From Pseudomonas putida (GTDB lineage: Bacteria > Pseudomonadota > Gammaproteobacteria > Pseudomonadales > Pseudomonadaceae), in NCBI RefSeq assembly GCF_001636055.1, contig NZ_CP011789.1:1488001-1552000 (forward strand): a stretch of 64,000 bases of DNA, read 5' to 3'. Position 1 is the stretch's first letter; every line of letters starts with the position of its first letter. A model generated the notes under the pieces. That model saw nothing but the letters and a program-made list of their open reading frames with translations. It was not told where the DNA came from and ran no database searches. Positions 1 through 64,000 of the stretch are shown piece by piece. Made by a program: the position numbers and the translations under genes.

Positions 1-255
1 GTCTTGGTGAGTTTCAGCGACGCGTTTGTAGTAAAGGTCGTGCTCTACCCCCGCGTGATCACGGTACACCAGCTTCACCGTTTCCAGCGCCTGTGAAGTT
101 TCGGACTGAACCACAACGTCTTGCGAGACTACTTTATCCACGTCAATCACGTCACCGTAGCGGTACTGGTGAGCGTCTGTGTCCGGATTGTTGCCTTGTG
201 CTACCGCGAAAGCGGCCGGGGTCATTAAGGCGAGGGCAACAATGAATTTTTTCAT
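1..255 (-). CDS. DUF2790 family small secreted protein, truncated by window edge
   Basis: Eighty-five codons are readable from an ATG at 255 with a GGAG six bases upstream; the reading frame is still open at base 1, so the C-terminal end lies outside the window. The first 19 or so residues form a signal peptide ending in a VAQ-like cleavage region, then comes the short Pseudomonas DUF2790 body with a YRYGD motif and a YYKR segment near the end. Family members are about 85-95 residues, so very little is missing. Their role is not established; they are small periplasmic proteins often present in many copies. A second member lies at 18187-18444. An ATG six bases further upstream sits directly on the ribosome site and is less likely to be used. 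Confidence 0.8.
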   Translation of the reverse strand, partial: MKKFIVALALMTPAAFAVAQGNNPDTDAHQYRYGDVIDVDKVVSQDVVVQSETSQALETVKLVYRDHAGVEHDLYYKRVAETHQD

Positions 256-620
256 GATCATCTCCAATTTGTTTGCATGAGCGGCGTGTCGCTCGTTTGT
301 TGGCGGGATCTATTCGACTCCCTTGATGACCATGCTATTGGCGAAGCTGCACGAGCTCTTTCGCTTTCGGCTCAGGTTCTTGTCCAATCATCTCAGGTAG
401 CTCAGCGCACCGTTTTGCCGATAAATCCGACCTTCCGGAGTGCGATGCTTGCCAGGGCAGACGTTAGGAGTAAGGCTGCTCCTACCCTTGAAAGCGCGGG
501 CTACATCCAGGAGCAACAAAGGGACTTTCGTCAATTTGTTGAAACTGTTTCGCTACCCTTTGGGTTTCACGTGCTAGTGGATGTGATCAAGCTAAGGTAT
601 CAACAAACTGGGTGCTCGCC
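256..620. other. Intergenic region with no supported gene
   Basis: This 365-base gap separates the divergent DUF2790 and ABM genes. An open frame from 277 to 624 on the + strand gives a composition unlike a folded protein and runs through a short REP-like inverted stretch near 468-490, so I do not call it. No tRNA, terminator with a T-run, or recognisable operator was seen. Promoters for both flanking genes should lie here. Confidence 0.5.
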
Positions 621-971
621 ATGACTAGTACGATTACCGTTGTAGCGCATATCACCGCAGATCCATCATCAGTAGCCGAGGTTCACAGCGCTCTGCTGAT
701 AGCTGTCGAAGCGACGCAGTCAGAGCATGGGTGTCTTCATTATCGTCTTTTTGAAAACATGGACACTCAAGGCCACTGGACCATGCTTGAGCTTTGGCAA
801 AATGATGATGCGCTGACTCAACATACACTCGGTGAGGCGTATAAAAATTTAAGCGCGGCTATCGACGGCAAAGCGAGTGTCCAGGTTTTTCGCTTGGCTC
901 CAGCTGCTTCTGCTGTACAGGTGGAGACTGTTGTAAACCCAAACTTCTGGCTTGGAAACGGTTTGCCATGA
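621..971 (+). CDS. Putative quinol monooxygenase, antibiotic biosynthesis monooxygenase (ABM) domain
   Basis: A 116-residue protein with the ABM/YgiN dimeric ferredoxin-like fold: beta strand TITVVAHI, helix with SVAEVHSALL, then the typical HGCLHYRLFEN and WTMLELWQNDDALTQH segments. Such proteins are small cofactor-free oxygenases or ligand-binding proteins in the cytoplasm; the substrate here is unknown. I start at ATG 621; an in-frame GTG at 612 would add three residues. The tail after about residue 95 (ending NFWLGNGLP) is longer than the minimal domain. It stands alone between a DUF2790 gene and a LysR scrap, so context gives no pathway. Confidence 0.75.
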   Translation: MTSTITVVAHITADPSSVAEVHSALLIAVEATQSEHGCLHYRLFENMDTQGHWTMLELWQNDDALTQHTLGEAYKNLSAAIDGKASVQVFRLAPAASAVQVETVVNPNFWLGNGLP

Positions 972-1059
972 GCTCTAAGCTAACGTAGCGTCTCAGTTTG
1001 GTTTCGGACTTTTCAGGTTCTCAGGTGAGACATAAGTTAGTGGAGGCCAGAACTTTTAA

Positions 1060-1194
1060 GTGTTCTTGGCGGTGGCTGAAGCCAGTCATTTTACTAGCGC
1101 CACATTTTCCCTAAATATTGCCGTCCCAACGCTGAGTCGATGGATCAAGGAAATGGAGGAAGAGTTCACTCCTCGGTTGAGGAGCGAAAGATAG
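1060..1194 (+). pseudogene. LysR-family helix-turn-helix fragment
   Basis: Read from 1060, this frame gives VFLAVAEASHFTSA, then NIAVPTLSRWIKEMEEEF and a stop at 1192-1194. This is clearly the N-terminal winged helix-turn-helix of a LysR regulator (compare FxAVAExxSFTxAA...VS.xIxxLE). A stop codon lies immediately before 1060 in the same frame, so the normal first residues are lost or shifted, and nothing of the effector domain follows. It is a scar of a deleted regulator upstream of the convergent Lrp gene. Confidence 0.7.
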
Positions 1195-1202
1195 AACGAA
1201 CG

Positions 1203-1706
1203 TTAGTTATTGCTCGCTGAAGTGCGCCCTCTCAAGTGATTCGTGGGCAGTGCAGTCGTATATTTAACTTGGCTAAGTGCGAAACTCGATTTGATGCTTG
1301 CCACAACGGGTATGGTCGTCAAACAGTCAAGCAGTAGCGTCTGATACTTTGTCAGGTCTTCGCTTACCACCCTCAGCATAAAGTCCGCCTCGCCGCTCAT
1401 CAAATAGCACTCCATCACCTCTGGGCGCTCCCTGATCGCGTTCGTAAATACTTCTAGAGACTGCTTGTCCTGGAGTTTGAGCGACACGTGTACGAATACA
1501 TTTATTGCAAGGCCGAGCGCTGCAGGATCAACTAGCGTAACGGCGCCTCGCAAGACCCCACTTTCCTTCATCTCTGAGACACGTCGCCAGCACGGTGAAG
1601 TTGAAAGCCCTACCATTTCAGCGAGTTCGGCATTGCTTAACTCCGCGTTTTCTTGGAGTGCATCAAGGATACGCAGGCTAGCGTCATCGAGCTTTGAGCG
1701 GCTCAT
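1203..1706 (-). CDS. Lrp/AsnC family transcriptional regulator
   Basis: A 167-residue protein with an N-terminal helix-turn-helix (LDDASLRILDALQENAELSNAELAE, then STSPCWRRVSEMKESGV) and a C-terminal RAM ligand-binding domain with the GEADFMLRVVSEDL signature. Such regulators bind amino acids and often control a neighbouring transporter. It is divergent from the DMT exporter gene at 1845, with 138 bases between, which suggests that it controls that exporter in the manner of Lrp-type regulators paired with EamA or LysE exporters. ATG 1706 is chosen because homologues begin just before LDDASLRIL; a TTG further upstream is less likely. The C-terminal RGRTSASNN tail is unremarkable. Confidence 0.88.
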   Translation of the reverse strand: MSRSKLDDASLRILDALQENAELSNAELAEMVGLSTSPCWRRVSEMKESGVLRGAVTLVDPAALGLAINVFVHVSLKLQDKQSLEVFTNAIRERPEVMECYLMSGEADFMLRVVSEDLTKYQTLLLDCLTTIPVVASIKSSFALSQVKYTTALPTNHLRGRTSASNN

Positions 1707-1844
1707 GGTAAATTTTTCCTCTGCATGAGAGCTTTCCAATGAAATGTACCGGTATTTCTACTTCTGAGGAAGAGATAGGTACGTTTTTTCGCGTGCTCAA
1801 AAATATCATGGTGCTACGTAACTAGATTGCAACGAGGTGGCACC

Positions 1845-2780
1845 ATGCGCGCTTCAACTCAGCAAGTGTTTAAGACTCGCTCCAAGAATTTCGGGATATC
1901 TTCAACTTACGTTTGGCTTGGTGTCATGGTGCTTCTGTGGGGAAGTAGCTGGCCGGTTACTAAGCTTGCATTGCATGACGTACCTCCGCTCTGGCTGGCT
2001 ACCATTCGTTTCGCCAGTGCCGCGGTTTGTCTTGTTGCTTATCTGGTCGCGAGAGGACAGCTCAAGCTTCCCGTTAGAGGGGATATGCCAATCATCGCAA
2101 GCGTGGGTTTGTTGCAGATGATGGCTTTCACAGGTCTGGGTATGGTGGCGATGGTTCATGTCGATACTAGCCGCGCTGTGCTCTTGGCATACACAACGCC
2201 ACTGTGGTGTGTGGTTGTCGCCTGGGTCATGTTCCGTGAAATGCCCTCTCGGTTGCAGATTGCAGGGCTTGTCATAGGGATGTCAGGGATCGCGGCTGTG
2301 TGCTCCCCAGGAGAGCTCGAATGGACAAACCGGGAAACAGTGTTGGGGGCAATATTCCTGCTTCTTGCAGCGGTCAGTTGGGCAATTGTCATCCTTCACG
2401 TGAAACGTCATCGGTGGGTGACCCCGCCTCTGGCGCTTGCCCCGTGGCAGATGCTCTTGGCTACCATACCGTTGGCGATTGCAGCATATGTCAGCGAAGG
2501 CCCACCGACATCCCTTGTCTTGGATAGGAAACTGGCTGAGGAATTGTTTTTCATTGGTCCGATTGCGACATCGGCGTGCTTTGTGATCTCTGCGGAGTAC
2601 GGACGGCGAATTTCGACGTTTGGCATGTCAAATTTCACCCTTGGGGTACCCCTCATTGGAACAGTGTTCTCTTGCTTGGCTTTCGGTGCGACCGTTTCCA
2701 CCATGTTCCTTGCCGGGCTCGGCCTGGTGGTTTTGGGGGTCGTGGTTTCTGCATTAGCTTCGCGCTCCCGCCGGACCTAA
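1845..2780 (+). CDS. DMT superfamily (EamA) exporter
   Basis: A 311-residue inner-membrane protein with ten predicted membrane helices in two EamA repeats. The first repeat starts at VWLGVMVLLWGSSWPVTK with the usual helix 1 and includes PPLWLATIRF; the second begins near LGAIFLLLAAVSWAI. Family members export amino acids, amino-acid derivatives or other small metabolites by proton exchange. The ATG at 1845 follows GAGGTGGC-type ribosome binding sequence. It is divergent from an Lrp regulator, the usual arrangement for a regulated amino-acid exporter, but the substrate cannot be read from the sequence. A strong inverted repeat follows the stop codon. Confidence 0.88.
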   Translation: MRASTQQVFKTRSKNFGISSTYVWLGVMVLLWGSSWPVTKLALHDVPPLWLATIRFASAAVCLVAYLVARGQLKLPVRGDMPIIASVGLLQMMAFTGLGMVAMVHVDTSRAVLLAYTTPLWCVVVAWVMFREMPSRLQIAGLVIGMSGIAAVCSPGELEWTNRETVLGAIFLLLAAVSWAIVILHVKRHRWVTPPLALAPWQMLLATIPLAIAAYVSEGPPTSLVLDRKLAEELFFIGPIATSACFVISAEYGRRISTFGMSNFTLGVPLIGTVFSCLAFGATVSTMFLAGLGLVVLGVVVSALASRSRRT

Positions 2781-2811
2781 ACCATAAAGGTTGGCGGAGG
2801 CTTTTCGATAA

Positions 2812-2859
2812 ACCCGTTTCAGAGCTCGCAATGCACAAGGCATCAGCTCTGAAACGGGT
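2812..2859. terminator. Long inverted repeat between convergent genes, probable terminator
   Basis: Two perfectly complementary 15-base arms (ACCCGTTTCAGAGCT at 2812-2826 and its complement at 2845-2859) surround an 18-base loop. It lies in the 88-base gap between the convergent exporter and yellow-family genes and could stop transcription from either side, although neither side shows a long T-run. Confidence 0.6.
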
Positions 2860-2868
2860 GCAGTGAGG

Positions 2869-3954
2869 TTACTTAGGGTCTATACGATAGACGCTCAGTG
2901 GTCGCTCGACCTTCGATGCGCCATTGTTGAACAAGCCTACTCGATCAACTTGTGCTGCCGGCAAGTACAATCTGCCCTGGTTGTCGAACGCCGGTGCATC
3001 GACCCAGTGCAGGCGACTGTCCTGTGCAATGGTTTGAATGGTGCCGTCAGTGGCGATTCGCTTGACGCTATCTTCAGCCAGGCCACTGAAGTAGAAATTG
3101 CCCTTGCTGTCCATGACTGTTCCACCGACCGGCGGCAGGTCTCGCCAGAACTCGACATTTTTGATGAGCTCAGCTTCAGGCAGGTTGGCGTCATCCAGCC
3201 AGCGCGTTTCAATCTTGTGCCAAGGGCCTTCCAACGGTGCAAAGTAGAGCCATTTCCCGTCCGGGGATACTTCAAGGGGATCGGAGTGCACCCTCAATGC
3301 TGTCCCATCTGGCGCTCTGACTACTTTGCCGCTCAGGATAATGTCGCGGTTCGTGGGTGCGCGTACAGCAGGACTGGTCGTTAAGACGCGCCGGGCTTTG
3401 TTGGTTTCGAAGTCCAAGACAACGATGCCAGGAACGCCAGCGTCCGTCAGGTAGGCATGCTTGCCATTGAGGCGGATATCGTCGATGTAGCTATGTTCTT
3501 GAGCGATGCTGCTGTCGAATGGGATGACCTTGATCACTTCGCCGCTTTTTAGGTCAACGACCACGACCTTTGCACCACCTGGAATGACTTTACCGCCGAA
3601 GTCAGTTACGCCTGCATCGACAATCCACAGCCGGCTATTGTCATCAACACGCATTGCATTGACATTGACGAAGCGCTGTTCGGCCGGAATGGTTGCGTCA
3701 TTGCTATTCCAGCGCTCATTTGGAAAGGGATGGGGCTGGCCTGCTGGGTCTAGCTTCGATACGGATGGCCCCGCTGAGCCAGTCCATTTTGGGCCCGATA
3801 CGTATAGGCTTCCGGCGCTGTCCACAGCCACCGCATTCCATACGGCATTTGCCGATTGGGCTACCACGTGAAGGGTTGGCGGCACTTCGGCGTGGGCTAC
3901 ACCGATCAAGCCTGCCATCACAGCTGTTAGTACAAATCGTTTAGAGAAGGTCAT
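2869..3954 (-). CDS. Secreted major royal jelly protein/yellow family protein
   Basis: A 361-residue protein starting at ATG 3954 (AGGA about eight bases upstream) with a clear signal peptide, FVLTAVMAGLIGVAHA. The body is the six-bladed propeller of the MRJP/yellow family (PF03022), recognised from NAMRVDDNSRLWIVDAG, GAKVVVVDLKSGEVIKVI, IDDIRLNGKHAYLTDAG and the late PPVGGTVMDSKGNFYFSG blade. In insects the family includes dopachrome-conversion enzymes and jelly proteins; bacterial members are mostly uncharacterised and are often called L-dopachrome tautomerase-related. A paralogue lies at 5782-6933 in the same direction. A LysR gene starts 87 bases upstream on the other strand and is the likely regulator. 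Confidence 0.82.
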   Translation of the reverse strand: MTFSKRFVLTAVMAGLIGVAHAEVPPTLHVVAQSANAVWNAVAVDSAGSLYVSGPKWTGSAGPSVSKLDPAGQPHPFPNERWNSNDATIPAEQRFVNVNAMRVDDNSRLWIVDAGVTDFGGKVIPGGAKVVVVDLKSGEVIKVIPFDSSIAQEHSYIDDIRLNGKHAYLTDAGVPGIVVLDFETNKARRVLTTSPAVRAPTNRDIILSGKVVRAPDGTALRVHSDPLEVSPDGKWLYFAPLEGPWHKIETRWLDDANLPEAELIKNVEFWRDLPPVGGTVMDSKGNFYFSGLAEDSVKRIATDGTIQTIAQDSRLHWVDAPAFDNQGRLYLPAAQVDRVGLFNNGASKVERPLSVYRIDPK

Positions 3955-4041
3955 TGCAAGTTCCTGTTTGAAGGGCTGGGCAATGATCATTTTTCCCATT
4001 ACGCTGAAAAACCTCGCCATCACGTAAAGAATTTCGTCAAA

Positions 4042-4941
4042 GTGAAGAAAATCATACGAATCGATGATCTGCAGGTCTTCGTATCGACGGCTGCTGCGGG
4101 TAGTTTCTCCGCCGCGGCGCGGTTGCTTGACATCTCGCCCGCCTTGGCGAGCGGTGCCATTCAGCGTCTGGAAAGCAACTTGGGCGCGAGATTGTTTGTT
4201 CGCTCGACGCGTCGGTTGAGATTATCCGATGATGGCGAACGCTACTTGCCGCACGCGCGGCAAGCCTTGGAAGCACTTGATAATGGTGAGGTAGCGTTGA
4301 CCCAGGGCCGTGACGAGATCGCTGGCACTATTCGTTTGTCGATGCCATCTGATATCGGCAGGAACGTGTTGCTCCCATGGCTAGATGAGTTTCAGCAAAC
4401 GCACCCCATGGTACGTCTGCAATTGCGGGTTAGTGATCAGGTGGCTGATCTGGTGGGGGAACATCTGGACGCTAGTATCAGGTATGGACAGTTGAGTGAC
4501 TCGGGCCTGGTGTCCTTAGCGCTCGCACCGATGAACCGCAGAACAGTCTGCGCCTCGCCGGCGTATCTCGCGCGTCATGGTATGCCGGAATCTCCTGAGG
4601 CGTTGAGTGAGCATAATTGCCTGAGATATGTAATGGGCGAGCAAACTTACGAGCGTTGGAGCTTCAATTTTCCACAGGGAGTGCGGACGGTTCAGGTGAC
4701 GGGGGATCGAATCAGCGATGATGCCGACATTGTTCGACGCTGGGCTGTCGCCGGATTGGGGATCGTTTACAAGTCCAGGCTCGATGTTGCTGAGGATCTT
4801 CGTAGCGGCCGCCTGGTTGAGCTATTCCCGGAAAGCTATGGGCAGCCGGCGCCGCTTCAGCTGGTATGTGCCCATCGCACATCGCTCACGCCGGCCATCC
4901 AATCGCTTAGAGCCTTTCTAGCAAAACGTTTCGAAAGCTAG
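4042..4941 (+). CDS. LysR family transcriptional regulator
   Basis: A 299-residue regulator starting at GTG 4042; no in-frame ATG lies near. Helix-turn-helix at residues about 8-65 (DLQVFVSTAAAGSFSAAARLL, then GAIQRLESNLGARLFVRSTR), followed by the periplasmic-binding-like effector domain from about 95. It belongs to the CrgA/AaeR-like subgroup with LDASIRYGQLSDSGLVSLALAPMNRRTVCASPAYL. It is divergent from the yellow-family gene ending at 2869 and lies tail-to-tail with the betaine-binding-like gene, so those genes are its likely targets. The ligand is unknown. Confidence 0.88.
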   Translation: MKKIIRIDDLQVFVSTAAAGSFSAAARLLDISPALASGAIQRLESNLGARLFVRSTRRLRLSDDGERYLPHARQALEALDNGEVALTQGRDEIAGTIRLSMPSDIGRNVLLPWLDEFQQTHPMVRLQLRVSDQVADLVGEHLDASIRYGQLSDSGLVSLALAPMNRRTVCASPAYLARHGMPESPEALSEHNCLRYVMGEQTYERWSFNFPQGVRTVQVTGDRISDDADIVRRWAVAGLGIVYKSRLDVAEDLRSGRLVELFPESYGQPAPLQLVCAHRTSLTPAIQSLRAFLAKRFES

Positions 4942-4980
4942 CCGGGGCTCAGTGGCGGGGCACGGGGCCCTGCTACTGAT

Positions 4981-5769
4981 TCAAGCTCCCGCCGGTGCCG
5001 ACTGACGTGCGAGCCAGATGTCTGCAGCTTCCAAGGCTGAAAGCTTTTTGTGACGGATAAGAAAATCAAGCTCACTGACCGCGGCATTGCCAGGTTGTAG
5101 CGAGATTAGGTCCTCAATCAGTTCTTTCGGCATCTCTTGCACAACGTCACTGGCGGCAATGAGCGTTGCTTGATCTTCACCACCCAACAGCCCGAGCGGT
5201 TCATCTAGGGCTCGGATTTGATAGGCATGGTGCAAATATTGAGGATGCCACAGCGGCACGACAAACCATTCCCGCTCGGCATAGGATTGCTCATAACGAT
5301 TGAAGCAATCAGCCTCGGTGCCTTGCGCAAAAAAGTAGCCTTCAGCATCCAACGCGTATTGCGTCACCATGGCTTTGGAAAAGCGACTGATACCGGCACC
5401 AGGGTTTATGCCTTGGATGCGGCGGCTCATCCGCTGGGCAACATCCGGCCTCAGCAGATCTGCAATCGTAGCGACCTGATCCTCCGGTACATAATCAGGC
5501 ACACCCCAAATGCAGAATGGGTTGTATAGAACTCCAAGGGAAGTGCTCGGTTTCTTGCAAGCTGCCAGGTAGGCACCGTGGCTGGCTGGCAGCCAGGCTG
5601 ATACGAGCATCTCTACCTGTCCTTCGCTGTACAACCGGAACATTTCCTCATGAGGCGCTGTGCTGACGTCCACCAGATAACCATGTCGCTCTAGCGTGCG
5701 CTGCACAAGCGCTGCGCTAGCGGCATGGAAGCTGAGGTCGATGTAGCCCAAGCGAATGTGCTTTTGCAT
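4981..5769 (-). CDS. Glycine betaine/choline ABC-type substrate-binding protein (OpuAC domain) without signal peptide
   Basis: A 262-residue OpuAC-domain protein. The family is seen from LVSAWLPASHGAYL, GINPGAGISRFSKAM, EWFVVPLWHPQYLHHAYQIRALDEPLGLLGGEDQATLI and the closing KKLSALEAADIWLA. Aromatic residues in these segments could form a cation-binding box for a quaternary amine. The start at ATG 5769 has AAGGA seven bases upstream, and the protein begins directly with the first beta strand (HIRLGYIDLSFH). There is no signal peptide or lipobox, so it should remain in the cytoplasm, unlike an importer component, and no permease or ATPase gene is near. It follows the yellow-family gene at 5782 with a 12-base gap, which implies one transcript. 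Confidence 0.78.
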   Translation of the reverse strand: MQKHIRLGYIDLSFHAASAALVQRTLERHGYLVDVSTAPHEEMFRLYSEGQVEMLVSAWLPASHGAYLAACKKPSTSLGVLYNPFCIWGVPDYVPEDQVATIADLLRPDVAQRMSRRIQGINPGAGISRFSKAMVTQYALDAEGYFFAQGTEADCFNRYEQSYAEREWFVVPLWHPQYLHHAYQIRALDEPLGLLGGEDQATLIAASDVVQEMPKELIEDLISLQPGNAAVSELDFLIRHKKLSALEAADIWLARQSAPAGA

Positions 5770-5781
5770 GTCATTTCCTTA

Positions 5782-6933
5782 TCAATGCGTTTGCGCAGGC
5801 TTGGCGTCGATCTTGACGCGCATCAGGCTGTAAGGTTTCACCCGTTTGTCTTGGCCATCGTTGAAGCCAGGCGAGCGGTGCAGCTGGTTGGCAGTGAAGT
5901 ACAGATATCCGTCTGGGCCGATCGACAAGGTATCCGGCCAAAGGACTCGCGAATCCTCAACCACGGTTTGCCAAGTGCCATCGGCAAGGCGTTTGCGGAT
6001 GGAGTTGTGCTCATAATCCCCCGCATAGACTGCTCCGTTAGCATCAGCCTCAAGACCGTCGGAGGCGCCTTTTTCACCAAGGTCAACAACTGCTTGTTCA
6101 AGTTCGGCTTCGCTTACATTGGGGTCTCGCAACAAAGCCGTTGGAACCGAATACAGGTGTCGACTCGAAAGCGGACAGAAATACAGTGTCTTACCATCGC
6201 TCGACAGGGCGATGCCGTCCGAGGCTACGGTCAGCAATCCTGATTTACCCTGCGCGTCGCGTGTGATGAGTGCTGGCTTCCCTTCGATGACAGGTCGGAA
6301 CTCAGGGTCTACGGAAGTCGATTTGGCCCCGCTGAGGCGGCGGGTTGCCGTACCGCTGGCCAGGTCCAGCACGATGATTCCACCTGGCCCTTTTACCGAC
6401 GAATCGGTGACGTAAGCGGTACCTTCCTTACCTACGCGAAAATCAAAACGTACGTCATTCACATAGGTAGTTGGCAGAATCACTTCACGCGGGAACACAA
6501 CTGTTTTCACGATCTTGTTGGTGTTCAAGTCGATTGCGATCAGCTTGGCTCCACCTGCCTTGGGTTCGGAGAAGGCGGGAGCGGCTGTATCCAATACCCA
6601 GACACGCCCTTGACCGTCAGCTACGACGCTCTGCACGCTGATGAACCCGGCGGCCGGATCCTTGGCGTTTTCCACATTCGTTTTCAGGTCCGGGTAAGGA
6701 ACCAGATGGCCCTGTTTAATCTCCGCCACGGTGTAGGGTACTTCATCTCCCCAACGAGGGAAGTTGATGAAGATCCGACCCGTTTCGGTGACGGTCACGC
6801 CTGTAGGCATGGCGCCATTGAAAGCGAAAACACGTTCGGGGTTGGTGCCTGTGCCCGAGGCGGTATCGGCCATGGCCATTGCACTGAGCGAGACCGCGAC
6901 AGCCAGGCCAGTGGCTTGGAAGAAAGCTTTCAT
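5782..6933 (-). CDS. Secreted major royal jelly protein/yellow family protein, second copy
   Basis: A 383-residue paralogue of the protein at 2869-3954. The signal peptide is MKAFFQATGLAVAVSLSAMAMA; an AAGGA lies eight bases before ATG 6933. MRJP/yellow blades are seen in RVWVLDTAAPAF, GAKLIAIDLNTNKIVKTV, TYVNDVRFDF, GIIVLDLASGTATRRLSG and LYFTANQLHRSPGFNDG. The last motif is typical of the family. It is first in a probable two-gene transcript with the OpuAC-like gene and lies 27 bases after the alcohol dehydrogenase-family gene, so all three may be cotranscribed. Likely periplasmic. Catalytic activity is unproven for bacterial members. Confidence 0.82.
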   Translation of the reverse strand: MKAFFQATGLAVAVSLSAMAMADTASGTGTNPERVFAFNGAMPTGVTVTETGRIFINFPRWGDEVPYTVAEIKQGHLVPYPDLKTNVENAKDPAAGFISVQSVVADGQGRVWVLDTAAPAFSEPKAGGAKLIAIDLNTNKIVKTVVFPREVILPTTYVNDVRFDFRVGKEGTAYVTDSSVKGPGGIIVLDLASGTATRRLSGAKSTSVDPEFRPVIEGKPALITRDAQGKSGLLTVASDGIALSSDGKTLYFCPLSSRHLYSVPTALLRDPNVSEAELEQAVVDLGEKGASDGLEADANGAVYAGDYEHNSIRKRLADGTWQTVVEDSRVLWPDTLSIGPDGYLYFTANQLHRSPGFNDGQDKRVKPYSLMRVKIDAKPAQTH

Positions 6934-6960
6934 ATGCTTGTCCTTGAGCGTATCAGCGGG

Positions 6961-7968
6961 TTAGAAGCCTTCGAGAACGATCTTGCCTTTGGCTTTACCG
7001 CTCTCGATCAGAGCATGGGCGCGCTTCAGGTTATCTGAGCCGATTTTGCCGAAGTGTTCCCCAATGGTGGTCTGGATGACGCCGTTATCGACCAGCTCGG
7101 AAATTCTGTTCAGCAACTCATGCTGTTTGATCATGTCTGCGGTTTGATACAGAGAGCGCGTAAACATGAGTTCCCAATGCAGCGAAAGCGATTTGCGCTT
7201 GAGTGGCATGACGTCCAGTTGTGCTGGGTCATCAATCAGCGCCAGTTTGCCTTGCGGGCGAAGCACCTCAACGATCTGGTGCAGGTAGGTTTCGGTGTGG
7301 GTCAGGCTGATAACGTAGTCGACCGGGTTGAGTTTCAGGTTTTCAAGCTGCAGCGGGATCGAGGCGGAGTGATCAATCACATGGTGGGCGCCCAGTTCTT
7401 GTACCCAAGACTGGGTCTCTGGCCGCGACGCTGTACCGATGACGGTGAGTTGGGTAAGTTTGCGTGCCAGCTGGACCAGGATCGAGCCAACCCCGCCACC
7501 GGCGCCGATGACCAGCAGGCTTTGTCCTTTACCACCGTTCTCCTGAACGCCCAGTCGATCGAACAACAGCTCCCAGGCAGTAATGGAGGTCAGCGGCAAG
7601 GCTGCGGTACTGGCATTGTCCAGGCTACGTGGTTTTTGGCCGACGATGCGCTCATCCACCAAGTGAAATTCGCTGTAGCTACCTGGACGATCGATCGCGC
7701 CGGCGTAAAAAACTTCGTCGCCAACTTTGAACAGTGAAACGTCGCTGCCTACTTCACGGACGACACCAACGGTATCCCAACCCAGCACTTGGACCTCTTG
7801 GCTGGTACTGCGGGCTCGCACCTTCGTATCTACCGGGTTCACCGCAATCGCCTTCACTTCGACAAGCAGATCTCGAGCACCTGGGGTGGGCTTCGGCAGG
7901 TCCGTTTCGAACAGGGAACGAGCGTTTTGGATCGGCAAACCAGCTTCTTGGAAAACTACGGCTTTCAT
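6961..7968 (-). CDS. Zinc-type alcohol dehydrogenase-like/quinone oxidoreductase family protein (MDR)
   Basis: A 335-residue medium-chain reductase. The GroES-like N-terminal half contains VEVKAIAVNPVDTKVRA and GWDTVGVV; the NADPH-binding Rossmann half has the LVIGAGGGVGSILVQLARKL motif followed by VIGTASR. The cysteine and histidine ligands of catalytic zinc are absent, as in the quinone-oxidoreductase (ZADH/QOR) branch, so it is more likely an NADPH-dependent enone or quinone reductase. An AGGA lies about ten bases before ATG 7968. It is the upstream gene of the block ending at 4981 and could start that transcript. The substrate is not evident. Confidence 0.82.
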   Translation of the reverse strand: MKAVVFQEAGLPIQNARSLFETDLPKPTPGARDLLVEVKAIAVNPVDTKVRARSTSQEVQVLGWDTVGVVREVGSDVSLFKVGDEVFYAGAIDRPGSYSEFHLVDERIVGQKPRSLDNASTAALPLTSITAWELLFDRLGVQENGGKGQSLLVIGAGGGVGSILVQLARKLTQLTVIGTASRPETQSWVQELGAHHVIDHSASIPLQLENLKLNPVDYVISLTHTETYLHQIVEVLRPQGKLALIDDPAQLDVMPLKRKSLSLHWELMFTRSLYQTADMIKQHELLNRISELVDNGVIQTTIGEHFGKIGSDNLKRAHALIESGKAKGKIVLEGF

Positions 7969-8078
7969 ATGAGGTTGTCCTTTACAGGTCAGAGAGTGAT
8001 GTCAGGCTAACTCCCTTCGTAAGCCTCAAAAACTAGCTAACCCGAGGAAGACTTTCGCCGTTTCGCTGAAGGTTGAGG

Positions 8079-8107
8079 CGATCAGCCATTCACGGAATGG
8101 CTGATCG
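8079..8107 (+). terminator. Perfect 13-bp hairpin, possible terminator
   Basis: CGATCAGCCATTC at 8079-8091 and its exact complement at 8095-8107 leave a three-base loop, followed on the + strand by GTTTTA-like sequence. No + strand gene ends nearby, so it may be a leftover terminator or an attenuating stem within the reverse transcript. Confidence 0.4.
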
Positions 8108-8148
8108 TTTTAGGAGGCGCGCACACGTCGCTTAAGTTAGGCGTCCGA

Positions 8149-8262
8149 TCAGATCGCTTTCGGTGGGAAATCGATATCTGTTTTCGCCACGTTGTTCAGG
8201 TAGCTCGTCAATGTCAGCAGCGAGACCTGCGCGATGACATCGACGATTTTTGCATCGCTGTT
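8149..8262 (-). pseudogene. C-terminal fragment of a carboxymuconolactone decarboxylase/AhpD-like protein
   Basis: Reading on the reverse strand from 8262 gives NSDAKIVDVIAQVSLLTLTSYLNNVAKT followed by DIDFPPKAI and a stop at 8149-8151. This is the conserved C-terminal end of AhpD/CMD-type peroxidase-related proteins (usually DxEIxxVIANVALNxxTNYxNHVAxTxxDFP). The catalytic CxxC part is missing, and the fragment joins the 3-prime end of the SDR gene exactly at 8262. It is the remainder of a gene lost by a deletion whose edge is the SDR stop codon. Confidence 0.72.
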
Positions 8263-9026
8263 CAGGCGACAGGGATAGGGTTTGCGGCCAGTGCCTCGTT
8301 GAACTGGTTGATCAGTTCATGCTCGTTTGGCCCTTGGTTGGCTCGTATTGGTACGACGCGGTCAACCAGGACTTCGGTTGTCGCTGTCTCCAGTTTTTCC
8401 AGGGTCTCTTGAATGAATTCGTCCAGCGGCATGGCGCGTTCATCACCACTTTTGTGAATCAGATCGGTGTCGACCCATGGCGGTGCGATTTCCAGAACCT
8501 TGACGCTGGTATCGCGCAGGGCAAAACGTTGCGATAGTGAGTAGGAGTGAATCGCCGCTTTGGTCGCTGAATAGAGGGCTGTCGCGGCCAGTGGCAGATA
8601 GGCCAGTACCGAGCTGTTGTTGATGATGTAGGCATCGGGTTGGCGCTTGAGATGTTCTACAAACGCTGCGCTAACACGCACCGGGCCCAGCAGGTTGGTT
8701 TGCAGCAGCCCTACCGCCTGCTCATCGTCATAATCGCCAGAGCCTGGGTTGTCGAAAGGCATGATGCCGGCATTGTTGATGATGACGTTCAGCGAGGGAT
8801 GGCGACGGATAACCTCTTGTGCGACATCCTTGATCTGCTGGGGATCATTGATATCAAGCTGAACGGTGTCGATGCCGGGATTGGAGCTGGCGATTTCATC
8901 CAGCAGCGATTGGCGTCGGCCCGCGATGATGACTTTGTTTCCACGCTGGTGGAACGCTTCGGCCAGAGCGCGGCCGATGCCCGAGGTGCCGCCAGTAATG
9001 AAGATGGTGTTCGCGCTAGTTTTCAT
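8262..9026 (-). CDS. Short-chain dehydrogenase/reductase (DltE-like)
   Basis: A 254-residue classical SDR: nucleotide motif TGGTSGIGRALAEAF at residues 12-26, NNAG at about 86, and the catalytic YSATK (YxxxK) near 150. The DltE-type relatives reduce small carbonyl compounds with NAD(P)H in the cytoplasm. AAAGGA lies about ten bases before ATG 9026. It sits 25 bases after the SDR gene at 9052-9846 on the same strand, so the two reductases are probably cotranscribed. Divergently upstream is a GlxA/AraC regulator that may control both. Confidence 0.85.
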   Translation of the reverse strand: MKTSANTIFITGGTSGIGRALAEAFHQRGNKVIIAGRRQSLLDEIASSNPGIDTVQLDINDPQQIKDVAQEVIRRHPSLNVIINNAGIMPFDNPGSGDYDDEQAVGLLQTNLLGPVRVSAAFVEHLKRQPDAYIINNSSVLAYLPLAATALYSATKAAIHSYSLSQRFALRDTSVKVLEIAPPWVDTDLIHKSGDERAMPLDEFIQETLEKLETATTEVLVDRVVPIRANQGPNEHELINQFNEALAANPIPVA

Positions 9027-9051
9027 GATTTGTATCCTTTCAATTGATTGA

Positions 9052-9846
9052 TTAAACGCCGTAACGCGGAGCGAGTTTGTTGCTGGAGAGATGTCCGAAC
9101 AGCGCCTTGCGGCTGCTTTCGTACAGCTCGAAATGCTGTATGTCCTGCATGGAGGGGATGGAGATCAGGACACCGTTGTCGAAGTCTTGAAGGGCGCCAT
9201 CCACCAGATCGGTTGCTGACATCACGATGTTGGGATCAAGGTTCTCGACGGGCAGTCCCCCGATTTCCCAGAAATCGGTAGCCGTAGCTCCTGGCAGTAC
9301 CGCCTGAATCTTGATGCCCTGTTCTGTCAGCTCCTTGTGCAGCGACTGAGTGAAGGCCGTGACGTAGGCTTTGCTTGCGCCATACACGCCATTCAGAATT
9401 TCCGGTGCCAGGCTGACGATTGATGAGATATTGATGATTGCGCCCTGTTGGCGAGCGATGAAGCCCGGAACTGCGGCGTAGGTCAGTCGAGTGAGTGCCG
9501 TGACGTTGAGGCTAATCATCTCGGCCATTCGCTCCACATCGCTGTCCAGCAAACGGGTGTGAGTACCGATGCCTGCGTTGTTAACCAACAGATTGATGCT
9601 GGCGTCTTCGCGCAATTTGCGTTCCACTCGCGCCAGGTCCGCTGCGTTGGCCAGGTCTGCGGGGAAGACTTCAACGCTCTGCTGAGTCTCGTTGGTGATG
9701 CGGCTCGCAAGAGCGTTCAGGCGATCACGATTGCGGGCGACCAGAATCAGGTCATAACCACGTTGAGCCAGGCGGTCTGCGAAAATTGCGCCGATGCCGG
9801 TGGATGCGCCTGTGATCAGGGCGGTGCCTTTGTATTCCTGAGTCAT
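9052..9846 (-). CDS. Short-chain dehydrogenase/reductase
   Basis: A 264-residue classical SDR with TGASTGIGAIFADRLAQRG at the cofactor site, NNAGIGTHT in the middle, and the active-site YGASK. ATG 9846 is chosen because GGAG lies seven bases upstream; a frame extension to 9885 would overlap the promoter region. It is the first gene of a two-SDR unit and is divergent (105 bases) from the GlxA/AraC regulator at 9952. Relatives are described as DltE/YqjQ-like NAD(P)-dependent oxidoreductases with unknown substrates. The neighbourhood of an MDR reductase and an AhpD fragment suggests redox detoxification. Confidence 0.85.
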   Translation of the reverse strand: MTQEYKGTALITGASTGIGAIFADRLAQRGYDLILVARNRDRLNALASRITNETQQSVEVFPADLANAADLARVERKLREDASINLLVNNAGIGTHTRLLDSDVERMAEMISLNVTALTRLTYAAVPGFIARQQGAIINISSIVSLAPEILNGVYGASKAYVTAFTQSLHKELTEQGIKIQAVLPGATATDFWEIGGLPVENLDPNIVMSATDLVDGALQDFDNGVLISIPSMQDIQHFELYESSRKALFGHLSSNKLAPRYGV

Positions 9847-9951
9847 GGTCCAGCTCCGTTGTTTGGGTGTGGAGCCATGATGCAAAAAAATAGATTTGTC
9901 TTAAACGACGCATATGGTCATGTTTTAGGACGTCGCAATCGGAGCACGGTT

Positions 9952-10896
9952 ATGCATCGAATCGGCTACTTGGTCACGGATGGATTTCAGGTGATGTCTC
10001 TGGCCACCCAGGCGGTTTTTGAATTCGCGAACATGGTCGCGGGCGAGCCTGTGTACCGGATTCAGAACTACTCGGTGTCAGGAGGGACCATTCGATCATC
10101 CTTGGGTATGCACATCGATACGCTGGCTTTGGATGATCCAGGGCTTGCAGATAGCTGGATGATCACAGGGACACTCACTCCGCTTACGCCTCCCGCTGCA
10201 GAGGTTCTGTCCAGCGTGCAGGGATTTGCCCAGAGCTCTAGGCGCATCGCGGGCATCTGCACAGGAGCGTTCGTCTTAGCTCAAGCGGGTGTCCTCGATA
10301 ACCGACGTGCGACTACTCATTGGGCATATGCCAAGACTCTTCAAAGCATGCACCCGAGCATTGAGGTGGAAGAGGATCGAATCTTCATTGTGGACGGCCC
10401 TGTTTGGACCTCTGCAGGAATGACCGCGGGCCTCGACATGGCATTGGGGATGGTGGAGAAGGATTTGGGAACGGAGCTTGCGAAATCGGTGGCCCATAAG
10501 CTCGTGATGCACCAACGCCGATCAGGAGGGCAGTCTCAGCACTCTGAATTGCTTGCTCTGGCGCCCAAGTCTGATCGCATTCAGAGCGCTTTGGATTATG
10601 CACGTAAGCATTTGAACAGGGCACTGAGTGTTGAAGAGCTCGCGGAAGTTGTTCATCTGAGCCCAAGGCAATTCACGCGCGTCTTCACTGCCGAAACCGG
10701 TCAATCACCTGCGAAAGCGGTGGAGAGTCTACGACTAGAGGCAGCTCGGCTAATGATCGAGCAGAGTCGCCATAGCCTGGACACGGTAGCAAGGGAAACC
10801 GGGTTCAGGGATCGTCGACACATGCTCGAGGTCTTCATCCGAGGTTTTGGGGTTCCCCCGCAAGCAGTTCGCCGCGATGCTAGGCGAGTCGGATAG
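9952..10896 (+). CDS. GlxA-type AraC family regulator with DJ-1/PfpI domain
   Basis: A 314-residue regulator. Residues 1-190 form a DJ-1/PfpI amidotransferase-like domain (HRIGYLVTDGFQVMSLATQAVFEFAN; nucleophile-elbow GICTGAFVLAQAG with Cys103). Residues about 205-300 hold two AraC helix-turn-helix motifs (LSVEELAEVVHLSPRQFTRVF; LDTVARETGFRDRRHMLEVF). Such proteins sense small metabolites, for example GbdR and ArgR-type regulators of amines. ATG 9952 has GGAG seven bases upstream. It is divergent from the two SDR genes, its probable targets. Longer readings upstream overlap those genes antisense and are rejected. Confidence 0.88.
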   Translation: MHRIGYLVTDGFQVMSLATQAVFEFANMVAGEPVYRIQNYSVSGGTIRSSLGMHIDTLALDDPGLADSWMITGTLTPLTPPAAEVLSSVQGFAQSSRRIAGICTGAFVLAQAGVLDNRRATTHWAYAKTLQSMHPSIEVEEDRIFIVDGPVWTSAGMTAGLDMALGMVEKDLGTELAKSVAHKLVMHQRRSGGQSQHSELLALAPKSDRIQSALDYARKHLNRALSVEELAEVVHLSPRQFTRVFTAETGQSPAKAVESLRLEAARLMIEQSRHSLDTVARETGFRDRRHMLEVFIRGFGVPPQAVRRDARRVG

Positions 10897-10913
10897 AAAT
10901 CGCTTTTCTATCC

Positions 10914-10925
10914 AACCGAACGGTT
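10914..10925. promoter_or_regulatory. Probable TetR operator, AACCGAACGGTT
   Basis: An imperfect palindrome with AACCG/CGGTT arms, 38 bases before the TetR start codon. The same arms recur at 11533-11544 (one mismatch) and 11583-11594 before the lactonase-like gene. Three copies around one TetR gene are best explained as its binding sites, implying autoregulation and control of the downstream genes. Confidence 0.65.
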
Positions 10926-10962
10926 CGATACTGGGATCATGTCGACCGTTTAGGTACCGAAA

Positions 10963-11511
10963 ATGGGACGCCCTCGAAAATTCAATCGTGAGACGGTTCT
11001 GGAGAAGGCACTGCCCGTGTTCTGGCAGTACGGCTACTCCGGCACCTCTCTTCATCATCTTGAGCAGGCTACGGGCGTGAATAAGTCAGGCCTGTATTCA
11101 GAATTCAAGGATAAGGATGATCTGTTTCTGAGCGCTTTGGCGTATTACTACGCAAACCGCGGAGCACCAGAAATCCTGACTGCTCAGCCGCAAGGATGGG
11201 CAAATATCGAGCGTTTTCTTCGGCTTGGCGACCCTCAAGATAACGGGTGTATGGGCTGCTTTTCGGTCAATGCGCTACGTGAGTTTCCCGTGCTTTCCGA
11301 TCAGGTCCGTCAACTGCTCGTGGATTGTCATCGTCGCCTGCTCCCGCAAATCGCTGACAACGTAAGGGCTGAGAAGACCCGACTGGCTCCAGAGATTGTT
11401 GCGGACATCATCATGGTGTTTTTCTCTGGGGTGTGCGTTGAAAGCTGCTTGCCTGCTGATGGGACTGGCGATCGGGTCAGCCACTTCATGGAAGCGTTGC
11501 GGGCTCTCTGA
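10963..11511 (+). CDS. TetR/AcrR family repressor
   Basis: A 182-residue regulator. The N-terminal helix-turn-helix is seen in FNRETVLEKALPVFWQYGYSGTSLHHLEQATGVNKSGLYSEFKDKDDLF; the remainder is a helical ligand domain with CMGCFSVNALREF. It resembles the YcdC/AcuR-like group that responds to electrophiles or small organic acids, but the ligand is not known. AACCG-type palindromes lie before this gene and before the metallo-beta-lactamase gene 164 bases downstream, so the protein probably represses its own promoter and the lactonase-MFS unit. Confidence 0.88.
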   Translation: MGRPRKFNRETVLEKALPVFWQYGYSGTSLHHLEQATGVNKSGLYSEFKDKDDLFLSALAYYYANRGAPEILTAQPQGWANIERFLRLGDPQDNGCMGCFSVNALREFPVLSDQVRQLLVDCHRRLLPQIADNVRAEKTRLAPEIVADIIMVFFSGVCVESCLPADGTGDRVSHFMEALRAL

Positions 11512-11532
11512 GCAACACCTATCACCTTTTTG

Positions 11533-11595
11533 AACCGAATGGTTTTTTTCTCTTGCGCCTGAGTTTGGGTCGCCCTATATTGAACCGATCGGTTC
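11533..11595. promoter_or_regulatory. Pair of TetR-type palindromes before the lactonase-like gene
   Basis: AACCGAATGGTT at 11533-11544 and the perfect 14-base palindrome GAACCGATCGGTTC at 11582-11595 share the arms of the site before the TetR gene. They are 50 bases apart and 80-130 bases before the start codon at 11676, flanking the likely promoter. Confidence 0.7.
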
Positions 11596-11675
11596 TTAAT
11601 GGGGCAGTGCAAGACGGTACTTACCCGTCCTGACGGTCTGTCTTAACCCAAGCGTCGCCTGCAAGGAGAATCACC

Positions 11676-12536
11676 ATGGCACTGAAGATCCATCCTATTA
11701 ACCTCGGAAACATGCAGATGGATTCGAGCGGTCTGGTCATGTTCCGGAACCCCGGCGAGCACGTCACCATCCCGGTTCTGGGTTTTCTTATTACTGGAGG
11801 GGAGGAACCGATCCTGGTCGATACGGGGTCACGCAATGCCCAGCAGTATGAAGAATATGGACTGACGTACGAAGTGACGCCGCAAATGACGCTTGAATAC
11901 CATCTGGCCCAGCATGGGTTGCGGATGAAAGACATCCGGCACATCGTCCACACGCATGCTCATATCGATCATGTCGGCATGACTGATCTCTTCCCGATGG
12001 CGACTACTGTCGGCATCTCCCGTCGTGAGCTGGAGTTCGCTGCATCCGGCATCATGGGACCGCTCATGTACACCGCGGCTGATACCAAGCATTTGATTGA
12101 TCGTCTCCACACTCGAGGCGCAATTCGCCTGTTCGATGTCGACGGCACGTTCGAAGAAGAGGTTATCCCTGGCGTAGCAGTTCGACTGTCAGGGGGACAC
12201 ACGCCAGGCTCGATATCGGTCCTGGTCGAAACTGACGAAGGAATGGCGAATATCTGCGGCGACATCGCCTATGACATCCACGACCAATTGATTGAGCCCA
12301 TTCTCGATCAAGCGTCCCATGAGCCGACGATTACAGCGAATCGTGCCATGTCCACACTGGATGAAAAGAGAGCTCTCAAGAGGGCGCTTGCAGACAGCAA
12401 ATTCCTGCTTCCAAGTCACGACGCCCCTGCCTTGATCAAGGGCGGAAAAGTCGTAGGGCGTATGCTCGATGCGATTTCTAATCCACAAGCTGACGCTACA
12501 AAAGCGATCAACTATTCGCTTTTGGCTTCAGTGTGA
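11676..12536 (+). CDS. Metallo-beta-lactamase-fold hydrolase, AHL-lactonase (AttM/AiiA)-like
   Basis: A 286-residue metallo-hydrolase. The di-zinc motif HTHAHIDHVG lies at residues 92-101, followed by SGGHTPGS near 174 and a metal-ligand aspartate in CGDIAYD, then SHDAP near the end. This order is that of the AttM/AiiB branch of N-acyl-homoserine lactonases. An AAGGAG lies eight bases before ATG 11676. Other members hydrolyse different lactones or esters, so quorum quenching is plausible but not proven. It is under two TetR-type operators and is followed by a 36-residue ORF and an MFS transporter in one likely operon. Confidence 0.82.
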   Translation: MALKIHPINLGNMQMDSSGLVMFRNPGEHVTIPVLGFLITGGEEPILVDTGSRNAQQYEEYGLTYEVTPQMTLEYHLAQHGLRMKDIRHIVHTHAHIDHVGMTDLFPMATTVGISRRELEFAASGIMGPLMYTAADTKHLIDRLHTRGAIRLFDVDGTFEEEVIPGVAVRLSGGHTPGSISVLVETDEGMANICGDIAYDIHDQLIEPILDQASHEPTITANRAMSTLDEKRALKRALADSKFLLPSHDAPALIKGGKVVGRMLDAISNPQADATKAINYSLLASV

Positions 12537-12539
12537 CGC

Positions 12540-12650
12540 ATGGCTTTCATCACCTTTGCACGCGCTCGCCCTTGGCGAGCCGTGCGCTTCGGGACGGGAA
12601 CACTGGTATTTGCGATGGGCGTATGCCTGTTGATCAACCGCTTACTGTGA
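12540..12650 (+). CDS. Possible 36-residue single-span membrane peptide
   Basis: An ATG three bases after the lactonase stop opens 36 codons ending with TGA at 12648-12650, nine bases before the MFS start. A basic N-terminal part (ARARPWRAVRFG) is followed by one hydrophobic span (TLVFAMGVCLLI), as in a small membrane peptide. No separate ribosome site is clear, so translation would depend on coupling. It may also be a scrap of a larger membrane gene. I do not recognise a family. Confidence 0.35.
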   Translation: MAFITFARARPWRAVRFGTGTLVFAMGVCLLINRLL

Positions 12651-12659
12651 GCACAAGTC

Positions 12660-13880
12660 ATGGACCAGATTCTGATAACCCCTGGAATAAGCATTGCCAA
12701 TGACGACAAGCAGCGTCTTGGCCCGCGGACTCGTTTTGGGCTGCTTGCTTCCATCACAGTGACTTTCCTGGCTGGATCCAGCGTACCTACGCCGTTGTAT
12801 CCGATCTATCAGGACCAGTGGCATTTCACTGCGATGGGCATCAGCTTTATCTTCAGTATTTATGCCATATCAGTACTCGCCGGACTGCTAGTGTTTGGAC
12901 GGCTGTCCGACTATGTCGGTCGTCGATCAGTACTGTTGTGGACGACTGTTTTGCAATTGGTGGCCATGTACATGCTGGGTGTCGCTGATGGCTTCACGGA
13001 TCTAGTGCTTGGCAGGCTGATTCAAGGCGTGTCGACAGGAGCTGCTGTTCCAGCGGTAGGCGCAGCCTTGATTGACCTCAACCACAAGCGCGGCGCGGTC
13101 GTGAATGCCCTCACTCCTGCCATCGGCAGCGCTGTTGGCGCTCTGATGGGTAGCGTATTCGCACAGGCATTACCGTACCCCACTCATACCGTGTTCGCGG
13201 CGCTAGCTTTTATTTTGGCCATTCAGGGCGTTGGTCTACTCATCATGAGGGATGTCCGCGCAAGAATACCTGGGGCCGCCCGGTCACTGATGCCTCAATT
13301 CAGCATACCCGTGCATGTGCGCGGACCAATGATCATTGCATCGTCGCTGTTCGTTGCTGGCTGGGCTGTCGCCGGTTTTTTTGCTTCGATGGGGCCACGG
13401 CTAATTGAGCAGCTCTTTGCGCTACCCGCGTCATGGGCAGGAGGATTGGTGTTGGCGGCTTTCGCTGGAAGTGGGGTCGCTGCTATCGGGACATTCGTTA
13501 ATCGGTCAATGCATACCCTCTCCTGGATTGGTGCACTGGGGCTGCTGACCGGTATGGCTATGGTCTTGGCCTCATTGATCACCGGTTCGCTCACACCCTT
13601 TATCTTTGGCGTTGTGATTTCCGGAGCTGGCTTTGGTGCTGGTTTTCAGGGTGGCATCAGACTGGTTTTATCCAAGTCACGTGCCGAGGAGGTCGCGGGT
13701 GTATTGTCCGTCGTCTTCCTCTGTTGCTACCTCGGTATGGGTGTTCCGGCGATGATCGCTGGGTACGCGGTAGCTAGCGGATACGGCGTCTTCGATACCG
13801 CAATAGTCTTCGCCATTCTGGTAATGAGTCTTTCATTCGTAGCGGTTTACAGGATGATGAATGGTGGCGGTAAGGTATGA
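12660..13880 (+). CDS. MFS transporter
   Basis: A 406-residue protein with 12 predicted membrane helices. The loop 2-3 signature of the major facilitator superfamily appears as GRLSDYVGRRSVLL, and VLGRLIQGVSTGAAVPAVGAALID marks helix 4. It resembles drug/metabolite proton antiporters of the YbjJ/AraJ-like kind. It follows the lactonase-like gene in the TetR-controlled unit, so it may export the product or the inducing compound. ATG 12660 is used; the ribosome site is weak (GAG about ten bases upstream). A strong hairpin terminator follows at 13897. Confidence 0.87.
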   Translation: MDQILITPGISIANDDKQRLGPRTRFGLLASITVTFLAGSSVPTPLYPIYQDQWHFTAMGISFIFSIYAISVLAGLLVFGRLSDYVGRRSVLLWTTVLQLVAMYMLGVADGFTDLVLGRLIQGVSTGAAVPAVGAALIDLNHKRGAVVNALTPAIGSAVGALMGSVFAQALPYPTHTVFAALAFILAIQGVGLLIMRDVRARIPGAARSLMPQFSIPVHVRGPMIIASSLFVAGWAVAGFFASMGPRLIEQLFALPASWAGGLVLAAFAGSGVAAIGTFVNRSMHTLSWIGALGLLTGMAMVLASLITGSLTPFIFGVVISGAGFGAGFQGGIRLVLSKSRAEEVAGVLSVVFLCCYLGMGVPAMIAGYAVASGYGVFDTAIVFAILVMSLSFVAVYRMMNGGGKV

Positions 13881-13896
13881 CGCTAGTAGAAAATTA

Positions 13897-13923
13897 GAAA
13901 AGGCCACATTAAGTGGCCTTTTC
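13897..13923 (+). terminator. Rho-independent terminator
   Basis: GAAAAGGCCAC and its complement GTGGCCTTTTC form an 11-bp stem with an ATTAA loop. The run of A before and T after makes it work on either strand; it ends the MFS transcript 16 bases after its stop codon. Confidence 0.85.
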
Positions 13924-14108
13924 TATGTGCAGCTTCTGGTTAGCGACTCCGCGACGAATGCCCCGATGTGCCTGGCAGTGGCGATGGGGTATTGCATGTG
14001 GGGGCCGTGCCCGGCATTCGGCAAGCTGAGTTCTACGGGAAATACCGGGTTCTCCGGAGCGTCGCCGAGTTGCTCTGCGGCCCAGGCAGTTGGCACCTGC
14101 GGACGAAT
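13923..14108 (-). pseudogene. C-terminal fragment of an alpha/beta hydrolase
   Basis: On the reverse strand the frame gives PQVPTAWAAEQLGDAPENP, then VFPVELSLPNAGHGPHMQYP, then IATARHIGAFVAESL and a stop at 13923-13925. The NAGHGPHMQYP segment with its histidine is the C-terminal catalytic-histidine region of alpha/beta hydrolases. Upstream in this frame a TGA stop occurs at 14109-14111, and no nucleophile elbow is found. It is the end of a lost hydrolase gene beside the NmrA gene. Confidence 0.65.
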
Positions 14109-14208
14109 TCAGTCCCTTTCGTGTTGGTACGACTCCTGGCTCCCGCACCAGGCCCACCCTTTCACCCTCCCAGGCGCATCTCCGAACTTCCTCACCTTCT
14201 GTTAGCGC

Positions 14209-15150
14209 TTAGCTTCCTTGAAGGTTGGCGCGAGCCCACTGCTCGGCGGTCGTGACGTGAATCGCCTGCTGTTCATTAAAGGTGCCCGCTTTCGGCCAGG
14301 CCACGCCTCGGCCCTGGGCAAACACGGCCCGGTACTTCTTGATGTGATGAGTCGGGTCTTTTTCCAGTTCGTCCATCAGATACGGAACCGTCCATTCGTT
14401 ACGTTTGAAAGGTCGTCCAAGGACACGTTCGAGCAGCCCAGCAACTTCATCGTAAGTAACCGTGTCGCCCGAGAGGTATACGATTTCGTTGCGCAAGCGG
14501 GGCTCGAAGAAAACGATTTCTGCTGTCAGCGCTCCGATGTCATCGGGTGTGGTGAGGGTGACGCTGTTATCCAGCCCGCCCAGCGCGTTCACCGTGTCAT
14601 TCTCGAAGTCCACCACTTCGAAAATGGGCTCAAACATGAAGCTGGTGAACATCCCCGTCGAGATGATGACCCACTCAGTCTTGTCTTGAGCCCTCAGCAA
14701 CTCGCGGACGTCAAGCTGGGCATCGAAAAGGTCCTGCGGGCTTCCGCGTCCAATCACCTCAAAATCCACGCCGAACTGCCACGGAAAATAGCGCTTGACG
14801 CCGGATTTCAGAGCCGCAGTGGCAAGCTTCATCGGAGTTTCTCGGCCTGCAACCATCCCCGCGCAGCCAATGACGGTATCGAATTGAGCGAATACCGCCG
14901 CAAGCTGGTCGATGGAGTCGCTCACCAGATCGGCAGCGACCATCTGAATGCCGAGGCTACGAAGCTCATCGATTTCGGCCTTTTTTGCCGGGACTTGGGT
15001 GTTGATGGTGGATTCGCGCAGTAGCACGCTGACCGTTGAGCCTGGGGCTCGTTCTGCAACCCGAGCAAGGTTGCGAAGCACGGGCAGCCCAAGCTCTCCT
15101 GCGCCTAATACGAGGATCGATTGAGGGGTTGGCTGGGTGGTATGGGTCAT
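14209..15150 (-). CDS. NmrA family NAD(P)-binding protein (isoflavone reductase-like)
   Basis: A 313-residue Rossmann protein. The N-terminal motif SILVLGAGELGLPVLRNLAR is a GxGxxG-type NAD(P) site; VISTGMFTSFMFEP and the C-terminal half match the isoflavone reductase/NmrA group of atypical SDRs, which lack the normal YxxxK. ATG 15150 has AGGA seven bases upstream. It is divergent (96 bases) from an HxlR regulator at 15247, a common pairing in which the HxlR protein represses a reductase in response to electrophiles. The function is probably redox sensing or reduction of a small phenolic or quinone. Confidence 0.82.
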   Translation of the reverse strand: MTHTTQPTPQSILVLGAGELGLPVLRNLARVAERAPGSTVSVLLRESTINTQVPAKKAEIDELRSLGIQMVAADLVSDSIDQLAAVFAQFDTVIGCAGMVAGRETPMKLATAALKSGVKRYFPWQFGVDFEVIGRGSPQDLFDAQLDVRELLRAQDKTEWVIISTGMFTSFMFEPIFEVVDFENDTVNALGGLDNSVTLTTPDDIGALTAEIVFFEPRLRNEIVYLSGDTVTYDEVAGLLERVLGRPFKRNEWTVPYLMDELEKDPTHHIKKYRAVFAQGRGVAWPKAGTFNEQQAIHVTTAEQWARANLQGS

Positions 15151-15246
15151 GATTTGTCCTGGTTGAAGTTGCCTGTAAGATGGACAAATGCTTGCACGAC
15201 TATGCAGCGCTCGTAAGAAGGCACACGCGTGATACCAGGGGGAAGC

Positions 15247-15750
15247 ATGGCCGATCATGAAGCTTTGAGGCAGGCTCAAGCCATCTGCCAGACGCTCAGA
15301 GAGGATGACGATGGGGTCAGGCGTGAGGTACTTGCACATGCGGGCAGTCGCTGGTCTCTGGGCATTCTGCATGCGCTAGGTGTCTACGGCACGATGCGCC
15401 ACGCCGATATCAAACGGCAGTTGCGTGGCATTACACAGCGCATGCTGACCAAGACACTGCGATCACTTGAGCGGGATGGCTTGGTCAGCCGACACGAGTT
15501 CCAAGAGATTCCGCCCCGTGTTGAATATGACCTGACTGCGCTGGGGATGCAGCTGCTTGTCCGCATGTCGCCTATTTGGACGTGGGTGGTTGAAAACGTG
15601 GAGCAGATCCGCGAGGCCCGCCACAGGTTCGACAGTCAGGACGGAAAGACACCGTTCTGGCAAGAGCCCGTTCCGATGCCTGCAAGTTCGGTTACTGGCT
15701 ATGACAGCCCGCTGATAGAGCAGGCTATAACAGCGAAGAGAGACAAATGA
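15247..15750 (+). CDS. HxlR family transcriptional regulator
   Basis: A 167-residue winged helix protein with the HxlR core: GSRWSLGILHALGVYGTMRHADIKRQLRGITQRMLTKTLRSLERDGLVSR. The downstream wing has PRVEYDLTALG. ATG 15247 is preceded by GGGGGAAGC, a good ribosome site; an in-frame GTG at 15229 is less likely. Members such as HypR, YodB and QorR sense aldehydes, quinones or disulfide stress by cysteine chemistry. This protein has one cysteine near residue 16 (AICQTL), before the helix-turn-helix, where family sensors place theirs. It is divergent from the NmrA gene, its probable target. Confidence 0.88.
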   Translation: MADHEALRQAQAICQTLREDDDGVRREVLAHAGSRWSLGILHALGVYGTMRHADIKRQLRGITQRMLTKTLRSLERDGLVSRHEFQEIPPRVEYDLTALGMQLLVRMSPIWTWVVENVEQIREARHRFDSQDGKTPFWQEPVPMPASSVTGYDSPLIEQAITAKRDK

Positions 15751-16168
15751 TTGTTGCGGAACACATCGAGAGTTCACCTCGAAAGTGTCTGGTCCGCGAT
15801 ACCCTCATGGCGGCTAACGCTTCCGCTTACATCGCCCACAGCCACCTCCTGTCCACATGGCGGCGCTTAGCGCTGTAACCTGTAGATCGGACCTGTGCTC
15901 GATCAACAAGCAGATCGAGCACCTGAATTTGGTCTTCATCGGAACCCGCCCGTCTCGAAATCTGCTCGAACAGCGCCTCGTTCAATAATCCGCGGGCTAT
16001 GTCCAGGCGTATCGCGTATGGTGGCCCACGTGTGCCTGTGCTGGCACAACAGTCACGTTCAACCGCTGCGCAAACCACAGTCGCACCCCGCTTGTCCCAT
16101 GACTCACCTAATCTTTCGGAAGATTGGGCGGTCAGTCGCTGCTAATAGCCAACTACCCCAGGATTTTT
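15751..16168. other. Intergenic region, no supported gene
   Basis: About 420 bases between the HxlR and hydrolase genes. A reverse-strand open frame at 15827-16078 contains a helix-like segment (RLDIARGLLNEALFEQISRR) that could be a gene remnant, but I do not recognise it. An inverted repeat with 9-base arms (GTGCTCGAT at 15895-15903, ATCGAGCAC at 15914-15922) lies inside. The promoter of the hydrolase-kinase pair should be near the right end. Confidence 0.4.
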
Positions 16169-16981
16169 ATGACCCTGCAGAAGCGTAACAATGTGCATAT
16201 TGCTGGGGACGGAGGGGCAACCTTGATCCTGGCGCATGGGTTTGGCTGTGACCAGAGCATGTGGCGGTTGCTGGTGCCACATTTCGCCAAGAGCTTTCGC
16301 GTTGTCACCTACGATCTGACCGGCGCCGGGCAGTCTGACCTGGGGGCTTACGATCATGGCAGGCACGCGTCGCTGTGGGGGCACGCAGCGGATCTTAACG
16401 AGATCATCAACGAATTTGCGAAAGGCCCCGTGATCCTGGTCGGGCACTCGGTCAGCGCGATGATCTGTGCCTTGGCCACTGTGCAGTCGCCAGAGCGGAT
16501 TGCTGCGCTGGTGATGATCGGCGGGTCGCCTTGCTACGTCGACAAGGGTGACTACACCGGCGGATTCTCGCCGGATGAAGTGCTGCAAATGCTGGCCACC
16601 ATCGACGACAATTATCTCGGCTGGGCCGGGACCATGGCGCCTGTCTTGATGGGGGCACCGGGGCAGCCGGGGCTTCACGAAGAGCTGCTGGAAAACTTTG
16701 CCCGCACCAACGCCTTTATCGCCAGGCATTTTGCCCGTGTGATTTTCCTGTCCGATCACCGGCAGGACATTTGCGGGCTGTCGACACCCACGTTGATCCT
16801 GCAATGTCCCGGCGACGTGGTCGTGCCAATGGGGGTTGGCGATTATCTGCATCGCGTGCTGCCCAACAGTCAGTTGAGCATCATCAACAACATCGGCCAT
16901 TACCCGCAGTTGAGCGCACCCAGTGCATGCACGGCTGCAATGGATGTTTTCTTCGTAGAACGTGGGTTCAGTGATGGATGA
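16169..16981 (+). CDS. RsbQ/KAI2-type alpha/beta hydrolase
   Basis: A 270-residue hydrolase closely matching RsbQ in length and layout. The triad is Ser94 in VGHSVSAM, Asp216 in CPGDVVVP and His244 in NIGHYPQLSAP. The signature segments LAHGFGCDQSMW, VTYDLTGAGQSD and IGGSPCYVD are those of RsbQ and of the plant receptors D14 and KAI2. In Bacillus RsbQ activates the PAS-phosphatase RsbP, perhaps by delivering a ligand. Here the next gene is a PAS histidine kinase that overlaps by eight bases, so the hydrolase is probably the ligand-processing half of a sensor. ATG 16169 follows AGGA by seven bases. Confidence 0.88.
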   Translation: MTLQKRNNVHIAGDGGATLILAHGFGCDQSMWRLLVPHFAKSFRVVTYDLTGAGQSDLGAYDHGRHASLWGHAADLNEIINEFAKGPVILVGHSVSAMICALATVQSPERIAALVMIGGSPCYVDKGDYTGGFSPDEVLQMLATIDDNYLGWAGTMAPVLMGAPGQPGLHEELLENFARTNAFIARHFARVIFLSDHRQDICGLSTPTLILQCPGDVVVPMGVGDYLHRVLPNSQLSIINNIGHYPQLSAPSACTAAMDVFFVERGFSDG

Positions 16982-18134
16982 CGCCGTGCAGTTGTTCACA
17001 GCATCGTATTTCGAGAATGCCCCGTGCGGACTGGTTGTCATGGCCGTGGATGGCGCCATCATCCGCGCCAACCAGACGTTCTGCGATTGGCTGGGATACG
17101 ACTCGACGCTGATGCACGCGTGCAGTTTCGACCAGTTGCTGACGGTGGCTGGGCGTGTGTTCCAAAGCACACACTGGAAGCCATTGATGGACATGCAGGG
17201 CTCTGTTGCGGAGGTTAAGGTCGACCTGCAACACCGCAATGGAACAGCTGTTGCCATGTTGCTGAATGGTGTACGGCAGGCAAGTGAAGACGGTGTCGTC
17301 TACCAGTTGGCGTTGTTCGGCATTAGCCAGCGAGACCGCAATGAGCGGGGGATATTCTTGGCAATGCAGCGCGCCGAGGAACTGCTGGCGCAGAAGGCCG
17401 CTGCCGAATCGGCTTTGCAGCGTGCCCAAGTCGAGTTGGCCGCAGCCTATGAGGATGTGCAACATCGGGCACTGCTGGCTGAACGAATGGTCGCTGTGGC
17501 TAGCCATGACCTGAAGAATCCGATGACGGCCATCAAGATGGCTACAGATTTGCTTGCACGCGATGTCCAATCCGACCGGGGGCGTCGCCTGCTGGGCAGC
17601 ATTGGCACTTCTGCCGAAAGAGCGCAGCGCATGATCGTCGATCTTCTGGATTTCGCGTCGATCAAACTCGGGCAGGGCATCGGCATCCGTCGCCAACAAG
17701 TTGATCTTCTGAAGGCCATGGACCAATCCGTGAGTGAGCTCAGGATTGTTTTTGGCGATGCAAGCATTCGTCATCTATCTCGCGGGCAAGGGACATTCGA
17801 GGTGGACCAGGACAGGTTGCAGCAGATGATCGGTAACCTGGTCGCCAACAGTGCGGCATATGGGGACCTTCGCTATCCCATCACGCTCACTACTGAGTTC
17901 TGCGGCAACGGTGTGGTTTTGGGCGTTCACAACCACGGCCCTGCCATCGCCGAGGAACTGGTGCCGAAGTTATTCGAGCCGATGACGCGTGGTAGCGACC
18001 GGCAAGATGCGCTGCGTTCGCTCGGGCTTGGTTTGTTCATCGTCAAGCAGATCGCCGAAGCCCATGGTGGCCGGGTCACCGTGACGTCCAACCCAATCTA
18101 TGGCACCACTTTCATCATCCACTTGCCCTATTGA
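16974..18134 (+). CDS. PAS-domain sensor histidine kinase (partner of the RsbQ-like hydrolase)
   Basis: A 386-residue cytoplasmic kinase without membrane spans. Residues 10-120 form a PAS domain (FENAPCGLVVMAVDGAIIRANQTFCDWLGYD), residues about 125-170 a coiled linker, then the HisKA helix with His178 in VASHDLKNPMTAI, the N box in LVANSAAYGD, and the G boxes in SLGLGLFIVKQ. ATG 16974 overlaps the stop of the hydrolase gene, so translation is coupled; a GTG twelve bases upstream is an alternative. The arrangement copies RsbQ-RsbP with the PP2C phosphatase replaced by a kinase. No response regulator is adjacent, so the phosphate acceptor is elsewhere in the genome. Confidence 0.9.
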   Translation: MDDAVQLFTASYFENAPCGLVVMAVDGAIIRANQTFCDWLGYDSTLMHACSFDQLLTVAGRVFQSTHWKPLMDMQGSVAEVKVDLQHRNGTAVAMLLNGVRQASEDGVVYQLALFGISQRDRNERGIFLAMQRAEELLAQKAAAESALQRAQVELAAAYEDVQHRALLAERMVAVASHDLKNPMTAIKMATDLLARDVQSDRGRRLLGSIGTSAERAQRMIVDLLDFASIKLGQGIGIRRQQVDLLKAMDQSVSELRIVFGDASIRHLSRGQGTFEVDQDRLQQMIGNLVANSAAYGDLRYPITLTTEFCGNGVVLGVHNHGPAIAEELVPKLFEPMTRGSDRQDALRSLGLGLFIVKQIAEAHGGRVTVTSNPIYGTTFIIHLPY

Positions 18135-18186
18135 TCTGGTAGCACTGCTGCACATTCCTTCATGGATTCAGCATCACCCCAAAGCC

Positions 18187-18444
18187 TCAGTCGTCAGTCA
18201 AACCTTTCCCCATCGCGGTGTATTCAAGCGTATGCCGCTGGCCTTTGGAGTCTTCGTAGATCATGCGCGCGGGTACCAATTCGCGCACGTCGGGCACTTC
18301 GCTCACGGAGATCACTCGGGCAATGTCCAGGTGCTGCGAGTAGTTGTACCGCTCAACCGGCGGCTGCTTGAAATCCTGCGCCACTTCATTGGCCATTGCC
18401 GTGCTGCAAAGGCCGCCAAACACCAATGCCACTAACGCTTTCAT
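18187..18444 (-). CDS. DUF2790 family small secreted protein
   Basis: An 85-residue protein with signal peptide MKALVALVFGGLCSTAMA, then the DUF2790 core with YNYSQHLDIARVISVSE and PARMIYEDSKGQRHTLEYTAMG. It is full length and related to the truncated protein at the left edge. The start at ATG 18444 is set by the signal peptide; the ribosome site is weak (AGGT at about ten bases). Function is unknown. It lies convergent to the histidine kinase gene with 52 bases between. Confidence 0.85.
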   Translation of the reverse strand: MKALVALVFGGLCSTAMANEVAQDFKQPPVERYNYSQHLDIARVISVSEVPDVRELVPARMIYEDSKGQRHTLEYTAMGKGLTDD

Positions 18445-18557
18445 TTTCAAGTTACCTGTCTGTCGTGAGGGGGCTTGCGGCGCCGCGAGCGCCGAGTTGC
18501 ACCCAGTGTTCTGCAGGCGGATTAGTTGAGGGTTAACAGACCAGGGGCGACGTCTCA

Positions 18558-18883
18558 ACGCGTATGTCGGACTGTTCCCAAAATGCGGCTCACGACTTCT
18601 TCTGGCTTCGCCGCGCCTTGCACTGATGCCCCGTTAGGCATAAATTCCCCCAGTCGCGGCAACCTCCGCGACCGGGTTTGGCGACCCGTACGAAAAGGCG
18701 CATCGGCGCCCCGATCACGATTGCAGGCGCTTTTTTTGTGTCCGCAGTTTCGTGCAATGGCGGCTGTGCGTGGGAGACCTTCGGGTCTGCCGGGTTCCTT
18801 TTCCTCGGTTCGCCAACCTGCGTACAGCTGCCACCCAATCGTTTGGCGACGATTGACGTGGTGCTTCAACTGAAAAGGATCTC
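18558..18883 (+). other. P4/Ash-like structured element with short unassigned frames
   Basis: No ordinary gene is found in this 326-base stretch. A + strand frame around 18690-18880 reads IGAPITIAGAFFV, later CAWETFGSAGFLFLGSP, resembling the Ash/Icd-like peptides of P4-type phage elements, but it lacks a convincing start. In P4 such a region also encodes the C4 antisense RNA. It ends just before the small ORF pair at 18884 and 19018. The segment 18561-18610 is a copy of the repeat also found at 29569. I regard it as a mobile-element-derived regulatory region with low certainty. Confidence 0.35.
18561..18610 (+). repeat. Copy of a 50-base dispersed repeat (CGTATRTCGGAC type)
   Basis: Fifty bases beginning CGTATGTCGGACTG are about 80 percent identical to 29569-29618. 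Both contain a GCGRCTCACG block in the middle. The start is also similar to the palindromic repeat at 21767 and 29613. Confidence 0.6.
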
Positions 18884-19021
18884 ATGCATGCTTATCGCTA
18901 TCCCTTACAGGATCCTCGCATCCGCTCTCCGCCGCTTGTCGCCGACTCCGGTATCTCGACCTCATCGCATTTTTCCTATCCACAGTCAGTCCACCCGCGA
19001 CCTGAGACAGGTGTCCCATGA
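18884..19021 (+). CDS. Possible 45-residue peptide coupled to the next gene
   Basis: ATG 18884 has AAAAGGA five bases upstream and opens 45 codons (starting MHAYRYPLQDPRIRSPP) whose TGA overlaps the ATG of the next gene at 19018 in an ATGA junction. The overlap and the strong ribosome site suggest that the peptide is translated and coupled to the 73-residue gene. It is rich in proline, serine and basic residues, with no membrane span or known domain. I do not recognise a family. Confidence 0.45.
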   Translation: MHAYRYPLQDPRIRSPPLVADSGISTSSHFSYPQSVHPRPETGVP

Positions 19022-19239
19022 CTGATCACGAGCGCCTTTCCACAATCCAATCCTATGCCTGGACCCTAGAACTCCTGGGCGAGGCACTGGCTCAATACGA
19101 TGAACTGCTTGAGTGTGAGCACAACCCGCAGTTGAGCGGTCGAGGTGCGGCGGGGATTCATCAGGCCATCCGCATCATCGGCCGGATGACGGCGGAGGAG
19201 TGTGGGAGGTTGATTGATTTGGCGGGGGAGGCGGGGTAG
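19018..19239 (+). CDS. 73-residue hypothetical protein
   Basis: A short acidic helical protein: IQSYAWTLELLGEALAQYDELLE, then GRGAAGIHQAIRIIGRMTAEECGRLIDLAGEAG. Two amphipathic helices suggest a small helical bundle, possibly a regulatory peptide. ATG 19018 overlaps the stop of the upstream 45-residue frame. Small proteins of this style are common in putida-group genomes downstream of Ash-like elements, but I know no function. A REP element follows within 35 bases. Confidence 0.6.
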   Translation: MTDHERLSTIQSYAWTLELLGEALAQYDELLECEHNPQLSGRGAAGIHQAIRIIGRMTAEECGRLIDLAGEAG

Positions 19240-19270
19240 CTGTTGGATGTGTTGTTGGCCCTCGACAGCA

Positions 19271-19315
19271 GGGGCCGCTTTGCGGCCCTTTCGCGGCACG
19301 AGGCCGCTCCCACAC
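19271..19315. repeat. REP element (single, putida type)
   Basis: GGGGCCGCTTTGCGGCCC is followed by the CGCGGCACGAGGCCGCTCCCAC core typical of Pseudomonas REP sequences. It lies in the 90-base gap between the 73-residue gene and the end of the 149-residue membrane protein. A closely similar unit lies inside the coding region at 20257-20300. Confidence 0.75.
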
Positions 19316-19329
19316 GGATTGGGTTTGAG

Positions 19330-19779
19330 CTACCGACGGAGCTTTTCATAGGCGATCCATTCCTCGCGCATTCGCCGTATTACTTGAAGCCTTTTGCACA
19401 TTTGGCGATAGCGACGGCTGTTGTAGCAGGCGAGGGCCGAGGCGGCCGAGAGCATGCCCACCAACGAAAACAACTCTAATCCAGGCTTGAAGTAGCTTAT
19501 GCAGTTGGCTGCAAGGCATATCATCAATACCCCTACAATCCACCATGTGAATTTTCCTCTGCCACGGATTACCGAGTACTGAGCGCACCCCAGCGCCGTC
19601 GTGCCCAACATCAGCAGCGTAAAGGAGTACTCAAGGTAGTTTGGATGCTTGCGAAAGTAGACATCTGCTATGGCGCCTGCTCCCGTAGAGATGGCAATAA
19701 TTGCCAGCAACATTGCCAGCGCAAGGATTGGGAAAAATCGTTTGAGGAAAGTCCCCAAACAAAAGGTAAGGAACATCAT
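19330..19779 (-). CDS. Four-span membrane protein, second-copy candidate immunity protein
   Basis: A 149-residue protein with about four membrane spans (ILALAMLLAIIAIS; YSFTLLMLGTTALGCAQY; WWIVGVLMICLAANCI; LFSLVGMLSAASALACYN), followed by a basic tail CYNSRRYRQMCKRLQVIRRMRE. It is a paralogue of residues 1-150 of the protein at 19922-20764; the tail segment is nearly identical. The start ATG 19779 overlaps the stop of a fragment of the upstream partner gene (19776-19881), so the pair has been duplicated and the partner of this copy lost. No known family was recognised. An orphan immunity gene is the simplest reading; a membrane anchor protein is an alternative. Confidence 0.65.
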   Translation of the reverse strand: MMFLTFCLGTFLKRFFPILALAMLLAIIAISTGAGAIADVYFRKHPNYLEYSFTLLMLGTTALGCAQYSVIRGRGKFTWWIVGVLMICLAANCISYFKPGLELFSLVGMLSAASALACYNSRRYRQMCKRLQVIRRMREEWIAYEKLRR

Positions 19780-19881
19780 TCACCGACGTCCTCGATCAAC
19801 GTTACTGCAAGATTTTCGATCATGCCGTTTCCTATGATGCCGACTCCGCTGTTGATGGACTCACCAAGCATTGCTGAGTCG
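19776..19881 (-). pseudogene. C-terminal remnant of a second copy of the 302-residue hydrophobic protein
   Basis: The reverse frame reads SAMLGESINSGVGIIGNGMI then ENLAVTLIEDVGE and a stop overlapping the ATG at 19779. It aligns with the end of the protein at 20761-21669 (TALIGESLNIGIGVVGNGII then QNLAITLFEEVSE), and the stop/start overlap with the downstream membrane gene is the same. An upstream stop and the absence of the other 270 residues show that this is the end of a deleted copy. Confidence 0.7.
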
Positions 19882-19921
19882 CACTACGTGGCTGGGTTGA
19901 AGAATTGTCTATCTCTCACGA

Positions 19922-20764
19922 TCAGCGACGGATCGCCTGCTCTATGGCTTTGATCGTTTCGGGTCTGATGCCCTGGGGTGCGGTGACTTCGATTCTCGGT
20001 GGACTTCGCACTGGTGCTACCGGTGTCGCCTGTGCCGCTTTGGCTTTGGCCGCTGCGCGGGCCTGTGATTCGGCCCGTTCGAGGGCGCGTTGGTGGCCGG
20101 TCCAAATTTGTGCTACCACCAGGACTGCCACAAATAGGAGTGTACGGACATTGCTTCTGCGAACGTGGCGCTGCCAATTCCGGATGTCACTGGCCTGTAT
20201 CGTGATTACCTCCGAAGGCGGATCGATGGTCTTTTTATCTGCTTCGGAGTTGCCGGGACCGCTGTGCGGCCCTTTCGCGACACGAGGCCGCCCCCACACT
20301 GATTGGGTTTTAACTATCGACGTGAATTTTCCATCCGCGATCCATCTCTCGCGCATTCGCCGGATTACTTGAAGTCTTTTGCACATTTGTCGATAGCGGC
20401 GGCTGTTGTAGCAGGCGAGGGCCGCTGCGGCAGAGAGCATTCCCAGCAGCGAGGCCCACTTCACTCCAGGTTGGAAATATCCTCTTGCGCAAGCTAACAG
20501 AGTAATAATTAGTATTGCCATTATCCACTCTGTGGCTCCTCGTCTACCGCGAATTACCGCGTATTGAGCGCCTACCAGCACTACAGCGCACAACATCATT
20601 ATGGAATCGGCATATTCGAGTCGGTTGGGATGTGTGGGGAAGTAGGTTTTGATAACCACTACGCCGAACATCGAAATGGCCATTAGTGTAAACAGCATCC
20701 CAAGAATTTTTATGGGAACGAAGCGTTTGTAAAATTTGCTCCAGGAGAGGCTGAAAAACATCAT
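19922..20764 (-). CDS. Membrane protein, candidate immunity protein with REP-encoded linker and extra domain
   Basis: A 280-residue protein. Residues 1-150 match the 149-residue paralogue downstream: four spans and the basic CYNSRRYRQMCKRLQVIRRMRERW tail. Residues 155-170 (VWGRPRVAKGPHSG) are encoded by a REP element, where the paralogue has a stop codon. After this comes a further part: a segment with SEVITIQASDIRNWQRH, one span (TLLFVAVLVVAQIW), an alanine-rich helix (RAESQARAAAKAKAAQ) and a proline-containing end. ATG 20764 overlaps the stop of the 302-residue gene, so the two are translationally coupled. I do not recognise a family; an immunity-type role for the first half is inferred only from layout. 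Confidence 0.65.
   Translation of the reverse strand: MMFFSLSWSKFYKRFVPIKILGMLFTLMAISMFGVVVIKTYFPTHPNRLEYADSIMMLCAVVLVGAQYAVIRGRRGATEWIMAILIITLLACARGYFQPGVKWASLLGMLSAAAALACYNSRRYRQMCKRLQVIRRMRERWIADGKFTSIVKTQSVWGRPRVAKGPHSGPGNSEADKKTIDPPSEVITIQASDIRNWQRHVRRSNVRTLLFVAVLVVAQIWTGHQRALERAESQARAAAKAKAAQATPVAPVRSPPRIEVTAPQGIRPETIKAIEQAIRR
20257..20300. repeat. REP element inside a coding region
   Basis: GACCGCTGTGCGGCCC followed by CGACACGAGGCCGCCCCCAC is a variant of the REP at 19271-19315. It lies in frame inside the 280-residue membrane protein and supplies about sixteen of its codons. Confidence 0.75.
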
Positions 20765-21669
20765 TCGCTGACCTCCTCAAACAATGTTATTGCGAGGTTT
20801 TGAATAATTCCGTTGCCAACAACGCCTATGCCGATATTGAGGGACTCACCAATGAGCGCAGTGGTCATTTTACGGAGTTGGGCTGGTGTAAAGCGTTTAG
20901 GAAGCAGGCCGAGTCGCCGCCTGAGTTTCAGTTGCTTTTGAGTGAGAGATGGATGCTTGATTGAGAGAATCTCAGTCATCAGTTTGCGTCTTTGCTGGCG
21001 ACTCAGGCCACTGCTGGATGCGAACCATCCCCGGCCGGTTGCGCGTTTGTGTATCTGAAGGTACTTGATGGTACTGAGAGAGGCGCTGGCGATTCCTAAC
21101 AGGGATATTACGTCTAGCAATGGGGAGATAATCTGGAACCAGGTTTGGGGTTCATTTGATTCATTTTCTCCGGGCTGCTCCGGCTCCAGACCAATCCGTC
21201 GGAGGCCAGCGAAACATTGGCCTGCCGATGCGACTACTGCAGCAGCGTTAGTCACGCTGATCACAATGCCTGCGCCGCCAGTGAAAACACTCACCGCGCC
21301 GCCTGACACCATCAGTACCACCCCAATGATCGCCCCCGTACACGCCAACCCAGTATTCCAAACATCCGAAATCAACCGAGCCTGCCGCGGATCCTTCACC
21401 TGTTGCTCAAGATACTGCTCAGCCGTAACGGACCTAGGCAGCTCCTGCAGCACCACCCTCTTCGGCAGCACGCTACAAACAGGCTGAAACGCCCGCAAGG
21501 TAATCGCGTTGTAATGAGTATCGACATAAACCACCCCCGCCCCAACGATGGCGGGATCGCGGTCGATTGCGGCATACAGCTTCTGAAGATCGATCGCACT
21601 TTCGATCCGCTCTCGGGCGAAAGGCTTGAACGGGTTGCCACCTAATTCCGTGATGGGCGGGCGAGGCAT
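20761..21669 (-). CDS. 302-residue protein with glycine-rich hydrophobic core, candidate toxin/effector
   Basis: No family recognised. Residues 1-100 are soluble (PPITELGGNPFKPFARERIESAIDL at the start; VGAGVVYVDTHYNAITLRAFQP). Residues 104-153 are strongly hydrophobic and glycine/alanine-rich (GAIIGVVLMVSGGAVSV, then GGAGIVISVTNAAAVVASAG), a second hydrophobic stretch is at 178-203, a basic region at 205-260, and a glycine-patterned end (GESLNIGIGVVGNG). AGGA lies seven bases before ATG 21669. The stop overlaps the start of a four-span membrane protein gene, and the same pair is found again in decayed form downstream. This layout resembles a pore-forming toxin and a membrane immunity protein; no secretion genes are near, so that role is a hypothesis. 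Confidence 0.7.
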   Translation of the reverse strand: MPRPPITELGGNPFKPFARERIESAIDLQKLYAAIDRDPAIVGAGVVYVDTHYNAITLRAFQPVCSVLPKRVVLQELPRSVTAEQYLEQQVKDPRQARLISDVWNTGLACTGAIIGVVLMVSGGAVSVFTGGAGIVISVTNAAAVVASAGQCFAGLRRIGLEPEQPGENESNEPQTWFQIISPLLDVISLLGIASASLSTIKYLQIHKRATGRGWFASSSGLSRQQRRKLMTEILSIKHPSLTQKQLKLRRRLGLLPKRFTPAQLRKMTTALIGESLNIGIGVVGNGIIQNLAITLFEEVSE

Positions 21670-21766
21670 GACGGGTCCTGAGCGGGGCGTCAGGAGAGAC
21701 CGTTGGGTCAGCCGCTAGCCCGCGAGTGAGGGACTCGCGAGCATAAGAATGCGGCATTGGTGGGTA

Positions 21767-21801
21767 TGTCGGACTGGTCCGAAACAGCTGTCGGAGGTGG
21801 C
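21767..21801 (+). repeat. Dispersed repeat with CGGACTGGTCCG palindrome
   Basis: The 35 bases starting GTATGTCGGACTGGTCCG match 29613-29647 closely; the palindrome CGGACTGGTCCG is at 21773-21784 and TGTCGGAGG follows. It lies 100 bases upstream of the candidate toxin gene. Confidence 0.65.
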
Positions 21802-21836
21802 TTGTATCGGTTTCTCGGTATTCGCAGAGACAGGGC

Positions 21837-22760
21837 CTAGCCCGAACGCTTACCCTCGAAACTCACCTGCGCCGCCTCCTTCAGCATTTCCCCCGCCAAC
21901 ACCCGGAACCTCTGGGTCAGCAGATTTTCAGGACGGTCGGATGACAGCAGCAAGTAGGTATAAAAACGTAATTCCGGTGTAAACGGTCGAATGTCGATAC
22001 CGGTATGCAAGTACTCGGTCGCCACCAGCGGGCTGACCACGCTGATCCCTAGGCCCCGGCCTACCAGCGAGCACACCGTGGCGGCGTGCGTGGCGTCCAG
22101 ATTCAGCACGCGTGGGTCTTCTTCGGCAAAGAGGCGGTCGAGCCGCGTGCGAGAGCCGTCCGTGTGGGAAAGCGAGATGAACTCCTCGCCCTTGAGGTCC
22201 GCCGAGGTCACCACGTCCAAGGCGCTGAGGCGATGCCCCCTGGGGAAGATGCACACGCCGGGCACGTCGCAGATGATTTCGGAATGCACCCCGGCCATGT
22301 CTTCGGCCACGTAGGACACCAGGCACACATCGCAGAAACGCGTGGCTGCCCAGTGGGCCACGTTCGGAGAGTCATTGGTGTGGATGGAAATGTGGACGTG
22401 CGGGTTCTGCTGGCGAAAGCGCTGGATGATGGCCGGTAGCAGGCCGTGAGTCAGGGAGGGCACTGCACCGATGCGCAACCGGCCAGTGCCGCCACGCTTG
22501 AGGTTCTGCGCGGAGGTTTCCAGGCTTTGCAGCCCGATGAAGGCACGCTCCACGTCGGCGAAGAACTGTGCACCTTCGTCGGTAGGCACCAATCGGCCAC
22601 CCACCCTCTCGAACAATTTGAAGCCATTGGTCCGTTCGAGTTGCGCGATCAGGCGGCTGACGTTCGGCTGCGAGGTATGCAACGCCTGTGCAGCGGCCGT
22701 CATTGAGCCGCTGAGCATCACTGCCCGAAAAGTCTCGATCTGCTTGAAGTTCATGGCCAT
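21837..22760 (-). CDS. LysR family transcriptional regulator (NocR/OccR-like)
   Basis: A 307-residue LysR regulator. Helix-turn-helix in FKQIETFRAVMLSGSMTAAAQALHTSQPNVSRLIAQLERTNGFKLFERV; effector domain from about 90 (LRIGAVPSLTHGLLPAIIQRF). The start and NVSRLIAQLE pattern resemble NocR, OccR and related regulators of opine or amino-acid uptake. ATG 22760 or 22754 are equally possible. It is divergent (228 bases) from the amino-acid ABC importer operon at 22989-28307, which it probably activates in response to the imported compound. Confidence 0.9.
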   Translation of the reverse strand: MAMNFKQIETFRAVMLSGSMTAAAQALHTSQPNVSRLIAQLERTNGFKLFERVGGRLVPTDEGAQFFADVERAFIGLQSLETSAQNLKRGGTGRLRIGAVPSLTHGLLPAIIQRFRQQNPHVHISIHTNDSPNVAHWAATRFCDVCLVSYVAEDMAGVHSEIICDVPGVCIFPRGHRLSALDVVTSADLKGEEFISLSHTDGSRTRLDRLFAEEDPRVLNLDATHAATVCSLVGRGLGISVVSPLVATEYLHTGIDIRPFTPELRFYTYLLLSSDRPENLLTQRFRVLAGEMLKEAAQVSFEGKRSG

Positions 22761-22988
22761 ATCATTTCTGCATGATGGGTTGACGTATTGTCATTTGATT
22801 GCATGGTTCGGAAATTTTATAACTAGAACCACATCGACGTCTGCCCCGACGCAGCGCGATGCACGTCGAGCACATAACGGCAAAAACACAACAAAGCCGG
22901 TGCTCCAGCCACTTTTCAGTTCTGCCCTTGTACTCATCGTTTCGCCGCACGCTTGTGCGGCGATGCAGCCAGGTAATCAGGAGGCATC

Positions 22989-23834
22989 ATGTCGTTCTCG
23001 TATAAGAAACTAAGCGCTGCACTGGCAGTGTCGTGCATGTCGTTGGTGGCGGTGTCCGCTGCTCAAGCCGTCGATATGCCCGCCGTGCCTGCAGCTATCA
23101 AAGAGGCGGGCCACCTGCGTGTTGGCGTGCGCTGCGACCAGCCGCCCTATGGCTACCAAGACGAAAAGGGCGACTTCGCTGGCGTCGAGGTGGAAATGGC
23201 AAAACAAGTGTCGTTGTGGGCCCTGGGCGCCAAGGACAAGGTTAGCTTTACCTGCGTCACCGCGGAAAACCGCGTGCCGCAACTGCTGGGCCGCAAGGTG
23301 GACTTCCTGATCGCAACCCTCGGCGTCACCCCCGAGCGTCAACGCGTGATCGACTTCACCACGCCCTACCGCTGGGGCGCGAGTGATGTGGTTGTCAAGA
23401 AAGACAGCCCGGTGCAGAAAATTTCCGATCTCAAGGGCAAGACGCTAGCCACCCTCAAAGGCTCGGTGCAGGCCAAGTGGTTCGAAGACCACATGCCTGA
23501 TGTGAAGACCCTGCGCATGAACAGCGCCGCCGATGCCTTGCAGGCCTTCCGTCAGGGCCGGGCCGATGCCTACACCCACGACGCCGCCACTCTGGTGGTG
23601 GTTGCCGACAATGACAAGGATGCCCGCCGAATCGGCGAACCGTTCCAGATCTCCGATGCCGCCATCGGGGTGCGCAAGAACGACGAGCAGTGGCGCGACT
23701 ATCTGAACGCTGCGGTACTGCGTATGCGCGAAGAGCACCTGTTCCGCGGCTGGGTCGAGCAGTTCGTGCCGCAGAATATCCAAAGCTATTACATCAGTGT
23801 CTTCGAGCAGGCCAAACCTGCCGAAACGCTCTGA
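22989..23834 (+). CDS. Polar amino acid ABC transporter, periplasmic binding protein
   Basis: A 281-residue binding protein (SBP_bac_3 family). The signal peptide ends in VAVSAAQA. The mature part has LRVGVRCDQPPYGYQDEKGDFAGVEVEMAKQV, the usual ligand pocket start, then DFLIATLGVTPERQRVIDFTTPYRW and LKGKTLATLKGSVQAKW. It delivers an amino acid or derivative to the permeases encoded next. AGGAGG lies before ATG 22989. It is the first gene of a six-gene operon with an argininosuccinate-lyase-like enzyme, so the ligand is probably an N-substituted amino acid cleaved by that lyase. Confidence 0.9.
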   Translation: MSFSYKKLSAALAVSCMSLVAVSAAQAVDMPAVPAAIKEAGHLRVGVRCDQPPYGYQDEKGDFAGVEVEMAKQVSLWALGAKDKVSFTCVTAENRVPQLLGRKVDFLIATLGVTPERQRVIDFTTPYRWGASDVVVKKDSPVQKISDLKGKTLATLKGSVQAKWFEDHMPDVKTLRMNSAADALQAFRQGRADAYTHDAATLVVVADNDKDARRIGEPFQISDAAIGVRKNDEQWRDYLNAAVLRMREEHLFRGWVEQFVPQNIQSYYISVFEQAKPAETL

Positions 23835-23846
23835 CCGGCCGCCATC

Positions 23847-24509
23847 ATGAGTTTCGACATCCATTACTTGATGGCGCAGTGGCCCGCGTTGCTTGACGGT
23901 GTGTTGATGACACTGAAGATCACGGCGTTGGCCATCCTCTTCTCGCTGTTGATCGGTGTGCTGGGCGGCGCGGTGCGGGTCATGAAGGTGCCGGTGCTGT
24001 CGCAGGCCGTGGTGTTGTATGTAGAACTGATCCGCAATACGCCGATCCTGGTGCAGCTGTTCTTCATCTTCTACGGCTTACCCGCCGTAGGCCTGGGGTT
24101 GTCATTGTTCTGGTCGGGGGTGCTGTGCCTGTCGATCTGGGCAGGGGCTTACCAGATCGAAAATATCCGCGGTGGCCTGGCTACCGTGGAGCGCGGCATG
24201 CGTGAGGCGAGCCTGGCCCTGAGCCTCACGCCGGTGCAGTACTTCGCGCTGGTGGCCCTGCCGATCGCTTTTCGCACCAGCCTGCCCGCGATGCTCAATA
24301 CCGCGATCTCGCTGCTGAAGAACTCCTCGTACTTGCAGGCCATCGGCTTGGCGGAGTTGACCTTCGTTGCGGTGGACCGAATCGCCACGGATTTTCGCGC
24401 CATCGAGATGTTCACGGCCATTTGCGTCATGTACCTGGTGCTGGTGGGTGTGCTGGCGCTGTTGACGGGGCGCTTGTCTGCCCACCTGCAGCGACCTTTC
24501 AGGCAGTGA
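23847..24509 (+). CDS. Polar amino acid ABC transporter permease
   Basis: A 220-residue inner-membrane permease of the HisM/GlnP family with five predicted spans. It starts with LLDGVLMTLKITALAILFSLLIGVLGG, contains VELIRNTPILVQLFFIFYGLP, and has the EAA loop REASLALSLTPVQYFALVALP that contacts the ATPase. It follows the binding protein by 12 bases and pairs with the permease at 24517 to form a heterodimer. Confidence 0.92.
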   Translation: MSFDIHYLMAQWPALLDGVLMTLKITALAILFSLLIGVLGGAVRVMKVPVLSQAVVLYVELIRNTPILVQLFFIFYGLPAVGLGLSLFWSGVLCLSIWAGAYQIENIRGGLATVERGMREASLALSLTPVQYFALVALPIAFRTSLPAMLNTAISLLKNSSYLQAIGLAELTFVAVDRIATDFRAIEMFTAICVMYLVLVGVLALLTGRLSAHLQRPFRQ

Positions 24510-24516
24510 GGCGACC

Positions 24517-25236
24517 ATGAACTTCATTCTCGAAAACTGGGGCTTTGTTTCCAAAGGGTTGTTGATGACCCTGCGCCTGGCGCTGGTGGTGCTGTTGTTC
24601 ACCACGCTGATCTCGGCCGTGCTAGGCGTGCTGGCCACGGTCAGGAACCGCGTGCTGTGGTGGACCATCCATGCCTATGTGGAGCTGTTTCGCTCCATTC
24701 CATTGATCGTCAACGTGTTCTTCATCTTCTTCGGTGCGCCGATGCTTGGCCTGGACCTGAGCCCGTTCGCTGCGGTCACCGTGGGCTTGACCTTATGGGG
24801 CAGCGCCAACGGCATCGAGATCGTGCGCGGCGGGCTGGAATCGGTGTCCCGACATCAGTGGAAAAGCGCTTGGGCCTTGGGCCTGCGCCCGTGGCAGATC
24901 TACCTGCACGTGATCGTGCCGCAGTCGATGAAAGCCATTCTGCCGGCCTACACCGGGCTGCTGACCATCTTGGTACAAGCCACGTCGCTGGGCGCACTGG
25001 TAGGGGTAGGCGAATTCCTCAAGGTCGGCCAGATCATCATCGAGCGCGAAACCGTCATGACCGGTGTCAGCCCGGCATTCACCGTCTACGGCGTTGTGCT
25101 GCTCGTGTACTTCGTCATCTGTTCGGCTCTCACCTGGCTTAGCCGCTATCTCGAACGTCGTCTGGGCCGCCCGGCGGTACGTACTTCTATTGGAGAGGTT
25201 TCAAAATGCAAGAATCCAAAGTCAGTCGGCGCCTGA
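24517..25236 (+). CDS. Polar amino acid ABC transporter permease
   Basis: A 239-residue second permease of the HisM/GlnP family, with WGFVSKGLLMTLRLALVVLLFTTLI, VELFRSIPLIVNVFFIFFGAP and the EAA loop HQWKSAWALGLRPWQIYLHVIVPQ. It begins seven bases after the first permease. The C-terminal part runs past the start of the lyase gene at 25206, so the two genes overlap by 31 bases; the last dozen residues (beginning SIGEVSKCK) are encoded by that overlap. Confidence 0.92.
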   Translation: MNFILENWGFVSKGLLMTLRLALVVLLFTTLISAVLGVLATVRNRVLWWTIHAYVELFRSIPLIVNVFFIFFGAPMLGLDLSPFAAVTVGLTLWGSANGIEIVRGGLESVSRHQWKSAWALGLRPWQIYLHVIVPQSMKAILPAYTGLLTILVQATSLGALVGVGEFLKVGQIIIERETVMTGVSPAFTVYGVVLLVYFVICSALTWLSRYLERRLGRPAVRTSIGEVSKCKNPKSVGA

Positions 25237-26708
25237 AGGAAAGCACCGCACCGGAAGTCAACGAGTACATCTATCGCCCGCGCCTTGAAGGCTTCGCCAG
25301 TGGTTTTGCGAACCTTGGCAACGTCAACAAGGCGCACATCCTGATGCTTGCCGAACAGGGCCTGATTCGCGGTGAACACGCCAGTGTGCTGGCCAAGGGT
25401 GTGCTGGACATGGAGCAGGCAGGGCCGGATGCGGTCGAGCTGGACCCATCCCGCGAAGACGCCTATTTCAACTACGAAGCGCACCTGATCGAGCAGATCG
25501 GTGCCGACATCGGCGGCCGCCTGCACACCGGCCGCAGCCGTAACGACATCCTCGCTACGCTGGATCGTCTGCGGTGCCGCGACCTGCTGATGGACCTGAT
25601 CGACGAATTGATGACTGTGCGTGCAACGGCCATTCGCTGCGCCGAGATGTACGCCGAAGTGGTGATGCCCGGCTACACCCACCTGCAACCGGCGCAGCCG
25701 ATCACCTACGGTTATTACTTGAGCGCGGTGGAGCAGGCACTGGAGCGAGACAGCAAGCGCCTGGTCCAGACCCTGGAATCCATGAACCAGTGCCCACTCG
25801 GCGCGGCCGCTTTCGCCGGTACGCCGTTCGACATCGACCGCTCGCGTACCGCCGAGTTGCTCGGCTTCGACGGTTACCTGGACAACGCGCTGGATGCCAT
25901 CGGCTCGCGGGACTTCCTGTTCGAAAGCCTGTCGCACCTGAGCAACCTGGCGGTGTTCTGGAGCCGCGTCGCGCAGGACTACTTCGTCTGGAGCACCAAT
26001 GAGTTCAACCTCATCGACTTCCCCGACAGTGTCGCCGCCACGTCCAGCATCATGCCGCAAAAGAAAAACCCGACCGTGCTGGAATACCTCAAGGGCCGAA
26101 GTGGACACATCGTCGGCTTGATGATGGGGGCCAGCGTTACGATCAAAGGCACCAACTTCTCGCACACTGGCGATGCCAACCGCGAAGGCACGCGTGGCTT
26201 CTGGGAAGCTGCCGAGGAAAGCCTGCGCTGCCTGAAACTGCTGGACCTGGTGTTGCGTACCGCGACGCCGAATATCGACCTGGCGGTGCGCCGTGCCGGT
26301 GAAGATTTCTCCACGGCCACGGGCCTGGCCGACCTGATGGTCCGTGAAGTCGACCTGTCGTTTCGCGAAGCTCACCACGTGGTCGGCGGTGTGGTGCGCA
26401 TGGCCATGGATCAGGGCCTGCTGGCGAACCAGATCACCACGCAGATGGTCGATGCCTGCGCCATCGAGCAACTGGGCCATGCACTGAACCTGCCCGAGCA
26501 GAAAGTGCGCGACTGTCTGGACCCGGTCAGCAACGTGCAAGGGCGTACCTCCGCCGGCGGCCCCTCGCTGGCTTCGCTGAGGCCGAGCCTGGCGCGCGCC
26601 AGCGAGCGGTTGACCACAGAGCGCGCCGCCAACCAGCAGCGCCGCGAGCGACTGAGCGCGGCTCACCTCAATCTGCAAGCCCTGACACGGGCACAGGCGG
26701 GCTTATGA
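25206..26708 (+). CDS. Argininosuccinate lyase-like C-N lyase in a transport operon
   Basis: A 500-residue member of the aspartase/fumarase superfamily, ArgH branch. Conserved regions in order: [16 protein letters not shown] (about 100-115), [15 protein letters not shown] (about 156-170) and the signature [10 protein letters not shown] with Ser281 in the catalytic loop. Biosynthetic ArgH is about 460 residues, so this copy is longer and has an extra C-terminal tail. Its place between permease and ATPase genes argues for a catabolic role: release of fumarate from an imported N-(dicarboxyethyl) amine. Ethylenediaminedisuccinate lyase is a known ArgH-like enzyme of this kind. Argininosuccinate itself is an alternative substrate. 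Confidence 0.82.
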
Positions 26709-27445
26709 GCACGATCCTGACGGTGCGCGACCTGCACAAAAGCTTTGGCCAGCACCAGGTGGTCAAGGGCGTGGACATGGAGGTTCGCCAAGGCGAAGTG
26801 GTGGTCATCATCGGCCCTAGCGGCTCGGGCAAGTCCACCTTCATTCGCTGCCTCAACAGCCTGGAGGAGCCGTCCTTGGGGACGGTGGTTATCGGCAGTG
26901 GCGACTCGGCCAACGCCGGTGACCGCAAGGCCCTGGCCAAGTTGCGTGAAGAGGTGGGCATGGTGTTCCAGGATTACACACTGTTTCCGCACATGACGGT
27001 GCTAGCGAACATGATGCTTGCGCCGGTGAAGCTCAAACGCTCGACCAGGCAGCAAGCACAGACTCACGCGCTGGCGTTGCTCGATCGGGTCGGCCTGCGG
27101 CACAAGGCCGAGCATTATCCGGCGCAGCTGTCAGGCGGCCAGCAACAGCGAGTAGCGATCGTTCGGGCGTTGGCCATGAGGCCCAAGTTGATGCTGTTCG
27201 ACGAGCCCACCTCTGCGCTGGACCCGGAAACCGTCGGCGATGTGCTGAATGTGATGAAGGGCTTGGCCGCCGAAGGCATGACCATGATTGTCGTGACCCA
27301 CGAAATGGGCTTTGCCCGCGAAGTGGCCGACCGGGTGGTGTTCTTCGACGGCGGCAAGATCATCGAGATGGGCCCGCCATCGGAGGTGTTCAGCGCACCG
27401 AAGGAGCCGCGCACCCGGCAGTTCCTGGAAAGCGTCCTGCACTGA
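26705..27445 (+). CDS. Amino acid ABC transporter ATP-binding protein
   Basis: A 246-residue GlnQ/HisP-type ATPase: Walker [11 protein letters not shown]-loop [14 protein letters not shown], signature [15 protein letters not shown], Walker [13 protein letters not shown], and the H-loop VTHEMGFA. It starts four bases inside the end of the lyase gene (ATGA overlap). It powers the importer encoded by the operon. A second, related ATPase gene is the next gene. Confidence 0.93.
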
Positions 27446-27533
27446 TCCATACTGCATCTTCACACCCTTTTCCCACAACGGATGTGCGCCTGCCCTCAGG
27501 AAGGCGCGCCCGAGCTCCGGCAAGGAGTTTCAA

Positions 27534-28307
27534 ATGAGTGAAGCGATCCGCAACCCCCTGGATTCACCAGGTCCACAGACCATGATCCAGATGGAAGGCG
27601 TCAACAAGTGGTACGGCAGTTTCCAGGTCCTCAAGAACATCAACCTCACCGTGCATCAGGGTGAACGCATTGTGCTGTGCGGCCCCTCGGGCTCGGGAAA
27701 ATCGACCACCATTCGTTGCCTGAACCGCCTTGAGGATCACCAGGAAGGCCGGATCATGGTCCAAGGCACTGAGCTGACCCGTGACCTCCGGCAGATCGAA
27801 ACCATCCGCCGTGAAGTCGGCATGGTGTTCCAGCACTTCAATCTTTTCCCGCACCTGACCATCCTGCAGAACTGCACGCTCGCACCGATCTGGGCGCGCA
27901 AGATGTCTCGTCGACGCGCCGAGGAAGTGGCGATGCATTACCTGGAAAGGGTGCGCATTCCGGAGCAGGCCCACAAATTCCCCGGCCAGCTGTCCGGTGG
28001 ACAGCAACAACGCGTCGCGATCGCGCGGGCGCTGTGCATGAAGCCCAAGATCATGCTGTTCGACGAACCGACCTCGGCGCTGGATCCGGAAATGGTCAAG
28101 GAAGTGCTCGACACCATGGTCAGCCTTGCGCAAGACGGCATGACCATGCTCTGCGTGACGCATGAAATGGGCTTCGCTCGTACCGTGGCGCACCGGGTGG
28201 TGTTCATGGACCAGGGCGAGATCGTCGAGCAGGCTACGCCGCAGGCGTTCTTCGAAAGCCCGCAGAATGAGCGGAGCCGATTGTTCTTGAGCCAGGTGCT
28301 GCATTGA
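27534..28307 (+). CDS. Amino acid ABC transporter ATP-binding protein, second copy
   Basis: A 257-residue GlnQ-type ATPase with Walker [25 protein letters not shown], Walker [13 protein letters not shown] and H-loop [14 protein letters not shown] lies seven bases before ATG 27534, 88 bases after the first ATPase gene. The two are clearly different sequences (for example [14 protein letters not shown] against [14 protein letters not shown]). Polar amino acid importers need only one ATPase gene, so the second may give a heterodimer or serve another transporter. Confidence 0.92.
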
Positions 28308-28349
28308 TCCAGGGTTGTTGACGGAAGAGGCCTGCACAGGGGCTGCTGG

Positions 28350-29432
28350 TCAGCCCCGCTGAAGTCTGCGTAACCAGGTATCCCATGACTCCACCCGGAT
28401 GGGTGGGTTGAAGGTCCTTTCGAAGTCATGCCTTTTCGTGCTCTCTGCGCGGTCATCTACCGTCCTGCCGCCGATCAGAATCGTCCGGATATTGATGTCT
28501 TTTTCCGGATCTACTTCAAGCTTGTGGCAAGGCCCCAGGAAGGCGTTGTGAACATGTTCACCTCGCTCGACACGCTGTCTGATCGCATGCACGTGCTGCC
28601 TGAACGGTTCCGGGTCTCGATAAAGCTTCCCGAGTCGATCGCGTATCTGATCAGCGGCTTGATTGATCTTGTGATTGAAGGCCTTGTAGTGATCGGCGTT
28701 CAGAAGGTTGAAATCAGCGCCTTTGACCTCGATCAGAATGACATCCATACGCGACCTGCCTGTGAAAACGACAAAATCGACTTGCCCATTATCCAGTGGA
28801 AATTCGGAGAAACAGAGATATTCGTTATCAGGCTTTGCGTAGGCTTCACCGAAGACGGACAAGTCTCGTTTGAGCAAGCGCTGGATGTCTCGCTCGCCAG
28901 CGCCTTCGACGATGAGTGCTTCGATATCTGCTTTCGAAAGCATGCCGTCTTCGATTTCAAGCCGGCGTTTGATCGTGGCGGGGTGGGGTTGCCAGGGGGA
29001 ATCCACGAAAGGGTCGCGTCGAAAGCGCAGTTGGTCTGCTCGGCAAATGACTCGGCTGTTCGAAGCGCTTCTGTTATCCAACTCGTCTGAGCTACCGTCG
29101 ATCATGGACAGAACTTCGGTCCGGGGGATGCTCTGCCACTGAACGCCTTGGCGAGAGCCTACTGTGACGATATCGAAGCTGTCCCGAGCAGGGTCTTCCC
29201 GTTCGTAGTGTTCGATGTAGGTTGCAGGTGGCAGGACGATCCCCAGTTCGTGGAGCGATTTGATGATGTGCTCGACGGCATTGGTGACGGACATACCATC
29301 ATTTTTTTCGTCCAGGTCGGTCAGCAACACGGTGGTGTCGGTTGCTGTCCTGAAGATTCTTACCCGGCATAGGCCTCTGCGAAGCCTGGAGCTTCCTTGG
29401 GCGTAGTCATGCACGATGTCGATAATTTTCAT
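28350..29432 (-). CDS. sduA: Shedu-type (DUF4263) anti-phage nuclease
   Basis: A 360-residue protein with a C-terminal Shedu domain (DUF4263). The PD-(D/E)xK nuclease core is visible: Asp219 in GQVDFVVF, Glu235 and Lys237 in [11 protein letters not shown], followed by [18 protein letters not shown]. Residues 1-160 form a separate N-terminal region ([32 protein letters not shown]) of the kind that varies between Shedu proteins and may sense infection. AAGGA lies eight bases before ATG 29432; longer readings run through a repeat and are rejected. Single-gene Shedu systems protect against phages. It lies alone between the ABC operon and a LysR gene. A GGGGCTG stem-loop at 28339-28357 overlaps its 3-prime end. 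Confidence 0.82.
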
Positions 29433-29568
29433 GATGCGTCCTTGTACAGGTGATCCATGGAATTTGCTTGGCACTTCCATACGCAGGCGACTGGCAATAC
29501 GCGTGCGGACGGTGGGTAGCAGTGCGTCCCCCGTGAATTCTAGAAACTCCCCTTTAGACGTATATCGG

Positions 29569-29700
29569 ACCGCTCCCATATTGCGACTCACGGCGTCTTC
29601 CGGCATCGGGGAGTACGTCGGACTAGTCCGAGATGGTTGTCGGAGGAGGCTGGCCCCGGCTTTGCCGGTGTTCTCTGGCGAGCTCGCTCTCACAGAGATC
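29569..29700 (+). repeat. Composite dispersed repeat upstream of the Shedu gene
   Basis: In the 390-base gap between the Shedu start and the LysR stop. It has two parts: 29569-29618 is about 80 percent identical to 18561-18610, and 29613-29647 matches 21767-21801, including the palindrome CGGACTAGTCCG. The following GGCTTTGCCGGTGTTC and CACAGAGATC blocks recall short REP-like units. No gene is seen in the gap. Confidence 0.65.
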
Positions 29701-29822
29701 GCGTCAGCCTACCGTCACTCACTTCAGCGATCTCGTCATACGCCTTCTGAAACTGGCCCCGGTCGCGCCTGATCAGCAGGATTGCTTGCCGACGGTCTTG
29801 GCGAAAGCCGTCGGTCCGGAGG

Positions 29823-30749
29823 CTACCTCACCACCTGGGCCAGGTTGCCGATGAACTGCCGCAACCATTCATGATGCGGTTTGTTGTGCCGGGCAATGTC
29901 CCAGACCATGAAGCAGCGGAACGACGGCACCGGGAAGGGCACCGGGCTCACGGTCAGGTCGGTCATGGCGGCATAGCTCTCGGCGGCGAAGCTTGGGATC
30001 GTGGCTATCACTTCGCTGTTCATCAAGGTGCTCAGTGCGCCGCTGAAGTGCGTGAACGAGGCGGTGACATGCCGCGCATAGCCTGCCGCCTCGAACATGT
30101 CGTCGATGAAGCCGCGGCGGCCATCGTAGGAAATCCGCACGTGATTGGCGGCGAAATAGTCTTCCAGAGCGATGGGTTCGTTTGCCGTTCCATTGCGTGG
30201 GCGGTAGAGGCAGGCGTAGGACGAGGAAAACAGCACCTGTGAGGAATAGCTGGTGTTGAAGTCCTTGGGCTCGGCGCAGATCACCAGGTCCATGTCAGGG
30301 TCTTGCAGCGACTGTTTCCACAGCGAGCTGTTGCTCTGGTGGAAGGCGAAGGTCACGCCCAGGCCTTCGGCTGCTGCTGCGTTGACGATGCGCGGCGCCA
30401 GGCAGGCCTCGATATCGTCAGACAGGCCGATATTGAAGACATAGCTGGAATCATGCGGCGAAAAGTCGGGTTCTGTGCCCAACAGGCCGGATATGGAGGT
30501 CAGGGCTTCGGTGATCTTCGGCGCCAGCTCCATGGCCTTGCGCGTGGGTTGCATGCCCGAGGCGGTGCGGATGAACAGCTCGTCGCCGAAGTGCTCGCGC
30601 AGGCGGCGCAAGGCTGAGCTCACCGCGCCCTGGGTCACGTGCAGCATGGCCGAGGCGCGGGTGGCGCTGCGTTCGGTCATCAGGCAGTGAAAGGTCAGCA
30701 GCAGGTTCAGGTCGATCCGAGAAATATTACGTACGTTAATCCGGCTCAT
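29823..30749 (-). CDS. LysR family transcriptional regulator (NodD/LeuO-like)
   Basis: A 308-residue LysR regulator. The DNA-binding part is IDLNLLLTFHCLMTERSATRASAMLHVTQGAVSSALRRLREHFGDELFIRT, in the NodD/PcpR-like style; the effector domain begins about residue 100 (YVFNIGLSDDIEACLAPRI). It is divergent from the transporter and nitrilase genes (80 bases to the GTG start), which it most likely regulates. ATG 30749 is used; the N-terminal MSRINVRNISR extension is slightly long. Confidence 0.9.
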   Translation of the reverse strand: MSRINVRNISRIDLNLLLTFHCLMTERSATRASAMLHVTQGAVSSALRRLREHFGDELFIRTASGMQPTRKAMELAPKITEALTSISGLLGTEPDFSPHDSSYVFNIGLSDDIEACLAPRIVNAAAAEGLGVTFAFHQSNSSLWKQSLQDPDMDLVICAEPKDFNTSYSSQVLFSSSYACLYRPRNGTANEPIALEDYFAANHVRISYDGRRGFIDDMFEAAGYARHVTASFTHFSGALSTLMNSEVIATIPSFAAESYAAMTDLTVSPVPFPVPSFRCFMVWDIARHNKPHHEWLRQFIGNLAQVVR

Positions 30750-30829
30750 ATTTCCTAATCGTTTGCCCCGTGGTCGGTGGTGTTTCTAGTCTGGTGCCCA
30801 CAACAGATAACAACACATAGGTGGATCCG

Positions 30830-32146
30830 GTGGGCACGATTTCGCATAGCGTGGGTGAAAGCAATACCCATACCAGGGGTGGGCAGGTGGATATCCGCAA
30901 GCGCGCCATCGCGGTGGGGATCGGCAACTTCATGGAGTGGTTCGACTTCGCCGTGTACGGCTATTTCGCGGCGGTGATCGGAATGCTGTTCTTCCCGTCC
31001 AGCGCGCCTGGCGTGTCGCTGCTGTCGTCGCTGGCGGTATTCGCGGTGGGCTTTCTCTCGCGGCCTTTCGGGGCGCTGATCCTGGGGCCGATCGGTGACC
31101 GTTTCGGCCGGCGGGCGGTGCTGATCATCACGGTGTTCGGCATGGGCGTGTGTACCACGATCATCGGGTTGTTACCCACCTACGAGGCGATCGGTATCTC
31201 CGCGCCCGTGCTGTTGATCGCCATGCGCTTCGTGCAGGGGATGATGGTCGGCGGCGAGTGGTCGAGCGCAGGCATCTACATCGTCGAGAGCGCGCCGGCG
31301 AATCGCCGCGCCACGGCGGCCAGTGTGATCACCGGGACTGCCGGGCTGGCGTTTCTGTTCGGCACCTTCGTCGCCGCGACCATCACCACCACGCTCAGCG
31401 ACGCGCAATTGACGGCCTGGGGCTGGCGCCTGCCATTCGTGGCCTCGATCGTCATGACCGGTATCGCCATCTTCATCCGCCGCAAGCTGGGCGATACCCC
31501 GGTGTACGAAGAGATGGTGCGCCAGCGCGATTCGGCGCAGGCCCCGAGCAAGGCGGTGCGGCGCCGGGCGTTCATCACTACCTTTGCCTTTTCGGCACTG
31601 TTCGGGGTGTCGCTGTACTACTTCGTCACCTACGCCAACAACCACCTGGTCACCACCGTGGGGCTGCCGCGCAGCACGGCGCTGTGGCTGTGCAGCATCG
31701 CGCTGGTGGTGTACGTGATCGTCAACCCGCTGATCGGTCGGCTCAGTGACCGCATCGGCCGGCGCAAGCTGTTGCTGGGCGCCGCGGCTGCGCTGACGGT
31801 GCTGGCGTTTCCGATTTTCCTGTTGATCAACAGCGGCAACAGCGCGGCGATCCTGCTCGGCTTGATCATCCTGGGTGTGCTGGTGGCGGTCACTGCGGTG
31901 ATGGACGTGGTGCTGCTGGTGGAGGTCTTCCCGGCCTCGATCCGCTCCACTGGCGCGGCGCTGGGCCACAACCTGGCGCTGGCGATCCTGGCAGGCCCGG
32001 GGCCGTTCATCGCCGCGGCGCTGATCCGCATGACCGGCGACGCCAACCTGCCCGCTGCCTATCTCGCCGGGGTCTCGCTGCTGTGCCTGCTGGTGCTGTG
32101 CAAGACCTTGCCGGAAACCCGTGACAACGACATCAGCCGTTTCTAA
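30830..32146 (+). CDS. MFS transporter, metabolite:H+ symporter (MHS) family
   Basis: A 438-residue protein with 12 spans. IAVGIGNFMEWFDFAVYGYFA and the signature GPIGDRFGRRAVLIITVFGMG identify the MHS branch (KgtP, ProP, ShiA), which imports organic acids, betaines and aromatic acids with protons. VQGMMVGGEWSSAGIYIVESAP and GRLSDRIGRRKLLLG are the usual loops. GTG 30830 is chosen because AGGTGG lies five bases upstream; GTG 30821 is possible. It is followed 18 bases later by a nitrilase gene, so it probably imports the nitrile or its acid. Confidence 0.9.
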   Translation: MGTISHSVGESNTHTRGGQVDIRKRAIAVGIGNFMEWFDFAVYGYFAAVIGMLFFPSSAPGVSLLSSLAVFAVGFLSRPFGALILGPIGDRFGRRAVLIITVFGMGVCTTIIGLLPTYEAIGISAPVLLIAMRFVQGMMVGGEWSSAGIYIVESAPANRRATAASVITGTAGLAFLFGTFVAATITTTLSDAQLTAWGWRLPFVASIVMTGIAIFIRRKLGDTPVYEEMVRQRDSAQAPSKAVRRRAFITTFAFSALFGVSLYYFVTYANNHLVTTVGLPRSTALWLCSIALVVYVIVNPLIGRLSDRIGRRKLLLGAAAALTVLAFPIFLLINSGNSAAILLGLIILGVLVAVTAVMDVVLLVEVFPASIRSTGAALGHNLALAILAGPGPFIAAALIRMTGDANLPAAYLAGVSLLCLLVLCKTLPETRDNDISRF

Positions 32147-32164
32147 CCACAGACAGGAGTCATC

Positions 32165-33094
32165 ATGACCCGTGTAGCAATCATCCAGGCCGCTTCCGTT
32201 CCTTATGACGCGATGGCCAGTGTCGAGAAGGCCGCCGGCATCCTGCGGCGGGTGGCGGAGCAGGGCGCACAACTTGCGGTGTTCCCCGAGGCGTTCATTG
32301 GCGGTTATCCCAAGGGCGCGGCGTTCGGCAGCGTGGTGGGCAATCGCAGTGCTGCCGGGCGCGCGCTGTACCAACGCTACGTCGAGGGTGCGGTGGCCCT
32401 CGACGGCCCGGAGCTTGCGGCGTTTGCCGAAAGCGTCGAGCAGACCGGCGTGACTGCCGTGGTCGGCATCATCGAGCGTCATGGCCGGACCCTGTATTGC
32501 ACCGCTGTCACTCTGGCGCCGGGCCGTGGCATTGCCGGTTATCACCGCAAGCTCATGCCGACCGGGCAGGAGCGCCTGATCTGGGGCTTCGGCGATGGCT
32601 CGACCATTGAGCCGGTGCAGACCGACTTCGGTGTGCTCGGCAGCGTGATCTGCTGGGAGAACTACATGCCGGCGCTACGCCAGGCCATGTATGCACAAGG
32701 GGTGCAACTGTACTGCGCACCGACTGCCGACGATCGACCGTCGTGGGCCAGTTCCATGGTGCATGTGGCGCTGGAGGGCCGAGTGTTCGTGCTCTCTGCC
32801 TGCCAGGCGATTCGCCTGGGCGAGTATCCGCAGCAGCACCGCGAGGCGTTCGGGCTGGACTTCGCCGACGACGACTACGTGATGCGCGGAGGGAGCATGA
32901 TCGTCAGCCCGCTGGGTGAGGTGCTGGCGGGGCCGGTGTTCGATTGCGAGACCGAACTGTACGCCGATCTGGACATGAGCCAGTTGAGCCAGGGCAACCT
33001 CGACTTCGATGTGGTGGGCCATTATGCGCGGCCGGATGTGTTCGAGCTGAAGGTCAATACCGCGCCGTTGCGGGCGGTGAGTTTCGACGGCTGA
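32165..33094 (+). CDS. Nitrilase family carbon-nitrogen hydrolase
   Basis: A 309-residue branch-1 nitrilase. The catalytic triad is Glu42 (VFPEAFIGGYP), Lys129 (GYHRKLMPT) and Cys163 (VICWENYMP). The spacing and CWENYMP context match true nitrilases acting on aliphatic or arylaceto-nitriles rather than amidases. AGGAG lies five bases before ATG 32165. It forms an operon with the MHS transporter and is presumably controlled by the divergent LysR protein. Product: carboxylic acid and ammonia in the cytoplasm. The actual substrate is not evident. Confidence 0.9.
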   Translation: MTRVAIIQAASVPYDAMASVEKAAGILRRVAEQGAQLAVFPEAFIGGYPKGAAFGSVVGNRSAAGRALYQRYVEGAVALDGPELAAFAESVEQTGVTAVVGIIERHGRTLYCTAVTLAPGRGIAGYHRKLMPTGQERLIWGFGDGSTIEPVQTDFGVLGSVICWENYMPALRQAMYAQGVQLYCAPTADDRPSWASSMVHVALEGRVFVLSACQAIRLGEYPQQHREAFGLDFADDDYVMRGGSMIVSPLGEVLAGPVFDCETELYADLDMSQLSQGNLDFDVVGHYARPDVFELKVNTAPLRAVSFDG

Positions 33095-33112
33095 GATCGC
33101 CGGCGCCGCTTT

Positions 33113-33212
33113 GCGGCCCAATCGCGGGACAAGCCCGCTCCCACAGATACGTGCGCTGATCCAGTGTCAGCGCACGTATCTGTGGGAGCGGGCTTGCCCC
33201 GCGATTGGCCGC
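33113..33212. repeat. Inverted pair of REP elements
   Basis: A 46-base left arm (GCGGCCCAATCGCGGG start) and a nearly perfect complementary right arm ending GGCCGC surround a nine-base loop at 33159-33167. Each arm carries the putida REP core AAGCCCGCTCCCACAG. It lies 20 bases after the nitrilase stop and probably ends that transcript. The remaining gap to 33412 shows no gene. Confidence 0.85.
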
Positions 33213-33412
33213 GATTGTATCGCCCTGTATCTCATCCCTGATCCTGCGTACTTGCATACAAATCCCTCCCTCTCCGGATACGCCCCCGATACACGCTGAC
33301 GTTCAAATGGCTCCACCCGAACGAACGGGGCCAGGCGCCCGGTTCATCGGCTCTCTCGCCCTAGGGGCAATGAACCCAGCGGAACGACCGCACTGACATC
33401 CGGAGAAATGCC

Positions 33413-33907
33413 ATGTCCCATACCCCGATTTCCACCAAGGCTCGCATCGGCCTGTTCGCCATCGCCCTGGCAGGCGGTATCAACGTCACCAGTTCCGCTT
33501 TCGCTGTTGAAGCACTGCCGCAGGGCTACCAGCTCGCGGCCAACGAGAAGGCCCCGGAAGGCAAGTGCGGGGAAGGCAAGTGTGGCGCCCAGGGCAAGGC
33601 CACCCAGGCCGAAGGCAAGTGCGGTGGCCAGGCTAAAGTCACTGGAGCCGAGGGCAAGTGTGGTGAAGGCAAGTGCGGCGATGCCTCCTTCGCCCGCACC
33701 GACACCGACCACGATGGCCGCGTTTCGCGTGCCGAGCTGCTGGCCGTGGCGCCGAAGGCCAACGCCGAATTCGATGCGATCGATGCCAACCACGATGGCT
33801 ACCTGTCCGAGGCGGAGACGTATCAGTTCCGCAAGCATCAGTTCGACGCCAACGGCAAGCCGTTCCCATCCGACCTGTACAGCCGCCTGAGCCAGGCCAA
33901 GCAGTAA
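33413..33907 (+). CDS. Secreted EF-hand protein with five EGKCG motifs (HvfA/bufferin-like)
   Basis: A 164-residue protein. Signal peptide at 1-31 ends in SSAFA. Residues 49-89 contain five EGKCG motifs (49-53, 54-58, 67-71, 80-84, 85-89). Two canonical EF-hand loops follow: DTDHDGRVSRAE (97-108) and DANHDGYLSEAE (124-135). EGKCG repeats are the modified motif of HvfA and bufferin peptides, metal-binding RiPPs processed by MNIO (DUF692) enzymes with a DUF2063 partner. Neither partner gene is in this window. The fusion to a calcium-binding module is unusual. GGAG lies seven bases before ATG 33413. Periplasmic metal binding, perhaps copper, is an inference. Confidence 0.82.
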   Translation: MSHTPISTKARIGLFAIALAGGINVTSSAFAVEALPQGYQLAANEKAPEGKCGEGKCGAQGKATQAEGKCGGQAKVTGAEGKCGEGKCGDASFARTDTDHDGRVSRAELLAVAPKANAEFDAIDANHDGYLSEAETYQFRKHQFDANGKPFPSDLYSRLSQAKQ

Positions 33908-33985
33908 CGGCCATCGCGCCCTTCCCGCACCCTTGGTCGGGGAGGGCCGTGCGCAACGTCCTGATCGGCAAGAAGGAGATGCACC

Positions 33986-34408
33986 GTGATTACCCCTCTG
34001 ACAACCACGCTCTACACCGCCCGTACTCACACCAGCGGCGGCCGCGACGGCCGCGGTCGCTCCAGTGATGGTGCGCTGGACCTGCCGCTGAGCCCGCCCG
34101 GCTCCGGACGTCCAGGCACCAACCCCGAGCAATTGTTTGCCATCGGCTGGTCGGCCTGCTTCATCGGCGCATTGCGTCGTGCGGGGCAGAAGTTCGACAT
34201 CCGCCTGCCCGAGGGCGTGGCGGTGGAGGCTGATGTGGCGCTGGGCAATACCGCCGATGGCGGCTTTGCCCTGGCCGCTCAGTTGACGGTGCACTTGCCC
34301 GGGCTTGCCCAGGAGGACAAGCAGAAGATGGTGGCCGAGGCGCACCAGATCTGCCCGTACTCCAAGGCGACGCGGGGCAACATCGAGGTGGGGTTCGTGA
34401 TTGTGTGA
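33986..34408 (+). CDS. Ohr/OsmC family organic hydroperoxide reductase
   Basis: A 140-residue Ohr-type protein with the two redox cysteines Cys58 (GWSACF) and Cys123 (QICPYS), and the NPEQLFAIGW segment of Ohr. It reduces organic hydroperoxides with lipoyl proteins in the cytoplasm. Start is GTG 33986 with AAGGAG eight bases upstream. It follows the EGKCG protein by 78 bases on the same strand and may share its transcript. An OhrR regulator is not adjacent. C-terminal VGFVIV is typical of the subfamily. Confidence 0.9.
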   Translation: MITPLTTTLYTARTHTSGGRDGRGRSSDGALDLPLSPPGSGRPGTNPEQLFAIGWSACFIGALRRAGQKFDIRLPEGVAVEADVALGNTADGGFALAAQLTVHLPGLAQEDKQKMVAEAHQICPYSKATRGNIEVGFVIV

Positions 34409-34423
34409 GGTGGTCGGAGCCCG

Positions 34424-35380
34424 TCAGGTGCGTACCACTGCCGGCACCATCCGCACGTAGATCAGTTCGCTCACCAGCTCTACCAGTGTCTGGGTAATCA
34501 CCGCCGCTGCCGCCAGCACCCGCAAGTCTTCCGGCAAGGCCAGCGCCAGCGGCAGTACCACCAGCGAATTGCGGGTCGCGGCGCTGAACGTCACCGCTCG
34601 TGCTTCGCGCGCCTGCAGTCGGAACAGCCGCGCCGAGAGCAGCCCCAGCAGCGGTGCCAGCAGCGCGAACCCGACATACACCGGAATCACCGGCAACAGG
34701 CGCTGGAAGTCGCCCAGCACCACGGCGATCTGCGAGCCGATCACGGCAATCAGCACCAGGGCCATGGCCGGTACCGGCATCCACGCCCAGGCGTCGTTCC
34801 AGCGAGCGATGGCCTGCGAGCGGCGCGCGCCGGCGCTGGTGAGTACGGCCAGCAGCATCGGCAGCGCAATCAGCAGCACGAAGGCTTCCACGAACGGCGC
34901 GATGGAAAGTGCCACCGGGTTGTGCGTGCCGAGCATCAGGGCCAGGTACAGCGGCAGCAGCGCCAGTTGCACCAGCAACAGCACTGGCGTGGCGGCGAGG
35001 ATCAGGCGCGAGTCGCCTTTGCCGATGTGGGTGAACACCACCACATAGTCGATGCACGGCGTGAGCAGCACCAACAGTGCACCGATCAGGATCGCCGGAT
35101 GCTCGACCAGGCCGCGCGTGGCCGCCCACACCAGCATCGGTGCCAGCACGAAGTTGGCAAGCAACAGCGCGCCCATGAAGCGGCGGTTGCCCAGCCCCTG
35201 ACGCAGGTCGAGAAAGGGGATCTGCAGGAACATCGCGTACATCAGCACGGCAATCGCCGGGGTCACCAGCGCTTGCAGGTGGCTGGCGGTGTCGGGGGTG
35301 AGCAGGCCTGCGGCGATGGCCAGAACCACGGCGGCGAAGTAGAGGGCGATCTGCTGGGTTTCAAGTTGCTCTCGGGTCAC
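34424..35380 (-). CDS. Bile acid:sodium symporter/arsenite-type (BASS/ACR3-like) transporter
   Basis: A 318-residue membrane protein with about ten spans. AVLMYAMFLQIPF, GALLLANFVLAPMLVWA, VLLTPCIDYVVVFTH and VTFSAATRNSLVVLPLALALP are the characteristic segments of the arsenic-resistance-protein/BASS group. The CIDYV and AATRNSLV motifs recall ACR3 relatives, but no ars regulator or arsenate reductase is adjacent, so the substrate may be an organic anion. Start ATG 35380. It converges with the Ohr gene and lies 87 bases after the MTHFR-like gene on the same strand. Confidence 0.82.
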   Translation of the reverse strand: MTREQLETQQIALYFAAVVLAIAAGLLTPDTASHLQALVTPAIAVLMYAMFLQIPFLDLRQGLGNRRFMGALLLANFVLAPMLVWAATRGLVEHPAILIGALLVLLTPCIDYVVVFTHIGKGDSRLILAATPVLLLVQLALLPLYLALMLGTHNPVALSIAPFVEAFVLLIALPMLLAVLTSAGARRSQAIARWNDAWAWMPVPAMALVLIAVIGSQIAVVLGDFQRLLPVIPVYVGFALLAPLLGLLSARLFRLQAREARAVTFSAATRNSLVVLPLALALPEDLRVLAAAAVITQTLVELVSELIYVRMVPAVVRT

Positions 35381-35467
35381 GCGGCGGTCCTGTGGGCGAG
35401 TGTGGGGCGATGGCCGCTCAGGATAGAGGCTGCCGGGCCCTCCGTGCCAGGGCTTGCCGGGTCGCGC

Positions 35468-36961
35468 CTACAGGTCCGCGATCTCGGGTTGTGGGCGCTT
35501 GGCGCGCGCTGCGGGTTGCACTGGGGTGGGCTCGGCGAACCAGCGCGGCCAGGAGCTTTGCTGGCGCCCACCGACCTCGACGCAGGGGATCAGCTTGTCG
35601 CTGAGCACATGCGTCTGCCCGACCGACACTGCCGTGCGGTATTTGCGGCTGTGGATGCATTCGCGGTCGCCGAACTCGCAGCGGTTCAGTTGCGTGCCGC
35701 CGCAGGGCCCGTTGGCCAGGCCCTTGGGGCAGGTTTCCGGGCAGATGTACAAGGTGTCTTCGAGCCGGCATTGCCCGCAGGTGTCGCAACCGACCAGCGG
35801 CCGCTTGAGGCTGCGCTCCACGCCGTGCAGCACGCGCGCCGCTGCCGGTGTCGACCACAGCGCGCGGCGTACGCTCCAGCCGAATGCCTTGCTCAACAGC
35901 GTTTCGCGGCTGAACAGTTGATGGTGCATGGCCGACAGCAAATGGTAGCGAGCCTTTTCCGTAAACGACGCCTGGACCTGGCGCTGGCCTTGCTGCCAGT
36001 GATGCGCGGGTGGGTGGAAAGTGACCGGTGCCACGCCGGGCATCTGCCAGGCAGCATCCCAGGCGCTGCGCCATTGCTCGAGGCTGTTGATGCGTGGCAG
36101 CCAATCTTCCAGGGCTTGTTCCAGTTCGAGAAACTGTTCGAGTTCGTGCACGCCGGAGAGGTTGATCCCGGCGTAACCCAGCAGGCGCAGGCCGATGATC
36201 TGCAGGGCCAGGCGCTCGGTGGCACGCTGCCGGGCGTGGGCCTTGGACACCGCTGCCTCGGCGGCGAGCAGCGCACGCATCGCGGGGCTGACGGTGACAC
36301 CCGCCACATGCTCGAGCATCCCGGCGCGGCCATCGGTCAGCCCCATGATGCAGGCGAGCAGGGGCCGAGGCGTGGGCTGGCGCTGCATCCAGTGCATGGC
36401 CTCGCGGTATTTCTGGAAGTCGAAGCCCAGTTGCAGGATGAAGAAGTCGACGCCGGCGGCGAGCTTCTTTTCGGCCTTGAAGTACTGCGCGCCGCCTTCT
36501 TCCTCGCGGTATTTGAACGGGTTCAGTGCTGCACCGAGTAGCCAGTCGGGGCGCGCCTGGCGCACGATCTGCAGGGCTGCGACGGATTCGAGGTAACGCA
36601 CCGGACGCTGGCCCGGCATGTGGCCGGGCAGGCGGTCGCCGGTCAGCAACAGGAGCTGGTCCAGGCCAGCGGCGTCCATGCGCGGCAACTGGGCGAGCAG
36701 GTCCTGGCGCTCGCGGTCCTTGCCGGAGAAATGCAGCAGGGTCGGGACCGGTGTATCGAAGCTGCGGCAGGCGTCGAGCGGCGACATGTCGAGCGCACTG
36801 CCGACCCGGTCGGCGATGGACACCGCCAGTGGCCAACCACACAACTGCGCACGCGCCATGATGCTCTCCAGCGCCGCGAAGCGCTGGGCAGAAGGCTTGG
36901 GAACGAACTCCATGATGCAGACGAAGGATTGGTCGTTCAGGGCTTGTCTGAGCAGGCTCAT
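35468..36961 (-). CDS. Methylenetetrahydrofolate reductase-like protein with C-terminal cysteine-rich domain
   Basis: A 497-residue protein. Residues 1-330 resemble the MetF TIM barrel (FVCIMEFVPKPSAQRF; LLLLTGDRLPGH; VSIADRVG). The later part carries a cysteine cluster at about 390-435, CDTCGQCRLEDTLYICPETCPKG, then NGPCGG, CEFGDRECIHSRKY, typical of the MTHFR C-terminal zinc-binding domain (PF12225). It is separate from the main metF of the organism and probably handles methyl-folate for demethylation or one-carbon metabolism. ATG 36961 precedes MSLLRQALNDQSF; the ribosome site is weak. Longer frames at the 5-prime end look non-coding. Confidence 0.8.
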   Translation of the reverse strand: MSLLRQALNDQSFVCIMEFVPKPSAQRFAALESIMARAQLCGWPLAVSIADRVGSALDMSPLDACRSFDTPVPTLLHFSGKDRERQDLLAQLPRMDAAGLDQLLLLTGDRLPGHMPGQRPVRYLESVAALQIVRQARPDWLLGAALNPFKYREEEGGAQYFKAEKKLAAGVDFFILQLGFDFQKYREAMHWMQRQPTPRPLLACIMGLTDGRAGMLEHVAGVTVSPAMRALLAAEAAVSKAHARQRATERLALQIIGLRLLGYAGINLSGVHELEQFLELEQALEDWLPRINSLEQWRSAWDAAWQMPGVAPVTFHPPAHHWQQGQRQVQASFTEKARYHLLSAMHHQLFSRETLLSKAFGWSVRRALWSTPAAARVLHGVERSLKRPLVGCDTCGQCRLEDTLYICPETCPKGLANGPCGGTQLNRCEFGDRECIHSRKYRTAVSVGQTHVLSDKLIPCVEVGGRQQSSWPRWFAEPTPVQPAARAKRPQPEIADL

Positions 36962-37148
36962 GGTGGGTACCGGGTGCGGGCAGGATGGCAGTGTGGCTGG
37001 ATTGGGGCGCAGTGGGTTGTCTGCAAGCGTACGGCATTGATCTGAAACAGACACGCGGCGCGGTTTACATCTGGATACAAGCCGGGCTTTGTCATCGAGC
37101 TGGTGGGCTACTTGGATGCTGCGCTCTGTGGAGCGAATCTGGTTTTGG

Positions 37149-37247
37149 CGGTGACCTTTTCGCGGGCAAGCCCGCTCCTACAGGCCCCGCGGCCCTGAAG
37201 ACTGTGGAGTACCTGTGGGAGCGGGCTTGCCTGCGAAAAGGTCACCG
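37149..37247. repeat. Inverted pair of REP elements
   Basis: Left arm 37149-37184 and right arm 37212-37247 are near-perfect complements carrying CGCGGGCAAGCCCGCTCCTACAGG and its inverse. It lies between the divergent MTHFR-like and SDR genes, and the SDR start is 45 bases beyond it. Confidence 0.85.
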
Positions 37248-37291
37248 CTGTCCCGGCCTCTTTCCCCAAACCTCGATAAATGGAGTTATTG

Positions 37292-38011
37292 ATGAAGACC
37301 CTGGTAATCGGCGCCAGCAAAGGGCTGGGCAAGGCTTTGATGCAAGGCCTGGGCAACCCCGGCGACACCCTGATCGGCGTCGCCCGCGCCATCCCCCCGC
37401 ATGTCCCCGCCGTCGCTGGTATCGACACCCGCTGGATCGAAGCCGACCTCGCTCACCCCGCAGCCGCCGTCGCCACCATCACCGAGGCGGTGGCTGACCA
37501 AGGCGTCGACACGCTGGTCTACAACCTGGGCATCTGGGAGCCCCTGGCCTTCGACCCCGCCTACGATTTTCTCGACGACCAGGACGCTCAGATTGAAACC
37601 ATGATCGGTTGCAACATCACGGCGACCATCCTGCTGATCAAACGTCTGCTGCCTCTGTTGCTGCAAAGCCAGCACCCACGCATCCTGCTGACGGGCTCGA
37701 CTTCGGGCCTGCCGCGCAGCGGGCGCCCGGAGGTGACGTTCGGTGCCAGCAAATTCGCCCTGCAAGGCATCGCCGACGCTCTGCGTGAGGGCTACCGCTA
37801 TCGGCGTCTTGGGGTGACCTGCCTGAACCTGGGCTATCTCAATACAGAGGATGGCCTGGAGGTGCCGGTTGCAGACGCTGCGCAGCGTGGCGAAGGGGCA
37901 CTGATACCGGTGCACGATGTGGTGCAGGTGGTCAGGATGGTCCTGTCACTGTCGCCGGCCAGCTTTGTCAGGGAGCTGAGCTTGCCGGCGATTCTGGATG
38001 ACAGATTCTGA
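37292..38011 (+). CDS. SDR family protein with Phe in place of the catalytic Tyr
   Basis: A 239-residue short-chain dehydrogenase: VIGASKGLGKALMQGLG at the cofactor site, VYNLGIW in place of NNAG, Ser in TGSTSGLP. The active-site YxxxK reads Phe150-GAS-Lys154 (the codon at 37739-37741 is TTC). GGAG lies seven bases before ATG 37292. The replaced tyrosine suggests reduced or altered catalysis, perhaps a binding or regulatory role. It converges with the acetyl-CoA acetyltransferase gene. No partner gene identifies a pathway. Confidence 0.82.
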   Translation: MKTLVIGASKGLGKALMQGLGNPGDTLIGVARAIPPHVPAVAGIDTRWIEADLAHPAAAVATITEAVADQGVDTLVYNLGIWEPLAFDPAYDFLDDQDAQIETMIGCNITATILLIKRLLPLLLQSQHPRILLTGSTSGLPRSGRPEVTFGASKFALQGIADALREGYRYRRLGVTCLNLGYLNTEDGLEVPVADAAQRGEGALIPVHDVVQVVRMVLSLSPASFVRELSLPAILDDRF

Positions 38012-38062
38012 AATTAGCGGTGAGTGCTTCGCGGGCTCGCCTGCGCAGAACTCACCACAGAC

Positions 38063-39241
38063 TCATCGCTCGATCGTCAACGCGACACCTTGGCCGCCAC
38101 CGATGCACAGCGTCGCCAGGCCTTTCTTCGCATCGCGCTTGATCATCTCGTGCAGCAGGGTCACCAGCACCCGGCAACCCGAGGCGCCGATCGGGTGGCC
38201 AAGGGCGATGGCGCCGCCGTTGACGTTGACCTTCGCCGCATCCCACGCCAGCTCCTTGCCCACAGCCAGGGCCTGGGCAGCGAAGGCCTCGTTGGCCTCG
38301 ATCAGGTCCAGGTCGGCCAACTGCCAGCCAGCCTTCTGCAGGCAGCGCTGGGTCGCCGAGACCGGGCCGATGCCCATGATCGCCGGGTCCACACCGGCAC
38401 TGGCGTAGCCGGTGATCTTGGCCAGCACTGGCAGGCCCAGGGCCTTGGCCTTGTCGACGCTCATCAGCAGCACGGCAGCGGCGCCGTCGTTGAGGCTCGA
38501 GGCGTTGCCAGCGGTGACGCTGCCGTCTTTCTTGAAGGCGGCGCGCAGCTTGCCCAGCGATTCGGCGCTGGTGCCCGGGCGAGGTTGCTCGTCGGTGTCG
38601 AACACCAGCGCCTCGCCTTTTTTCTGCGGGATGTGAATCGGGGTGATCTCATCCTTGAACCGACCGCCTTCGATAGCGGCCACCGCCTTGCGCTGGGACT
38701 CGGCGGCAAAGGCGTCCTGCTGTTCGCGGGTGATGGCGTACTTGTCCACCAGGTTCTCGGCGGTGATACCCATGTGGTAGTCGTTGAAGGCGTCCCAGAG
38801 GCCGTCGGTGATCATGGTATCGACCAGTTGGCCGTGGCCCATGCGCTGGCCGGTGCGGGCCGACGGCAGCACGTAGGGCGCCAGGCTCATGCTCTCCTGG
38901 CCGCCGGCGATCACCACCTCGGCGTCGCCGCAGCGGATTGCCTGGGCCGCCAGATGCAGGGCCTTGAGGCCCGAGCCGCAGACCTTGTTCAGGGTCAGCG
39001 CCGGCACCGCGTGGGGCAGGCCAGCCTTGACCGCAGCCTGGCGGGCGGGGTTCTGGCCGGCGCCTGCAGTCAGCACCTGGCCCAGAATCACCTCGTCGAC
39101 TTGCGCAGGGTCGAGGCCAGTCTGCTCCAGCAGGCGCTTGATCACCGCAGCGCCGAGGTCGATGGCCGAGACATTGGCCAGGGAGCCCTGGAAACTGCCG
39201 ATGGCAGTGCGGGTGGCGGCGACGATGGCGACTTCGTTCAT
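38063..39241 (-). CDS. Acetyl-CoA acetyltransferase (thiolase)
   Basis: A 392-residue degradative or PHB-type thiolase. The active-site cysteine is in [14 protein letters not shown] (residue about 88), the histidine in [10 protein letters not shown] (about 348), and the second cysteine in [10 protein letters not shown] (about 378). It condenses or cleaves acetoacetyl-Co[19 protein letters not shown] is the normal family start at ATG 39241. It lies alone between a convergent SDR gene and a REP pair. The cellular role may be beta-oxidation or ketone-body use. Confidence 0.92.
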
Positions 39242-39356
39242 TGTTGTTCTCCGGAAGGCGAAGTGGATCGCGACAGCATCACTGCCCGGGGCTCATTTGA
39301 GAAGTTTGTTTTTCTTTGTGATTGATCGGGTTTGCAAATGAATAGGGTGTCTGTGC

Positions 39357-39443
39357 CGGCCCGCAAGCCCGCTCCTAAAGCCCCCGATGTATTCGGGTGC
39401 AGCGACGTCCTTGTGGGAGCGGGCTTGCCCCGCGATAGGGCCG
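39357..39443. repeat. Inverted pair of REP elements
   Basis: The arm CCGGCCCGCAAGCCCGCTCCT at 39357-39377 is inverted as GGAGCGGGCTTGCCCCGCGATAGGGCCGG ending at 39443. It separates the thiolase gene and the end of the deiminase operon. Confidence 0.8.
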
Positions 39444-39447
39444 GTAC

Positions 39448-40566
39448 TCACACCGCTGGACAATGGCTGGTCACACAATGGATGCCGCCACCCCCTGCCG
39501 CGATGGCATCGATATCCAACTGCACCACGTCCCGATCCGGATACAACTCGGCCAACAACGCCCGGGCCTTTTCATCGGCTTCGCGATCACCGAACTGCGG
39601 AGCGATGACCGCGCCGTTGATCACGAAATAATTGATATACCCCGCCGCGAAATCCGGGTTGCCCCTGTTGAACGCGTTCTTGCGTGGATTCAGCGGCGGC
39701 GACACGGTGTGCACCTGCAACGCCCGACCCTCGGCATCGGTGGCTTGCTTGAGTATCTCCAGATGCCGCAGCGTCACTGCGTGGTCATACGAATCGGGGT
39801 CGGTATCGAGGTTGGCCAGCACCACGCCGGGGCGCACGAAGCGCGCATAGAAGTCCACATGCGCGTCGGTGATGTCCTTGCCCTTGATGCCCGGCAGCCA
39901 GATGATCTTGCGCAGGCCCAGGCGCGCCTTGAGTTCCTGCTCGACCTCGGCCTTGTTCCAGCCGGGGTTGCGGTTGGCGTTGATCCAGCTGCTCTCGGTC
40001 ATGATCCCGGTGCCATGGCCATCGACCTCGATACCACCGCCTTCGCCAACCAGCTCGCTGCGCTGGTAGGCCGCGTTCGCCCGCGTGGCCACCTGCCTGG
40101 CCAGCTTCGCGTCGTAGCGGTGCTGTTGCTTGCCACCCCAGCCGTTGAAGTTGAAGTCCACCGCGCCCAGCTCGCCGTCGTCGTCGACCACGAAGTTGGC
40201 GCCGATGTCGCGCATCCAGATGTCGTCCAGTTCGGTTTCGACATAGGTGACGTTATGGCTGCCGCAGTGCTCTTGGGCAATGTCACGCTCGCTGGCGCGG
40301 CAGAACACCGTCACCGGCTGGTAGAGCGCAATGGCCCGGGCGATGCGGCCCAACGCAGCCTGCACGTCTTCGGTGAAGTCTTCCCAGATCGCGTCCTGGG
40401 CGCCGAAAGCCAGGTAGGCGCGCTGCTGCGGCTCGCCCTCGTCGGGCATGAACCAGCGGCCCGCCTCGCTGGCGCGGGTGCGGCCCAATGGCAGGCCGAT
40501 GCTTGCGACGGCGCCGAGGCCGGCGGCGATCGACAGGTGCTGGAGAAAGGTACGGCGGGTCGGCAT
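39448..40566 (-). CDS. Tat-exported agmatine deiminase/porphyromonas-type peptidylarginine deiminase family protein
   Basis: A 372-residue deiminase of the PAD_porph/AguA family. It begins MPTRRTFLQHLSIAAGLGAVASI, a twin-arginine signal with RRTFLQ, so it should be exported folded to the periplasm. Catalytic features: ELDDIWMRDIGANF, GNxxD-type EGGGIEVDGHG, DAHVDFYARF and the nucleophile cysteine in GGGGIHCVT near the C-terminus. It is the last gene of the four-gene operon with the binding protein, AguB and a cytoplasmic AguA. It probably converts agmatine to N-carbamoylputrescine outside the cytoplasm, or acts on a related guanidine. Confidence 0.83.
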   Translation of the reverse strand: MPTRRTFLQHLSIAAGLGAVASIGLPLGRTRASEAGRWFMPDEGEPQQRAYLAFGAQDAIWEDFTEDVQAALGRIARAIALYQPVTVFCRASERDIAQEHCGSHNVTYVETELDDIWMRDIGANFVVDDDGELGAVDFNFNGWGGKQQHRYDAKLARQVATRANAAYQRSELVGEGGGIEVDGHGTGIMTESSWINANRNPGWNKAEVEQELKARLGLRKIIWLPGIKGKDITDAHVDFYARFVRPGVVLANLDTDPDSYDHAVTLRHLEILKQATDAEGRALQVHTVSPPLNPRKNAFNRGNPDFAAGYINYFVINGAVIAPQFGDREADEKARALLAELYPDRDVVQLDIDAIAAGGGGIHCVTSHCPAV

Positions 40567-40569
40567 GGG

Positions 40570-41664
40570 TCAGTCCTGGGCAGTCTTGAAACGGGTCCAG
40601 ACACGCATGCGCGCACGCATGTCGGCCTGGGGAATATCCTTGCCCGGAATCAGCCGGGCATAGGTGGCGGCATCGAGGTAGATGTTGGGGTTGTCGCGCA
40701 TGCGCGCGTCCACCCGCGGGCGGGCCTTGCTGCTGGCCGTGGGGTAGCCGGTGAAGGTGCTGATCGCGGCCATGTTTTCCGGGCGCATGACGAAGTTGAT
40801 GAAACGATAGGCGTACTCCGGATGGCGTGCATCGGCGGGGATCGCCATGGTGTCCATCCACACCGTGGTGCCTTCGCGCGGCACGCGGTACTGGAAGTCG
40901 ATGGCCTTGCCTGCGGCCTCGGCGGTGCGCTGGGCCTGGATCACGTCGCCGCTGTAGCCCAGCGACAGGCAGGTGTTCTCGTTGACCAGCTCGGTCACCG
41001 GCTGCGACTGCAGCTTGCGCACGTAGGGGCGGATGCCTTTGAGCAGCTCGCTGGCGGCGGCCAGGTCTTCGCGCTTGGCACTGCGCGGCTCTCGGCCCAG
41101 GTAATGGAGCACCACGGCGAGCACTTCGTCGGGTGAATCGATCATCGAGATACCGCAGTCGGCGAACTTGGCCGCCAGCTCTGGTTTGAACAGCAGGTCG
41201 AGGCTGTCCAGCGGGGCGTCGGGCATGCGCTCGCGGATCTTCGCCGCGTTGAAGGTCAGGCCGATGGTGCCCCAGGTGTAGGGCACCGTCGCCTGGCTGG
41301 CCTTGGGGTAGCGTTCGTGCAGTGCGCGCAGGCCGGGGTCGATGTCGTCCAGCGCGGTCAGTTGCTGGCGATCGAGCGGTTGCAGGCTGCCGGCGCGCAT
41401 CAGTCGCTCGGCCACGGTGTCACCGGGAAACACCAGGTCGTAGCCGCTGCGCCCGGACATCAGCTTGGCCTCGAGCACCTCGCTGCTGTCCATGACGTCG
41501 TAGATCACCGGGATGCCGGTTTCGGCGGTGAAGCGCTTGAGGGTGTCCTCGGCAAAATAGTCGGCCCAGTTGTACAGGCGCAGGGCCTCCTGCTGCGCCT
41601 GGGCGACGGACGCGCAGCAGGCCAGGGCGAGGGCGGCGAACAGCTTTGATGGACGGCGTGGCAT
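40570..41664 (-). CDS. Polyamine ABC transporter substrate-binding protein (PotF/SpuD-like)
   Basis: A 364-residue periplasmic protein with signal peptide ending in CCASVAQA. The PotF/SpuD pattern is clear: LRLYNWADYFAEDTLKRFTAETGIPVIYDVMDSSEVLEAKLMSGRSGYDLVFP, and TTVWMDTMAIPADARHPEYAYRFINFVMRPE. It binds putrescine-like ligands, here possibly agmatine or N-carbamoylputrescine. It starts three bases after the AguB stop and ends three bases before the Tat deiminase start. No permease or ATPase genes are in the operon, so it must use a transporter encoded elsewhere. Confidence 0.87.
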   Translation of the reverse strand: MPRRPSKLFAALALACCASVAQAQQEALRLYNWADYFAEDTLKRFTAETGIPVIYDVMDSSEVLEAKLMSGRSGYDLVFPGDTVAERLMRAGSLQPLDRQQLTALDDIDPGLRALHERYPKASQATVPYTWGTIGLTFNAAKIRERMPDAPLDSLDLLFKPELAAKFADCGISMIDSPDEVLAVVLHYLGREPRSAKREDLAAASELLKGIRPYVRKLQSQPVTELVNENTCLSLGYSGDVIQAQRTAEAAGKAIDFQYRVPREGTTVWMDTMAIPADARHPEYAYRFINFVMRPENMAAISTFTGYPTASSKARPRVDARMRDNPNIYLDAATYARLIPGKDIPQADMRARMRVWTRFKTAQD

Positions 41665-41667
41665 GGC

Positions 41668-42564
41668 TCAGGCCCTCGTCGGTTGTGAGGTGCGGCCGTC
41701 GAGGGTCATCAACGGTGCGTACATTTCGGGACGGCGGTCGCGGTAGATGCCCCAGCTCAGGCGGTCTTCGCGCATGCGTGCCAGGTCCAGGTCGTGCAGC
41801 CACACGCCACTGCTGTCGCGATCGGCTTCGGCTAGCATCGCGCCCTTGTGGTCGCAGATGAACGAGGAGCCGTAGAAGCGCATCGACAGTTGCTCGTCAC
41901 TGCGTGCCACTTCCTGGCCAATTCGGTTGGCGGCCACCACCGGCAGCAGGTTGGCTGCGGCATGGCCGCGCATCGCCATCTGCCAGTGGTCGCGTGAGTC
42001 CAGTTCGGCGGCGCCCGGCTCCGAGCCGATGGCGGTCGGGAACAACAGCACCTCGGCACCCAGCAGCGCCAGGCAACGCGCGGTTTCCGGGAACCATTGG
42101 TCCCAGCAGATGCCGATGCCCAGGCGGCCGAAGGCGGTGTCCCAGACCCTGAAACCGGTGTCGCCGGGGCTGAAATATTCCTTCTCCTGATAGCCGATGG
42201 CGTTGGGGATGTGGGTCTTGCGGTAGAGCCCCAGCAGACGGCCGTCGGCGTCGGCCACGGTCAACGAATTGAAGAAGGCGTTGCCGGCGCGCTCGTACCA
42301 GCTCAGCGGCAGCACCACGCCCAGCTCTTTGGCCAGCGCGGAGAAGCGGCGCAGCAGTGGACTGTCGTGGTAGTCCTGGGCCAGCGCCTGGTGGCTGTGG
42401 CACTGCTCGATGCAGAAGTACGGCGTGGCGAACAGCTCCTGCAGCAGGATCACCTGCGCGCCCTGGGCGGCGGCCTGGCGCACCAGTTGCTCGGCGCGGT
42501 CGAGGTTGGCGGCAAGGTTCCAGTCGCAGCTCATCTGCGTGGTGGCGATGCGCAGCAGGCTCAT
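41668..42564 (-). CDS. aguB: N-carbamoylputrescine amidase
   Basis: A 298-residue nitrilase-family amidase: Glu in LLQELFATPYFC, Lys in LYRKTHIPNAIGYQEKEYF and the nucleophile cysteine in GIGICWDQWFPE. These contexts are specific for AguB. It hydrolyses N-carbamoylputrescine to putrescine, ammonia and carbon dioxide. ATG 42564 overlaps the aguA stop by four bases, so the two are coupled. Together with AguA it gives the agmatine to putrescine route. Confidence 0.93.
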   Translation of the reverse strand: MSLLRIATTQMSCDWNLAANLDRAEQLVRQAAAQGAQVILLQELFATPYFCIEQCHSHQALAQDYHDSPLLRRFSALAKELGVVLPLSWYERAGNAFFNSLTVADADGRLLGLYRKTHIPNAIGYQEKEYFSPGDTGFRVWDTAFGRLGIGICWDQWFPETARCLALLGAEVLLFPTAIGSEPGAAELDSRDHWQMAMRGHAAANLLPVVAANRIGQEVARSDEQLSMRFYGSSFICDHKGAMLAEADRDSSGVWLHDLDLARMREDRLSWGIYRDRRPEMYAPLMTLDGRTSQPTRA

Positions 42565-43616
42565 GGACGGTCCTCCGCTACAGGCCAGACCGGCTGTTGC
42601 TGGGTGATGCAGTGAATGCCACCGCCGCCGTGGGCGATATGGTCGATACGCACCGGCACGATCTCGCGGTCGGGGAAGGCCTGGGCCAACTGACGAGCGG
42701 CGGCCTGGTCGGCGTCGATGCCATAGGCGGGCATGATCACTGCGCCGTTGGCCAGGTAGAAGTTGGTGTAGGAGGCGCAGAACACTTCGACGTCTTTATC
42801 CACTGCGGCGCTGGCCTCGAACAGGTCGAGCAGCTCGAAGCGCCGCCCTTGGGCATCGCTGGCCAGTTCCAGGGCGCGACGGTTTTCCCGGGCGACGTCG
42901 GCGTAGACCGAGCCCTGTTCGTGGGTGGCATCGACCAGCAGCACGCCGGGCCGGGCGAAAGCGCAGACGCCGTCGACGTGGCCATCGGTCATGTCACCGG
43001 TGACGTACTGCGGGTCGCCGGGTAGCCAGATGGTCTTGCGGATGCCCAGCAGGCGGGCGAAGCACTCCTCGAAGTCAGCCTTGCTCAGGCCGGGGTTGCG
43101 GTTGGGGTTGAGCAGCACCGACTCGGTGGTGATCAGGGTGCCTTCGCCGTCCACGTGAATGGCGCCGCCTTCGTTGCACAGCGGCGTGCAGAAGCCTTCC
43201 AGGCCCAGGTGGTCGAGGATGCGCCGACCGAGGCTGCGGTCCAGGCCGTGCTCGGACTTGCCACCCCAGGCGTTGAAGCGCCAGCTCAGGCCGGCCAGGC
43301 CGTGTTGCGGGTGGGTGATGAAGGTCGGCCCGCTGTCGCGGCACCAGCTGTCGTCCACGGCCAGTTCGATCAGCTCGATACCGGCGCCGCACAGGGCGCG
43401 GGCGCTGGCCATGGCGGACGGCGCGACGATCATCTTCACCGGTTCGAAACGGGCGATGGCGCTGGCGACCCGGGCGTAGTCACGCTGTACGTCGGCCAGG
43501 GTCACGCGCCAACCGGCCTCCCACAAGCCTTGGTTGTGCGGCCAGATCATCCAGGTGGCGGCGTGGCGGGCCCATTCGGCGGGCATGCGCCAGCCGCTGG
43601 CGATGGACAGGTCCAT
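42561..43616 (-). CDS. aguA: Agmatine deiminase
   Basis: A 351-residue cytoplasmic agmatine deiminase (no signal). It has WRMPAEWARHAATWMIWPHN at the start, DDSWCRDSGPTF, EGGAIHVDGEG, TDGHVDGVCAFARPG and the catalytic cysteine in GGGGIHCITQQ. It removes the guanidine imino group of agmatine to give N-carbamoylputrescine for AguB. GGAG lies seven bases before ATG 43616. It is the first gene of the operon and is divergent from a LysR gene at 43752. Confidence 0.93.
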   Translation of the reverse strand: MDLSIASGWRMPAEWARHAATWMIWPHNQGLWEAGWRVTLADVQRDYARVASAIARFEPVKMIVAPSAMASARALCGAGIELIELAVDDSWCRDSGPTFITHPQHGLAGLSWRFNAWGGKSEHGLDRSLGRRILDHLGLEGFCTPLCNEGGAIHVDGEGTLITTESVLLNPNRNPGLSKADFEECFARLLGIRKTIWLPGDPQYVTGDMTDGHVDGVCAFARPGVLLVDATHEQGSVYADVARENRRALELASDAQGRRFELLDLFEASAAVDKDVEVFCASYTNFYLANGAVIMPAYGIDADQAAARQLAQAFPDREIVPVRIDHIAHGGGGIHCITQQQPVWPVAEDRP

Positions 43617-43751
43617 GGTTAGCTCCAATGTATTAGTGATTTTTATCAACGAAGCCCGCCGTCGCGGGTGTTAGGGTCCATGATATGGCTATGAAGCGGC
43701 GTGGACTAACGATAGATTTAGCGTACTTCTGATTAGAAAGGCTTATCGATC

Positions 43752-44621
43752 ATGCTCAAGCACTGGCCGCCGCTGAATGCGCTGCGAGGCTTTGAAGCCG
43801 CTGCCCGCCTGGGCAGTTTTCACAAGGCCGCCGAAGCCCTGAACCTTACCCAGTCGGCGATCAGCCAGCAGATCCGCAGCCTGGAAAGCTACCTGGAGCA
43901 ACCGCTGTTCCACCGGACCGGGCGCAGTGTCAGCCTCACCGACGCGGGCCATGACCTGCTCAGCACCACGCAGGTCATGCTGCAACAACTGGCGGTGGGC
44001 ATCCGCCGGCTGGACCAGTACCGCAAGCCCAACCAACTGGTGGTCAACACCACTCCGGCCTTCGCCCGGCACTGGCTGTTGCCGCGCCTGGCCGACTTCC
44101 ATGCGCGCTGCCCGGAGGTAGACCTGTGGCTGTTCACCAGTTTCGATGCGCCTGACATGGGCAGCCAGACCATCGATCTGGCGATCCGCGACGACCTTGG
44201 CCCGCAGGCCGAGTGCAGCTTCAGCGTGTTGCATCAGGACCGTCTGTACCCCGCCTGTCATCCCGCCTTGCCCGAGACCGGGCGCACTACCTTGCATGGC
44301 GAACGGGAAATGGACTGGAGCCACTGGCAACTGGAGGGCGGCGAAGCGGTGGGGCAGCAGGGCAAGGGGCTGAATTTTTCCGATCCGGGGCTGCTGCTGG
44401 ATGCGGCGGGAGAGGGGCTGGGGATTGCGTTGGTCAGCCAGTTACTGGCCCAGCGGCTGGTCGACGAAGGGCGCTTGCAAGCGTTGTCGGCGCAGCGCGT
44501 GCGCGGCCCGGCGTGGAGCTGCCTGGTGCACCGCGATAGCCAGGACGATCCGCTGGCGCGGCAGTTTCTGGCGTGGTTGCGCGCAGCCTTGGAGCCCCTG
44601 GCCCCACCCGTCCCTGTGTAG
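43752..44621 (+). CDS. LysR family transcriptional regulator (GcvA-like)
   Basis: A 289-residue GcvA-type LysR protein: PPLNALRGFEAAARLGSFHKAAEALNLTQSAISQQIRSLESYLEQPLFHRTGRS, then VVNTTPAFARHWLLPRLADFHARCPEVDLWL at the start of the effector domain. It is divergent from aguA, with 135 bases between. The position suggests that it controls the agmatine operon; P. aeruginosa uses a TetR protein (AguR) for this, so the control may differ here. ATG 43752. Confidence 0.9.
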   Translation: MLKHWPPLNALRGFEAAARLGSFHKAAEALNLTQSAISQQIRSLESYLEQPLFHRTGRSVSLTDAGHDLLSTTQVMLQQLAVGIRRLDQYRKPNQLVVNTTPAFARHWLLPRLADFHARCPEVDLWLFTSFDAPDMGSQTIDLAIRDDLGPQAECSFSVLHQDRLYPACHPALPETGRTTLHGEREMDWSHWQLEGGEAVGQQGKGLNFSDPGLLLDAAGEGLGIALVSQLLAQRLVDEGRLQALSAQRVRGPAWSCLVHRDSQDDPLARQFLAWLRAALEPLAPPVPV

Positions 44622-44749
44622 GAGCGGCCTTGTGCCGCGATCGGGCGCGAAGCGGCCGTAAAACCAGGCTCCGCGATCTGTGAGGAATACCTCGGCCGCC
44701 TGGTTTACGGCCGCTTCGCGCCCGATCGCGACACAAGGTCGATCCTACA
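44617..44749. repeat. Large inverted pair of REP-like elements
   Basis: A 52-base arm at 44617-44668 starting TGTAGGAGCGGCCTTGTG is inverted at 44699-44749, with a 30-base loop. The stem CGATCGGGCGCGAAGCGGCC is present on both sides. It overlaps the LysR stop and probably separates it from fabV. The rest of the gap to 44898 has no gene. Confidence 0.85.
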
Positions 44750-44898
44750 GGGAGCGAGTCGCTTTCGGATTCGGGTTTTGCTCGGGCCCTTGACCCCGTA
44801 ATATGTGTCGGATGACTTGCGGGGGTAGTCTCACCCTCTGATCAATCGGAATCGCCCCTGCGGCGTTTCCCCAGCATAAACCTGACGAGGTACAGACA

Positions 44899-46110
44899 TT
44901 GGCCATCATTCATCCCAAGGTACGCGGTTTCATCTGCACCACGACTCACCCGAAGGGCTGCGAGCTCAACGTCCGTGACCAGATCGAAGCCACCCGCAAG
45001 CTGGGCGTGCGCGAGGATGGTCCGAAGAAAGTCCTGGTGATCGGCGCCTCCAGCGGCTACGGCCTGGCAGCACGCATCACCGCCGCCTTCGGCTTCAAGG
45101 CCGACACCCTGGGCGTGTTCTTCGAGAAGCCGGGCACCGAGACCAAGGCCGGCACTGCAGGCTGGTACAACGCCGCCGCTTTCGACAAGTTCGCCAAGGC
45201 CGAGGGTCTGTACAGCAAGTCGATCAACGGTGACGCCTTCTCCGACGAAGCCCGCGCCAAGGTGATCGAGCTGATCAAGAACGAGATGGGTGGCAAGGTC
45301 GACCTGGTCATCTACTCCCTGGCCTCGCCCGTACGCAAGCTGCCGCAGACCGGCGAGCTGATCCGCTCGGCGCTCAAGCCGATCGGCCAGCCGTACAAGT
45401 CGACCGCCATCGACACCAACAAGGACACCATCATCGAGGCCAGCATCGAGCCGGCCACCGAGCAGGAAATCGCTGACACCGTCACCGTCATGGGTGGCCA
45501 GGACTGGCAGCTGTGGATCGACGCCCTGGCCGGCGCCGACGTGCTCGCCGAAGGCGCGCGCACCGTGGCCTTCAGCTACATCGGCACCGAAATCACCTGG
45601 CCGATCTACTGGCACGGCGCCCTGGGCCAGGCCAAGCAGGACCTGGACGAAACCGCCCTGCGCCTGGACAAGAAGCTGGCCGGTGAAGTGAAGGGCGGCG
45701 CCAACGTCGCCGTGCTCAAGTCGGTGGTCACCCAGGCCAGCTCGGCCATTCCGGTGATGCCGCTGTACCTGTCGATGGTCTTCAAGATCATGCAGGAGAA
45801 AGGCGTTCACGAAGGCACCCAGGACCAGCTGGACCGCATGTTCCGCGACCGCATGTACCGCGCCGATGGTGCTCCGGCCGAAGTGGACGAAAAGGCTCGC
45901 CTGCGTCTGGATGACTGGGAACTGCGCGACGACGTGCAGGACGCCTGCAAGGCCATGTGGCCCAAGGTCACCACCGAGAACCTGTTCGAACTGACCGACT
46001 ACGCCGGTTACAAGAAGCAGTTCCTCAACCTGTTCGGTTTCGAGCGCGCTGACGTCAACTACGACGAAGACGTGGCCACCGACGTACGGTTCGACTGCGT
46101 CGAGCTGTAA
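44899..46110 (+). CDS. fabV: Enoyl-ACP reductase FabV
   Basis: A 403-residue FabV (trans-2-enoyl-CoA/ACP reductase). The cofactor site is [41 protein letters not shown], and the catalytic Tyr-x8-Lys is [10 protein letters not shown]. It catalyses the last reduction in fatty acid elongation with NADH and is insensitive to triclosan. The start is TTG 44899, matching the usual [13 protein letters not shown]-terminus; an in-frame ATG start is not available. High codon bias suggests strong expression. A stem-loop follows at 46121. Confidence 0.94.
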
Positions 46111-46120
46111 GCAAGCCCTT

Positions 46121-46154
46121 GACCGCGCAGCCGTTTGTCCCGGTTGCGCGGTTC
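46121..46154 (+). terminator. GC-rich stem-loop after fabV
   Basis: ACCGCGCAGCCG at 46122-46133 pairs with CGGTTGCGCGGT at 46141-46152 (one G-U pair), eleven bases after the stop codon. Few T residues follow, so termination strength is uncertain. Confidence 0.5.
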
Positions 46155-46276
46155 CCTCCGTGGGCTTGTTAACATTCTGCAACAAATCCTCGGCTGGCCC
46201 TTTGCTATGGCCGCTTCCTCCCTGATCTATACAGCAGCTATTGGTCCGGCAATCTCGCCTGGGCCGGGGAGGCAGC

Positions 46277-46963
46277 ATGCGCGCATTGCAAAAACTACAA
46301 GAACGGATCCGCCAGAAGGGTCTCAGGCGTACTTTCAAGACCCTGGTCGAACGCTACGTATTCTTCCACTGGGAATTGCTGTGGATGGAACGCGACCTGG
46401 TCACTCCCGTTCCGCCTCACAAACTCAAGGAACATCCGCCGGTCACCCTGGTGGAAATCACCACCGCCAATGCCGACGCCTTTGCGCGCTATTTCGGCGA
46501 TCGCGTGGAAACCATGCGCGAACTGGCCGCTGATGGCCATACCGGGCACATGTACCTGGACGAGCACGGTGACGCGGTGGCCTTCATCTGGGCGAGCGTG
46601 GTCGACTACCACGACAAGCACTATTACGGCTGCACCTTCCCGGTGAAGCCTGGCGAGTTCTTCGAGTTCGGCGGCGAGATGACCCGGCGCTACTTTGGCA
46701 GCGAGTTGTCGGTCACCGCTCAGGTCGAGCTGTGGAACGCCATGCATGCCAAAGGCTGCCGCAAGGTGGTGGATGTGGTGGAGACGCACAACGTGCCGGC
46801 CATGAAGCTGCACCTGCGCATGGGCTATCACGAGCAGGGGCGGGTGATGCATGTGTATGGCCTGTTCGGGCGCTGGAAGCTGTTCCGCGAAACGCGTTAT
46901 GAAGGTTCGCGGCTGGAGGTGCTGCGCAAGCCTGGAGTGGCGCGGGCGTTGCCGACCACCTGA
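46277..46963 (+). CDS. GNAT-like acetyltransferase domain protein
   Basis: A 228-residue protein. The N-terminal 50 residues are basic and helical (LQKLQERIRQKGLRRTFKTLVERYVFFHWELLW). The rest resembles a GNAT fold, with the late beta-helix motif CRKVVDVVETHNVPAMKLHLRMGYHEQGRVMHVYGLFGRWKLFRET typical of N-acetyltransferases (x-N-x-A-x-x-L-x-x-G). Substrate unknown. ATG 46277 has GGGGAGG six bases upstream. It stands between fabV and a hydrolase gene on the same strand. It may modify lipids or cell-envelope compounds, but this is a guess from location. Confidence 0.72.
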   Translation: MRALQKLQERIRQKGLRRTFKTLVERYVFFHWELLWMERDLVTPVPPHKLKEHPPVTLVEITTANADAFARYFGDRVETMRELAADGHTGHMYLDEHGDAVAFIWASVVDYHDKHYYGCTFPVKPGEFFEFGGEMTRRYFGSELSVTAQVELWNAMHAKGCRKVVDVVETHNVPAMKLHLRMGYHEQGRVMHVYGLFGRWKLFRETRYEGSRLEVLRKPGVARALPTT

Positions 46964-47053
46964 GGCCGGTACAGCCAGCGAATAATTTGCTAGCGTGGGC
47001 GGATGACAAAAAACGCCGCCCGCCTCCCGGCGCGATGGCGCAGGGAGCCCACC

Positions 47054-47962
47054 ATGAGCAGCCTGACCCAACCTGCGACTGCCTTTCGCCATGAAGCCGC
47101 CGACGGCTACAGCCTCGGCGGTTTTCAGTGGCGCCACGCCGAACCCGACCCCCAGCGCCCGCTGGTGATCATCAACGCGGCCACCTCGGTGCGCTGCCGC
47201 TACTACGCCCGCTTTGCCGACTACCTGTTCGCCCACGGCTTCGATGTGCTGAGCTACGACTACCGTGGTATCGGCGAGTCTCGCCCGGCATCGTTGCGTG
47301 GTTTCCAGGCGTCGTGGAGCGACTGGGGCTGCCTGGACTTCGAGGCCATCCTGCAGCGCGCCACCAGCGAATTCCCCGGGCAGCCGGTGAATGTGGTGGG
47401 GCACAGCTTCGGTGGCTGGGCAACCGGCCTGGCGCCCTCGGCCGGGCAGGTGCGGCGGCTGGTGATGGTCGGGGCACAGTTTGCCTACTGGCGTGACTAT
47501 GCGGCCGAAGGGCGCTGGCGGATGGTGGGCAAGTGGCATGTGGTGATGCCATTGCTGACCCGGCTGCTAGGCTATTTCCCCGGCAAGCGCCTGGGTTGGA
47601 TGGAAGACACCCCGGCCGGGGTGGTGCGTGACTGGAGCACGCCGGCACCGTGCTATGAACATCGGCCCAGTGGACGGCTGCTGCAGGCGCGGCCCTTCGC
47701 CCAGGTTCAGGCTGCGGCCCTGGCGGTGAGCCTGAGCGACGATCCCTTCGGCACCGTGGCGGCGACGGAGCGGTTGCTGGGCTATCTGGACCATGCCCAA
47801 CCTCGCCATCTGCGCGTATCGCCTGTTGATATCGGCGAGCAGGAGGTCGGGCATTTTGCGTTTTTCCATGATCGCTTTCGGGCGAGCCTGTGGCCGATAG
47901 CGCTGGAGTGGTTGCGTGATGGTGTGCTGTCGGAGGGGATGCCGGGGCAACGCCTGAGCTGA
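47054..47962 (+). CDS. Alpha/beta hydrolase
   Basis: A 302-residue serine hydrolase of the YheT-like/uncharacterised alpha-beta hydrolase kind. It has VLSYDYRGIGESRP (strand before the nucleophile), the nucleophile elbow GHSFGGWA, and a catalytic histidine probably in GEQEVGHFAFFHD. Ahead of this is FRHEAADGYSLGGFQWRHAEPD. AGGGAG lies before ATG 47054. It may be cotranscribed with the acetyltransferase gene 90 bases upstream. It ends next to the convergent chrA gene. Substrate unknown. Confidence 0.82.
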   Translation: MSSLTQPATAFRHEAADGYSLGGFQWRHAEPDPQRPLVIINAATSVRCRYYARFADYLFAHGFDVLSYDYRGIGESRPASLRGFQASWSDWGCLDFEAILQRATSEFPGQPVNVVGHSFGGWATGLAPSAGQVRRLVMVGAQFAYWRDYAAEGRWRMVGKWHVVMPLLTRLLGYFPGKRLGWMEDTPAGVVRDWSTPAPCYEHRPSGRLLQARPFAQVQAAALAVSLSDDPFGTVAATERLLGYLDHAQPRHLRVSPVDIGEQEVGHFAFFHDRFRASLWPIALEWLRDGVLSEGMPGQRLS

Positions 47963-47968
47963 TCGGGC

Positions 47969-49285
47969 TCAGATCACATGCCCGTACAACACCGCCAGCA
48001 GACCTGCCAGGGCGCAGGCAATCAGCACTTCCAGCATACTCCTGCGCAACACCAGTAGCCCCACCGCCGCTAGCAGCGCGATCCCCAGCGCCAGCCCGTC
48101 GATCCCGGCAGCGAACCCATGCGGCCAGAACACGTGATAGGCGAAGAACAGCGCGAGGTTCAGGATCACCCCCACCACGGCGGCGCTGATCGCCGTCAGC
48201 GGCGCAGTGAAGCGCAATTGCCTGCGTGTGCGCTCCACCAGGGGGGCGCCGATCAGGATGAACAGGAACGAGGGCAGGAAGGTGAACCAGGTGACCAGGC
48301 ATGCCGCCAGGGCTCCAGCCAGGAATGCCTGGTCGGCACCGAACTGTGCCTGCACGTAGCCGCCGACGAAGCCGACGAACGCCACCAGCATGATCAGCGG
48401 GCCGGGTGTGCTTTCGCCCAATGCCAGGCCGTCGATCATCTGTGTGGGCGTCAGCCAGCCGTAATGATCGACAGCCCCCTGATACACGTAGGGCAGCACC
48501 GCGTAGGCTCCGCCGAAGGTGAGCAGTGCTGCCTTGGTGAAGAACCATGCCATTTGAGTGAAGCTGCCTTGCCAGCCGAACAGCAGCGTCAGTGCGGCCA
48601 TCGGCAGGCACCACAGCGCTGCACCGCAGGCCAGCAGCCCGAACAGGCGCGGCCAGTGCAGGCGGGTATGGGCTGGCTGGGCCAGTGGGGCTTCGTCGTT
48701 GGGGGTTTCAGTGTTGGCACGAGTGGTCTGAAACAGCTGCGGCCGCCAGCGTCCGCCGAGATAGCCGACCAGCCCCGCGCCCAGCACGATCAGCGGAAAC
48801 GGCAGGCCCAGCCCGAACAGGGCGACGAAGGCTGCCAGCGCGATGCCCCACAATGCCGCGTTGTGCAGCACCCGGGAGCCGATGCGCCAGGTCGCCTGCA
48901 CGACAATGGCGGTGATCGCGGGCTTGAGGCCATAGAACAGGCCGACGACCAGAGGTTGCTGCCCCTGGGTAATATAGACCCAGGACAGGCCGATCAGAAT
49001 GAACAGCGAAGGCAGGATGAACAGTGTCCCGGCAATGATCCCGCCCCAGGTGCGGTGCATCAGCCAGCCGAGGTAGGTGGCCAGTTGCTGGGCCTCGGGG
49101 CCTGGCAGCAGCATGCAGTAGTTCAGGGCGTGGAGAAACCGCGACTCGCTGAGCCAGCGGCGGCGTTCGACGATTTCCCGGTGCATCAGGGCGATCTGCC
49201 CGGCCGGGCCGCCGAATCCGACGAAACCGAGCTTGAGCCAGAACAGCATGGCCTGACGGAAGGGGATGCTAGGCGCTGGAGGCAT
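47969..49285 (-). CDS. chrA: Chromate efflux transporter ChrA
   Basis: A 438-residue long-chain ChrA with two CHR domains. The first starts FRQAMLFWLKLGFVGFGGPAGQIALMHREIVERRRWLSESRFLHALNYCMLLPGPEAQQLATYLGWL; the second carries FFTKAALLTFGGAYAVLPYVYQGAVDHYGWLTPTQMIDGLALGESTPGPLIMLVAFVGF. It exports chromate across the inner membrane. Among possible starts, ATG 49285 has AAGGA ten bases upstream; ATG 49330 would add fifteen residues. No chrB regulator is adjacent. Confidence 0.9.
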   Translation of the reverse strand: MPPAPSIPFRQAMLFWLKLGFVGFGGPAGQIALMHREIVERRRWLSESRFLHALNYCMLLPGPEAQQLATYLGWLMHRTWGGIIAGTLFILPSLFILIGLSWVYITQGQQPLVVGLFYGLKPAITAIVVQATWRIGSRVLHNAALWGIALAAFVALFGLGLPFPLIVLGAGLVGYLGGRWRPQLFQTTRANTETPNDEAPLAQPAHTRLHWPRLFGLLACGAALWCLPMAALTLLFGWQGSFTQMAWFFTKAALLTFGGAYAVLPYVYQGAVDHYGWLTPTQMIDGLALGESTPGPLIMLVAFVGFVGGYVQAQFGADQAFLAGALAACLVTWFTFLPSFLFILIGAPLVERTRRQLRFTAPLTAISAAVVGVILNLALFFAYHVFWPHGFAAGIDGLALGIALLAAVGLLVLRRSMLEVLIACALAGLLAVLYGHVI

Positions 49286-49467
49286 TCGGGCAAGTCCTTC
49301 GGGCAACAAAAGGGCGGTCGGCGAAATCATGCTGGGCGCTGCTTTGCAGTACAAGGCCGCGCCGGCATCGTCTAGCTGCCGGAGCGGCCCTGGCGTCGTG
49401 AAGCGGGCGAAAACCAGTCGAGCGAACGCTCGCCGACCCCGGCGGCCGCTTCGCGAGCAGCCTTGCT

Positions 49468-49809
49468 TCAGGCGTTGCGGGTCAGCGGCTGCCCTGCGAA
49501 CTGCACGCCAGCCAGGCCGTGCTTGATCAGCGCGCGAATGTTGCCATGGTCGCTGCCCTCGGGGGTGGCGAGCACGCTGCGGTAGTGTTCGCCAAAGGCG
49601 AGCAGCGCTTCCTCATCGCTCAGCCCTTCCAGCAGGGCCAGGCCCAGGGTCTTGCACGAACCTTCGTTTTGCCCGGCTGCGTTTTCCACGCCGCCGTTGT
49701 TGAAGGCTTGGGGCTGGTAGCTGTAGTTGGCGGCGATGAAGCCCAGGGTGTCGGCAAAAACGTGTTCGCCGCTGGCGAGGCTGTTGCGCAGGGTGTTCAG
49801 GTCAGTCAC
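49468..49809 (-). CDS. HopJ type III effector family protein
   Basis: A 113-residue protein of the HopJ family (PF08888): LASGEHVFADTLGFIAANYSYQPQAFNNG, QNEGSCKTLGLALLEGLSDEEALLAFGEHYRSVLATPEGSDHGNIRALIKHG. Despite the name it is widespread in non-pathogenic bacteria and its function is unknown. It overlaps the DUF1244 gene by eight bases and is the last gene of the FolM cluster. No type III secretion genes are near. Confidence 0.88.
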   Translation of the reverse strand: MTDLNTLRNSLASGEHVFADTLGFIAANYSYQPQAFNNGGVENAAGQNEGSCKTLGLALLEGLSDEEALLAFGEHYRSVLATPEGSDHGNIRALIKHGLAGVQFAGQPLTRNA

Positions 49810-50098
49810 GGGGTTTTCCTTGTTCGAACGCCGCTTGCTGCTCGGCGCTGGCTTCTTTCTGGTATTGGGCTTTCCACTCGGCGTAGGGCATGCCGTACAC
49901 CGCTTCGCGGGCGTCGTCCAGGCTCAGCTCGACCTGGCGCTCGTCAGCGGCGGCCTTGTACCACTTGGACAGGCAGTTGCGGCAGAAGCCGGAGAGGTTC
50001 ATCAGGTCGATGTTCTGCACGTCGGTACGCTTTTGCAGGTGATCGACCAGGCGCCGGAACGCGGCGGCTTCGAGTTCGAGCTGTTGTTGCTCAGTCAT
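49802..50098 (-). CDS. DUF1244 family protein
   Basis: A 98-residue cytoplasmic protein of the DUF1244 family, with DLMNLSGFCRNCLSKWYKAAADERQVELSLDDAREAVYGMPYAEWKAQYQ. The CxxC pair (FCRNCLSKW) may bind metal. It begins ten bases after the folM stop and overlaps the HopJ-like gene, so the three form an operon. The function is unknown; the cluster order is conserved in the putida group as I recall. Confidence 0.87.
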   Translation of the reverse strand: MTEQQQLELEAAAFRRLVDHLQKRTDVQNIDLMNLSGFCRNCLSKWYKAAADERQVELSLDDAREAVYGMPYAEWKAQYQKEASAEQQAAFEQGKPRD

Positions 50099-50108
50099 GG
50101 GGCTTACC

Positions 50109-50801
50109 TCAGGTCATGCGGTTCTTCAGATGGCGGCCACCGTTGATGACCACCTGGCTGCCGGTGCTGTACTGGCTTTGCAGCAGGAACATCACCGCCT
50201 CGATCAGCGGCTGCGCACCCGGCTCGAATTCCAGCAGGGCCTTTTTCAGGGTCTGCCGGCGGTACTGTTCGTCGCCGCCTTCCTTCAGGATCAGCAGGCC
50301 CGGCAGGATACCGTTGACGCGCACCTTGGGCGCGTACTTTTCGGCGAACGACAGCACCATGTTCTGCAGCGCGGCCTTGGTTGCGGCATAGCCGATATGG
50401 CTCTTGCTGCCGCGCGAGGAGGTTTCGTCGCAGATGTGGATGATGTCGGCCTTCTCGACCTTGGCCAGGTGTTCGCCCAGCGCCAGGTTGAGGTGGTAGG
50501 GCGCCTCGACGTGCAGGCGGAACATGGTGTCGAGGCTCTGCAGGTCGTCGTCCAGCCACAGCGAGGCGTTGTGGATGATTGCGCGCAGGCCATCATAGTT
50601 GTGCTGCAGGTGTTCGATCAGCGCCAAGCGGTCGGCCTCGCGGGTGAGGTCGGCCTGGAACTGGATGATGTTCGGGTGTGCGGCCTGCGCATGAAGGCTA
50701 CGGCTGGCGCTGACCACCTGATGGCCGGCCTTGGCCAGCGCCTGGGCCAGGGCCAGCCCGACGCGCTGGCTGGCTCCGGTGATGAGGATAGGGCTGTTCA
50801 T
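50109..50801 (-). CDS. folM: Dihydromonapterin reductase FolM (SDR)
   Basis: A 230-residue SDR with ILITGASQRVGLALAQALAKAGHQVV, NNAS-type IIHNASLW in the middle, and the active-site YAATKAALQN. The QRVGLALA segment (R in the glycine motif) is typical of FolM and pteridine reductases. FolM makes tetrahydromonapterin and has dihydrofolate reductase activity, using NADPH. ATG 50801 is used. In the putida group folM sits among light-response genes; pterins can act as photolyase cofactors, which fits the LOV/LitR neighbours. Confidence 0.87.
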   Translation of the reverse strand: MNSPILITGASQRVGLALAQALAKAGHQVVSASRSLHAQAAHPNIIQFQADLTREADRLALIEHLQHNYDGLRAIIHNASLWLDDDLQSLDTMFRLHVEAPYHLNLALGEHLAKVEKADIIHICDETSSRGSKSHIGYAATKAALQNMVLSFAEKYAPKVRVNGILPGLLILKEGGDEQYRRQTLKKALLEFEPGAQPLIEAVMFLLQSQYSTGSQVVINGGRHLKNRMT

Positions 50802-50875
50802 GTTCGGGGCAGTCTGTTCGTCTGTTCGTTCGTGCCCCAGCATACCCGAACTGCGCGGGCTTGCGAGCCCGCTCC

Positions 50876-51448
50876 TCAGCGGCTGCGCAACCCTTCGCGG
50901 CGCCGTGGCGCCGGGCGCGCCGGGGGATTGAGCCAGCCGGCCAGCAGGCGGGTGGACAACGGAATGAACAGGTAAACCATCAGCGGCGTCAGCACCAGGG
51001 TGCTCAGCAGTACCCGGGGCAGCAGGTCCAGCGGTGCCAGCCAGTGGCCGAACAACAGGTTGAACAGCAGCGACACCGGGAAGAACGCCAGCCAGATGGC
51101 GGTAGCCTGCTTCCAGCGCGGCGGTTTATGCACCGTTTCGGTGCCGAACCAGGCGTCGATGCCGCTGAAGCGCCGCTCTTCGGGGCGCTCGAACAGGCCA
51201 TCGCCACGCTGCAGCCAGGCGCGTCGCGAGGCGGAATGTTCCCAGGCGTGCAGGGTCCGTTCGTCGTTGAAGCGAAAGATGATCTGGAAGGCATCGCTGT
51301 CAGCGGGCGGCGCGAGGATGCCCGAGCCCAGGTAGCCGGGGAAGTCGGTGGCCAGTTGCTCGCCTTCATGGAGCCAGGCCAGCAGGTCCTGGTAGCGTCC
51401 ATGGGCGGCGCGGCGCGACACCATCAGGGTGACGGGTGCGGTAGACAT
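50876..51448 (-). CDS. Antibiotic biosynthesis monooxygenase domain protein with C-terminal membrane spans
   Basis: A 190-residue protein. Residues 1-95 form an ABM domain (VTLMVSRRAAHGRYQDLLAWLHEGEQLATDFPGYLGSGIL; FRFNDERTLHAWEHSASRRAW). Residues 118-170 hold two or three membrane spans (AIWLAFFPVSLLFNLLFGHW; LLSTLVLTPLMVYLFIPLS). The fusion anchors the ABM domain to the inner membrane on the cytoplasmic side. GGAG lies before ATG 51448. It is divergent from the LitR-like gene (214 bases) and in the same direction as folM. Substrate is unknown; light regulation is inferred. Confidence 0.85.
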   Translation of the reverse strand: MSTAPVTLMVSRRAAHGRYQDLLAWLHEGEQLATDFPGYLGSGILAPPADSDAFQIIFRFNDERTLHAWEHSASRRAWLQRGDGLFERPEERRFSGIDAWFGTETVHKPPRWKQATAIWLAFFPVSLLFNLLFGHWLAPLDLLPRVLLSTLVLTPLMVYLFIPLSTRLLAGWLNPPARPAPRRREGLRSR

Positions 51449-51662
51449 CGTGTATCTCCTTACGACGGGGCTGGCGGGTAGCCGGCCCCTTGGCCTGTGC
51501 CCGGGGTGGTGGGCGACGCAGGCGTGGATGCAAGAATCGGGCGCGGATTATCGCGTATATTTCGTGACCGGTCAGTGTTGTGACCGCAAGGTTGCGCTGA
51601 CCCCTGGCCGATACCGGCGTAGAATGGCCGTCACACATCTACGAGACAGAGTTGTCACGCTC

Positions 51663-52604
51663 ATGAAAGAGCCACAAGCGAGTGCCCTGATCGCACATGG
51701 GCTGGTGCATCAGGAGCTGTTTCCGATCCGCGAAGTGTCGCGCCTGACTGGCGTCAACCCGGTGACTCTGCGTGCCTGGGAGCGCCGCTATGGGCTGATC
51801 CAGCCGACCCGCACCGAGAGTGGCCATCGTCTGTATTCGCAGGCCGACATCGACGCCATCGACAGTATCCTGGGTTGGCTGCGCCGTGGCGTCGCGGTGA
51901 GCAAGGTCGGCAGTATCCTGGCGCGTAGCCAGGGTCCGGCGGAGGGGGCCTGGGCCGGAAGCACGGTTGGCGACCGCTCACGCTGGCAGGCCCAGGTGCG
52001 CGAGGCCGTGCGCCAGTTCGATGCCGCGCAGTTGGGGCGGTTGTTCGAGCAGGTGTTTGCCAGCCATGCGCTGGAGCAGGTCTTCGGTGAGGTGTTCATG
52101 CCGGTATGGCAGGCCCTGCGCGCCAGCCAGGCGGGGTATGGGCAGGCCAGCGAGTGGTTGTTCCTCGACCAGTTCCTGCGCGCGCGGGTGCTGTTGCGCC
52201 TGCAACTGGCACGTGAGCCCAAGAGCCGCCGGATACTGGTGTCACCGTTGTCGGCAGAATGCCAGGAACTCGAGTTGCTGGTGGCCGGGCTGCTGCTGAG
52301 CAGTGACGAGGTGGCGGTCACGGTGCTGGCGTCGGGGCAGCCTGTCGAAGAGCTGGCGTTGGTCTGCGAGCGGTTGGCGCCGGATGCACTGGTGCTGTTC
52401 GACAACCATCGCCCGGCCAATGACCTGGACAAGCGCCTGGCACGCCTGGCGCAGCGGGTGAACTGCCCGCTGTTCCTGGCGGGCGAGACCGCCGAAATGG
52501 CTCAGGACAATCTAGAGGGCGGGCCGGTAGGCTGTCTGGGCGCCCACGGGGTGTCGATGAAACAGCGGTTGCGCCAGTTCCTCGCCGGTCAGATCGATAC
52601 CTGA
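51663..52604 (+). CDS. MerR-type regulator, class II LitR-like
   Basis: A 313-residue regulator. The MerR helix-turn-helix is in PIREVSRLTGVNPVTLRAWERRYGLIQPTRTESGHRLYSQADIDAI. The C-terminal part (SRRILVSPLSAECQELELLVAGLLLSSDEVAVTVL) resembles the cobalamin-binding domain of CarH/LitR, but the expected His is absent (AECQELEL). This is the class II LitR pattern found in P. putida, where light is sensed by a separate LOV protein. A LOV gene is at 53280, on the other side of a PilZ gene. ATG 51663 chosen; the GTG-containing frame upstream is not needed. Confidence 0.85.
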   Translation: MKEPQASALIAHGLVHQELFPIREVSRLTGVNPVTLRAWERRYGLIQPTRTESGHRLYSQADIDAIDSILGWLRRGVAVSKVGSILARSQGPAEGAWAGSTVGDRSRWQAQVREAVRQFDAAQLGRLFEQVFASHALEQVFGEVFMPVWQALRASQAGYGQASEWLFLDQFLRARVLLRLQLAREPKSRRILVSPLSAECQELELLVAGLLLSSDEVAVTVLASGQPVEELALVCERLAPDALVLFDNHRPANDLDKRLARLAQRVNCPLFLAGETAEMAQDNLEGGPVGCLGAHGVSMKQRLRQFLAGQIDT

Positions 52605-53251
52605 GCGTGCAGCTCTGGGTGCGCCTTGCGGTGGGCCTGGAGAATGTACTCACGCAGGCGGTCGATTTCGTCGTCTGGGCTGTGGCTGAGGTCGTAGGCC
52701 GCCAGGTCCGGACCGATGCGGCGGCGCAGCGTGCCGTGCAGCCCGATCGGCTCGATGCCCGGTGGGGCGAAGAACAGCTCGAAGTGGCTGGGCGCCTGGG
52801 CCTGGCCGTTCACTTGCAGCAGTACCCCTTTGAACGAGATATCGCGCACCCACAGCTCGCTCTGAGTGCCGCGGGCGTCGACCAGTGCGGCCGGCTGGTC
52901 CAGCGAGAGGCGCCAGGGCCGCAGCATCGGGCCGTCTTCGTAGATTTCCGGTGAGCCCAGTTGCAGGTGCAGGGCGTGGAACTCGTCTTCTACCAGTTGC
53001 AGGGGAATGCTGATCTGCTGGTTGTTGAATTGCGCCTGCAGGGTGACCTGCTCGTTGGCCACCAGGCGGGTGAGCAATTGCTGCAGACGACGGTCGCCAT
53101 TGACCAGCAGGCTCGAGGTGGGGTCGGCCAGGTTCAATTGGGGCGTGTGCTGCATGTCCTGAATGAAATCCAGCTCATCCTGAGTAAGGAGGGCGTCTGC
53201 TTGCATGATCGGACTCGGGTCGGGCGTCGTCGGTGGGTTCTTCATTGCCAT
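52589..53251 (-). CDS. PilZ domain protein, probable cyclic-di-GMP sensor
   Basis: A 220-residue protein (from ATG 53251; 53245 or 53206 are possible). The N-terminal half (QDELDFIQDMQHTPQLNLADPTSSLLVNGDRRLQQLLTRLVANEQVTLQAQF) resembles the YcgR-type flagellar-brake N domain. The C-terminal PilZ domain is recognised by WVRDISFKGVLLQVNG and the following DxSxxG-like pattern. It overlaps the LitR-like gene tail-to-tail by 16 bases. A role linking c-di-GMP to motility or exopolysaccharide is inferred. Confidence 0.78.
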   Translation of the reverse strand: MAMKNPPTTPDPSPIMQADALLTQDELDFIQDMQHTPQLNLADPTSSLLVNGDRRLQQLLTRLVANEQVTLQAQFNNQQISIPLQLVEDEFHALHLQLGSPEIYEDGPMLRPWRLSLDQPAALVDARGTQSELWVRDISFKGVLLQVNGQAQAPSHFELFFAPPGIEPIGLHGTLRRRIGPDLAAYDLSHSPDDEIDRLREYILQAHRKAHPELHAQVSI

Positions 53252-53279
53252 GGACTGTGCCCGGGGCGTTTGGTTCAGG

Positions 53280-53711
53280 TCATTGGACGGATGGTTGCCC
53301 GGCCAGTCGGGTGTGTGCGTCGGCCAGCTCGCGTTCGAGTTCGACCTGACGGCTGACATCCTTCTGGATGCCGATGAAATAGGTGCGTTGATCAGCCTCG
53401 TTGTACACCGGGGTGATCGACAGTTCGTTCCAGAACCCGCTGCCGTCCTTGCGGTAGTTGCGCAGTACCTCGCGACACGGCCGGCCTTCGGCCAGGGCCT
53501 TGCGAATGCGGGCGCGGCCCAGTTGGTCGCGATCGTCGCCCTGGAGGAAGCGGCAGTCCTGGTAGAGGATCTCGTCGCGCGCGTATCCGGTGAGGCGTTC
53601 GAAGCCTGCGTTCACGTAGATCAGGATGGTGTCGTCACCTTCCTGTTCGGCGACCACGATGCCGTCGTTCGACGCGTCGATCATGGCGTGTAGCAGTTGC
53701 GCGTTGATCAT
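53280..53711 (-). CDS. Short LOV photoreceptor (PpSB1-LOV-like)
   Basis: A 143-residue protein almost identical in pattern to the short LOV proteins of P. putida. The core has SNDGIVVAEQEGDDTILIYVNAGFERLTGY, the photoactive cysteine Cys53 in YQDCRFLQGDDRDQLGRARIRKA, then EVLRNYRKDGSGFWNELSITPVYN and GIQKDVSRQVELERELADAH, the latter a helix for dimerisation. Blue light forms a flavin-cysteinyl adduct. In P. putida such a protein works with class II LitR. ATG 53711 gives the published-style MINAQLL start. It lies 28 bases upstream of the PilZ gene on the same strand. Confidence 0.92.
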   Translation of the reverse strand: MINAQLLHAMIDASNDGIVVAEQEGDDTILIYVNAGFERLTGYARDEILYQDCRFLQGDDRDQLGRARIRKALAEGRPCREVLRNYRKDGSGFWNELSITPVYNEADQRTYFIGIQKDVSRQVELERELADAHTRLAGQPSVQ

Positions 53712-53803
53712 GTTCCTGGCCATGGGAGTCAAGTGGAGCGGCCTTTTGCCACTGTTGAATGGTAGTATCCTACGTTTTCACTCAGTTTCGGAATCCTCTC
53801 CTG

Positions 53804-54259
53804 ATGAAAGTCGCCATTATTTCAGGCTCGGTGTATGGCACCGCCGAAGAAGTCGCCCGTCATGCCGAATCCTTGCTCAAGGCTGCCGGGTTCGACGCCT
53901 GGCATGCGGCGCGTGCCACCCTTGAGGATCTGCGCGGTTTTGCGCCGCAGGCGCTGCTGGCGGTGACCTCGACCACCGGGATGGGTGAGCTGCCCGACAA
54001 CCTGATGCCGCTGTACAGCACGATTCGCGATGTACTGCCGGGCGAGTGGCGCGGTTTGCCGGGCGCGGTGCTGGCCCTGGGCGATTCGAGCTATGGCGAC
54101 ACCTACTGCGGCGGGGGCGAGCAGATGCGCGAGCTGTTTGCCGAGCTCGGCGTGCGGGAAGTGCAGCCGATGCTGCGACTGGATGCCAGCGAGACCGTGA
54201 CCCCGGAAACGGACGCAGAGCCCTGGCTGGCAGAGCTGGCGCAGCTGCTCAAGGCGTAA
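53804..54259 (+). CDS. Flavodoxin-like protein (MioC-type)
   Basis: A 151-residue flavodoxin: FMN phosphate loop SGSVYGTAEEVARHAESL at 9-26, TSTTGMGELPDN (about 63-74) and ALGDSSYGDTYCGGGEQM (about 98-115). This is the short MioC/YqcA type. It carries electrons to enzymes such as biotin synthase or radical SAM partners, but the partner is unknown here. ATG 53804 is chosen because the frame upstream overlaps the promoter. It is divergent from the LOV gene. Confidence 0.92.
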   Translation: MKVAIISGSVYGTAEEVARHAESLLKAAGFDAWHAARATLEDLRGFAPQALLAVTSTTGMGELPDNLMPLYSTIRDVLPGEWRGLPGAVLALGDSSYGDTYCGGGEQMRELFAELGVREVQPMLRLDASETVTPETDAEPWLAELAQLLKA

Positions 54260-54328
54260 GCCGCGGGGGCTGCGCGATCTTCTTGCGAGCAAGGTTTCTT
54301 CCAGGGAGGGTGAGTGGCGATTCGCCGC

Positions 54329-55213
54329 TCACCCTCCTTTGCGCTCCTGCACCAACGCCAGCCACGCCTGCGCCGCTCGCGACAGGTACGCTCCGCGCCG
54401 CCAGATGAACGCGATGTCCCAGCGCAGGTGGCCAGGCTCCACCAGCGGCACTCTCACCACCCCATCACGCTCCAGCCCACGTGCCACCACGCTGGGCAGC
54501 AGTACCACGCCCTGTCCTGCGGCCACCAGCGCGGTGAGGAAATCCGCCTGGCCGCTGCGCCCGCCCTCCTTTGGGGTGAAACCTGCCTGCTCGCAGGCGC
54601 TGAGCAGTTTGTCGTTGAGCATGAAGCTGCGGTGGTACAGCAGGAACGGCGTATCGGCCAGTTGGCGCAGGGTCACTCCGTCGCGTTCGGCCAAGGGGTG
54701 GTTGTCTGGGAGCAATGCATCGAGCGGTTCGTTGCAGAAGGGTTGATAGTCGAAGGCCGGGTCGCTCGGGGTGACGCTGCCACCCAATTCGAGCTCGCCA
54801 CTCCTGACTCCCTGTTCGACGATCCGGCTGCCGCCTTCGACCAGGTGCACGGTGATGTTCGGATAGCGCCGCCGGTATTCGGCGAACAGGCTGGCGAACA
54901 GGGCCTCGCCGCCGACCACCGGCAAACCCAGGCGCAGTTCGCCGCGGGCCATCTGGCTCAGGTCGTCGAGTTCGGTCAGCAACTCATGGCGCTGGCGCAG
55001 CAGGGCCTCGCCGCGTTCGAGCACGATGCGTCCGGCGGCGGTGAGATGCAGTTGCGAGCCCTGGCGCTCGAGCAGGGGTTGGCCGAGGTCTTCCTCGAGC
55101 TGGGCCACTTGCTTGCTCACCGCCGACTGGCTGATGTGCAGCGTGTGTGCGGCCTGGGTGAATCCCCCTCGATGAACCACTTCGATGAAGCTGCGCAGTT
55201 GCTTGAATTCCAT
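54329..55213 (-). CDS. LysR family transcriptional regulator
   Basis: A 294-residue LysR regulator: MEFKQLRSFIEVVHRGGFTQAAHTLHISQSAVSKQVAQLEEDLGQPLLERQGS, then LRLGLPVVGGEALFASLFAEYRRRYPNITVHLVE. Its CidR/CysB-like group and divergent position relative to lrgAB (98 bases) suggest it controls those genes, as CidR controls cidABC in Gram-positives. ATG 55213 chosen; 55252 would add residues that overlap the divergent promoter. Confidence 0.9.
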   Translation of the reverse strand: MEFKQLRSFIEVVHRGGFTQAAHTLHISQSAVSKQVAQLEEDLGQPLLERQGSQLHLTAAGRIVLERGEALLRQRHELLTELDDLSQMARGELRLGLPVVGGEALFASLFAEYRRRYPNITVHLVEGGSRIVEQGVRSGELELGGSVTPSDPAFDYQPFCNEPLDALLPDNHPLAERDGVTLRQLADTPFLLYHRSFMLNDKLLSACEQAGFTPKEGGRSGQADFLTALVAAGQGVVLLPSVVARGLERDGVVRVPLVEPGHLRWDIAFIWRRGAYLSRAAQAWLALVQERKGG

Positions 55214-55310
55214 TGCCTGAATTCCAGATTGGAATGGATGGCAGTCTAACAATTCGCTTTTGGCCTTGGCAGCAGCTTTTTAAAATGGGCCCATCCCGAG
55301 GAAACCCATC

Positions 55311-55697
55311 ATGAAAGCCATCGTATCGAATGCCTTGACCCCCCTGCTCGCCGAGCTGTGCGTGCTGTTTGTGCTGTATCTGGTTGGCGGCGAACTCGTC
55401 GCCTGGCTTGGCTGGCCGATCCCGGCCGGGGTCATGGGCATGGCGCTGTTGCTGGTGTTGTTTGCCGTGGGGGCCGTGAAACCGGGCACGTTGCAACGTG
55501 GCGCTGGTTGGTTGATGGCGCAGATGCTGCTGTTCTTCATCCCGGCGCTGATGAGCCTGCTCGACTACGGCAGCCTGATGCGCAGCGAGGGGTGGCGCAT
55601 CCTGCTGGTGATCGCCTTGAGCACCCTGGTGGTGATGGTGGTCACGGCGCTTACGGTCGAACTGGTCTGCCGCTGGAGCCTGCGCCATGAAGCTTGA
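55311..55697 (+). CDS. CidA/LrgA family holin-like protein
   Basis: A 128-residue membrane protein with four spans: LAELCVLFVLYLVGGELVAWLGWPIPAGVMGMALLLVLF, then LMAQMLLFFIPALMSLLDYG. It is the LrgA/CidA family, holin-like proteins that act with LrgB/CidB in cell-wall and metabolic control, including pyruvate or acetate export in some bacteria. It overlaps the next gene by eleven bases. Confidence 0.9.
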   Translation: MKAIVSNALTPLLAELCVLFVLYLVGGELVAWLGWPIPAGVMGMALLLVLFAVGAVKPGTLQRGAGWLMAQMLLFFIPALMSLLDYGSLMRSEGWRILLVIALSTLVVMVVTALTVELVCRWSLRHEA

Positions 55698-56373
55698 ACC
55701 GATGTCGCTGTTCTGGCTTGCGCTGACTGTGGGGGCCTACCTGTTCAGCCGCTGGCTGTATGGGCGCACTGGCCGTTATCTGCTGTCGCCGCTGGTGCTG
55801 GTCCCGGCGCTGCTGCTGGCGGTGGCGGTTCCGCTGCACACCGCCTACGCCGAGTATGCCCGCAACACCCATTGGCTGATCGGCGTGCTGGGGCCGGTCA
55901 CCGTGGCCTTCGCCGTGCCGATCTGGCAGCAGCGGGCGATGCTGGCGCGACATTGGCCGGCGCTGTTGCTGGGGATGCTGGCGGGCAGCCTGGCGTCGAT
56001 CTCCAGTTCCTGGGGGCTGGCGCACCTGCTGGCGCTGGATGAGTCGGTCAGCCTGTCACTGGTGCCGCGCTCGATCACCACGCCGTTCGCCATGCCGTTG
56101 GCCCACGACCTGGGCGGTGTGCCCGAGCTGACCGCGGTGTTCGTGATGTTCACCGGTGTGCTGGGGGCCGTGTTCGGCGGTCTGCTGTTGCGAGTGTTGC
56201 CGCTGCGTACGTCACTGGCGCGCGGCGCACTGTTTGGAGTCGGTGCCCATGGCGCCGGGGTCAGCCGCGCCCATGAAGTGGGCGGGGAGGAAGGCTCGGT
56301 GGCGGGGCTGGTGATGGTGCTGACCGGCCTGCTCAACCTGTTCGCCGCGCCATTGCTCGCCTGCCTGCTATGA
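55687..56373 (+). CDS. LrgB/CidB family membrane protein
   Basis: A 228-residue LrgB-family protein with multiple spans: PIWQQRAMLARHWPALLLGMLAGSLASISSSW, SLVPRSITTPFAMPLAHDLGG, and HGAGVSRAHEVGGEEGSVAGLVMVLTG. It forms a pair with the LrgA-like protein and is translated from an overlapping start. The divergent LysR protein likely regulates both. As a membrane pair it may set pyruvate uptake or programmed lysis. Confidence 0.9.
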   Translation: MKLEPMSLFWLALTVGAYLFSRWLYGRTGRYLLSPLVLVPALLLAVAVPLHTAYAEYARNTHWLIGVLGPVTVAFAVPIWQQRAMLARHWPALLLGMLAGSLASISSSWGLAHLLALDESVSLSLVPRSITTPFAMPLAHDLGGVPELTAVFVMFTGVLGAVFGGLLLRVLPLRTSLARGALFGVGAHGAGVSRAHEVGGEEGSVAGLVMVLTGLLNLFAAPLLACLL

Positions 56374-56549
56374 CCGTTCGTGCCAGTGTCCTGCAAGGTC
56401 ATCAAGCTGGCTGCCAAGGTAAGTTCCGCCATTCAAGGCGCTGACTAGACTCAGCCTCGACATAGAGAGCACATGCAAGTGCCGAGGTGACATACAATGA
56501 GCGCAGCCTTGCCCTATACCGTCAACACCTAATCAGCGGGACGATTCCG

Positions 56550-57455
56550 ATGCCTTTGGCCGAAATTCCATTGTGCGTCTGGCGTACCCGGGGACAGAGT
56601 TTTTCCTTCCGGGGCCAGAGCATCCGTTACTGGACAGCAGGGCAAGGAGAGCCCTTGCTGCTGTTACATGGCTTCCCTACCGCCAGCTGGGACTGGCACT
56701 ACCTGTGGGCACCCTTGGCGCAGCGCTTTCGCGTCGTGGCCTGCGACATGCTCGGCTTCGGCGATTCGGCCAAGCCTGCCGACCACGAGTACAGCCTGAT
56801 GGAGCAGGCCGATCTGCAACAGGCGCTGCTTGACCACCTGAGAATCGAACAGCCGGTGCACCTGCTGGCCCACGACTACGGTGGCAGCGTCGCCCAGGAG
56901 TTGCTCGCGCGCCATCACGAAGGGCGTGCCGACATTGCCAGTTGCGCGTTTCTCAACAGCGCGCTGTTCCCCGAGCTGTGTCCGTTGCTGCTGGTGCAGA
57001 AGCTGCTGCTCAGCCCGCTGGGCTGGCTGGTGGCGCGTTCGTTCGGGCGGGATGATCTGGTGCGCAATGTCAGCCAGGTCTACGGCCCTTGCACCCACCC
57101 CAGCGAAAGCGCGCTGGACGATTGCTGGAGCCTGATGGTGTCAAACCGCGGGACGCGCATCCTGCACAAGTTGATGGCCTATGTGCCGGAGCGTCAGGCA
57201 CAGCGGCAACGCTGGATTGGTGCACTGCAGACGGAGGGCGTGCCGTTGCGCCTGATCAATGGCGCGGTGGATCCGCTGTCGGGGGCGCACATGGTCGAGC
57301 GCTACCGGCAACTGGTGCCTGACCCCGATACCGTGGTGTTGCAGGGGATCGGCCACTATCCGCACACCGAAGCGCCGGTGCAGGTGCTGCGTCATTACCT
57401 GGCGTTTCGCGAGCAGCCCCTGAGCTATATACCGCAGCGGGTTGCCTGGTCCTGA
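56550..57455 (+). CDS. Alpha/beta hydrolase with aspartate nucleophile (epoxide hydrolase/dehalogenase-like)
   Basis: A 301-residue alpha/beta hydrolase. LLLLHGFPTASWDWHYLW provides the oxyanion hole; the nucleophile elbow is LAHDYGGSVAQE with Asp109 in place of serine. Acid and base are probably in NGAVDPLSG and GIGHYPHTEAP. Aspartate nucleophiles are those of epoxide hydrolases and haloalkane dehalogenases; HDYG rather than HDWG fits neither precisely. ATG 56550 is used, with a GGGACG-type site. It is alone on the strand between lrgB and an SDR gene. Substrate unknown. Confidence 0.85.
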   Translation: MPLAEIPLCVWRTRGQSFSFRGQSIRYWTAGQGEPLLLLHGFPTASWDWHYLWAPLAQRFRVVACDMLGFGDSAKPADHEYSLMEQADLQQALLDHLRIEQPVHLLAHDYGGSVAQELLARHHEGRADIASCAFLNSALFPELCPLLLVQKLLLSPLGWLVARSFGRDDLVRNVSQVYGPCTHPSESALDDCWSLMVSNRGTRILHKLMAYVPERQAQRQRWIGALQTEGVPLRLINGAVDPLSGAHMVERYRQLVPDPDTVVLQGIGHYPHTEAPVQVLRHYLAFREQPLSYIPQRVAWS

Positions 57456-57573
57456 ACGCGGCGATCATCGCCTTGTGTTATCGCCTGCCATTCAGCGTCA
57501 CTGCGCTTGATTGTCCGCTGCCGATGGCTGGCGGACACTCCAGGTATCCCAATTCTTGCCTGGAGCCTTGAGC

Positions 57574-58488
57574 ATGAGCGAGCCGGTAAATCTGCAAGAC
57601 CGCGTAGTGATCGTCACGGGGGCCGGCGGTGGCCTGGGCCGGGCCCACGCGCTGCTGTTCGCGGCCCGTGGTGCACGTGTGGTGGTCAACGACCTGGGCG
57701 GCTCGACCCATGGCGAAGGCGCCAGCGCATCGGCGGCCGACCGGGTGGTGGAGGAGATTCGCGCCGCAGGCGGTACCGCGGTGGCCAACCACGATTCGGT
57801 GGCCGAGGGGGCGCGTATCGTCGAGCAGGCGCTGGACAGTTTCGGGCGGGTCGATGTGCTGGTGAACAACGCCGGCATCCTGCGCGACAAGACCTTCCAC
57901 AAGATGGAGGACGCCGATTGGGACCAGGTCTACCGGGTCCATGTCGAAGGCGCCTACAAGGTGACCCGCGCCGCCTGGTCGCACCTGCGCGAGCAGAACT
58001 GGGGACGGGTGATCTTCACCGCCTCCACGTCCGGCATCTACGGCAATTTCGGCCAGGCCAACTATGGCATGGCCAAGCTCGGCCTCTATGGGCTGACCCG
58101 CACCCTGGCCATCGAAGGCCGCAAGCATGGGATTCTGGTCAACGCCATCGCGCCCACAGGGGGCACGCGCATGACAGAAGGCCTGATCCCGCCGCAGGTG
58201 TTCGAACGTCTCAAGCCTGAGCTGATCAGCCCGGTGGTGGTGTACCTGGGCAGCGAGCAGTGCCAGGACACGGGGCAGTTGTATGAAGTGGGCGGTGGCT
58301 GGGTCGGCAAGGTCCGATGGGAGCGAAGCCTTGGCGTTGGATTCGACCCCAATGGCGGGTTCACGCCGGAACAGGTAGCCGAGCATTGGGCGCAGATCGG
58401 CGACTTCGAGGGGGCGACTCATCCGCAGGATACGTTGCAGGCTTTGCAGCAGATGATGGCGAATCTGCAGAAGCACCCGCTGGGATAG
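57574..58488 (+). CDS. Short-chain dehydrogenase (3-hydroxyacyl-CoA dehydrogenase-like)
   Basis: A 304-residue classical SDR of the MFE-2/peroxisomal multifunctional type: VIVTGAGGGLGRAHALLFAARGARVVVNDLGGSTHGEG, DVLVNNAGILRDKTFHKMEDADWDQVYRVHVEGAYKVTRAAWSHLREQNWGRVIFTASTSGIYGNFGQANYGMAKLGLYG. The catalytic YGMAK and the NDLGG motif are typical of (3R)-hydroxyacyl-CoA dehydrogenases. The C-terminal extension to 304 residues matches this family. GGAG lies nine bases before ATG 57574. Probable role: beta-oxidation of a branched or aromatic side chain. Confidence 0.88.
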   Translation: MSEPVNLQDRVVIVTGAGGGLGRAHALLFAARGARVVVNDLGGSTHGEGASASAADRVVEEIRAAGGTAVANHDSVAEGARIVEQALDSFGRVDVLVNNAGILRDKTFHKMEDADWDQVYRVHVEGAYKVTRAAWSHLREQNWGRVIFTASTSGIYGNFGQANYGMAKLGLYGLTRTLAIEGRKHGILVNAIAPTGGTRMTEGLIPPQVFERLKPELISPVVVYLGSEQCQDTGQLYEVGGGWVGKVRWERSLGVGFDPNGGFTPEQVAEHWAQIGDFEGATHPQDTLQALQQMMANLQKHPLG

Positions 58489-58502
58489 TGGGTTTCGAGC
58501 GC

Positions 58503-58532
58503 AAAAAAAAGGCCGCTGCATCGGCAGCGGCC
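58503..58532 (-). terminator. Rho-independent terminator for the reverse strand
   Basis: GGCCGCTGC at 58511-58519 pairs with GCAGCGGCC at 58524-58532 over a four-base loop; on the reverse strand eight T residues follow (58503-58510). It terminates transcripts coming from the IclR gene side, 227 bases after that gene. Confidence 0.85.
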
Positions 58533-58758
58533 AATCGAGACGTCAGATCAAGGAGCTTCAAAATCAACGTCGTTCACACGTGGCGGCCCGAACGACGGGG
58601 GAGTGCCTTTCGCGCCAGCCAGTGAAAACAGAATAAGCCGCTGATCCCACGGGAAAAATAGCCCTGGGTGACATTCACCTTTACGTTTCGGGTAAAAGTG
58701 CGCCAAAAACAGTCAGGCCGCATCACGACAGTGCAGGGCCGTGAAACCCCGTTCCATC
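58533..58758 (-). other. 3-prime region of the IclR transcript, possible small ORF
   Basis: This 226-base stretch lies between the IclR stop and a strong reverse-strand terminator, so it should be transcribed. A reverse-strand ATG at 58723 opens a frame of about 49 codons (MRPDCFWRTFTRN start) that ends at 58574. I do not recognise the peptide, and no clear ribosome site is seen. It could be a non-coding trailer. Confidence 0.3.
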
Positions 58759-59535
58759 TCAGGCTTCGTAGCCCATCCGCCAACTGACGGTGCGCGCCGC
58801 GCTCAGCAATTGCCGGGCGGCCGGGCCATCTTCATCGGCATGGAAGATCGACGTCGGGCCAACGACCGTCATCACCGCTGCAATCTGGCCCATGGCGTTG
58901 AACACCGGCGCCGACAACGCATCCACCCCCGGCATCAGCAAACCGTGAACATGGTGCAGGCCGCGTGTGCGGATCTGCGTGAACAGGTCCACGTAGTGCT
59001 CGACCTGTTGCCCCCGTGCGGCCAGTTCGCGGTCGCGCAACTCGATGGTTTCCCGCTCTGGCAGGTGAGCGGCGAATACCAGCCCGGTGGATGAACTCAG
59101 CAGTGGCAGCACCGAGCCGATCTGGGTCACTACCGTCACGGCGCGCACTGCAGGCTCGATGTTCACCACGGTTGCGCCCTGGTTACCCCACACGGCGATG
59201 AAGCAGCTCTCGTTGAGCGCGTCGCGCAGTTGCGACAGCGGCAGGGCCGCGACCTTCAGCACATCGATGCTGCCCAGCGCCGCCATCCCCACGCGCAAGG
59301 CTTCGCGCCCGAGCCCGTAGTGATTGGTCGCAGCATCCTGCTCGGCGAAACCGCTGGCGATCAAGGCCTGCAGGTAGCGATGGACCTTGCTGGCGGGCAT
59401 CTGCACATGTTCGGCCAGGCGCGACAGTGAGGTGGAGGGCGACAGTTCGGCCAGCGCCTTGAGGATGTCGGTGCCGACTTCAGCGGAACGGACCTTCTGT
59501 TTGCTGTTGTCAGCTGCAGTTTTGTCTCTGGACAT
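58759..59535 (-). CDS. hmgR: IclR family regulator of the homogentisate genes
   Basis: A 258-residue IclR regulator. Winged helix part: GTDILKALAELSPSTSLSRLAEHVQMPASKVHRYLQALIASGFAEQDAATNHYGLG; effector domain from about 85 with FIAVWGNQGATVVNIEPAVRAVTVV and GVDALSAPVFNAMGQIAAVMTVVGP. It is divergent from hmgA with 199 bases between and a palindrome at 59608-59624. In P. putida HmgR represses hmgABC until homogentisate is present. ATG 59535. Confidence 0.92.
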   Translation of the reverse strand: MSRDKTAADNSKQKVRSAEVGTDILKALAELSPSTSLSRLAEHVQMPASKVHRYLQALIASGFAEQDAATNHYGLGREALRVGMAALGSIDVLKVAALPLSQLRDALNESCFIAVWGNQGATVVNIEPAVRAVTVVTQIGSVLPLLSSSTGLVFAAHLPERETIELRDRELAARGQQVEHYVDLFTQIRTRGLHHVHGLLMPGVDALSAPVFNAMGQIAAVMTVVGPTSIFHADEDGPAARQLLSAARTVSWRMGYEA

Positions 59536-59597
59536 CGTAAGACGCTTCCGGGATTCATTCTGGCCGACTTTATAGCTTGACGCCTCTTGCCGAGCAA

Positions 59598-59624
59598 ATT
59601 ACGTTATTCGTAATCGGATTACGA
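59598..59624. promoter_or_regulatory. Probable HmgR operator
   Basis: TCGTAAT-CGG-ATTACGA at 59608-59624 is a 17-base palindrome in the hmgR-hmgA gap. A further ATTACG half-site at 59598-59603 gives three alternating half-sites. I recall a 17-bp palindrome as the reported HmgR target in P. putida. Confidence 0.75.
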
Positions 59625-59734
59625 TAAATATAAATTCAGATGTGCTGTGTGTCCCCTGGCAGTGGTCGGTCCATCAGCCGATTCGGGGCTGCAGCTCTCT
59701 GCTATCAATGGCTCCACCGAGCCTGGAGACCCCG

Positions 59735-61036
59735 ATGACCCGCGACACCTCCCCCGAACTCAGCTACCTGAGCGGCTTCGGCAACGAATTCGCCAGCGAA
59801 GCCTTGCCCGGTGCGCTGCCGGTCGGGCAGAACTCTCCACAGAAAGCACCCTATGGGCTGTACGCCGAGTTGCTGTCGGGCACCGCCTTCACCATGGCGC
59901 GCAGCGAACTGAGGCGTACCTGGCTGTACCGTATCCGCCCCTCTGCGCTGCACCCGCGCTTCGAGCGCCTGGCGCGTCAGCCCCTGGCCGGCCCGCTCGC
60001 TGCGGCGAACCCCAATCGCCTGCGCTGGAACCCGCAGCCAATCCCGTCGGTCCCGACCGACTTCATCGAGGGCTGGTTGCCCATGGTGGCCAATGCGGCC
60101 GCTGACAAACCGGCCGGGGTGAGCATCTATATCTACGGCGCCAATCGCTCCATGGAGCGGGTGTTCTTCAATGCCGACGGCGAGTTGCTGCTGGTGCCAC
60201 AGCAGGGGCGACTGCGCATTGCCACCGAACTGGGCGTGCTGCAGGTCGGGCCGCAGGAGATCGCGGTGATTCCGCGCGGTATGAAGTTCCGCGTCGAGCT
60301 GCCTGATGGCCAGGCACGCGGCTACATCGCCGAGAACCACGGCGCGCCGCTACGCCTCCCTGACCTCGGGCCGATCGGCAGCAATGGCCTGGCCAACCCG
60401 CGCGACTTCCTCACCCCGGTCGCGCACTACGAAGAAACCCATGGCCCGGTGCAGTTGGTGCAGAAGTTCCTTGGCGAGCACTGGGCCTGCCAACTGCAGC
60501 ATTCGCCGCTGGACGTGGTGGCCTGGCACGGCAGCAATGTGCCTTACAAGTACGACCTGCGCCGCTTCAACACCCTCGGCACGGTCAGCTTCGACCATCC
60601 GGATCCCTCGATCTTCACCGTGCTGACCTCGCCCACCAGCGTGCACGGCCTGGCCAACATGGACTTCGTGATCTTCCCGCCGCGCTGGATGGTGGCCGAG
60701 AACACCTTCCGTCCCCCGTGGTTCCACCGCAACTTGATGAACGAGTTCATGGGCCTGATCGACGGCGCCTACGATGCCAAGGCCGAGGGCTTCCTGCCGG
60801 GGGGCGCGTCGCTGCATGGGGTGATGAGCGCCCACGGGCCAGACGCCGAAACCTGCGACAAGGCGATCGCCGCCGAGCTGGCGCCGCACAAGATCGACCA
60901 CACCATGGCCTTCATGTTCGAGACCAGCCAGGTGCTGCGTCCGAGCCAGCAGGCCCTCGAGAGCCCGCAATTGCAGGCCGACTACGACAGTTGCTGGGCA
61001 ACGCTGCCAAGCACCTTCAATCCGAACCGGAGATGA
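59735..61036 (+). CDS. hmgA: Homogentisate 1,2-dioxygenase
   Basis: A 433-residue dioxygenase. [45 protein letters not shown] is the characteristic start. Iron ligands are seen in [16 protein letters not shown] (His331 and Glu337). It opens homogentisate to maleylacetoacetate with oxygen in the cytoplasm, the central ring cleavage of phenylalanine and tyrosine catabolism. GGAG lies eight bases before ATG 59735. hmgB starts four bases after the stop codon, so hmgABC is one operon under HmgR. Confidence 0.96.
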
Positions 61037-61039
61037 CCG

Positions 61040-62332
61040 ATGAACCAGACCGCCATTGCCCGTAGCTGGGTCGAACACGCCAACGGGCACCGCGACTTCC
61101 CGCTGCAGAACCTGCCGCTGGGCATCTTCAGTCGCCCGGGCCAGGCACCACGCTGCGGCGTGGCCATCGGCGACGCCATCCTCGACCTGGAGGCCGCACT
61201 CGCCGCCGGTGTGTTCGAGGGCGCGGCCAAGGCTGCTGTCGAGGCTACCCGCGGCGGCGCCCTGAACGCCTTCTTCGCCCTCGGCCGCCCCGCCCGGGTG
61301 GCCCTGCGTGAGCGCTTGCAGGTTCTGCTCGGCGAGCACAGCGAGCATCGGGCCGTGTTGCAAGCGGCGTTGCATTCGGCTGGCGAATGCACCCTGCACC
61401 TGCCGGCCCGGGTCGGTGACTACACGGACTTCTACGTCGGTATCGAGCACGCCAGGAACGTCGGCAAGCTGTTCCGCCCAGACAATCCGCTGCTGCCCAA
61501 CTACAAGCACGTGCCGATCGCCTACCACGGCCGCGCCTCGACCTTGCGCCCGTCCGGCACCGATGTGCGCCGCCCCAAGGGCCAGAAGCTCCCGGCCGGG
61601 CAGACCGAGCCGAGTTTCGGCCCGTGTGCGCGGCTGGACTACGAGCTGGAGCTGGGTATCTGGATCGGTCAGGGCAATGACATGGGGCAGCCGATCGCGA
61701 TCGGTGATGCAGCCGAGCACGTGGCCGGCTTCTGCCTGCTCAACGACTGGTCGGCGCGTGATATCCAGGCCTGGGAGTACCAGCCGCTGGGGCCGTTCCT
61801 GTCCAAGAGCTTCATCACCAGCGTCTCGCCGTGGGTGGTAACCGCCGAGGCGCTGGAGCCGTTCCGCTGTGCGCAACCCGCTCGCCCGGAAGGCGATCCG
61901 CAGCCCTTGTCTTACCTGCTAGACAATCGTGACCAGGCCGCCGGCGCCTTCGACATCGAACTGGAAGTGCTGTTGCTGACCGAGCGCATGCGTGATGAGG
62001 GCCTGCCGGCGCACCGCCTCACCCTGAGCAATACCCGCAGCATGTACTGGACCGTGGCACAGATGGTGGCGCACCACAGTGTCAACGGTTGCCAGTTGCA
62101 AGCCGGTGACCTGTTCGGCTCGGGCACGCTGTCCGGGGCTGTGCCGGGTTCGTTCGGCAGCCTGTTGGAGATCACCGAAGGCGGCAAGCAACCGGTGCAA
62201 CTGGCCAGTGGTGAGGTGCGCACGTTCCTCGAGGACGGCGACGAAATCATCCTGCGTGCGCGTTGCGTGCGCGATGGCGTTGCCAGCATCGGTTTCGGCG
62301 AATGCCGTGGCACGGTGGTCGGGGCCAACTGA
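61040..62332 (+). CDS. hmgB: Fumarylacetoacetase
   Basis: A 430-residue fumarylacetoacetate hydrolase: DYTDFYVGIEHARNVGKLFRPDNPLLPNYKHVPIAYHGRASTLRPSGTDVRRPKGQ, LDYELELGIWIGQGNDMGQPI and the LFGSGTLSGAVPGSFGSLLEI segment. It splits fumarylacetoacetate to fumarate and acetoacetate using a divalent metal. ATG 61040 follows hmgA by three bases. hmgC starts 12 bases after it. Confidence 0.96.
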   Translation: MNQTAIARSWVEHANGHRDFPLQNLPLGIFSRPGQAPRCGVAIGDAILDLEAALAAGVFEGAAKAAVEATRGGALNAFFALGRPARVALRERLQVLLGEHSEHRAVLQAALHSAGECTLHLPARVGDYTDFYVGIEHARNVGKLFRPDNPLLPNYKHVPIAYHGRASTLRPSGTDVRRPKGQKLPAGQTEPSFGPCARLDYELELGIWIGQGNDMGQPIAIGDAAEHVAGFCLLNDWSARDIQAWEYQPLGPFLSKSFITSVSPWVVTAEALEPFRCAQPARPEGDPQPLSYLLDNRDQAAGAFDIELEVLLLTERMRDEGLPAHRLTLSNTRSMYWTVAQMVAHHSVNGCQLQAGDLFGSGTLSGAVPGSFGSLLEITEGGKQPVQLASGEVRTFLEDGDEIILRARCVRDGVASIGFGECRGTVVGAN

Positions 62333-62344
62333 GGGGGCAGGGCG

Positions 62345-62971
62345 ATGGAGCTGTTCACCTACTTCCGTTCCACCTCCTCTTACCGGGTGCGCATCGCCTT
62401 GGCGCTCAAGGGCCTGGATTATCAGGCCCGGCCGGTCAACCTGCTCAAGGGCGAGCACCGTGCTGCGGACTACCTGGCGCTCAACCCCCAGGGGCGGGTG
62501 CCCGCGCTGCGCACGGACAGCGGCGAATTGCTGGTGCAGTCGCTGGCGATCATCGAGTACCTGGAAGAGCGCTTCCCCGACACGCCGCTTTTGCCCCAGG
62601 GCGAGGACGCTCGGGCACAGGTGCGTGGGGTCGCGGCGATCATCGGTTGCGACGTGCATCCACTGCACAACGTCAGCGTGCTCAACCAGTTGCGTCAGCT
62701 GGGGCACGATGAAACCCAGGTCAACCAGTGGATCGCCCACTGGATTGGCCAGGGGCTGGCGGCAGTGGAGCAACTGATCGGCGACCAGGGTTTCTGCTTT
62801 GGCGATACGCCGGGGCTGGCGGATGTGTACCTGATGCCGCAGTTGTACGCGGCCGAACGGTTCAATGTGGATCTGGACGACTACCCGCGTATTCGTAGGG
62901 TCGCCGCCCTGGCTGGGCAGCATCCAGCCTTCGTCAAAGCGCACCCGGCGAACCAGCCGGATACGCCCTGA
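62345..62971 (+). CDS. hmgC: Maleylacetoacetate isomerase (zeta-class GST)
   Basis: A 208-residue glutathione-dependent isomerase. The zeta-class motif ELFTYFRSTSSYRVRIALALKGLDYQARPVNLLKG gives the glutathione site; LNPQGRVPALRTDSGELLVQSLAIIEYLEERFPDTPLLPQG and the all-helical C-terminal domain follow. It isomerises maleylacetoacetate to fumarylacetoacetate. ATG 62345; GGGGGCAGGGCG lies before it. Last of the hmg operon; a REP scrap follows. Confidence 0.95.
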   Translation: MELFTYFRSTSSYRVRIALALKGLDYQARPVNLLKGEHRAADYLALNPQGRVPALRTDSGELLVQSLAIIEYLEERFPDTPLLPQGEDARAQVRGVAAIIGCDVHPLHNVSVLNQLRQLGHDETQVNQWIAHWIGQGLAAVEQLIGDQGFCFGDTPGLADVYLMPQLYAAERFNVDLDDYPRIRRVAALAGQHPAFVKAHPANQPDTP

Positions 62972-63062
62972 GCACGGCGTCGGCCTTTTTGCGGGCAATC
63001 CCGTTCCCACTGCGCCGACGCTGCTTCGCACCCCTACAACAAAAACAACCCGGTACCTTGCG

Positions 63063-64000
63063 ATGCACAACCAGATAGCCAGCTTTCGCGCGGCCCTCGA
63101 TGGGCGTCCTGTGTCTTCCTACCAATGGCGCCTGCTGGCGCTGCTGATCCTGTTGTTGGTGACCGACGGTTATGACGCCCAGGTGCTGGGTTACGTGATT
63201 CCGGCCCTGGCCCAGGACTGGGGCCTGGAGAAGGCGGCGTTCGGACCGGTGTTCAGCGCCAACCTGCTGGGGCTGACACTGGGCTCGCTCGCCGTCACCC
63301 CACTGGCCGATCGCTTCGGCGTGCGCAGGGTGCTGCTCTGGTGCGTGCTGCTGTACGCGAGCCTGACCCTGCTGATGGTGTTTTCCACCTCGTTGAACAG
63401 CCTGATGCTGGCGCGCTTTTTGTGCGGTATCGGCATGGGCGGGGCGATGCCCAGTGCAATGGCGCTGATGGCCGACTATGCGCCGCCGCGCCTGCGCACC
63501 TTGATGGTGACCCTCGCGGCCTGCGGTTTCTCCCTCGGCGGCGCGGCGGGTGGCTTCGTCGCGGCAGGCTTCATCGACAGGTTCGGTTGGGAGGCGGTGT
63601 TTCTGGCCGGTGGCGTGGCGCCGCTGCTGTTGTTTCCCTTCCTGGTGATGTTCCTGCCCGAGTCCTTGCCCCGGCTGTTGCGTGATGCACCTCCCTACGC
63701 CCGTCTGCAACGCCTGGCAGCGCGCGTGCTACCCGGCTGGCAAGTGCCTGCGGCACAGCGTGCAGTGGATGAGCCGGCGGCAGACAAACTGACCGTATTG
63801 GGCTTGTTCCGCGATGGCTTCGCCCGGCCGACGCTGCTCATCTGGGGGACCTTCTTCGTCAGCCTGATCCTGCTGTATTTCATGATCAGTTGGCTGCCGT
63901 CGCTGTTGCTGGAGAGCGGGCTGGCGCTCAAGCAAGCCAACCTGGTGACTTCGCTGTTCCTGTTTGCCGGGACCTTCGGCGCGATCTGCCTGGCCTGGTG
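63063..64000 (+). CDS. MFS transporter, aromatic acid:H+ symporter (AAHS)-like, truncated by window edge
   Basis: 312 codons are readable from ATG 63063 and the frame is open at the window end. LLALLILLLVTDGYDAQVLGYVIPAL and the loop LADRFGVRRVLLW identify an AAHS-type MFS transporter (relatives: PcaK, MhpT, BenK), with ARFLCGIGMGGAMPSAMALMADYAPPR in helix 4-5. Seven or eight spans are present. Position beside hmgC suggests an aromatic acid substrate, perhaps homogentisate or a phenylacetate-type precursor. A weak REP scrap lies in the 91-base gap. The last helices are outside the window. Confidence 0.9.
   Translation, partial: MHNQIASFRAALDGRPVSSYQWRLLALLILLLVTDGYDAQVLGYVIPALAQDWGLEKAAFGPVFSANLLGLTLGSLAVTPLADRFGVRRVLLWCVLLYASLTLLMVFSTSLNSLMLARFLCGIGMGGAMPSAMALMADYAPPRLRTLMVTLAACGFSLGGAAGGFVAAGFIDRFGWEAVFLAGGVAPLLLFPFLVMFLPESLPRLLRDAPPYARLQRLAARVLPGWQVPAAQRAVDEPAADKLTVLGLFRDGFARPTLLIWGTFFVSLILLYFMISWLPSLLLESGLALKQANLVTSLFLFAGTFGAICLAW

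Follow-up and report, generated by a model that had tools for sequence, protein, structure and literature searches.

An EGKCG/EF-Hand Precursor of Pseudomonas putida and Its Probable Modification by Unlinked, Apparently Co-Regulated HvfBC Enzymes

The window, that is, the whole stretch of 64,000 nucleotides analysed here, holds a gene for a protein in which EGKCG repeats are fused to two EF hands. As judged from the sequences, this gene probably encodes a precursor of the EfhP/oxazolin type, the cysteines of which would be modified to 5-thiooxazoles by unlinked, apparently co-regulated HvfBC enzymes. The architecture is already known; it is the split arrangement, with the enzymes about 2 million bases away, that is instructive. 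The architecture, the gene inventory, the operators, the orthology of the regulator, the co-occurrence of precursor and enzyme, and the lack of a precursor in the enzyme operon are all shown by the sequences. The features are collected in Table 1.

Table 1. Features of the window and of the distant enzyme locus (positions are those of the window unless marked as contig positions).
Feature	Position	Strand	Basis or remark
EfhP-type precursor ORF	33413..33907	+	164 aa; signal peptide, EGKCG region, two EF hands
Likely Sec signal peptide, residues 1-31 (...SSAFA|VE)	33413..33505	+	read by eye
Linker VEALPQGYQLAANEKAP, residues 32-48	33506..33556	+	conserved; QGYQ in 118 of 120 listed homologues
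Five EGKCG motifs, residues 49-89	33557..33679	+	sequence, NF050137 match
EF-hand loop 1 DTDHDGRVSRAE, residues 97-108	33701..33736	+	Pfam match, sequence
EF-hand loop 2 DANHDGYLSEAE, residues 124-135	33782..33817	+	Pfam match, sequence
Operator TGTATCGCCCTGTATC, BfmR-type candidate	33216..33231	+	181 bp before start codon of the window gene
Second half-site pair GATACGCCCCCGATACA	33277..33293	+	sequence
Ohr-family peroxiredoxin gene	33986..34408	+	78 bp downstream; NCBIfam TIGR03561, 155.2 bits against 88.85
hvfB (MNIO, DUF692)	contig 3492393-3493175		outside the window (1488001-1552000); sole genome match at E <= 0.001
BfmR orthologue	contig 3488174-3488908		91% identity to a P. aeruginosa protein called BfmR by its source

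Architecture of the Window Protein

An earlier, sequence-only reading had described five EGKCG motifs between a signal peptide and two EF hands, and this description is borne out by the 164-aa open reading frame, with the signal peptide recognized by eye and the other parts matched by Pfam and by NCBIfam NF050137. The score of the NF050137 model ('KCGExKCG_twice') is 44.1 bits (E 1.2e-11), with the cut-off at 19.5; therefore, the repeats are not due to chance. They are arranged as two EGKCGEGKCG pairs and one single motif, and every cysteine of the protein lies within them. Pfam EF-hand models score above their cut-offs (EF-hand_5, 38.1 bits against 25.9), and both loops are of the DxDxDG type, canonical by sequence, from which Ca2+ binding is predicted. 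HvfC/HvfB may recognize the linker VEALPQGYQLAANEKAP. With NF050188, the HvfA equivalog model, the score stays far below the cut-off (35.1 bits against 95), and the DUF2282 domain, the mark of bufferin 1, had no Pfam match on the protein. No match to the protein was obtained among plasmid records.

The 5' neighbour of the fusion gene is a carbon-nitrogen hydrolase (nitrilase-type) gene, and the Ohr-family gene on its 3' side is a possible co-transcribed partner. Scans of 33080-34450 for sigma-70 promoters and terminators found nothing. An inverted repeat with 71-nt arms, 79% complementary and separated by 7 nt, lies at 33089-33237 between the nitrilase-type and fusion genes; this palindrome overlaps the operator and has been left out of the evidence.

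Candidate Modification Enzymes at a Distant Locus

The sequence-only reading had also stated that the window is devoid of DUF692 and DUF2063 genes, and rightly so, as the only DUF692 match at E <= 0.001 and the only DUF2063 match above cut-off lie outside it. A genome without any MNIO, which that reading had allowed for, is not the case: a search of the whole genome (G000, one contig of 5,808,624 bases) found one HvfB and one HvfC. The DUF692 (MNIO) match is single, and the DUF2063 gene adjoins it; a second DUF2063 match is weak (E 0.94). With the NCBIfam models, HvfB scores 416 bits against 360, HvfC 251 against 142 and HvfX 148 against 80, all in one cluster. The distance between the window gene and the MNIO gene is 1,970,462 bp (1.97 Mb).

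Both hvfB and hvfC are of full length, though no precursor gene stands alongside. The operon retains an operator and a leader but no precursor gene, and no precursor ORF was found before hvfB. Within the 330 bp that precede hvfB (operator and leader), positions 44-169 align at 70-74% to the leaders of four out of ten relatives; shorter stretches align in five more, and none in L091. The gap between leader and hvfB is about 600 bp in the relative L086 against about 170 in G000, a spacing that would fit the loss of a resident precursor gene. Elsewhere in G000, the model searches found no other KCG-domain protein and no DUF2282 protein above cut-off (best E 0.89). Therefore, the window protein is the only substrate of a known type found for this MNIO, by searches that would miss small precursors or those of an unknown type.

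A DUF4174 gene lies upstream of hvfB, and such a gene has been reported near efhP homologues in P. putida strains and P. entomophila (PMC4053335). The stretch from the kinase gene (BfmS-like) to hvfC encodes HvfX and a membrane protein of ferric-reductase-like type (Pfam Ferric_reduct; L002, 5406-6542).

Co-Occurrence and Gene Arrangement in the Genus

Of 6940 candidates, 3755 proteins passed E <= 0.001 in a homologue search with the window protein. Many of the named ones among 120 listed homologues carry the source name 'HvfA family oxazolone/thioamide-modified RiPP metallophore'. The 120 listed proteins, the window's included, contain 3 to 8 EGKCG motifs and, in 119 of them, two EF loops (for QGYQ, see Table 1); in all but one, the total of cysteines equals that of EGKCG motifs.

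Among 398 sampled Pseudomonas genomes, matches at E <= 0.001 were found in 179, many of the listed ones being EF-hand only. The same architecture, which the sequence-only reading had proposed to look for in other Pseudomonas, was recovered as a near-full-length match in at least 82 genomes, a lower bound, with the EGKCG motifs read in part of the 82. MNIO is present in 330 of the 398 genomes: in 82/82 of those with a near-full-length match (80/80 located together with it; G028 and G346 taken from the MNIO table) against 248/316 of the others (Fisher p 2.8e-8, uncorrected for relatedness, and the 316 may include divergent fusions). G056, listed without MNIO, has a weak match only (E 4.8e-4).

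For the 80 located fusions, MNIO lies within 5 kb in 51 cases (45 precursor first, 6 MNIO first). The remaining 29, termed split here, have no MNIO within 5 kb; 13 are unlinked on the same contig and 16 are on different contigs, which could include assembly breaks. In G034, G033, G198, G213, G098 and G310, MNIO precedes the fusion by 1.1-2.7 kb on the same strand. Extra copies of the fusion were also seen, two in tandem in G204 (L146, 2590-4638) and three in G088, and P. sichuanensis is listed with two contigs, one bearing a near-full-length match and the other an N-terminal-only one.

The closest arrangement to that of G000 is found in three sister genomes, G364, G371 and G025, in each of which the fusion is found by itself and a separate EGKCG peptide without EF hands is encoded in the enzyme operon (97, 167 and 104 aa as called). 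These EF-less peptides also contain QGYQ. The ohr neighbour follows the fusion in two of the three (L132, L134) and is unmatched in G371 (L133). For the 17 other split genomes, no ORF of at least 45 aa with two KCG motifs was found in the fetched stretch around MNIO.

The Shared Operator and Its Candidate Regulator

Operators of the TGTATC-N4-TGTATC type precede both loci of G000, that before hvfB being TGTATCGCACTGTATC. The pattern TGTATCGCNCTGTATC was derived from these two sites themselves, so the exact pair arises by construction and it is the rarity of others that counts: besides the two exact sites (window gene and hvfB), G000 has one site with one mismatch and six with two, and the reversed pattern, as control, matches nowhere with two mismatches or fewer. 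TGTATC-N4-TGTATC itself has three exact sites in the 5.8 Mb against one for the reversed control. They precede the window gene, hvfB and a 444-aa FmdA-like gene. In 10 of the 17 other split genomes, the gene immediately before hvfB is an orthologue of this third one (85-94% identical).

Read on the other strand, as GATACA-N4-GATACA, the operator fits the published BfmR motif, TACAA-N3-GATACA (PMC8025907), spacing included. Both G000 sites differ from it at one base, the fifth of TACAA, and an operator of the BfmR type, as reported for efhP, is found before the window gene with that one base differing. In P. aeruginosa, 174 enriched regions are reported for BfmR; no gene is activated more strongly by it than efhP (11,268-fold), the promoter of which is BfmR-bound (PMC8025907). 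Other regulators (copper systems such as DsbRS) were considered and nothing fitted, while the published BfmR ChIP-seq motif matched.

The BfmR orthologue of G000 is encoded within 5 kb of hvfBC. It is followed by the kinase, the ferric-reductase-like gene and HvfX, and hvfC starts 2.8 kb past the regulator gene. The bfmR promoter has a degenerate operator (TGTATTGCAGTGTATC), in which one base of a half-site deviates.

Together, G000 and 20 other split genomes have 71 sites, and the control gives 3. A site with no more than one mismatch precedes the fusion gene in 14/16 and 26/26 linked genomes and in 19/20 split ones, with 0.0 expected per class from shuffles; these counts cover 42 (16 + 26) of the 51 linked genomes and 20 of the 28 split ones besides G000. 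The stand-alone fusion of L150 has no operator within 450 bp (1/20). Directly before hvfB (450 bp), a site is present in 6/20 split genomes when one mismatch is allowed and in 9/20 when two are. An exact site before either hvfB (6) or the same-strand gene directly upstream (9 fmdA-like, 3 EF-less peptide) is present in 18/20, a count that holds if hvfB and the directly upstream gene are co-transcribed; in L126 and L130 (2/20), no exact site was found at hvfB or at the gene just upstream.

Several split genomes have an OmpR-family regulator and kinase near hvfC, divergent from a DUF2790 gene and with the motif in between. Such a BfmR-like pair, with the operator between it and DUF2790, was observed in L186, L193, L195, L197, L201 and L205. 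Next in L193 are genes for a CGSSTC peptide and for a protein of the DsbD/thioredoxin type, a set that suggests a thiol-redox arm of the regulon. In G383 and G301 (L188 and L191), the BfmR-like regulator lies away from hvfBC and two operators stand 68 bp apart in the divergent promoter; G383 has two BfmR-like copies, 97% and 90% identical to the query. In other Pseudomonas, the operator also precedes the gene of a secreted-looking alpha/beta hydrolase, as in L187, L190, L192, L194, L196, L200, L202 and L203 (Pfam-tested for L187), and this gene is likely a further member of the regulon.

Lineages of Precursor and Enzyme

The MNIO tree places G000, G364, G371 and G025 with lineage B (98/96), and their grouping with ten lineage-A rows was rejected (p-AU 4.7e-5). 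In the precursor tree, the same four split genomes fall with the ten lineage-A rows (90/86), with a bootstrap that had not settled, and their grouping with lineage B was not rejected (p-AU 0.19). The trees took in 14 of 26 B loci. The identities run the same way: the fusion of G000 is 76-85% identical to the ten lineage-A rows and 56-63% to B, and its MNIO shares 79-83% identity with B and 67-73% with A. Enzyme and precursor in G000 thus seem to belong to different lineages, so that co-evolution would not guarantee the specificity of the enzyme for its substrate. A single joint history of precursor and MNIO has the MNIO tree against it, while the precursor tree alone does not decide. The lineage-B relatives carry the fusion at the enzyme locus.

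Proposed Pathway and Alternatives

In the pathway that we propose, a BfmR-family response regulator would switch on both loci through the TGTATC-N4-TGTATC operators. HvfB (MNIO) and HvfC (DUF2063) would then convert the EGKCG cysteines to 5-thiooxazoles in the cytoplasm, and the modified protein would be exported by Sec with loss of the signal peptide. The modified cysteines are expected to bind copper, and the EF-hand pair, by binding periplasmic Ca2+, may couple metal buffering to calcium. The link to MNIO substrates of the HvfA and bufferin type, which the sequence-only reading had drawn, has gained support from the KCG model, the database names of the relatives, the co-occurrence of MNIO and the shared operators.

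The same reading had left room for an unmodified protein that merely uses the motif, and this now looks less likely, given that the genome has full-length hvfB and hvfC behind an operator of the same kind. Stated in full, the window protein would be a metal-binding or Ca2+-sensing protein whose free EGKCG thiols bind Fe or Cu, with HvfBC acting elsewhere or being leftovers. The study of EfhP as a Ca2+ sensor, made in E. coli (PMC9132961), and the proposal that its EGKCG cysteines are possible Fe sensors (PMC11559002) lend themselves to it, as does an MNIO that lies 1.97 Mb away and groups with another lineage. Nevertheless, MNIO is present in 82/82 genomes with a near-full-length match (at least 82), the operator is common to both loci, and both enzyme genes have stayed full length though no precursor gene adjoins them; we consider an unmodified protein unlikely. 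It is still less probable, and indeed very improbable, that HvfBC of G000 serves an unrecognised precursor without EGKCG motifs and that the shared operator reflects a common stress regulon only. BfmR does have many targets (174 enriched regions in P. aeruginosa, PMC8025907), and the model searches used would pass over small or unknown precursors, but the enzyme locus holds an EGKCG peptide in the three closest split genomes and the fusion in the B-lineage relatives. Moreover, part of the leader of hvfB in G000 aligns to the leaders of four out of ten relatives, with shorter stretches in five more, yet no precursor ORF was found there.

The function could also differ from copper buffering. The main role may be calcium signalling, as for EfhP, with the modified segment directed against oxidants such as hypochlorite; this is compatible with modification by HvfBC, and we hold it to be rather doubtful, with a greater chance than the two alternatives above. 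A P. aeruginosa iModulon with a DUF692 RiPP cluster responds to NaOCl, PA4106/PA4107 not being named in the available part of the account (PMC9023270). An ohr gene comes after the fusion in G000 and two sister genomes, and a DsbD/thioredoxin-type gene is in the regulon of other species. On the other hand, copper is chelated by bufferins (PMC12452194), and 1-2 Cu atoms were bound to an EGKCG product, though within a complex mixture (PMC13097082).

Beyond the window, the proposed pathway may be part of a wider one in Pseudomonas, in which an EfhP-type precursor and the MNIO with its partner are encoded at unlinked loci, apparently derived from two different ancestral operons in the window's clade, and are tied by the BfmR operator, with a product, EfhP included, that would be a thiooxazole copper/calcium protein. 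The chances for and against this generalization appear evenly balanced. The window gene joins three literatures, those of BfmRS signalling, of the EfhP calcium sensor and of the MNIO-made copper-binding RiPPs. It is also an example in which a shared operator, in place of gene neighbourhood, points to a candidate enzyme for an orphan precursor, one that neighbourhood-based RiPP mining would miss. No title or abstract opening among the open-licence papers listed in the literature searches makes a connection by BfmR operators between efhP and MNIO genes at separate loci.

Comparison with Known Systems

The sequence-only reading had considered the architecture to be new; this part does not stand, as the fusion was published in 2025 and EfhP has the same reported features. 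Antoine et al. described the EGKCG and two-EF-hand fusion (Buf_EGKCG|EF-hand chimaera) as a second type of EGKCG precursor, predicted its EGKCG part to be unstructured, and cited EfhP for a possible Ca2+ role (PMC12452194). The chimaeras have the same domain order, an N-terminal signal or transmembrane segment, a short EGKCG domain without 17-residue repeats and two EF hands, and from the available part of that account no architectural difference from the window protein is seen. The window protein has the N-terminal segment (by eye), the short EGKCG region and the two C-terminal EF hands, and lacks adjacent genes for MNIO and the DUF2063 partner. A trans arrangement with a shared operator was not found in the available part of the account of the chimaeras (PMC12452194).

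For the oxazolin HvfA of Haemophilus and the fontiphorin FonA/FonBC, enzymes of the HvfB/HvfC type are now reported to install 5-thiooxazoles (PMC13097082, PMC13419390). FonBC acted in vitro on a peptide that had two EGKCG repeats and left one with a single repeat unmodified (PMC13097082). The oxazolin (HvfA/HvfBC) and fontiphorin systems resemble that of the window in the EGKCG motifs and the enzyme types; compared with oxazolin HvfA, the window protein matches NF050137 and has HvfB and HvfC in its genome, with NF050188 below cut-off. They differ in that precursor and enzymes are encoded together, and EF hands go unmentioned in the available parts of these accounts.

The nearest relative is EfhP (PA4107) of P. 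aeruginosa, reported with four EGKCG repeats (PMC11559002) and two EF hands; its gene is predicted to share an operon with those of DUF692 and DUF2063 proteins (PMC4053335). EfhP homologues without such neighbours are on record, as in P. fluorescens Pf0-1 (PMC4053335). Work on EfhP as a Ca2+ sensor used protein that E. coli produced from a clone of the efhP region (PMC9132961). If the proposed pathway is correct, biochemistry on such efhP-only protein may describe an immature form. By its reported features, EfhP is like the window protein in the signal peptide, the EGKCG repeats, the two EF hands, the DUF692/DUF2063 partners and the BfmR operator. It differs in that the three genes are predicted to form one operon in P. 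aeruginosa, whereas the partners of the window protein are encoded 1.97 Mb away.
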